Source: Antedon mediterranea (taxonomy: Eukaryota > Echinodermata > Crinoidea > Comatulida > Antedonidae). From it: a DNA stretch of 64,000 nt. The translations under genes and the position numbers were made by a program. The notes beneath the pieces are model-generated. The model was not told the DNA's origin, searched no databases, and saw nothing but the letters and a program-made list of their open reading frames with translations. This document shows positions 1 through 64,000 of the stretch, in pieces (position 1 is the first letter of the stretch; every line of letters starts with the position of its first letter). Location: contig NC_092671.1 in NCBI RefSeq assembly GCF_964355755.1, positions 14,488,501 to 14,552,500 of the forward strand, given 5' to 3'.

Positions 1-1444
1 AGTACACGCGAGAGAAAACATTCCGCTGTGGGTGATTCGCGTCCACCAATCAAATAGCCAGAATCCAAAATCATTCAACCGTGAGCTCTGCCGATCGCGG
101 GAAATCTCAGCTTTGATTGGATTACGATGACATATCACAAAATGGTGGTTTTGTAGTTGAGCCTCACGTAATTTTCACAATTTTATTTCAAAAATGAAAT
201 AAATAGACCTTCTTTATGGTATGTCTGATTTTTCTCTAAAAGATTTGAATAATAAAGGCTTCATATCGAGAAAAAACCGTTTTTTTGGCACTTATCATAA
301 ATATTTCTCAGAGCCTCTCATGACCTGGGATTTGTTTAACTACAAAAACAAGGTTGAATAGGGTAAGGTCACTGGACCGTTTGAAGGTTTTTGAGTAAAC
401 AATCTACCGCGTATAGTCGTACGCGCTAGACAGTACGATATTTTAACCACATTTTTTACATGTTTGGTTGAATGTAATGAAGATAAAAAATAGTTGATCT
501 TATGGAATGATATGTAAATAAATAAATACTCAAAAGAATTATGTTTACAGTTCAATTATTTTCAGAATAATACTACATAAAAATGTGTTTACCAATGGAC
601 AAATAATCGCGTCAATGACATAGCGCGCATGGTAACGTACGCGGAGTTGAATCGTGGCAATAACAATGGAGTCAACTCTCGGTAACCCTATTAATATCGC
701 TCGGGTGGCTAAACAAAATTTTTGGCAATGTTTTAGGTCCTATATTTAAAAAATATTTTATTTCATCATTACCCCAAAGTCTCTCTAAAAAAAAAAGTTA
801 GTGAAAAAAGGCTTGTTTATACTTATAAAATGCATATAAAAGCCTATAAATATAAGTGGGCCGAATCGTCTCAGAGATAACGACTAGCAAAACCGCTAGA
901 GGGCAGCAGACATCTTTAGGGAATAGACAAGTGTGACCCTTAACCTGTTAAAAACGGGTCAACTTGCGCATGAATTTACGAACTCTGGCTATTCAGAAAA
1001 AACGAATGACTGTACGATCTTCTCCGGAAAATTCCGATGAAAAATTTGAAATTCCTTTGCCCACATGTCTTCGCGATGACATTTTATTTTGGGCTCGAAA
1101 TGTTAGTAAAATCAGAAAAAATCGAAAACATGCCTAATATTTTGGGATTTTGCTTATAATATATTTTAGATATATTTATATTTTAACAGTGTACGCCTTT
1201 GGTTTTATATAAATATCACCTATATTGGATCGCAAAAGGTTTTAAATCACCTGATGCTAGGTGAGTAAGCAATTCTAGGCCGCGAAGTCCCCGATGACGT
1301 CATCACACAGCCTGGCTGAGGTGGGGGTATTCCTCCGGGACATTCGCGCAGTCCGGGGAGAGGGTAAACATAAAATAAGTACTTTCTATCTTATTTTTGT
1401 GATTTTGACACAATTTCCAAACAAAATGTGGTACTATGCAAATA
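1..1444. other. Non-coding flank, no gene recognised
   Basis: I see no exon with recognisable protein similarity on either strand. The stretch is AT-rich with scattered CpG-containing words. The only item that stands out is a CTCF-like word near position 893. The short open frames here look like chance. Confidence 0.5.
893..907 (+). promoter_or_regulatory. CTCF-like motif
   Basis: The word CCGCTAGAGGGCAGC closely resembles the core vertebrate CTCF consensus (CCxxNAGxxGGCAG). It lies 3.3 kb upstream of the USP47 start. A single match of this length could be chance, and binding in this organism is unknown. Confidence 0.25.
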
Positions 1445-2195
1445 CAGTCGACTCCGCCTAAGTCGAATTTGCGTAAGTCGAAAAATCGCGAAAGTCGAAT
1501 TTTTAGGAAAGTCCCATTTCTTTCCTATACATTACTGTGTAATTTTTATTTCTAAGTCGAATTTTTCTAAGTCGAAATTCGTCTTAGTCGACGTCTTTTT
1601 GCGGTCCGAATACACACATTCTTTAGTGATTTATATCGTATAAGTCGAAGTCACAAATTACGCGGCAACAACGCGTTAAAAAAGCCGATGAAACGTACGT
1701 AATTCGATAAACAAACAACAGAGGGGAAAATGTGGGACCATATCGGTTCTCTCAAGCAGGTTGCATAGTATAGGCGGCGTCCTACAACTCGCGCTAGTGT
1801 ATAGAGTGTATGAGTTGTTTCAGAGGTGAGAACTTGAGCGGCGTTTTGTGGGTACCTATTTTGTGCTAGACAGATGGCAATAAAATAGATACCCATTTCG
1901 AATAAGAACCGAAATGTATTTATTATACGTTTTTGTATTGTTTCGGAAAAATACAGTTTATCAAAGAGGCTTAGCATTCATTAGGCCTAGCTAGCTAGCT
2001 AAGCAAATTCAATTCAAGAAGGCTCATCGCGTGGGCCGCGATCGCGACAGGGCAGGGTCCACTATTAGGCCTAGCCATAGCGCAGCTAGTGAGTGAACCT
2101 AGGCCTAGCATTTTTTTGGGAAATCTGTAAGTCGAAGTTCGCTAACTCGAATTTTTATACCGGTCCCATTAGATTCGACTTAGGCGGAGTCGACT
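1445..2195. mobile_element. Non-autonomous pogo/Tigger-like DNA transposon
   Basis: The left end begins CAGTCGACTCCGCCT and the right end is its exact reverse complement; the perfect terminal inverted repeat runs about 24 bp. A TA dinucleotide abuts both ends, as expected for Tc1/mariner/pogo insertion. Both ends also carry repeated subterminal words of the type AAGTCGAA (for example near 1460, 1478, 1553 and 2128). The interior encodes no recognisable transposase: a 108-codon open frame on the - strand (1651-1977) shows no DDE-type features. At about 750 bp it looks like a deletion derivative or MITE. Family assignment rests on the CAG start, the TA target and the TIR style. Confidence 0.7.
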
Positions 2196-2435
2196 GTATA
2201 TATTTGTCACCATCAACTTTCTAATTAAAAATATGTTCATAAAATGTATTTATATGTGTTTTAGTAGTATTTTCACCCAGTGACTATTTGTGTACAAGGT
2301 CACAAACGCGGGGTGGGGATTCCTATGTAAACAAAGCATAGTGATGGTGCCAAATTTTACACCTTATTTTATTCATAACTTTCGAAATACTTAATCAATT
2401 TTGTTGATTTAAAGTTTAAAATGCTTATGATTATA

Positions 2436-3301
2436 TAGGGTAGATGTACCAGACCTCGGCAATGTGCCAAACCTCGGCAGGTTGTATTTATATTAGTTAT
2501 AATTAATTAAATAATTGATATTTTTTGTTTATCTTAACGTATAATATACTTTAATTATAGGTGGTAAATATAAACCACCGATCGTTTACTAGACACCAGC
2601 GAAACATGTCTGCCAGTAGCCATAAAAACTGAAACCTGAAGTGACATTTCAGCAAAATAGACTAATGAGCTAACACGTGACTGTTCCATTTAAAGTTCCA
2701 GGGCATGAAAAATTACACACGAGGGACACGTCTGGGATTGAAATAGGCTCCTACTGTAGTGTAGCAACATTCCAGAATATTCCATTTTCAAACCAATGAA
2801 AAAATATAGGGTTTATGAGGGGTGTTAAGATGTTTGTTTGATAATTAATGATATGTGCCAGACTTCGGCACCTAACGGAAATAACTAATTAAATAAAATT
2901 ATTTGCAATGTGGTTTATTAAATTTTATTCAAAATATAATTGTTGGTAAAATAAATTTAATATTGCTGTTTTTTGACTCATTTATTTCACATCTGGCCAT
3001 TGCTAGGCCTGCTATTTCATCGACGATCGATTGCGCAATCGCTCGCGCGTAATTCCAGGGCTTGCTTGGGCAGCGTATGCCGAGGATTGGCAGACACATG
3101 CCGAGGTTTGGTAAATAAATAAAAAACACATTTTTTATTATTGTTTGTTAATTATAAATATTTATTTGATAATTCACACTGTATTTACTACTTATATAAA
3201 TACTAAAAACTTTACCAAAAAATATTTTGTGATGCTTTTAAAAAATACACGTAAATAACGAATTTCCCTGTAACCTGCCGAGGTCTGGTACATCTACCCT
3301 A
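2436..3301. mobile_element. TIR element with AGACCTCGGC repeats
   Basis: The ends are matching inverted repeats: the left starts TAGGGTAGATGTACCAGACC and the right ends with its reverse complement, about 25 bp. Variants of the sub-word CCAGACCTCGGCA recur inside the element near 2473, 2855 and 3085-3110, in both orientations. No transposase is visible in the 866 bp, so this is probably non-autonomous. I could not identify the superfamily or a clear target-site duplication. Confidence 0.6.
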
Positions 3302-4242
3302 CTCTTTCAAACTGAACACTATTCAAATGCAGAAAGATAAATTGAAAAATATATGCCAGTCCCTATCAGAGACAAATTGTCCCGCTACCAATTCAATCAC
3401 ACGCATGGATTGTTACTACACTACTACTAGGCCTAGGCTAGGCCTATTCTGAAATGAAAATAATTGAACTGTAACAAATTCTTTTAAATGATTAAGTTTT
3501 TTTATCCATCATACTAGGGGGGCCTAGCTAGGCGTACCACTATTCACAACTTTATTATTCACTTAAGATATTATTATTTGCAGCTAAACAAATTATATTG
3601 TTTAACTGCTAGGCCTACACAGCCTACGTCGTGTGGGGATCGGAAGACACACGAAGCATGTTGAATCAGAAGCATTAAATAATATTTAAAAAAACATACA
3701 ATATTGTTAGAAATACTTGTACCACACATTAATATGATTTTTTATTACTAATAATGAAATCATTTTAGACATTTTCAGTCAGAGACTGGTGTGATTATCA
3801 TAGATTGTAAACCCTTCTCATACCTCATCGTGCACCTCACTCAGCTGCGAAAGCATAAAAGACAGATTTTTAGTGTGGCGCAATAGAGGTCGATTTTTTA
3901 GACAACTTTAACTAATAACATAATATATCAAATGATATTTGTGAGTTATCAATCGAAATTAAATATATTTTTATTACATATAGTAAACAATATTATTCTC
4001 CTTATAGTTAACAACAAATATATGTTCTTTTGCCTAGAATATTTAAACTATAAAAATAATTATTTGACATGGGTTCAACCTTTCTATGGGAAATTCTGTG
4101 TTTATTCCAATTATTTCCGGTCGTGATATATTGATGGTGATATGGTCTTCGTTTCTAAGTTTAAAGTTTGATATCTTAAAGTACATGGTTAGTTTCAAAA
4201 TAATGACCTGAATTCACAATAGACTTATTCTTCGTTTCCACT
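3302..4242 (+). promoter_or_regulatory. 5' flank and presumed 5' UTR of USP47
   Basis: This is the non-coding stretch before the USP47 initiation codon. It holds AGGCCTA-type words near 3430 and 3610 and otherwise AT-rich sequence. I see no convincing TATA box or initiator and cannot fix the transcription start. The 64-codon open frame at 3932-4126 is low-complexity AT-rich sequence and is not supported as a gene. Confidence 0.3.
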
Positions 4243-24134
<19,892 letters not shown>

Positions 24135-24239
24135 ATCCGTCATTAACAAGGACATGTTGATATCCCACAATATTGACATTTTGTAGAAGGACAGCAAATC
24201 AACTATCCACATCTCGGGATGTTGATAGTTTTATGTAAA

Positions 24240-24490
24240 AGTCAACTTTCAACATCCCAGGATGTTGCTATGTTATACAATTGTTGTAACCTTGTTATTC
24301 AAAGATGTCAGTGGAGGACATTTTAAGAACTCTGCTTGATAACTCCCGACATCAAATCAACAGTTTCCATCGCAGGATGTTGCCATTTTCATTTATGGTA
24401 ATAATGATAAACTTATATAAAACTTGTTATTCAAAGTTGTCAGTTCAGGAAATCTAAAGAACACGGTTCGATAACTCATCATGTCAGTAA
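24240..24490 (+). repeat. Degenerate tandem duplication in the USP47 3' UTR
   Basis: A segment with CAGGATGTTGCTATGTT, CTTGTTATTCAAAGATGTCAG and GATAACTCCCGACAT (about 24250-24355) is followed by a second version with CAGGATGTTGCCATTTT, CTTGTTATTCAAAGTTGTCAG and GATAACTCATCATGT (about 24375-24490). The two are clearly related and diverged. Confidence 0.6.
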
Positions 24491-25208
24491 AATTAGTATA
24501 ATGATGATGTTGATCAATTGATTTTAAGGTTTTGACAGTTATTTGCTTTCTTGGAATACTGCAGATGACCTTTTTTGCAATAACCGAGAAATTCAGTGTA
24601 CCTTGCACATTTTAGTTACACCATTATTAAGGAGGGTATAATTATTGCTTAAGTTAAGCCTTGCCTAACCCAGCTACCTGTACTTTTATCTTAAGCATTG
24701 TGTTTTGTCAACTTACATGAGTATGTAAGCAACTATATTGCTTAGAGTTATTGAAAAATCCGGAACTGGCTTAAGATGATTTTTTTTGCTAAGGAATTAA
24801 AAAAAATCTGGTCAGTTTTTAAATTATGCAAATAAACACCATCATCATTTCTTACATGGAAATGTTTAACAATCGTAGTATAGTAATAACTTTATTTCAA
24901 ACCAGTCGTGAAATGAATTTTCAAAACAAGTTTTTGACAGAAATATATTATATTAGGATTTTTCTTTAATGTGTCACAGTATTTACACTTTATGTAATTT
25001 CATAATTTGTTATAATACATTGAACTTTGTATTCAATATAATCATTTTATTACTAAATTTCTTTTCAATTCGAGAAGATATACAGTATAATTCTGGAAGA
25101 TCCCTATATACACGGTTGTCTTTGGCATGTGTTGTGGTAGTACAGTCGATTAATTTAAATCACTTTAATGTAAGACCCATAATGTAACAGTACAGCTAAT
25201 TTTTATTC

Positions 25209-25214
25209 AATAAA
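25209..25214 (+). terminator. Candidate USP47 polyadenylation signal
   Basis: AATAAA about 1.07 kb after the stop codon, followed by T/GT-containing sequence (GTACATGTTTGTCTATTGTGTG). A second AATAAA is at 25605-25610. Confidence 0.35.
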
Positions 25215-25309
25215 TATTCAATAATCATTGAGTACATGTTTGTCTATTGTGTGTACATCAAATCCATCTTACTTTTTTCAAACTACTGTAAAACCAATCA
25301 TTGTGACAC

Positions 25310-25435
25310 ACCTAATAAGGGGACACTTTCCTGTTAAATGAACAAGGGTCACTACTATCAACCCCTATTTAGGGGACACCACATTAAGGGATCCTGAATG
25401 TATCCCCTTAATAGGGGTTCTACTGCATGTAAATT
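25310..25435. repeat. Second CCCCTATT foldback copy
   Basis: CAACCCCTATTTAGGGGACAC faces GTATCCCCTTAATAGGGGTTC, forming an inverted repeat. The arms match those of the block at 9569-9735, so this is a repeat family with at least two copies in the window. Confidence 0.55.
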
Positions 25436-25909
25436 TTGCTTTTGATGATCCCTAACCCTTTTGTGACATAATCCAAATAACATAATACTGTAATAACATA
25501 TGAGCAACAAGACCACAAGCCAATGTAAGAATTGAAGAAAATATATTTTGTAGTTCAGTAAAAATGTTGTGTATTTCCTTGTATGTATAAATCAAGCGGA
25601 GTACAATAAATTTGACAGTTGTTGCGGTAACTGTTAAATATGTCTCAACATTGCGTTCTGTTCAATATAAATCCTGGTTTAGGCAGGACTTTCATACATT
25701 CTGATTTTAACCTAGTAATCACAAGACTGACATCGTTAATAGAAATCATAAATGTAAATTCATTAGTAGAACTTGTATATAGGGTACACATTTGAGACCC
25801 AACATAATGTCCCTTTAATATGAGTACTGTATCCTAGTTTCCTACTGAAACAAAGATGCAATGCAATGCAATGAATCAAATGGTAATATTGTTATTATAA
25901 TATAATGGT

Positions 25910-26049
25910 AAGCTCTGTCTACACCATTAAACTATAGTTTGACAAAAAAGTGTGATGTGCCCAAATATGGTAGTGATATGACATCATTGTGTCTATATAT
26001 GGGCACATCACATTTTTTTGTCACATAAAGTTTGGCAATATAGACAAAG
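25910..26049. mobile_element. Palindromic MITE, full copy
   Basis: About 140 bp, nearly palindromic throughout. The left arm runs AAGCTCTGTCTACACCATTA then GACAAAAAAGTGTGATGTGC; the right arm is its reverse complement, ending TGTCACATAAAGTTTGGCAA then TAGACAAAG. The centre reads ATATGGTAGTGATATGACAT. Related copies lie at 6925-7016, 54405-54540 and 57438-57574. No coding capacity. Confidence 0.8.
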
Positions 26050-27611
26050 ATAGATTTAGACTATTATATTAAATTGGACAAAAATTAATACTGTATGACA
26101 AAACATTGAATTCACTAAATGTTTAATGCATCTTCAAATATTCAAAGTTATCAGTACAGGAAAATGTTATATCATCTGCGATATTAAATTATGTCCTCAT
26201 AACATCAATTTGAAAGAAAATATTTTAGCCAACTACATTGGATTAGAGTGGCGCCTAGAAATTGGAAACAATTATTCTGCTTGTCGACACTTCTCCCAAT
26301 TTTAACAACTTGTATTAGTGATTTAACAGTTAATAAAGTTACAAACTTTACTTATGAAGGTTATTTTAATGACACAACGAAGAACCGACTGGGGATTTCT
26401 CTAAAGCTGGGCACTGTGTTTCCGTTAACAAAACGCGAGTAACGGATCAGGGGAGAGAGCCAGAGGAAGGGGCAATGTGGCATATCATGACTGGACATAT
26501 GGGTTTTATTTAGGCAAATTGCTACGATATTATTACTTTAACGATCAGGTAGAACTTCCAGTCAAGTGCAGTTCTCCTGTCCATCTGTTTTTAAGTTGCA
26601 AGTTGTCGAAGCTTATTAAGAACAGCACACTTTGTAAGTAAACAACATAAGCTTGCTAAAAAAATCACCAAAACTTACTACTCAAAATATGTGCTTTATA
26701 GAATGTTCAATGTAAATATCCCATATTTATTTTTTAATGCCTCACTATTAAAAAATTCCCCATTAATCATTGTTTAAAGAAAAAATATAAATATAATTTT
26801 TTATGTGGAATCAATTTTATTTAAATGTCTAGGATTGAGGTTAATTTAATCATGTAGGGTTTTTCCTCCATGATTTAATTCAAATATAATATAAGAAATA
26901 CAATATTTCTAAACACACAGCATGTTTCAGATTTCATAGTCTATAAATTCTGCATCCATGCAATATCAACACATTAAACAGGGAATCAAATGCATTCATT
27001 GTACACATGGTAAAGGAAACATAGTAACAGTTTACTATGAGGCCCTGTAAGATGATGTCACGTTAACATGACTTGTTGGTTGATGAAGCTGCACCCAGTT
27101 GGTCTTATTAAATTCTCCCAAGTATTCCGATTTGTATGATTGTAGCAAAGCAATTTTGTCATTTACAATAAATTTAAGCTGTAAATGTCCATTTTAGGTC
27201 ATATAAGTACTGTAGGCACATGTCAACTTGCAACATGAATCTTATGTTTCTCTGTTCCTGTTATTCTATAATGGTTCCAATTTCTTGCAATGGACTAACA
27301 AAACAAGTTAATTAAATAAAGTTCCAATTAATTGTTCTATCTTGAATCAATTTATACAAAAATCAAATGTTACCACTGAAATCTCAGAATGAAATTGCCC
27401 TAATAGCTGAACAAAAATGAAGAGAAGATGGCCTCATAATTAATAAAAACACTTAAAAAGAACCCACTATAAACTATATACACTACTCTACACAGATATA
27501 GCATGACATCTACAACTCTATTTACTCCAAAATAAAGATATGGACGGTACAGTATCTTAATCTTTTAATCTATTTAATCTTTTTGACTAACATGTATGTA
27601 AAATGAGAGTC

Positions 27612-27840
27612 ACTCAAAATATATATATATATATATATATATAAATGCTGACGTTATCCAAATTCACTTGTACTGATGAAGGGCTAGTGTTGCCTGAAAG
27701 CTCTGCTAACTTTTCTGGCTGTTTTACTTTATTGTTTTGATTTAGCTTTTCGCTTTTTTTTTGTATCTTCATTGAGATCTAGCCACTGATACCCACAGCA
27801 TTGTAATTTTTTTAGTAATTTGCCTTTGGATTTATATATA
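27612..27840 (+). repeat. AT microsatellite plus dispersed repeat, copy 1
   Basis: An (AT)n run near 27619-27643 precedes a dispersed element from about 27665 to 27840 that is closely similar to 63010-63185. It contains CTGATGA (27673-27679), a short GGGC/GCCT stem and GAAA (27696-27699), a partial hammerhead-like arrangement, then a T-rich body. This copy carries a segment (around TCTAGCCACTGATACC) that the second copy lacks. Confidence 0.75.
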
Positions 27841-28639
27841 TTAATGCAGTAATCCATTTGTTTGTGTCATTTATTTATCATCCTATGTGTCAAACCAGTT
27901 TCACCATGCTTAAACTAAATCCAATACAATAGTAGCAATTAAAACCAGTTAGTTTCAGAAATGGTCATCTGTGAATATAGTCGCATAAAAAAATATGCAC
28001 TCATCTTCAATCCCCAATTTATCACAACACCAGCATACTAACATTGAACATAGAAATAACCGTCAAATACACAAACTTTTGTCAGTATAATTAGCTTCAA
28101 AAGATAAGCAGATGGAGTTGGGTCATAGGTAAGGTCACAGACGTATTGAAAATACGAAAAAGAAACTTAAAATAAATACCTAGATCAATGAACTTAAGCG
28201 GAGGGAGTAGAATCAAACCCGGTAGGAAATCAACATGTTACTTTTTGTGACCTATTCACCCTTTGTTGAAACATTTATGAGCGTTATTTTACGATACATA
28301 TTTATTATGTTTTTGTTCAAAATGACCGATCATTTTTATTGAAAATACTGTATAATCATATTTTTTTTCAAACCTTTTTTTTTTCAAAAGGCGAAATTAC
28401 TGCTGTTCAATGTACAGTCAATTTAGTTATGTTGAAACAAATAAACTTTCGATACAGTATCTTTGTGCAATAGATAAAATATCATCACATCGTCACATGA
28501 TCGAGTCGTCCATATGAAAATTAAAAACATAATATACCTAGTATTGTAGGTCCTAATTTTGTAGTTAAAACTGTTACAGAGAGTAATCAATCTTATTGGC
28601 TTAAATACTAGTAACTAAATAATATAACTATACCTTTCT

Positions 28640-29330
28640 TGTTAATTCAATTCCTAGAAAGGCTTAACTATAGGTCTCATAGGCCTATATCCAGATTATT
28701 ATTTAGTGACTAGCTATAGGTAGGGTCTAGAGGCTGTCCTTAAAGCCTAAAAGCATGGAGCTATACATTTTATAGCTCCATGCTAAAATTAAACAAACTA
28801 CACTCTAGGAGTAGGCCTGAAATATAGACTAGAGACCTAAGAGGGCCTACCTTCCTATATGCCTAGACTAGTTTAGCTCTAGACTGGAGTAGTAAGGCCT
28901 ATCTATAGTATTAGTTACTGCACTAACTAGCCTTGGCCTCCTAGTAATAATAGGCCTAGCTCTAGCTAGTCCAATTTCAAGGCCTTAGTTATTAGTAATA
29001 TACATACAGGCCTACCTAGTTTAGGCCTAGTTGTAACCTATCCTAGTACAGTAATATATTTCCACCACTCCATCATCATGCATGCACACCACAAAGGCCT
29101 AGGGCCTAGTCTACAGTAAGTAGGCTACCTAGCTTAGTACATGGAGTAAACTATATATAGCCTAGCCAGATAAAGAGAGGGTAGGGCCTACTAGGGCCTA
29201 GCTAGTCAAGGGCCTCTTAGGCTAGTCCTCTCCTAGCTAGTTATTTAGGCTATTTATATATACATATGGTAGCCTTGATAGATAGATAGATGGGGGATGC
29301 AGCAACGAAAATTATAATATGCCAAGGACC
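28640..29330. repeat. AGGCCTA-rich tract
   Basis: The palindromic octamer TAGGCCTA and its parts (AGGCCTA, TAGGCCT, CTAGGC, CTAGCTAG) are packed at high density here. Smaller clusters lie at 1980-2110, 3420-3620 and 59400-59620. It is not a regular tandem array. No coding potential is visible. Confidence 0.7.
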
Positions 29331-29572
29331 AGGTCCTAGACTCCTAGCCTCTCTCCACACCAAACAACCCGCATGGTGGTGCTGCAAGTATGCTTCTGCT
29401 CTTCATTGACTTCCCTTTTTTTTGCGCTCTTCACCACCGCCGTATGGTGTATCATCACATGCAACTCCTCTTTCTGTGATTGGTTGTCCTACAGACCAAT
29501 TAAATCGCTGTAAATATAGTCTATTTATGAATAAATTAAAATAAGTACTAGGCCTACTACTGTAGCTCGTAC

Positions 29573-29773
29573 TTATTTCCATGGTATATTAACTATTTTG
29601 ACTCCCTTCATTGTTGTTTTTATGTTGTTTTTGATAGAAAATTCGCCTACGATAACGTACAAAAGAGGGTTGTAAAACTTTAAATTTAAAACATTGGATT
29701 GGATAAACTTATTTAAATAATAGTTATAGACCCACTCCATCATCACTTCTGCTTCACTCACTTTAGAAGCCAT
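29573..29773 (-). CDS. Unrecognised 66-codon open frame or possible first exon
   Basis: The frame begins MASKVSEAEVMMEW and shows no domain I recognise. A GTGAGT donor-like word lies right after the fourth codon, so it could equally be a 12-nt first coding exon of a - strand gene with no identifiable partner exons. The sequence around 29380-29520 holds two opposed CCAAT-type words and is somewhat richer in CpG, consistent with a promoter nearby. Chance remains the simplest explanation. Confidence 0.15.
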   Translation of the reverse strand: MASKVSEAEVMMEWVYNYYLNKFIQSNVLNLKFYNPLLYVIVGEFSIKNNIKTTMKGVKIVNIPWK

Positions 29774-32700
29774 GGAAAGTTTGCGTTAACATCACATTGA
29801 TGCGCGAGGCCCAGGATACACTGCTGCTAATAGTATATTTCGCATCATAATATATGAAGTAGGACGAGTTTAGAGTAATGTTTAAACTTTGGTCATTGTT
29901 ATTCAAAAGAAGTTTATTTTAACAGAAAAACTTTGAAACAAATATGAAGTAGGCCTATTACATGCACATTTGGATGATTTGAACTTTACCAGACACATTT
30001 TAAGTTAAATTAGCTTGGTCATGATTCAACACCTGACCCTTTCATAATCCCCTTACCCACAACACCCCCAGTTTCAGCAAATATATCACGTTTAGGTGTT
30101 TGATGGAATAGACCTAGCTTAAACGGATCAATTCGATATCTTTGCTTCGTGTCTCATAAAATGCAGACACATATTTCATTAATTCCAGTTCTTCCTAAAA
30201 ATTATGATTTTGCTAATCCACTTGAACACTTGGCGTATAGAACATTATTAAAGTACAAAATACAGTTTTATCAAATGACTTTGTTACATGTCTCCTAATT
30301 ATAATACAGCCTCATACAGCGAAATACAGCCTCATACAGCGAGATACTGCTGGTGGACATCGATACAGATCCTTCGTTTACAGATTCACTATTTGATCAA
30401 AATGAGTTTCTTGATTTAATTTCGAATGCCATATCGAGTCCTTCATAGAATCAAAAGCTTGGTCGTTTGGTAACAATCAAACAAAACCAACCTAATAATT
30501 ACACATAATATCATGTGGTACTTACTACATTATACATCCTAAAATATTTGTTTTTACAAAAAGGTCGTCGCTACGAAAACGAATAATCTTACAATATAGT
30601 ACACACTAACAAGAACAACAACGATTACCTTACTTATCACAGTATAATCACACGATTTAACATATAGTAATATAAAATAACAAAGATTATACATATAAAT
30701 ATATAATTATAATGTTTTACATAAATATACAACATAAACTTTATATAAAGTTAAGTATCTTACATATCTTGTAGAAAACTATCGACCTTTTTGTGGTCAA
30801 ACTTCACTAATATACAATAAATACGATTTATTTCTTAATCTAAAAAAAACCTATATAAGCAACAATGACTTTTGATATATCTGGAATATTAGCATAATGT
30901 ATGCAAGAACACTTTTCTGCTTTCTCTAGTTTTAGATAGCATTTTGTACGCTCTTCTGGGAAAAATTATTAATAATAGGCCGTCAGTTTTCGTTTTAAGT
31001 TTCTCACTGGTAATTCTTTTTCTTTCTGAAACATTTTCAAAGGCATGATAACGCACAAATACCAATACGGTACTATTAAATCTGCAGTTACAACAAATAA
31101 AAACATATATTATATCATTGCTTCGACAATTATAAATAAAGAATACACTCTTGTAAAATGAATTCACTTAATCAAAATAGCACACTGTTTGATATCCACA
31201 CTGCTGGAATACTGTATAGGAGGGCGCCTACATTTTCTTGTAGGTTTAATATTAGGGATTTAATGAAATTGTTACAATGTTACACCTGCTGTCCCATGGT
31301 TGAATGTCGAGTTTTAACCCAAACACAATCTATTTGAGTTGAAGTGCCTTTGAAATAATTACCAAGGCAGGTATGGCGTTATCTAATTATTAACATTACG
31401 GTTTATGAATACGATCGGTGTGTTATCGTGGAGGTCATCAACAGAGTACACTAAGGGTTAAAAATGTTCTGAGCTGCTATAGCTCCTGATGAGTGAAAAT
31501 ATAATCACGCGACATAGCTATATAGAGTTTAGAAATATTGGCATGATACAGTTTAGCTTACATGACTAAAAATAAAAATTTGATAATAATATGCGAATCC
31601 AAAGGGGTCCAGCCGCTCCCCCATCCCATAAATTGTTGAAATTGCAATGCTAAAAAGATATAAGACATTTGGTAAGTTCAGCCCCTTATTGTACCCAACC
31701 ATCGCATCAACACACCCCGCCAGATTAAAACATCATTGGGACCAATTGGTGCGGTTATGGTCTTAATCAGAATCGATTAAAACAATGAATGTATTTTTAC
31801 AAATATCGAATAGAACGACAGTACTTATTTGGATGTAGGTCGGATATATGAACTCAATAAATACCTGTGGTGGGCTGTGCCCAAAATTCAGTGTTTTGTT
31901 TTTGTCTACTTTTAGGTCTTACCTACATCAAACGTGGTGTAATGTAGTAAAAGTACTAAACAATACATAGGCCTATATATCATTTCATCTAATTTACGTT
32001 ATCGAAAAAGATTGTATTAAAAAAAGAAGGGCCGGTATCAATTTAGTTCCTTTCAAAAGCTTCGAGGTACGTCCTCTAAAACAGGTCAGTATCAAAATAT
32101 TCTTACAACTGTCACATTATATGGACCATTAATGATCGAAATTGGTGACCATGGCTCCGGAGTGTCCGATGGACTTTGTTCCGATCATGACGTCATTTTC
32201 CTGTTGAAATATCCTTTATAAATATGTCCAGATTAATCAATATGAAGCAAAACGTGAACAGAGTAGATTATGGATTGAAAACGTTTAGTAATACAACTTG
32301 AGCCATAAATGGCTCGTGTGGGATATGAACAAATGCGGTTTCTCTTAACTTACACAACGACTCTACTTCTTAATGCCACGCTATAGCAGACGGTTACAAA
32401 GATATTAATGTTAAAAACTCCCAGATGCCTGATCGATAAATTTGCTAATAGATCACAAACGGGCTTAAATTGTGAAGCTGTTTTGTAGAATATGTAAGTG
32501 TATTCTTGAAAGCAAGAACACTTTCAAATTTTTCGTTCACATGATAGATAGTAGTACTGGAAAATACCACACACCCGATGCCAAAAAATGTGAGCGACAT
32601 GACACACCCAATAATGGCATAGAGTCTGCTTTGTTTACTGTACTACTACATATGTATATCTTTGGTTAATCCCCTTTACCAGTTGCGATTTCCAGTAGGC

Positions 32701-33019
32701 CTTTCCATGAGTTTGTGCCATATGTAATTGTTTAATAAATAAATGTGGCCTGCTTTCTCAATAATTGCTGTTTCCTCAACCGACCGATTCAATGTTCTGC
32801 CATCTTGTGCGCGCAATGCAGCTTATGTCCGTCGTTTACACAGCCAATTTGTTCTTCCCGGTGTCATCCTATCCACGGTTTTGGTCACACATCAAACCAG
32901 AATAAATATTGATCTATCTCTTATGATTGCGGCGCAAACTACAGCATATCATAATAAATATTTTCTGTGTTATAAAATAGTATAAATCTCGCTCTAATTA
33001 GATAACAAAAAAGATGATC
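29774..33019. other. WNT9 3' flank
   Basis: An AT-rich stretch with no recognised gene. The part adjoining 33019 is presumably the WNT9 3' UTR. A variant poly(A) hexamer (ATTAAA on the - strand) lies at 32731-32736, about 285 bp past the stop. A 34-codon acidic frame near 30345-30450 on the + strand is discussed among the findings. Confidence 0.4.
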
Positions 33020-33484
33020 TCAAAATGGAGGAACGTATCGTTTACATGTATACACTTCAGTTGTGTTATAGCAAACATCACACTCAACTTTACAACACCA
33101 AATAAAATTACATCTGCACATTGTTTCGACTTCTTCTGTTTTGGTGTCGTAGCCTCTACCGCAGCATAAACTGTCACAATTCTCGTCCTTCTGACACCGA
33201 CGTCCACCAGTACCTGGTGAATGAGCTGTCGGCTTACAGTAGTCTGGCGATTGATCTCTGTAAACCATTTCTGTTGAAAGTGGTTTACGAGGTGACATTT
33301 CTTTTAACAAGAGTCCCGGACGGGCTCCATTACCAAGTCGAACTTTTTGTGCGCTTTCATACTTTTGTTGAATTAATCTGGAAATGTTTTGAAAGGGAGC
33401 AAGTTGTTTCCAACATGTTTTAGTTGAGCACGTTGCTGAAATTCCGTGACATTTACAAGTCTTTTTCATTCCTTTCTTTACAAG
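33020..33484 (-). CDS. WNT9: WNT9 exon 4, C-terminal domain
   Basis: 465 nt including the TGA. It encodes the lipidation hairpin (CKCHGISATC, Thr codon ACG at 33431-33433) and the cysteine-rich C-terminal domain up to EVYTCKRYVPPF. It starts at LVKKGM after a TTTATAG acceptor, five codons upstream of the first internal Met. Confidence 0.94.
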   Translation of the reverse strand, partial: LVKKGMKKTCKCHGISATCSTKTCWKQLAPFQNISRLIQQKYESAQKVRLGNGARPGLLLKEMSPRKPLSTEMVYRDQSPDYCKPTAHSPGTGGRRCQKDENCDSLCCGRGYDTKTEEVETMCRCNFIWCCKVECDVCYNTTEVYTCKRYVPPF

Positions 33485-36400
33485 CTATAAATGTAAAAAT
33501 AAAACAGCAAAATTATGCACAGTGTAGATATTTTTGACAGCAATAACATTTTATAAACAAAAAACGATGTGTTGGCCTACATGACTGATAATACAGTATT
33601 ATTTCCCATCTTATTCTACCATAGCAGATTTGGGGTTTTCTACCTTTTCAGAAAATGAAGCCTACACATTAGGCCGCATAGATGATTATCTTCCTTTTAT
33701 GTTGAATTTAATATTTAATACCTAATTTAATCAGTAAATAACGAGGTAATCAGAATACTTTTTTCAAAACTTCCATTATTATATTATATTTTTCTTATTA
33801 TTTTACACAATTTTACAAAAAGTGTACATACATTGTTACAGCATTTGTGACCTATCGATACATAATATCAAACTTCAAATACACTGTACGCCTACACTTT
33901 TTGATTTGTTTGTTCTGAGTTGTAAAGTAGTCCTAATTCCATTGACTGTGTTTGCCAATTATTGCTATGTTTATTTGCTTTGTATTTCTCACAATGATTC
34001 TAACCGAACTTTGATAATAAATTATGGGAGAGAATAATAGTTGTAAATTCTTTTCTTCCGTTACCTGTAAATTCGAATAACTTACAAACAAAATAAATGT
34101 AAACAAAATATGTAAATACATTATTTATGTAGCACTAATACTAATAGTAAAAAAAAACTAAAATCAGACAAATAGTTCCATAGAGAAATCAGGTCACCTG
34201 GAGATTAGGCAAAGAGCCATTTAATCGTACCCAGACAATAATTAACCCTTTGCACTGTATATGTAGACTAAATTGAACAAGGGCAGTAGCGTAATCTGCA
34301 ATTGTTGAAATATATGTATTATTGTATTATTGTAACAAGAAATACACGTTGGGTTCAAGTCTACAACCATGGTACGAAGAGAAACAAATTACGCGCACGC
34401 GTGGAAATAGTCGTTTAGTCATTTTGACACACACGATTCAAGTGTCTTGGTGGTGTAGGGAGGAGTTCGATAATAAATGTTTTCATTCATTGGTATGGGA
34501 ATGTTACCACAACTCAATTGGAATTGCAGCAGTGAGGCCTACTCTTACATGAGATTTGCAGACAAATCAATTTTCGATAAAAAATAAACATAGCCAAATA
34601 TAGCAATTTAAAATTATGATATTGCAGATTTATGATATCACGAGATATGTTTACGTTGAGCCAATCTTTTAACATCGGCTGAGGAGACATGAAAGTACAG
34701 TATTGACAAGCTTAGTGACATATATCGCAATGCAATAAGGAAATTAATAAGTACAACGACAACCGCAGAGCAAAATGACCTTTATGGAGCATTATGTTCA
34801 TATAATTATAAGGCAACCAAACAAACGAAGAGTGGGATTTAAAACTTGAAATGTATGAATCTGGACGATGACAAAATGTAATACTCTAATTGATTGATAA
34901 CATTATATTAAGAGGAACCGCCGAGGGAGAAAAGCAGTAAAGCATAAAAGCCATCATCAAGAATTATTGCTTTTGTTTTTATTAGGCACATTTTTTATCA
35001 AGACCCGATTACACAATCGGTAAGGGTCCACTTCTTTTGAAAACGGTCATTAAATCAACTTTAATAAAACAAATATTTCAATTAATACTGTATTAAATAA
35101 TGGAGATAATTTAAAGCAAAGGTAAATAAGATTTGTTGATTCTATTCTATAGGCCTAGTTACAGTGAGTGTGTAAGCAGGGCTTCCACCACAGTAATAAA
35201 ACACTATTGTTAATAATCACACTTACCAGTACTCCTAAATCACTGTTATGTCTATCTAGTTTTTCTGTTGCATCGTTTCTATTATTTTTCAAAAATTCTC
35301 GTACAAATTTTTGACTATATTTCATATTGTCTCCACAGCCTCCCCATCTCCAGGTTTCCCGATTTTTATCAACATCAAACGTGGTTTCATCGCATGAACA
35401 CCGCAGTAGATGATTTCGGCTACATGCCCTAGCTATAGCATGGGATAGGCCTGCAGATGACACTGCATATAGGAATGATCCTTCTTTAAACCCTGTAAAT
35501 AAATAGAAAGATGATAGTACAAAAGTCGTGAGATACAGCACCACCTTTAAAGACATACAACAATCAGTCTGTACTCAAGATTACGCGTGAAGAACTCATG
35601 GTGTATTCTTAATATTTTAAAGACATACAACAATCAGTCTGTACTTAAGATTACGCGTGAAGAACTCATGGTGTATTCTTAATATTTTAAAGACATACAA
35701 CAATCAGTCTGTACTTAAGATTACGCGTGAAGAACTCATGGTGTATTCTTAATATTTTAAAGACATACAACAATCAGTCTGTACTCAAGATTACGCGTGA
35801 AGAACTCATGGTGTATTCTTAATATTTTAAAGACATACAACAATCAGTCTGTACTCAAGATTACGCGTGAAGAACTCATGGTGTATTTCTTAATATTTTA
35901 CAACTGTAGAAAAGCTTTAATACAGTATTGAATTTTCCTTAAAGGAAATTATACGTGTTTTTTAATAATTGAATAATGCAGAATTAATGACTTATGACAT
36001 GAGTTTCAATAAGAATATACACATACGTAACGTATAGGCTTAAATAGACCCATCCAAGATTGATAACTGTAACATGCTGAGTAATAATTAAGTGTTAATA
36101 AATTGAATATACCAAGTTGATAGAGGAACACTTAATATATGAGATATAAACAATTTCTATACAAATTTCATTTCGATGAATTATTATTCTAATATTTTTT
36201 ACTATTAAAAATACCGGTAGTTATTAATTTTTAATAAATGCAAAGTAGGCTAAATTTAAATACATTAGCGATAAAGGATTAACATTATTATTTTAATATT
36301 TAAAAAAAAAAGGACTTATATAATTTATTATCCGAGGTCATTCTGTAAATAATATTTTTTGCAGTGTGGCAGTGCGTAAAATTATTACAGGACTTTTTTT

Positions 36401-39400
36401 TTATAATAAATACAAAATAATACACTAACATGATTATCACACAAAAATACATATTTAAAAACCACATTCGCGTATAGTACCGTATAACAAATGTGTTTCC
36501 ATGTAATGAGATATTGATAGTTTTAGGCCATAACGTAAACTATATTAATTAAGGTTAAAGGACACGCCAACGGGTGGAAACCAGACTGGTAAAAAGTCCA
36601 TGGAGAAGTCTTGATTGAAATACGTGGAGCAGCTAACGTTGTTGGCTAAAATTATATACAGTATAAGTTTCGTTAGGAAACGAGTAATTAGTGTCAAGTA
36701 ATAGCTAGAGCCGTCCGTCTTGTGTGTGACATAGCATATCAAGTGAATGATTATTTTACATAAAATTGAGGGACTTGGAACATCGATGTTGTTGTTGACA
36801 TGGTAGAGTGAACCCCTGGTAATATGTCTGTCTAAAAAATTCATGACTCCATTATTTGAATTAGAAGATTAACGATTACGTGATAGAATGGGTGCCTGAA
36901 ATATGTATCACGCCCATAATTTGAGATATTTGGCTAGCATTAAGATCCTCAGATCGTGCAAATACACGCGTTTAATCACCAAGACGCGACGAATGACATT
37001 GAATGTTCAATTCGGATACCGGGGATGTGGTAAAATGTATTTATTTTTATTTATTCAATTTCTGCAATATACAATACAAAGAAAAAGACAAAATGAAATT
37101 TATAAGAGAGAAGTGCGCCCGTTAGCACTACTTTATATGCCAAAAATGAAATTCCACCATATTTATACCAATGGTTATTCAATTTTCTATGTATTTTTTA
37201 ATATATTCGAAAAACAACAAAAGCATTTTTAACTGCTGGTCAGCTGAAACACGTTTCTGTCGTCGTTGGCCATACACTTTGAGTTACACATGCTAATTCA
37301 GTAGTTCCTTGGTAAGGCAGTTCCCACCAGCCGGCTTTATTTAACTTATTATGGTAAAGATCTCAAACGATAAGCGTAACACTTGCAATATAGACTTTCA
37401 CACTTTGTAATAACATATTTAAATTAGCACCAACTTGATAATTCAAAAAAATCTCGCTGTTTTTATTCGTTAGAGGCTCATACTGTGGTGTTATCTATAT
37501 AATAATGTATACATCTTATCTAACCAACTAAATATAATAATTATTATACTGTACTCATTTTTAAGAATAACAGTGCACACGAACTGATTAATTTAGTCCT
37601 AACGTTGTTCAGAAAAAAATCCCAAACTAATATTATACTTTCCACCTAACTATCAATTGTTTTTAAATGACTTTTTATACTAAACAAACAAATTGGAAAT
37701 ACGTATTCGTTTTTTCCTCTTGTGCACGTTGTTTAGTCGCTATGAAAGCAGTGTAAAAACAATTAAGGCAAAGTAAAGGAGACCCAGCCTTCGGACTTTC
37801 GTTTTACAGTTTTTTTTAAGTGTCAAAGTAAATATCATCTCAATTAATTTGTATACAGAAGACAGGCGACTATGACATCTAGTTTTATCAAAACATAAAT
37901 CGTGTTCTTCATTAAAAACTTATCTCCTTAATTAATATTTCCTTAATCGGTTAGACTTATTAGCTAGGAAGTATATTCTTATTCTTTAAAATGTGACTGA
38001 TACACTGTTCTTTTAGCAACAAATGCATTATAAGAGAGAGACACGGTTGTTAATAAGATATACCTCTAGCATTAGAGATTCATCCTCGCCTACTTCGACC
38101 CCCCATGCTCACTCATTCGTATAGCGTATACTCATCCTTGCCTAACTCTTCTATTTGCAACCTCCTCTTAAACAACTGAGTGCCTACACTCGCCTACTTC
38201 TCCATTTGTAACTCCTTCTCTCCAACTCATTCGTAGAGTCTCCTTATCCTCACCTGACTCTTATCTTTGCAACTCTATCTCTCAAAACCCTGGGTGCCTC
38301 ACTCGCCTACTCCTCCTTTTTAAATCCCTCTCAAACTTCATTCATAGCGTGTTGATGTTCACCTTATCAAACCTTTGTCAATTATCATTCCTAGACAAAG
38401 TCAATTTAATAACGTAACTAAATCAATAGTTAACCAAATGTTTCAACACTCAACAAAAGTTTTGTAAGTGCATGGCACTAGGCATATTTGTCGTTATGGT
38501 ACCCACAGCCAGACTGAAACGGAACTGCAAACAATAGTACTGACAGATATAAAACACTGCCTATAATGAAATAGTTAACAATTACACGAGACAAATTGGC
38601 CAGATGTGTGCAAAACAACTGATGTAAATAAGAATGTTCATTTGGGAGAATGGGGAAATCTGACAAATAATAATATTTGTATGACGCCACAGTTTAGTTA
38701 ATAATTATACGAGACAAATTTACAACAAACATTTTGCTTTGGAATATTTTGTTTTTAATGTGGGATATCATCAACAGGTATGTATAGCGAACACCCAGTA
38801 AGATATAGTACACATAGTACAACTGTTAATGTTTTCACCAGGAGGGAATATGTACATGAATTGACTTTGATGTATGATATTTCCTAAGATTTTACGACAC
38901 CCTGTAATTATTTTTAGTTGCTGTTCAATGATTAGATCAATCGAGTGCTCATAGGACATTTGATGAAAGCTACACTTTGCACACATTAAACGAAACAACG
39001 TTACTATAACGAGAACGTGAATTTGGCAATTTTAATCACCAGCGTAGACTTATACTAACTATAGAGAACCATCGAAGGCTTGAAAAAAACGAAATGGTCT
39101 ATTATCCAAAGGCATTCTGTTTCATATTTGATATTACAGGTAGGTGCCCTTAAAAAAGTTTGGTTTTCCCGATACACTCAGTATATTGATTGTGAATCGG
39201 AAAGTTATACGGAAAAAGGCATTTAACATGCAAACAAAATTAATATTCTCTTATTTTCAACTATAAATTATACGCATAAATAATGTGTTTATTTGTTGAC
39301 GGACTAAAGGAGCACTTTCGACCAATAAGATTAGTCCGGTTGAAATGGACAGTGAACATGCGTCGTAAGATTCTGTAAAATGTTTGCCAACACAATATAA

Positions 39401-42400
39401 ATGATGGTCTGTGGTTTATAGCCTCGTAGACAATCTATTGTAAAGTGAGTAGTCAGAAGGTAGTAAAGACCGAGTAAAACACTCTTAGCAAATCAAAAGT
39501 GGATCATCCTGTTGTATTCATTTTAAATACACTTAAATACACTTAGCTAATTAAACCACGAATCTCAAAAAACACTTTTAATACAAATCTGTCATTTTTG
39601 AGGAGGTGTAAAGTAACAAGAAGGATATGAATGATGGTGATAACATCGTTCCTTTGTGGGTCAAGTGTTTTTATCTTATGCCAATTACTAATAAGTCTTT
39701 TTAGTATGATTATTTTTTTTATATATAAAAAAACTCATAATTATGCACGTACAATTCTGGTAATTGTTATATAATAAATCAAATAATCAAATACTACAGG
39801 TATAGCTTTTTATCATTTCTAGAAGGATTATAAAAAAATGATAAATCAGGGGTCAAGCATTTATAATATCTTAATCACTTAATGCTATATCATTGCTAAT
39901 TTTGTATTAGGTATTTCACAATAAAATTAACATATTTCTGTGACAATAAAACTGTCGAAATTTTTGTTCTGAAGTCGTTACCTTTATTGATGGTTATACG
40001 ATATGTATTCAATGAATATTAGTATAAGTTACATTAATTCTGCTCATGTATAGGCCTGTGATAAATTATTGATTGTCTGCATATTAACGGAAATTAATTG
40101 GTAAGTAACAACGAATTTCGACCACATCACAACCGAGGTGGTGCGATATTTGTGTACTAAACATTTCAGATTTAGACATGTTTCAGGGCGTTAAATGCTG
40201 TTAAATTGCACAATCACATCCAGTCAACACTAATAAGTAAATACTCATACAAAATTACTTGAATTAAGTATTGGCGAGTATCGAAATATCCGTTCTTTAA
40301 AAAAACGAAATTAATTTATAGTAATAATGGGCGTATCTCATGGAGCAATATTAAAAAAAACATAATTAATACAGGCTATGCTAAAGTCGTTAAAATCACG
40401 TCAAACACATTATGACAAGTAATAATTGGCGGACGAATCACACATGCGTGTTTAAAATAGATAAATCTATGATAAATAGATTCAAATAGGCTTGTTACAG
40501 ATCCTGTCAGAAACTCAACTATCAAAGGAGGGACACACATCTACAAACAACTAAAACGGCGACGGATCATCTCTTGATATAACAGGAAAATACATCTTTA
40601 CAAACTTATCTAAGCGGGGACATTTGCATGGTTTCAATATTGGGTTGATGAACATCTTACTTGACAACTAATCGGATGTATCAAGGAATGAACCTTATAT
40701 CATCCTGTCCAACTACAGGCAGGGGGCGATTAAATGTCTCCTACAAGTGTATGTCTTTCAGAGTAAAGACTTAATTCCGATTGCGTTTCCGATTATCATT
40801 TGGTGTTTGCAAACAGGAGGCTATATGATTGTTATTTGCAACAACCGGTTAAATTTGGCACCGATGTCAATTAGTGAGTTAGAAATAACTGTTTATTTAA
40901 TTTTGTATATTTAATACAACGCCATAATTCATTATGCGAATGTTATTCTCCCATGCAGAGAGGGGGAGGGGTACTAAGCGGATGAGGGGAGGGGAAATCT
41001 GACTAAAGTGTGTAGTGCCCCGAAACCAACAATATCTACCGTGATATACGTCACGTGCTCCATGTATGGTCTGCAGTATCACCATGCGTATCGATTGGGG
41101 ACAGAGTAGTTATTATATATATATATATATTAGATATTAAGTCTGTCATAATTTGCAAAAATTTAAGAAGTTTCACTAGAGTAAATGCATTATTAAACTG
41201 ACACAACAGTTTGACAGCTGTCGCAAACGTCAATGATAAATAGGAGATATTGCTGCTACGTCGTATTATTGTTTATAAATGCACTCATTTCAGATTTGCC
41301 GATTAAAGGTCAAATAAAATCGAATAAAAACTATTGGATAACAATCAATTACAAACATTGTTTGTTTGGATAAAATGTTATGCTTTCCTGAAATTATGAC
41401 CACAATGGCAATTGTCAATCAAACAACAGATAGCCTATAAAGCTGCATTCACATTTGCCGTTAAAGTCTTCAAGGTTCCATTATTTAACAAACGTTGCCG
41501 TCATCCGTTCCGTGAAAATTTAGAACAAATACGAATGAAGCTTTAATTTAACATTTATTTCAAAATATATATAGGCTTATCCTGTAGTCGGATTTAATTG
41601 TATTATGTTTCAATAAAGTCGGCCCCATTCAGTGATATGAAAATAATAAAGGAACAACGTTTTACAATCATGGTGCCAAAATCAATATTGTGGCATGTTT
41701 ATTATGTAGCCTTTGATCTGTAATTAGGCAGCTAGAAGATAAGACATTGATAAAAATAAAAATTCACAGACTAATATTCTGTATACCTCAACAGATTAGA
41801 TTAGAAGAATTAATGACTATTATGACGTCGTTGTACGGTACCGTATGTAATATTGAACGTATAATATACATATTCCGCCGTGATATAAAAATGGAAATCT
41901 AGGCGTATATCACAGGTTTATTCATTTTCTCTATAATTTAAGTAACGCAGGAAGAAACAGAGACCCGAACACACAAAAGACGTCCAGTACCATTGGTGTG
42001 TTAGTGGTACCGGTGTTTGCTGACAAAGTATATACTATATCAGTATGTGAATGATCATTAAACAACGGAACGTTTAAAACAGTCTGTTCATCTATTCTAA
42101 AATGGCTTTTACAGAAAATACTGGTATGGGATTGAAAGGTTATAACGTGCCAGATGATTTATATTTGCATTTGAACTACTACAGAATAAATGTATATTAT
42201 GCTTTAATAACAAATATAGGCCTAATAGAATTAATGATATCAATTCAGCCATGTTACAGGCGTCTATCTTAACAGTCATCTTTTGGCAGGAAAGTTTAAT
42301 TTCATCATTCCTGGTCACCTCCCTGTTTCGCAACAGGATCGGCCACTTTTCCGTATACCTTGCCAACATCTGGCAAACCTTCAACGATTCCCCATTTACA

Positions 42401-45400
42401 AAATGTAAGTTCTAATGCAATGATATACTCAATCAGAGTCATGGTACTGCTATGTTACAGGCGCCTATCGTATTTATTTCATATCATCACATTATTTGTG
42501 GGGGAGGGGAAGTTTAATTTCCCAAACATCGCATCATTTCCCTTCGTTGTAACCTCCTTGTTGACTGACTTGTCCTCATCTTGATTCGCAGAAAATGGTT
42601 GTAGTGCTTAAACATGTATTCCTGCTTACCGTATACTTTATAAGGGGAAATGAGGCCCTTAAATAGTGATACAAAGCAGAAGCACGAATATTACAAGTAA
42701 CGATTGAATGAAACGTTAAAAAAGGATGTCACGTCTAACGGTGAAAATAAACATGCATATATTAAAAAAAACATGTTATCGTCATTTTAACAGTTAATAT
42801 CCAGGCTGTATTAAGATTCACCAAGTGTATAATTGTTGAATAGATACAAATGGATACAAATAGATACAAATAATATTCAGTGGAATGAGACTGACGCTCA
42901 TGCATCTGGAATCCTAAATAGCATTAAACAATATTGCTTTGTTTTAAAGTTAAGTCTGTATAACCCTTATTCATTACATAACTTACATAACCAAATTTAA
43001 GAAGTGGAAGGTCTAACATGAAACTCCGGCAGAAACAGGTCCATATGAAACATTATTTTATATATTGTTTAATTGCCGAATATAGGAATATTTTAATATT
43101 TAGCGGAATAGTGTCGATCTGGAATCCTACAAAGCTTTATAAAATATTGTTTTTGTTTTAAATATCAATTATGAATATTATTTGTCGATAAAATTTATAA
43201 ATCTATAATACCTATATTCAATAAATAACTCCGGATTTAAGAAGTGGAATGTCTAACATGAAACTCCTACTATATGAAACATTTATTGTACGTATAATAT
43301 ATCGATATTTGTATTTCAATCGTTCAATGCTAACATCTGCTTTCGTTTATCAATCTTTCCTGTGTTTGGTTTATTTTCATAACGACTTTTACCTTTGAAA
43401 CAACTTACATCAGATTCGTTTATATGTTACATGACATGATAATATAATATGTTATATTGTCATTTTGTATTGATTCAGCTACTAGACTCTATGATCGTTC
43501 TGTCTTAATTCAAATCAAACACCCGACACAAAACAAAATGAGTACACGAAGGAGAAAACCATAATTAGGCCAAATCAAAAAAGAAATTGTCACGTAATTT
43601 TATTTTTTCATGGAGGACATTTAGTACTATTCAGCTATTGTGATATACTAACATAAGAATGATAGTGTAAAATGACCAAGCACCACAAAACGCTCGACGA
43701 TTACGCAATACGGTAAATTGAATTATTTATTATCTTTCAATTTTTAATGAATACGACAATTTTAGATAAAATATAAAAAAAAAATTAATGCGGTTCCAAC
43801 AAATGGAAATTTTAGCCTTAAAAAATAAAATAATATTTACTTACTATTTTTCAACAAATTTTTCTTATAGGATGAGTTACTAAGATCACAATTCCATCGT
43901 TCATTATGGAACTCATATAAGCAAGATCTATTGCTAATATCGATAGCCTCCTTTAAGACGTCGATCATACCTTCGTCTCGCCGACACATACTTCGTTGTT
44001 TGCCGTTAAGTCCAAGGAATTTACAATTGTTTTTGTCCAAACTTATTCGTCTGTTCGATAAAATCCTAGAATAAAGAAAGGATTTTAAGAAATAGAAATC
44101 TGGGATTGCATTATTTCCTAGCATTAAAAACATTAATATTAGTAATTAGCGATTGGTCTGTTTAACAGCAGAGCCAAATGTAACATTGCTTAATATGCAA
44201 TCGTATACGTAAACGGATCAACCCACCCGCCTCCTAAATTCAAGAATCACAATTCCATGCATGGTACTTACAGACTCTATATTCAGAAATTGTATATTGT
44301 ACTAAAGTGTACTGTCTACATGACAATAGTATGAGAGATTAATAGTAAAAAAATAAATATTTTGGCACACATGGCGTTTCGTACTGTATGTATAATAATA
44401 CTTATAAAATACTAATAAAAGCTCGAAATTTATTTCCAGACACAAATCGCAACGTTGACTGGTGGACTAACAAAAAGGACAATCAATGCAGACTCGGGGC
44501 AAGAGTTTAGTGTACAGTATTAGCCATGGGTATCTTGTAGAAACCGTGACAGAATAGGCTAGGCCTATTACGTTATTTAAAAAAACGTGCGCATAAACCA
44601 CAAAGCACAATCTGTGTGATCTGTAGGCCTATATTGCACTTACTAAAAACCAAATATAAAAGCTTACGTATACACATAAAATAAATCACTATAATAACAA
44701 TATCAGATTGTATAACTTGTTTATCGAATTATGTCGGCAACACTTAGATGTTTAGTAATGTTTTCATAACAGACAGAGAAGTTGACCTAGCAATATGATC
44801 GTATCGCTAATGTTATGACTATAAAACGCAACAAGTTTTCGTAAACAATGAAATGGGAAAGACATTTTGATGTAAATTGGTCGAAAATAAGTGAGTTGAA
44901 AGTGATGGCGTAATCTTCCTGACAAATAAGAAAGACTATACAGAACACAATAAGGACTAGTTCACACCAAATAACGTTTGCGTCAATGGTTGCTATTTAT
45001 AAATGCGTGGACACTCATTTCGTGTCTGAACTATCCCGTTAACTTGTATTGAGCTGATACTTAATGTAGGCCAGCGAACCACATTGGTTTCTTTTATACT
45101 CAGTCCTGATTCGGATATCTTCAGACGTATCACGTCCTTCCAGACAGCACAGAAATAACGTGTGCACAGCCATACAATTCTCTCATGTACGATAATCAGT
45201 TCACCTTAATTTTTATATGTGTTGAAATAAGAACAATCCTTATTCTTAATTATACAGTTTCCTTTGAGATATTATACCATAATTAGTTGAGACCTGGGAG
45301 AAAAGTGTTATTTAATGGATGACTTGGTAAAGAAAAACAATCAATTACTAAGTATAATGGACAATGACAATGTTTGGATAGTGTTAAATCTTGTATCATA

Positions 45401-48400
45401 TCGTACTTAAATGTCAGCATGCTTCTAAAACAAAAACGTCGAAAAAACATATATGAGGGAAACACGTCTTACAAGGCTATGATTTAAACCACATATCAAT
45501 TAAGCATGATATTATACCAAGCTAATAGTGTCAATATTTCGGTAATATAGTGTATTAAACACAGTCAATCATGAATATCCTTTTTGGTCATAATATACGT
45601 TTTTTAGTTCCATTATATCTGTAATAGTTTGTTCAAGACAGGACGCTATTAAGATTGATACAATCTAGATTAGCCCAAATACACATCTCGTCAACACGAA
45701 CTGGAGCTGCACACCCGTTAGATTCAGAAAACTTTATTACATTTTGACGTGAACAAAATTACAATTTAATAAGTACAGTGTTCCATATTCTGAAGTCTAC
45801 CTGATGGATACACAATACACTTTTCAAGATAACATGCATCTCGACACTCGTAAAGGGTGAATAGCCTACATTTTATAAATAATGTACTGCGCGATTCCTT
45901 TGAAGTTTGAAGATGATTTTGGATAGGCATAATCTAGGCCACAAAGTTGACAAAAAGTAGGCCTCAGCATTGAATTTGTTCTTGGTGGGGTGGAACCATA
46001 AACGCGATATATAGGCTACAAGACAAATGTGCAGTAGTCAGATAATACAATGTACTGTACTATATGCGAAACTTGCCATATTTAATAATAAAAATTAAAA
46101 CAACTGATGAGAGTAATCTAACAGCTCTCAATAGGAGGTGGTCACCTCAAGTTTATACACAAAGCGTCAAAAATAAAAATGGACTGGAATTGCTGTGAAA
46201 ACTACTTCAGACGAAAAGGAGTTAAAAACTAACCAGTTAAGTGTTCTTTTAAGTTTGGTTTCCACTAGCGACGCAACGCAAGGACGTAACGCAACGCAAG
46301 TGAATTGACCAATCACAAGCGATGGCTTATTCGCTTGTGATTGCTAACTGTCTATAACTTCGCTTGTCATTGGTTAAAACGCTTGCGTTGCGTTTACGTC
46401 CTTGCGTTACGTTCTAGTGGGAACCAAGCTTCAATGAGTATCTACCGTTGTTTTCCATATTTATGTACCTTGTTATAGAAAGGGAATCCCCTCAAAAATA
46501 AGTTTAGTAAAGATCAAGTCAGATGTGGTTCATAATATGAGATAAAACAGAGGTATTTGACAGATACAAGTCAACTGAAACCAAACCATTCATCAATCAA
46601 AAAAAGCCACCGACAAATCATCTGTCAGTCAGGTTATCAGTAAACCAATCATTGAATCAATCAACCAACGAATCAAATCTACCGATCGACGATTCTCCTA
46701 ATTATTCCACGGAGGGACCGATAAAATATAGACCTACTAAACAATCGATTAATTTATTCAAAATTCTTAGAAATTATTAATTCTATAACCAAACTTAAAT
46801 ATAGGTATGACTTTTCAGCTTCCTGATAATGTCAGCAATTCAAATACACTGATGGACACGTAGTCAACAGGTAGAATCAAATGCTTGTTATAAACATACG
46901 GCATTTATATCCTTTCAAAAATAGGGTAAAAATACAATGCTACTGGTTTATAAGACGTGTATTTTGTCTTTCTCTCTTTCTTTGTTATTTGCCGCACATT
47001 ACACGGAGGAGAACTTAAGAATAACAGGTATATGCTCAAGAGGCCTAATTTGAAACACAACCGTTGATAGTCGTATATACCGTCATTGTTATTAAAAATA
47101 ATCTACATTTCATAATGTCCATGGCCCTTTAACATGGTATTCAAATGTATCATTTCAGAAAAATTAGATAAATAAACATTGACAGTTTGTAAAACTAATT
47201 TCCGGTTTCTTTTCCAACTACCTAACAAAGTTATAAAAATTATTCATAGCCACTGTAGCATCGTTTATGAATTCAAGGATAAAACATAGAACTATGATTT
47301 CTAAAATAAATGATCAATTATACTAGAATATCAAATTCGTCTGTCCATCTGTAACACGTTATATATTATCAGTATTTAGCGAGTTGGAAAAAGGGGGATT
47401 GGTACTGGGGTTACGGGACAGGAATGATTGAACTTTTGATTGGATTAATTTGTTCCATTGAGTACTATTACTAATAATTTCTTTAACAGTGAGAAATATT
47501 TCACAATACTACTAGTGTTTAAATAAATTTTCTATCGACACAATTCTAATATAACTACTGTAATATAAAACTTGATACACAGAAAAAAAGAAACGCAAAA
47601 AAGTTACTAAAATATTTGTAGCCGTTAATCATGAAAATTCTCTCTGTCACAAAATTTCTAAACCTAAACTGGCCTATTTAAAATACCTTCTAACCACTTA
47701 AATTGTTGACGTTGATACGTTGCAGGGTGGCTTCTGATGATACTATCACAAGACAATATAGTGTCGGCATTCGTTCGTTCAAAAGGCACCCAACCGACAC
47801 TTATTATCACCACAAAAATAACATCGTTTGAAATTAATTTAACTTGAATTATTTTGACAACTAATGCTAAATATGCTGCTGTTTTAGCTGAATTATCTTT
47901 TAAAGACTTGCCTAAAGTTCATTCTACATAGTTTGGAGTCTGTATCAATCCGTAAATATTGGCATTTAAATATAAACATCTTGTAGTTCAGTGTCCTATT
48001 ATATTAATATGATAATTCATATGTCAAGCTGTCCTAGTATTCACAATTCAACATTTAGGTTGTATTTACGAATGTTTTAAGCACGTGGAACATGTAACAC
48101 ACACTTTATTATATAGGCTAAGGGAAACACCCGTATAATTCTACAATTCTCCCAGCTAAATGAATATCAATACTTATATTTATTGACTTAGGCCTAAGTA
48201 AAACATATAGCCTTATACTTTTAGGGAAATCTGTGATATTATGTAATTGGAAGACGTATACATTATGTTTACATATCGTATTTTATATAATTATGTCTAC
48301 AACATAATACAAGTACATTTATATCGAAAGAGTGCTCATTTACACACGATATAATATGTTTGTATTTCCTAACATAACATTTTCAGCTGAATGTTTATGT

Positions 48401-48540
48401 ATACCTATACTTTTCTCACTCGTACTAAAAATACACCTATTAAAAGTCGACAAAATTACTACATACCCAAAGTAGGTTGAGCAGCTGGGCAGTAAACTAA
48501 GGCCAAAAAGAAGCACCATGAATAGGTACCCAAACTTCAT
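33020..48540 (-). CDS. WNT9: Wnt ligand of the WNT9 subfamily
   Basis: Secreted Wnt glycoprotein acting through Frizzled/LRP receptors. Exons on the - strand: 48467-48540, 43845-44065, 35227-35492 and 33020-33484; phases 2, 1 and 0 agree and give 341 residues (human WNT9A has 365). The N-terminus MKFGYLFMVLLFGLSLLPSC is a signal peptide, followed by STYFG, as in vertebrate WNT9. Exon 2 has CRRDEG and ERWNC. Exon 3 has FKEGSFLYAVSSAG and WRWGGCGDN. Exon 4 has TCKCHG and the WNT9-diagnostic KTCWKQLAPF, HSPGTGGRRC, CCGRGYDT and EVYTCK. I count 24 cysteines outside the signal peptide, a full set. The position that is Ser in SGSC of other Wnts, the Porcupine-acylated residue, is Thr205 here (SATC). 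WNT9 is convergent with USP47 and in tandem with GOSR2. The subfamily call rests on the C-terminal signature and is firm. Confidence 0.94.
35227..35492 (-). CDS. WNT9: WNT9 exon 3
   Basis: 266 nt from a TTTACAG acceptor to a GTAAGT donor. It encodes FKEGSFLYAVSSAGLSHAI, then CSCDE and WGGCGDN with four conserved cysteines. A 70-bp tandem array begins about 60 bp upstream of its acceptor. Confidence 0.93.
35551..35898 (-). repeat. 70-bp tandem array beside WNT9 exon 3
   Basis: Five copies at an exact 70-bp spacing, with AGACATACAACAATC starting at 35551, 35621, 35691, 35761 and 35831. Copies are almost identical, differing mainly by a C/T in GTACTCAAG versus GTACTTAAG, which indicates recent expansion. 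Confidence 0.95.
38080..38345. repeat. Diverged CT-rich repeats in WNT9 intron 2
   Basis: The word CGCCTACT recurs at 38087, 38191 and 38304, within units that also share CTCATTCGTA and TTTGCAAC. The spacing is about 104-113 bp. The copies are strongly diverged, so this is an old minisatellite. Confidence 0.55.
42900..43300. repeat. Degenerate direct duplication in WNT9 intron 2
   Basis: TCTGGAATCCTA and, further on, ATTTAAGAAGTGGAAGGTC with ACATGAAACTCC occur near 42905-43025 and again near 43118-43265, about 215-235 bp apart. The intervening sequence is alignable but diverged. Confidence 0.55.
43845..44065 (-). CDS. WNT9: WNT9 exon 2
   Basis: 221 nt between a TTCTAG acceptor and a GTAAGT donor. 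It encodes the first four conserved cysteines, including CRRDEG and NERWNC, and ends at LLKN. Confidence 0.92.
44066..48466 (-). other. WNT9 intron 1
   Basis: A 4.4-kb AT-rich intron. Apart from the foldback MITE at 46252-46431, no structured element or extra exon is seen. Confidence 0.65.
46252..46431. mobile_element. Foldback MITE in WNT9 intron 1
   Basis: About 180 bp with long arms: AGTTTGGTTTCCACTAGCGA then CGCAACGCAAGGACGTAACG on the left, and the reverse complement of a closely related arm on the right ending AGTGGGAACCAAGCT. The centre repeats TCGCTTGTGATTG-type words in both orientations. GC-richer than its surroundings; no coding capacity. Confidence 0.8.
48467..48540 (-). CDS. WNT9: WNT9 exon 1, signal peptide
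   Basis: 24 codons plus two bases encode a hydrophobic signal peptide ending SCSTYF(G). A GTATGT donor follows. The phase-2 exit fits exactly the one-base entry of exon 2 and recreates the YFG of vertebrate WNT9. The reading frame stays open into the intron to 48340, but that extension is not Wnt-like. Confidence 0.85.
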
Positions 48541-51500
48541 GTTGACGTATTAAACACTTTATGAGAAACATCCTACTTGCAGACCAATAATAGATCCAGG
48601 GCGAACCTTTAGAAACTGACGCCCGCACTAAACTGAGCACTTATTCTACTGTTTCCTGACTAAGGCAAAAAGTCGCTTAAGTTCAGAAAGAATCAATCAT
48701 TCATTTCAGGCGCGTTTGTGCTTTGGGTTGCAAAGTCATGATTGGTTGGTTCTTGTCGAAGGCGGGCAGTAGAGACTGCAGACGATTATAATCGGTTTAC
48801 GTAATAATGCATGAATAGGAAAAGTTACAGCATATTATTGGATTTGTAAGACAAAATTCCAATATTGACATTATATCGCACCTTTGGCCTGATAGGTGTA
48901 TGGAGTTTATTCTAGTTGTCGGAACTACGTACTTAATGAAAGACTAAATGACTGGAGGCATAGAAGAATAAGACATTGTGTGTTTAATGTTATCAATACG
49001 CCATAATTGGGTATCATAAAGTATATAGACTATTTGACTATATCCATATAATTTGACGTGTGACAACAATCAACTGGGTGATTTATTGTCAAATAGAATT
49101 GTCTTCTTTGATCTCCCGCTTGTAAACAAATATGATACTTTATTCTTGGTTGTTTATGTAAATTGTAAGAACTAATATTATCATTGAAAATATTTATTCA
49201 GTGCCGTAGTTTTTATTTAATTTGAGAAAATTTAGCGCAGTGATAAATTGAGAACGATAATGATGACTGCTAATTTACAATATAGTTTTCATTATCGCCA
49301 AATGAATTCATGATTTTGGTGTGTAAAATCTTTAGGATGTATCATGATTTTTTAGAGCCGTTTTGTAGGCCTACATGGACAGTATCCAAAAGAAATTCGA
49401 ATAATTGTTGTAGGCCTAAATACCATTCTAACATTGGTAGGCCTATACTATTAATAATATAATTACTCTATTGTTTGTCTTTTTATTATTGTTACTTATT
49501 ATCATTTATATATCGATGTTATTCTCAAACATACAATTTGTCGAGTTCATATAAAATACCCTATTTACCTTTAAAACTGATTTATTCGAGCACGCCACCT
49601 ATACAGCAGGAATATTTCAATCACAATATCGTACGACATTTTTTGGGGGTCAATAAATGACATTAATCAATATTTTATAGGCCTACTGATTTCTGTTACC
49701 AATAGTAATTATCTTATCTACATAACTGTAGGCCTATATTCGTTTGTACAATACAATAATAGTACAATGGCTATGACACCCATTGCCAAGAGAAACCAAC
49801 TCTTTGATTTTGATAGAAGCCCACGAAGACCAGTAGTCTCCACGTATAAAATCACACGTATTTGGTATACTATTCAACTCTTTCCGAAACCACTTCCATA
49901 CTCATTTACAACATGGCCACCCTCCACAAGCTAAAAACCGAAAAAAACGACCGTTCGAAGTGTGAGCAAATAACAATTAATTATGGAAAAATGTGATTTC
50001 AACACATTTGTCAACAGATTAATTCATAACCACTTGGCCTAAAGACTTATCCTTTAAGGGTAAAGACAGGCAGACGTCATACATTCCATAGAATTTAAGA
50101 ACAATACTTTGCTAAGAAAGACATACGGAAATATAAAAATGAGATTATAGGAGCCTAAATGAATTAATTAATCTGCTGTCATACGGTATCCACTTCTAAA
50201 CATGTATATAACTTTCCTAATGCTCGGTTCTCGAAACTCGTGTGCCCTAAACTCAAATCGGAAGACTTCGCAAACTCGTATGCCCTTATAAACTCAAATG
50301 GGAAGACTTCGCATAGTTTTTTCATTCATTTATTCAATGTTTTTATTTCGGAATCTCTGGTCCATAGAAAGTAAAATTACATATACATTTGTTAGTGCAT
50401 TATACACTATGGGGTGCGATCGCCGTCATGCACTTAGGATAGGCCTCCTACATTCCCTCTAGACATTGTAACCCGTCGCCGGGTATATAGAGGTATACTA
50501 TACTAGATGATTAAATATTTCAGATGCTTATTTCATTAACGATGCAGTGAAAGTGAAAACATTTGACTATAAGGGCCATGTTTAAATACATCGTGGCCAA
50601 TAACCTTTGGCATAATGAATCAGCTCTATTAAATTAGTAAGCCTCCCATACAAATACTCTTGCACTTTTAGCCGTTTTGCTTTTCTTTAGACTTATTAAA
50701 TGCCTTTTTAGCCCAAGCAAAATGTACGGAAAGTCACATTAATGTATATTATTAGGCCTAAAACTCCAAAACTAGAAGAACTCAGAAAGAAAGAAAGAAA
50801 TTTGGCGGTGGTCATAGTGTATTCCTTTTAACGCTTACGGAGAACGAAGTTAGAAGCCACACAATAGGCCTATGTCCTCTGGTGGGTCTATACATTTATA
50901 ATTTGACATATCATGCCCCGAGCAAAGTTTGTGGTTGAAAATAAAGTTGTTATTGTTTCTACATATGACTTACTTTAAAGTCTTGGAATACGTTAACATT
51001 TTCAAATAGGCTGTAAAATTATTACATTTTCCTATACACATAGGGACAATTAGATATATGAATACGACATTATATTAAAAGACCACACATTAAGATAACA
51101 TCCGTTTCAAATACACCGTTACAAATCATTAATATGATTTAAGGACTTGTTGATTTTTGTGGTCAAGTAATCTCTCAAGACAAACTATACTAAAATTGTT
51201 AGAAACGCATAGTGTCTGAATCGTTTTTATAAATCACTTCACTCAAAATACCCGGAAGTATTCGAAATAGGCCTACAATAGCATTTGTTTTATAATCAAT
51301 TGCTGTAATTTTACACAATAAAGTGTATTTATTATTCATTCTGTATCAATATAGGTATATGCACAATCACTTTTGGTGTACTAAAAGGCATTGATTTTAT
51401 TTGTGATGGTTGGCGATTGGTGGTAAAATTGCGTAGGCCCTATAACATCTGCGTTCAAAACATGAAACAAGAGACTATCGCACATTACCTAATTAAGTCG

Positions 51501-54091
51501 TCTTTTTGACGTTTGCCATTATATTTGGGTCTAGGCCTACAGTACAGTATTAATTTGATTTTAAAATGTTTGTCTCGCGGACGGTCGGTTAGTGACATTT
51601 AACTATTAGCAGTTAATTCTTGGCCATGTACCAATATGGAAATAATAAACTTTTACTTGTAAATGAGAAACGTGGAAATATTTAATTGTGCACAACAATT
51701 GTTATACTCTGTCGTGGGTGGGGGGCGGGGGGCACTCTCATATTCAGTTCAATATCATTGTCGTATTTTTAAAATTAATAATGTACAATCTTCGATGGTT
51801 ATAAAAATGTATATACCATCTACAAATTCGTAAATGTTTGCGTATTTTGAAAAAAAAAAGGGTTGTGTGATGTATCAACATTGACTTTAAAAGTATAGGC
51901 CTATGAAACAATACGCAAGTATGTAATGTTATTTTAGAATCAATTACAATATTAATCATGGCGAACGATAACAGACTTTATCGACATTTTTATCGCGGTA
52001 GATAAACGTATGTTTAAACATGTCATTTAATAATTAACAGACGAATGACGAAAAGAAAGTTGTATAGTGACGTTAAATGTGTGATTAGCGTTTTATATAG
52101 TTACATGATTTCGAACGATGTCAAACATGTTAATATTTTCCCGTTTCAATCTCCGTTCTTTCACATTCGATTAAGGTCTACATTTTCGAAACAATGTCTG
52201 TTTGGCGATTTAGCCTGTTTAAGTCGTTGAATAAGCGATGAGAGATGGTCCTCTAGCTGAAAGTGGTTTGGCATCGAACTTTTTACGTATGCGTAATTGT
52301 TATTTCCGTATGGCCTTGGTTCGTATTGCATATTAGTAATAGACCTGGGAAATTACATTTTCATACACGGTATAAAGAATACCTATGCTTGACGGGAGGA
52401 CCAAAATTACATCTGGCATATGGCACTTATAGTAATAGGTTAAGGGCGTAAAATCATGATACATATTTTACAAGGTTTTTCTTATTAATAACATATTTTG
52501 GCAAAATTACAATTTGTTATCTATTAAGCGCATCGCGGATATTGTACAGAATTATTATTTATATAATAAAAATAGCAATTTAAAACCCTGTGCTGCTCTT
52601 CAAATAAGCATTTCCGAATATTATTTGTTTCAATATACAGTAATCGTAATATATATATTTATCTGATGGGTATCGTACAATGAATTAGCTTTAGTTGTAT
52701 AATAGTACTAGTGCATGTTTCATTTGCTATGCCATTTAATACTTCAAACAGCAGACTAATTTCAATTCATCTTTAAAAGATACAGAATAGTATAGTTTTA
52801 TCCACGGGTTAGATTCCTGGCACGAAAAGCAATTTGTTTATATCATTGTTTTCGTTATTTTCTTATAGTTATTTTAAAATGAACCTACTGGGGGAAACAT
52901 CACCATTGTTTACTTCAAATAATTGTATAATACATTATACTGCGATTTTAAAGGGGACATTATATGTTTGGAAGTGTAAACTTATTACGTGGGGTTGCCT
53001 ACAATGGCACCTTTAAAAAAATAGTTTTAAAAGTGTAAACGTCTGACAGTTTTTAAAAATGTTACACAAAATTGGAGTTATCACATTTACGCATGCATCG
53101 TCATGTTTCCTTTCATTTAAAATATGCCAATTTTATCCACTTTTATTTTAGTTCTGATGTTTTTTTTTATTTTTTAAATATCAATTCAAGGCAATTGCGT
53201 TGATTCATCCTTTGAACAGAAAAGTACATTTTAATAAGATATTAATGAAGCCTAACGTTCTTAACGAACAGAAAAATATATTTAAGCAAAGCATGCAAAA
53301 ATAAACAGCTATGGTAATAAGTTTAACATTAAGTTAGAAGCTATAAGATGACATAAATCTGATGTGTAACTACAATAAATTGACTGTTAATTTACATTAA
53401 TCTTTTATATATTGTGTAATAATAAAAATATATGGAATGATTTAAAAAGTATACAATCAGTTAAGATACCATAGACCATAAAATGGCCCAACGTTCAAAT
53501 TCAATCTTGTTACCAGAATGTGATGTGTCGATAAGAATCATATATATATATATATAATTTACATATATATATACTTATATTTATTTATGTTGTTTAAAAC
53601 AGACAAGATACGCACATATTTATCTTTTTACTACCAATCCCAAGACAAAATTACAACCAATCAAGCAGGCCAAAATTTCCCAGGCAGAAATTAAATAAAA
53701 GGCCATAAATTATAAGATACCTTCATTGACAATAAACAAATTATGTTGGCAACCTCAACTAGTGTCTTGAAGCATCCAATCATAAATAAAAATTGGCCAC
53801 GAAACTCCAGAAAGCCCAACTATAGCTGATGACCTACTTCATCCTTGTTTAAAGCAAATACACATGCAAGGGCGTTCACATTTAAATACGGAATAGGGGA
53901 AGGATAGAGGAACAACATTGCAATAATGAAAAAAACACATTCCCATAAAAATAAGTCAAACTTTTAAGGAGTAATCAAAATATTACAGCACCATCCTTCA
54001 TCCATTTAAACTTTCTTCCTTCTCATTGTTTCCCACCCACCGGTGCATTATACCATTCCCTTCGTAAACCTCTGCTGACTGGCTTACCACG
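48541..54091. other. WNT9 upstream region and GOSR2 3' flank
   Basis: 5.5 kb without a recognised gene. The part next to 48540 must contain the WNT9 promoter, but I see no clear TATA box. The part next to 54091 is the GOSR2 3' UTR; a possible AATAAA on the - strand lies at 53580-53585. A 55-codon + strand frame at 49767-49934 is not supported by any similarity. Confidence 0.5.
53538..53583. repeat. AT microsatellite near the GOSR2 3' end
   Basis: Runs of (AT)n around 53541-53575, probably in or just past the GOSR2 3' UTR. Confidence 0.7.
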
Positions 54092-54253
54092 CTACGCATA
54101 GTACCTATATATTAATACCATTATGATACAAGTTACTATCATGCCACCAAATAAGATAAATTTGTCTTGAACAGAACGCTTTTCTATCAGTCTCATTACA
54201 GTGTTGCTTAGCCCTAATGTGTTTGCAAGGTCCAACATTTTCTTCTTTGTACC
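54092..54253 (-). CDS. GOSR2: GOSR2 last exon, end of SNARE and TM anchor
   Basis: 54 codons including TAG. It encodes [24 protein letters not shown] and the hydrophobic anchor [18 protein letters not shown], followed by a very short lumenal tail. The intron before it is about 3.5 kb. Confidence 0.93.
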
Positions 54254-57200
54254 CTGAAAAACAATGCAATCAATTCAATTGTTCAGTTCATATCTTAATG
54301 TAATTTAATAATTGTGTGGGGTCTCCAACATACATAGTCTCTTTGTATGGGTTCTCTGTTATTAATTTGTGCAGCTACACTGCTGGTTGTCTGTCTCTAA
54401 ACTACTCTCTAAACTTTGACAAAAAAATGTCATGTACCCATATATGGACATCATATCACTACCATATGTGGGCATATCACTTATTTTGGCAAATCACACT
54501 GTTTTAATCAAACTAGTTTGATAGTGATGTTACTACGTTGTGGCTACAGTACACTTAAAATATTCTGGTGGTCACGTGCGGATATTCTGTTGTACAGTAT
54601 ACTAATTATACACTCTGTCCATATGAAATTAATATTTAGTCTCTGGCATAAAGTTAAAAACAGCCATTCAACAAAAACTATGGGACGAATTTCAATGTCG
54701 GCCATAAACACCGAAAACTGGAAAAAAAGAAGATTTTATCACACCTACTCAGTATTTCATGTTTGCAAAGTCAAGGTTATTTTTTAATTAATTCTAAAAA
54801 TTACATTCTACAAAAATCTTGAAAAGTCATTTTCAAATGATTCACATTTTGTACGCCAATCAAAATGCAAAGAATGATACAATCATCGCTAATGAATTTA
54901 TGACACAAAGCCTAGTTTGTAAAGCCTTCGACATACGATATCTTTGGGTGTTAAGCCGGGAAAACAGTATTGGTATCCTTGTCAACATTCTTCAAAGACA
55001 AGGCTTGTATCCATGTCAACTATACCTATTATGAACAGTTTTTAATTGCGTTTCTTGACAGTGTCACCACTGTACATGAACCATGATACACTTTTCCTTC
55101 GTGACAATTATTAGTTAGGTATATGCGCTGTAATTTGAAGTTTCCACACAACAACTACCGCATTGTTTGGCCAACATGAATTTGAGCAGCTACAAAGTTG
55201 ATATTTAATCAACGAAACTTTCAGTTGTAGCTCTGGGATTAAATCGATATCAAAATATGACAGTTTATTGAGAAAACACAAAACAAGTTGTGTGTAACAT
55301 TGTAACTAATCTGTTACTTTAAAAGCAGAATTTAAAGCAAGATCTAATTCAAAACAAACTCAATAATTTAATGACCATGCATGATAGAACTGCCAATAAA
55401 GTGTTCATTTCATGCTACAAATTATTTAGTACACAATTTTAGTGATATACAGTATGTATCAATACGTATGTAATAATCAAGGGCATTATAATGATCAAAT
55501 ATTCTATCCTACACAATCAAGACAACTATTATATTACTATTAAACAATTTTGATTTGTTTTAAACAACCATGTCTTCTAGCCTACTGACTGTACAGTAAT
55601 GTACTGCCATAATGTACTGAGCCATACTTCCACACAGTTTTAATAAGAAAATCCAAAGTTTTCATCATCATTATTATGAGAATATTGACATCTGTCATAT
55701 ACCCTCACATAATCTATAGCAACTAGACGTCTTACTGTACAACACAAAGAATTAAGTGCTAACCTTTTGGAAGTTCTATTTTTTTAGGTCCTGTAGATAT
55801 AAGATTAGAATTGTTAATACTGTACTTCAGACACAGAAATAGATTAAACTAAGAAACCTTCTAATTTTTTTTAAAGTCATACACACACAAAAAGAATGTA
55901 TGTATTGTAAGAAGGAGTGGCAATATTATATGATATATTGTCAATATTTGGCTGCATGCCATCAGTAAAACTTCAAATATAACATTTTTCCATGTATTTT
56001 TAGTTGTAATGAAGGAACAATGACCATCCTGTTAACAGAGAGACATTTGTTTTTATATACTGTAACAACTATCGTAAATAAATTCCTTGGGCGTCATTGA
56101 AATATAACCTTTCATCACTCGCCTCATGGCATTATTTGTACCATTCCGCAATAATAATTATTTGTATATTATTTAATGGAAAAGAGTATTCACTATTTAG
56201 AACAGTGGAATTTAGATTAGGAATTTTAGTTTAGAACAAATACCTCCATGCATTCTTATAAATGTTTGCAAAATGAATGAAACATTCATTCAAAGGGGAC
56301 TAAATTATTTCAGAATTTTAATACACACCATGGTACTGAGTATTTTTTAATTCATAAATGAGAAAATGGCAGTATGACAAACAAAATCATGATAAGAGGT
56401 AATATTCACATACTTCAAAAAGAATTTTGAAATTCTTGAAATAATCGCATAACTAAAGCGTTAAGCTTCAGAATCCATGTTAATGCAAGAGGAATTACGG
56501 ACAACAAATCATAAACAAGAGAAAAAGATGAGTCAATGTATACAGTTTATATCCGCCTCTAGTAGATGGTAGGCGGTTACTCTCTTACTGATGTCTGATG
56601 TTACTATTATATAGCCACACTATTTTAACAAATTTTTTATACCAATACAACATTGAACAGTGGCTATATTCTATAAGTCTAGTTAATTATTTTGTTTGCT
56701 TCTGAATAGTAGAAAAGCTCAGATACTGAGTAAAAAAAATATTTTTAAAGAAAACGACATAAAAACTTGGCTTGGCATAGAAAAAAGCGTGTCAGTTGAT
56801 TTTCTACAACACAAAAAATGTGACCATGTGGAGTGGAGAGAGAACAGTTAGCCTGTATGAAGAGTGAACAAGAAATGATCAAAATAATTTAAACACTACA
56901 GTAGTTCTCCTTGATAAATTTGTCAACAACCCAACTCTCCTTTATCATCTATCAACAATCACCATCAGAAATGTAGAAAAGCATGTAAGCATTAATTTCA
57001 AGGACTGATTTAATTACTGAATTAAAATGAACAATTATCACAGTGATCAATTGAATTAGAATATAGAGCCAAATGTCTATGCAATGAGTTGTTAACATTA
57101 AGCTAATTGTGTCCCAGCATTTGGTGTTTCTCATTAAAGAACACTGCAATATTTATACACATTGTTAGTTAAACACGCGATATAAACCACAGCTTATAAT

Positions 57201-59737
57201 AGGTGTAATGAAACGTGATGATAGCAACACAGTGTGATGAGTAACATGGAATTACCATAAAGTATTATTTAAGACAACTTTTATTTTTCAATTCAATGTC
57301 TTTAAATTGAAAGAAAAGCAGAATGTATTTGATGAAAAGAAAAGTACAGTTCTGTATGTATGTTATTATAAAATAATGCCTGGGTTTGTTAATCAATATT
57401 AGTTAGGTCTTAATTTTGATTAATCTCTATAATTGTTGCTCTGTACACTATCAAACTAGTTTGACAAAAAAAAGTGTGATGTGCTCAAATATGGTAGTGA
57501 TATGACATCATCATGTCCATATATGGGTACATCACATTTTGTTGTCACATAAAGTTTAATACTGTAGACAGAGCTTTAGAATATCATTGTCACAGTAAAT
57601 ATCTTTTATATTCATGCTGTGGAATTTTCTATTCTTTCTTTTATTAAGTTTAAAACCTTCAAGCTTAAAGTATTTAGAGAAATTAAACTGGAAGAACAAA
57701 AAAGAAAGATGACACTGACCTTTAATATATTGCGCTGTGATCGGAGGTTAGCCATTGATTCAGCTCCTTGACCAATCAGATCACTTACACCATTAATAGA
57801 ACTCCGTAAAGATGAATGAAATTGTAAGTCATGATCTATATCAATAGCTGCACTATCCTAAATAAAGATAAATTTAAAAATTGCTGATAATGATTATAAT
57901 TAGTCAGTACATGTACAGTTTATTTTTTTGTTAATTTATACGTAGTTTTACTTTTTATGGACCAGAGACTAGTATAATGATTTAGAAAACAGTAAGTTTT
58001 TGGAGAGTTGAATATAACTGTACTACAGAAATTGAAAAAAGTTAATAGAGGATAGAGGGCGACAATCTAGAAATATGTTTGAAAAATTTCATCTGGTTGT
58101 GGAATAGGTATTAAATAAAATTTCTTTTTGAACCGGATAGGTTTCGAAACGTACTGCAAGTTGTTCAAAAAGAAATTTTTTAATCTAGAAATAGCTAAAA
58201 TGAGTACGGTAAACATGATAAAGTGTGATTAAATTTTATTAATAGAGTACTGTATATCAAAAGTAGGTAAAACTTACATTAGTTGTGTAACTGCGATTTA
58301 GCAATTCTTCTCTATCTTGTGCTTCTTGTTGCGCTCTTTCACGACGTTGTTGGAGCAACTGTAGCGCTGTATGCAGATGCGACAAATCATACTTCAGCTT
58401 GTCTACTTGTCTACAAGTTTAAAAACGACAAATATTCTGGATTGTATTTTAATATAATATATATTAAAAATTTAATATTACAAAATATATCTTTTTTCTA
58501 ATTTTTAACACAATAAAAACGTTTTATAATATAATTATATTGTTAGATGTCTTTATGAGAATGTAAATGTAAATTTACATTTTTGCATGTTGTCTTCTTG
58601 ACGGAGGTTCCTTGTTAACTAGAATATCTAGGCGTTCACAGTTACTTGTGATGCGTTCAAGACGATCCCGCACATCATTTTCTAAAGCTAAGAAATAAGA
58701 AAAGTATATCATTGTTGGTAAAGCATCGGTAAAAGTAGAAAGATTAATAAAATGATAATATTTGGTAGAAATATGGATACAGATAGTTAGTTGAATATGT
58801 ATTGATAAATTCAATATTTGGTTGAATATATGGAATGGTACGTACTGTGATAATTCTCATTCGAAGCCTTCTCTAACCTGCCAAGACTATTCTGTACATC
58901 ATGAATTATTCTGTAAGGAATGTGTTAAATATCATTATATACACAATTGTAATGATACTACTTACTAATTATTATAGTAGGTCTACTGCTTAGCTAACCT
59001 ACTGATAAATTCAATAAATAGATTATAAAACATTTTTACAATTCTAAATGATAGGCCTAGTTCCCTAGCTTTACTATAGGGAAATAAAACCATGCATAAT
59101 GCGCAATTTGAAAAATTTGTGAAATTTTAAATTGAACTAAAATACTCAATTAAAATTCGCAGACATTTCAAACAAACAAAGAGTAGGCCTATTTCTGTAT
59201 TATTTGATAAACCACAGCTCGAAATAAACTAATAATAAAATGTTTGTTTTAAATATAAACTAAAATGATTTATCTAGGCATAATTACTCCATGGTATAAT
59301 AAAAAATAATTCTTATTATTGTGCAATTTCAAATTGCGCAAGAAAATTCTTTGCGCAAATTTCGGATATCACAAACAGTACAACAATAATATTACGGTAA
59401 TAGAATACACAGTATTTATATGAACGAATTCCAAAATACTAACTAGGCCTAGGCCTACTATCTAGGTCTAGACCAAAGACTACACTATAGGCCTAAAGTA
59501 CTACTGAAAGCGGGGCCGGCCGGCCTAACTAGGCCTAGGCGGAAAGGACCAGCTAGCTAGAGAGAGTGCTTAGTTAGCTAGATGAGAGGGGAGAGGCCTA
59601 AACAGAACAATTTGAACTTCAATATTATACACCATGATAATGCTTTGAATAGTATAAGTTATACATATTTCATTGATTGAATTTCTATCAAATTCATATT
59701 AAATTTACCTGTTTGTTTGGTGATACAAGTTGTCCAT
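54092..59737 (-). CDS. GOSR2: Golgi SNAP receptor complex member 2 (membrin)
   Basis: Qb-SNARE of ER-to-Golgi and intra-Golgi vesicle fusion, tail-anchored in the cis-Golgi. Exons on the - strand: 59709-59737, 58846-58910, 58579-58687, 58278-58410, 57720-57857 and 54092-54253. Phases agree and give 211 residues (human 212). It begins MDNLYHQTN, like the family start MDxL. An N-terminal helical region with [19 protein letters not shown] and VDKLKYDL is clearly membrin. The SNARE motif spans about residues 115-185 with the zero-layer Gln at 153 (LRSQRNILK) and [11 protein letters not shown] before the membrane. A C-terminal transmembrane segment covers about 190-207. All key features are intact. 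It lies upstream of WNT9 on the same strand. Confidence 0.95.
54405..54540. mobile_element. Palindromic MITE, diverged copy in GOSR2 intron 5
   Basis: It shares TAAACTTTGACAAAAAAATG, the centre ATATCACTACCATATGTGGG and a degraded right arm with the full copies at 25910-26049 and 57438-57574. The family is therefore present at several ages. Confidence 0.6.
57438..57574. mobile_element. Palindromic MITE, full copy in GOSR2 intron 5
   Basis: The left arm GCTCTGTACACTATCAAACT then GACAAAAAAAAGTGTGATGT is mirrored by ACATCACATTTTGTTGTCAC then ACTGTAGACAGAGC. The centre is ATATGGTAGTGATATGACAT, the same as the copy at 25910. Confidence 0.8.
57720..57857 (-). CDS. GOSR2: GOSR2 exon 5, SNARE core
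   Basis: 46 codons between a TTTATTTAG acceptor and a GTCAGT donor, in phase 0 at both ends. It carries [18 protein letters not shown] and the zero-layer Gln in LRSQRN. Confidence 0.93.
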
Positions 59738-60299
59738 ATTTTATAATTTTTTAATTCCACATCATCAGATCGCAGAGCGAATAAGCTGTACTTCGTACCA
59801 ACAACAGATATTCGAGTTATCCAAAACAATTCAAACGCGTTTATGTGCAGTTTTACCGAACAACAACGTGATAGGTTCTTTGGTACACACTCTCTTTCAT
59901 CAGTAATAAAACGCGTTTATTAGGTATTCAAACGACGTCGTCATGTGAGAAAAAATATCAAGAATCGAACGTGTTTCAGGTATATAAAATATACCAAATT
60001 GGCTAGTTGAGAATTCTCAACTATTACCGCAGTACGCCTGTAACGACGAAGCCTACCGGTATAATGGGATAGGCTGATTTCCTTGTTAACTTAAGGGGTC
60101 ATTTAATTACTGAATTATGATTGGTAGTAAAGGAAATTTACTGGAATCCTATTGGATGGTAAGGTGGTAGTAGGACCATGTCCATCCCATTGCAGTAATA
60201 AAGTTGAGCCACCTGCGACCATTACAATGTCCTACCATGCTAATGTAGGAGTGGGGAAATGTTATGCTTACTACTGTTTCTTTTAATAATTTAGTACAA
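59738..60299 (-). promoter_or_regulatory. GOSR2 upstream region
   Basis: Presumed 5' UTR and promoter. About 200 bp upstream of the ATG, GACGTC (59934-59939) lies next to TCATGTGA (59941-59948): a CRE/UPR-type word beside an M-box-type E-box. Such motifs are common in promoters of secretory-pathway and lysosomal genes, but single matches prove little. No TATA box is evident. Confidence 0.35.
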
Positions 60300-62216
60300 T
60301 TAATAAGAATAAAGAATACACTTAACAATATACAACAAATAACATTAATGTACGATGTAGTTTAACACTGTTCTCAACTATAGTCATTTTGGTATACTTG
60401 AGCACATTGATAAAGAATAGGATAAACTTAACAATATACAACAAATAACATTAATGTACGATCCCGTTTAACACTGTTCTTCTCAACTATAGTCATTTTG
60501 GTATACTTGAGCACAGTGATAAAGAATAGGATAAACTTAACAATATACAACAACAATGTACGATCCCGTTTAACACTGTTCTCAACTATAGTCATTTTGG
60601 TATACTTGAGCACAGTGATAAAGAATAGGATAAACTTAACAATATACAACAAAAAACATTAATGTACGATCCAGTTTAACACTGTTCTCAACTATAGTCA
60701 TTTTGGTATACTTGAGAACAGTTATAAAGAATAGGATAAACTTAACAATATACAACAAAAAACATTAATGTACGATCCCGTTTAACACTGTTCTCAACTA
60801 TAGTCATTTTGGTATACTTGAGCACAGTGATAAAGAATAGGATAAACTTAGCAATATACAACAAAAAACATTAATGTACGATCCAGTTTAACACTGTTCT
60901 CAACTATAGTCATTTTGGTATACTTGAGAACAGTGATAAAGAATAGGATAAACTTAACAATATACAACAAAAAACATTAATGTACGATCCCGTTTAACAC
61001 TGTTCTCAACTATAGTCATTTTGGTATACTTGAGCACAGTGATAAAGAATAGGATAAACTTAATAATATACAACAAATAACATTAATGTACGATCCAGTT
61101 TACCACTGTTCTCAACTATAGTCATTTTTGTATACTTGAGCACAGTGATAAAGAATAGGATAAACTTAAAAATATACAACAAAAAACATTAATGTACGAT
61201 CCAGTTTAACACTGTTCTCAACTATAGTCATTTTGGTATACTTGAGCACAGTAATAAAGAATAGGATAAACTTAAAAATATACAACAAAAAACATTAATG
61301 TACGATCCAGTTTAACACTGTTCTCAACTATAGTTATTTTGGTATACTTGAGAACAGTGATAAAGAATAGGATAAACTTAACAATATACAACAAAAAACA
61401 TTAATGTACGATCCAGTTTAACTCTGTTCTCAACTATAGTCATTTTGGTATACTTGAGAACAGTGATAAAGAATAGGATAAACTTAACAATATACAACAA
61501 AAAACATTAATGTACGATCCAGTTTAACACTGTTCTCAACTATAGTTATTTTGGTATACTTGAGAACAGTGATAAAGAATAGGATAAACTTCACAATATA
61601 CAACAAAAAACATTAATGTACGATCCAGTTTAACTCTGTTCTCAACTATAGTCATTTTGGTATACTTGAGAACAGTGATAAAGAATAGGATAAACTTAAC
61701 AATATACAACAAAAAACGTACATTAATGTACGATCCCGTTTAACACTGTTCTCGACTATAGTCATTTTGGTATACTTGAGCACAGTGATAAAGAATAGGA
61801 TAAACTTAACAATATACAACAAAAAACATTAATGTACGATCCCGTTTAACACTGTTCTCAACTATAGTCATTTTGGTATACTTAAGCACAGTGATAAAGA
61901 ATAGGATAAACTTAATAATATACAACAAATAGCATTAATGTACGATCCAGTTTAACACTGTTCTCAACTATAGTCATTTTGGTATACTTGAGCACAGTGA
62001 TAAAGAATAGGATAAACTTAATAATATACAACAAATAACATTAATGTACGATCCAGTTTACCACTGTTCTCAACTATAGTCATTTTGGTATACTTGAGCA
62101 CAGTGATAAAGAATAGGATAAACTTAACAATATACAACAAAAAACATTAATGTACGATCCCGTTTACCACTACTGTTCTCAACTATAGTCATTTTGGTAT
62201 ACTTGAGCACAGTGAT
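60300..62216. repeat. 106-bp tandem array, about 18 copies
   Basis: Copies have a period of 106 bp (one of 109, one of 99). TAAAGAATAGGATAAACTT recurs at 60725, 60831 and 60937, for example. Most units contain CACTGTTCTCAA and, 20 bp later, TTGAGAACAGTG (a perfect 12-bp inverted repeat) or the variant TTGAGCACAGTG. Units also hold the palindrome ACATTAATGT. Copies are highly similar, and the outermost left copy is the most diverged. Translations of it are repeats, not genes. Confidence 0.95.
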
Positions 62217-62217
62217 A

Positions 62218-63470
62218 TCGTACATATGTTCATAAGTAATTGATATAAATTGACTTTTAAAAGTGGAATTAACACAAATGATTGTAGATAAATATGACGT
62301 GAATTGCACGTACATAATGTTGATGAGTAGTATATTTATATAAATCGACTTTGAAAAGTGAAATAACACTAATATTTGTAGATGAATATGACGTGGACAC
62401 GTACGTATATTGATTAGTATATTGATATAAATCGACTTTTAAAAGTCAAATTAACACTAATATTTGTAGATGAATATGACTTGGACACGATTTACATATG
62501 TTGATGAGTATATTGATATAAATCGACTTTTAAAAGTGAAATAACACTAATATTTGTAGATGAATATGACGTGGACACGTACGGTACATAATGTTGATGA
62601 GTATATTGATATAAATCGACTTTTAAAAGTGAAATAACACTATTGATTGTAGATGAATATGACGTGGACAAGTACATTTATTGATGAGTATATTGATATA
62701 AATCGACTTTTAAAAGTGAAATAACACTATTAATTGTACACTATTGATCATATATGAATATGACGTGAATTGCACGTACATATGTTGATGAGTAGGCCTA
62801 TATTGATATAATTGACTTCGAAAAGTGAAATAACACTAATATTTATAGATGAATATGACGTGGACACGTACATATGTTGATGAGTATATTGATATAAATC
62901 GACTTCTAAAAGAGGAATTAACACTATTGATTGTAGACGTGAATTGCACGTACATATGTTGATGAGTGTATTGATATAAATCGACTAAACGTTAAATAAC
63001 ACTATCTTGTACAAGTACCCTCACTTGCACTGATGAAGGGCTAGTGTTGCCCGAAAACTCTGCTAACTTTTTTGGCTGTTTTACTTTATCGTTTTGATTT
63101 AGCTTTTCGCTTCTTTTTTTGTATCTCCATTGAGACCACAGCATTGTTATTATTTCAGTATTTTGCTTTTGGATTTACTAATATTAAAAGTGAAATAACA
63201 CTAATGACTGTAGATGATATGACATTTATGTTGATGTATATAGTTTTGTATATATAATATGCACACGTACATACGTTGATAGGTATTGATATAAATAGAT
63301 TTTTAAAAGTACGGTAATAGACACTTTATTTGTAGATGAATACGACATGGACAAGTTGCAATAAATTCTATCGTTATATCGTATGTTGATGAGTATTGAT
63401 ATAAATCGACTTTTTTAAAGTGGAATAACACTAAAATGTATAGATGGATATGGCCTCAACAAGTATTGTA
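62218..63470. repeat. About 90-bp tandem array
   Basis: Roughly a dozen copies of a unit with TTGATATAAATCGAC (starts at 62422, 62513, 62606 and 62693), the perfect palindrome ACTTTTAAAAGT and an ACGTGGACACGT or ACGTGAATTGCACGT segment. Period varies from 87 to 93 bp, and the copies decay to the right. A dispersed repeat (63010-63185) interrupts it. Confidence 0.9.
63010..63185 (+). repeat. Dispersed repeat, copy 2
   Basis: Closely similar to 27665-27840: CTGATGA (63030-63036), GGGC and GCCC around the loop TAGTGTT, GAAA (63053-63056), then the shared body GGCTGTTTTACTTTAT and TTAGCTTTTCGCTT. It lies inside the 90-bp array, so it inserted there or was captured by it. Confidence 0.75.
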
Positions 63471-63872
63471 TTAAGCGGTACTGTATATTGATAGACTTCA
63501 TACCTGTAATGTCAATGAAATCTGGCAACAAGAATTGTGTTTGATCCTCCTAATAGTATTCTAATAATCTTGGTTTGTAAAGGAGGCATGAAAAATCTAA
63601 ACGCATAGCCAGGGGAGGGGTTGGAGTTTCGAACAAACTTCTCTGTGCCCGTCCTACGGTTTTTGTGAACTTTTTAGTAGCGTGCAAACGCGACTCTACA
63701 GCTCACTATGTCGATCGGTCGGTCGGTAAACACCAACTCAAATTAGAGCACGCGACTGCAGCCATGTATAGGCCTATGGCCTGTTTATACTAGAAATCAG
63801 CAGTGAAAGTATATGTAAATAATATGTGTTAATATAGAATTAGTTTTTTTTATTTAATAAATAGTATTAAAG
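63471..63872. other. Unique spacer between repeats
   Basis: No gene seen. Includes a GC-richer block with a CGATCGGTCGGTCGG run near 63712 and a TAGGCCTA near 63770. Confidence 0.5.
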
Positions 63873-64000
63873 TTGATCTTATTCTTTATCTGTGATTAAT
63901 TATACTCAAATGACTATAGTTTAAAACAGTATTTAACGGCATCTTACATTAATGTTATTTGCTGTTTATTCGAAGTTTATCCTATTCTTTATCACTGTGC
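63873..64000 (-). repeat. Inverted copy of the 106-bp unit at the window edge
   Basis: Read on the - strand from 64000, it gives GCACAGTGATAAAGAATAGG, then ATAACATTAATGTA, ACTATAGTCATTT and again ATAAAGAATAAG. This is one diverged unit of the 60300-62216 array plus the start of another, in the opposite orientation. The array may continue beyond the window. Confidence 0.85.

Follow-up and report, generated by a model that had tools for sequence, protein, structure and literature searches.

The window analyzed here, a 64-kb stretch of the Antedon mediterranea genome, carries a WNT9 gene of four exons on the minus strand. Exon 1 (48467–48540) contains the start codon and a hydrophobic N-terminus (MKFGYLFMVLLFGLSLLPSCSTYFG) and ends at the donor GTATGT. 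A match to positions 4–59 of the Pfam wnt family (PF00110) lies inside exon 2 (43845–44065), exon 3 (35227–35492) matched the family at 6.6e-23, and exon 4 (33020–33484), which encodes the thumb hairpin and the cysteine-rich C-terminal domain up to the stop codon, matched it at 4.6e-48. Joining of the four exons gave a protein of 341 amino acids, and each of the three introns begins with GT and ends with AG. The hydrophobic start, a putative secretion signal, was chosen from a basic tally of hydrophobic residues, the exon boundary, and inspection by eye; the STYFG in exon 1 is similar to the N-terminal end of mature human WNT9. The translated gene model contains 25 cysteines, 24 of which are located downstream of residue 22, in agreement with the 24 cysteines counted in the first-pass annotation. 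The GC content of the window ranged from 0.30 to 0.34, and tRNA and Rfam scans of the 64 kb returned no matches.

The PF00110 matches in exons 2, 3, and 4 and the conserved cysteines place the protein in the Wnt family. Its C-terminal domain has 16 cysteines, the same number as in each of the 11 other Wnts found in this genome (two of the 12 domains were joined by eye from two pieces). In a BLAST search against human C-terminal domains, WNT9B was the best match at 140 bits, followed by WNT7A at 122, and the match with WNT9B was reciprocal, with 45% identity. The protein also shares the short region SPGTxGRxC with WNT9B of the vertebrate pair WNT9A/WNT9B. Wnt3 is located approximately 2.2 Mb from WNT9 on the same contig (C2), and WNT3 and WNT9 are likewise linked in human. 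The WNT9 assignment is based on the BLAST result, the shared region, and this linkage. The tree placed both WNT9 rows, from this genome and from human, on long branches that it left unresolved; the best solved structure was Wnt-7a, with no WNT9 among the PDB matches, and NCBIfam returned no family for exons 3 and 4.

Exon 4 alone was modeled with AlphaFold at a pLDDT of 76.9 and a pTM of 0.39. Foldseek returned eight matches to this model under an E-value of 0.001, all of them Wnt chains, with query TM-scores of 0.39–0.41 and an rmsd of more than 10 Å. Given these values, we take from the model no more than a hairpin with the threonine in the loop joining two strands.

The hairpin that contains the Porcupine site reads CHGISATC (TGT CAC GGA ATT TCA GCA ACG TGC) and occupies 33428–33451 of the minus strand. 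The residue at the position acylated, as serine, in other Wnts is Thr205 (codon ACG, 33431–33433), and it is preceded by Ala204 (codon GCA, 33434–33436). The rebuilt gene and the Pfam matches thus bear out the gene family, the site, the residue number, and the threonine given in the first-pass annotation, as well as its view that the neighboring Gly-to-Ala replacement is a separate change; its interval of 33428–33455 includes the motif but runs four bases too far. The Thr205 column was Ser in the five PDB alignments printed among nine matches in one search and in the five printed among 11 in another. This column is established as that of the acylated serine, which is regarded as the functional hallmark of Wnts and corresponds to Ser187 in Xenopus Wnt8; Porcupine, which acylates it, is a drug target. 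The human WNT9 motif is CHGVSGSC. The acylated residue is named Ser209 in WNT3A (PMC10112924) and S224 in Wnt1 (PMC3202554). The WNT9 hairpin matched the Wnt3a peptide in two PORCN structures, 7URD at 2.9e-5 and 7URE at 7.5e-5; the resemblance to these Porcupine-bound peptides is judged from these match values.

Applied genome-wide (354 Mb), the Pfam wnt model gave 38 matching pieces, which we read as at least 12 genes. The 12 genes and their 12 hairpin-bearing exons are a lower bound, as only the best candidates were scored and some of the genome may have lain outside the search. Seven of the 12 carry Ser at the acyl site (L001, L002, L003, L005, L006, L010, and L011). Thr was found in four, namely L004 (Wnt3, CHGISGTC, C2:16.72 Mb), L007 (Wnt6, CHGLSGTC, C2:4.01 Mb), L008 (WntA/Wnt11-like, CHGVSATC, C6:2.22 Mb), and WNT9 itself (L009), and Ala in one, Wnt2 (L012, CHGVSGAC). 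The Thr codon is ACG in WNT9 and ACA in each of the other three, and the neighboring codons differ. The residue preceding the acyl site is Gly in 10 genes and Ala in L008 and WNT9, the two that share SATC, and the serine two residues upstream is kept in all 12. The Pfam pieces of Wnt2, Wnt3, Wnt6, WNT9, and L008 span the family from position 2–4 to 305; the sole stop reported in them is a TAG in the piece from the last exon of Wnt6, inside the splice acceptor TTTTTAG. Chance is not at issue: the rest of the protein around the hairpin is conserved, and five of the 12 genes encode a residue other than Ser at this codon.

Subfamilies were assigned by BLAST against 12 human C-terminal domains. Reciprocal best matches were obtained for 10 of the 12 genes: Wnt5, Wnt1, Wnt16, Wnt3 (Thr), Wnt7, Wnt6 (Thr), WNT9 (Thr), Wnt8, Wnt4, and Wnt2 (Ala). 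The nearest solved structure to L004 was Wnt-3, at 8.1e-61. Neither L006 nor L008 was reciprocal; the location of L006, no more than about 30 kb from Wnt1 and Wnt6, makes it a probable Wnt10, and L008 could be WntA or Wnt11. The tree paired eight genes with their human counterparts (support values of 98/93 for Wnt16, 100/99 for Wnt8, 97/97 for Wnt3, 93/95 for Wnt7, 87/82 for Wnt4, 86/94 for Wnt2, 88/77 for Wnt1, and 91/89 for Wnt6). Only the Wnt16, Wnt8, and Wnt3 pairings reached the program's mark of strong support, and Wnt5, WNT9, L006, and L008 were left unplaced. The Wnt3 subfamily is not known from protostomes, in which it has been lost; the presence of a Wnt3 gene and the bindin match described below both point to an echinoderm. 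A search of the 18 contigs for mitochondrial COX1 gave no match.

The known human Wnts carry Ser at the acyl site. If Ser was ancestral in each subfamily, then in the simplest history of these genes Ser would have been replaced by Thr on four separate occasions and by Ala once in the descent of this animal. Among the titles and abstract openings in the literature searched, which leaves several key papers in subscription journals outside, none reported Thr or Ala at a natural Wnt acyl site, which is not proof of novelty. It is unusual, and open to test, that five of 12 Wnts lack the canonical serine and that one of these five has alanine instead.

Genes for the lipid machinery were also sought. 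A single Porcupine gene (C9:25.42 Mb) was recovered among at least seven MBOAT matches, of which weaker ones may have been missed. Two of its exons matched human PORCN structures in the PDB (1.3e-13 and 5e-8), and matches to the human PORCN sequence reached the C-terminus of that protein. Both segments in which we place the catalytic Asn and His, WNLP and AASSLLH, are present. Wntless is encoded by an intronless frame of 556 residues that matched human Wntless at 3.7e-186, and a gene of the PAE/Notum family is located on C7. The pathway that adds and uses the Wnt lipid, and maybe the step that removes it, therefore appears from these matches to be present.

Two features near these genes were also observed. 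Wntless occurs as two tandem copies approximately 9.6 kb apart (L023, C5:18795400-18797700, and L021, C5:18805500-18807500), which agree at 1817 of 1837 aligned columns. The first copy is the open, intronless frame of 556 residues, and the second is broken by a frame-shifting difference of two bases. The Porcupine introns (L018, C9:25416500-25420500) contain a repeated element in which the words 'gctctgtctacactatcaaac' were seen by eye at least twice, together with partial inverted copies.

The Ala codon of Wnt2 (L012/L022, C9:24169300-24170700) is GCT and lies in an otherwise well conserved, open gene. Wnt2 scored 63.9% against human WNT2, the next being Wnt4 at 63.7%, and its end branch of 0.19 was the shortest of the 12 in the tree. 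Because Wnt2 is among the least diverged Wnts of the set, we regard its alanine, on present sequence evidence, as the most striking single change and as a stranger finding than the threonine of WNT9. Alanine cannot take the lipid as Ser does. With such a Wnt2, which has no acceptor at the acyl site, lipid-free Wnts may thus be tolerated in this animal. When the serine of WNT1 or Wnt3a is changed to alanine, the mutant proteins lose secretion or signaling through beta-catenin (PMC3202554), which counts against reading the Wnt2 alanine as idle. A short-query PDB search with the Wnt2 hairpin gave chance matches to TAL repeats at the top, with Wnts ranked lower.

Our preferred interpretation, which we hold to be likely, is that this is an ordinary WNT9 in which the acyl-acceptor Ser has been replaced by Thr, that Porcupine most likely acylates Thr205, and that the lipid would be used as in other Wnts. 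Threonine offers the same hydroxyl as serine, and for this reason acylation of Thr205 is the most likely reading. Palmitoleate would be transferred to the Thr205 hydroxyl by the animal's own Porcupine in the ER, perhaps with lower efficiency than at serine; Wntless would then carry the acylated protein out, and WNT9 would bind Frizzled through the lipid like other Wnts. Among the readings offered in the first-pass annotation, that of a threonine acylated perhaps less efficiently appears to be the best supported, as the hydroxyl is kept, Thr occurs in four of the 12 Wnts, and Porcupine is present. Ala204, a second change beside the acyl site that may influence Porcupine, weighs against this reading. 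Taken alone, the Ser-to-Thr change in WNT9 is probably conservative and is therefore of less interest by itself.

A laboratory mutant with the identical substitution at the equivalent site offers a precedent: WNT1 S224T, but not S224C, was reportedly tolerated in palmitoylation and activity in work by Miranda et al. in FEBS Lett in 2014. That mutant is man-made and belongs to WNT1, whereas the threonine described here is natural, occurs in four Wnt genes, and in two of them adjoins a Gly-to-Ala change. Neither WNT1 S224T nor S209T in Wnt3a was mentioned in the literature searched, which was available in part.

Alternatively, WNT9 could be unacylated and work without lipid in the manner of Drosophila WntD, which we consider unlikely. 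WntD, a Wnt that like WNT9 is without the acylated serine, acts without Wls and Porcn according to PMC3202554 (citing Ching et al.) and PMC10112924, and the secretion and activity of non-acylated Wnt mutants vary according to PMC7873896 (citing Speer 2019). The alanine of Wnt2 in the same genome agrees with such a possibility. However, WntD is also without the flanking residues (PMC3202554), whereas WNT9 retains the hairpin and, with Thr205, the hydroxyl; the absence of a hydroxyl acceptor was found in Wnt2, whose alanine in an intact hairpin brings it nearer to WntD than WNT9 is. Porcupine, Wntless, and the Notum-family gene are all retained, mutation of the serine is said to hold Wnts in the ER (PMC8415634), and secretion of WNT1 S224A was three- to four-fold less (PMC3202554). 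The lipid-independent Wnt raised in the first-pass annotation is thus not needed for WNT9, whose threonine keeps the hydroxyl; lipid-independent action appears to fit Wnt2 better, and its alanine is the better place for that question.

It is quite improbable that in WNT9 and Wnt2 the lipid goes to a different residue in the region of the hairpin, such as Ser203, through Porcupine. All 12 Wnt genes found retain the equivalent of Ser203, and a WNT1 S224A peptide was still weakly modified through Porcn, implying a secondary site within residues 209–239 (PMC3202554). However, the equivalent serine occurs irrespective of the residue at the acyl site (Ser, Thr, or Ala), and its conservation therefore does not point to a new role; the secondary modification in WNT1 is weak and its residue unnamed in the text consulted.

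Decay of WNT9 with a neutral change at the codon was judged very improbable. The WNT9 branch in the tree is long (2.14), as is that of human WNT9B (1.97), but the gene retains an open frame of 341 amino acids with clean splice sites, its C-terminal domain keeps the full set of 16 cysteines, and its N-terminus is hydrophobic. An error in sequencing or assembly, for which the single-base difference between TCG and ACG speaks, or a rare allele, is most improbable, since the reading frames are open and Ser is replaced at this codon in five separate genes spread over three contigs, with Thr in three paralogues (C2 and C6) whose neighboring codons differ and Ala in a fourth (C9).

The three additional Thr Wnts and the Ala of Wnt2 bear on the lineage as a whole, in which the Ser-only constraint seems to be relaxed. 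A stronger form of this proposal, which we offer tentatively and with more doubt than confidence, is that the Ser-only rule has broken down in the lineage, with four Wnts using Thr esters and a conserved Wnt2 signaling without any acceptor at the site. If this is true, Thr esters may be formed at a different rate or may resist Notum to a different degree, and signaling range may differ as a result. A genome in which five of the 12 Wnts found lack the acyl serine is a natural experiment. It raises the questions of whether Porcupine naturally accepts threonine, whether Notum strips the lipid from Thr just as readily, and how alanine is accommodated in a Wnt2 that is normal in other respects.

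Two minor observations were made apart from the Wnt genes. Positions 16285–16986 of the window contain a stop-to-stop frame of 233 residues that is rich in Asp, Glu, Asn, and Ser and has a hydrophobic stretch near its start. A bindin match was obtained at 2.3e-28; it covers positions 98–163 of 238 and includes one TAA.
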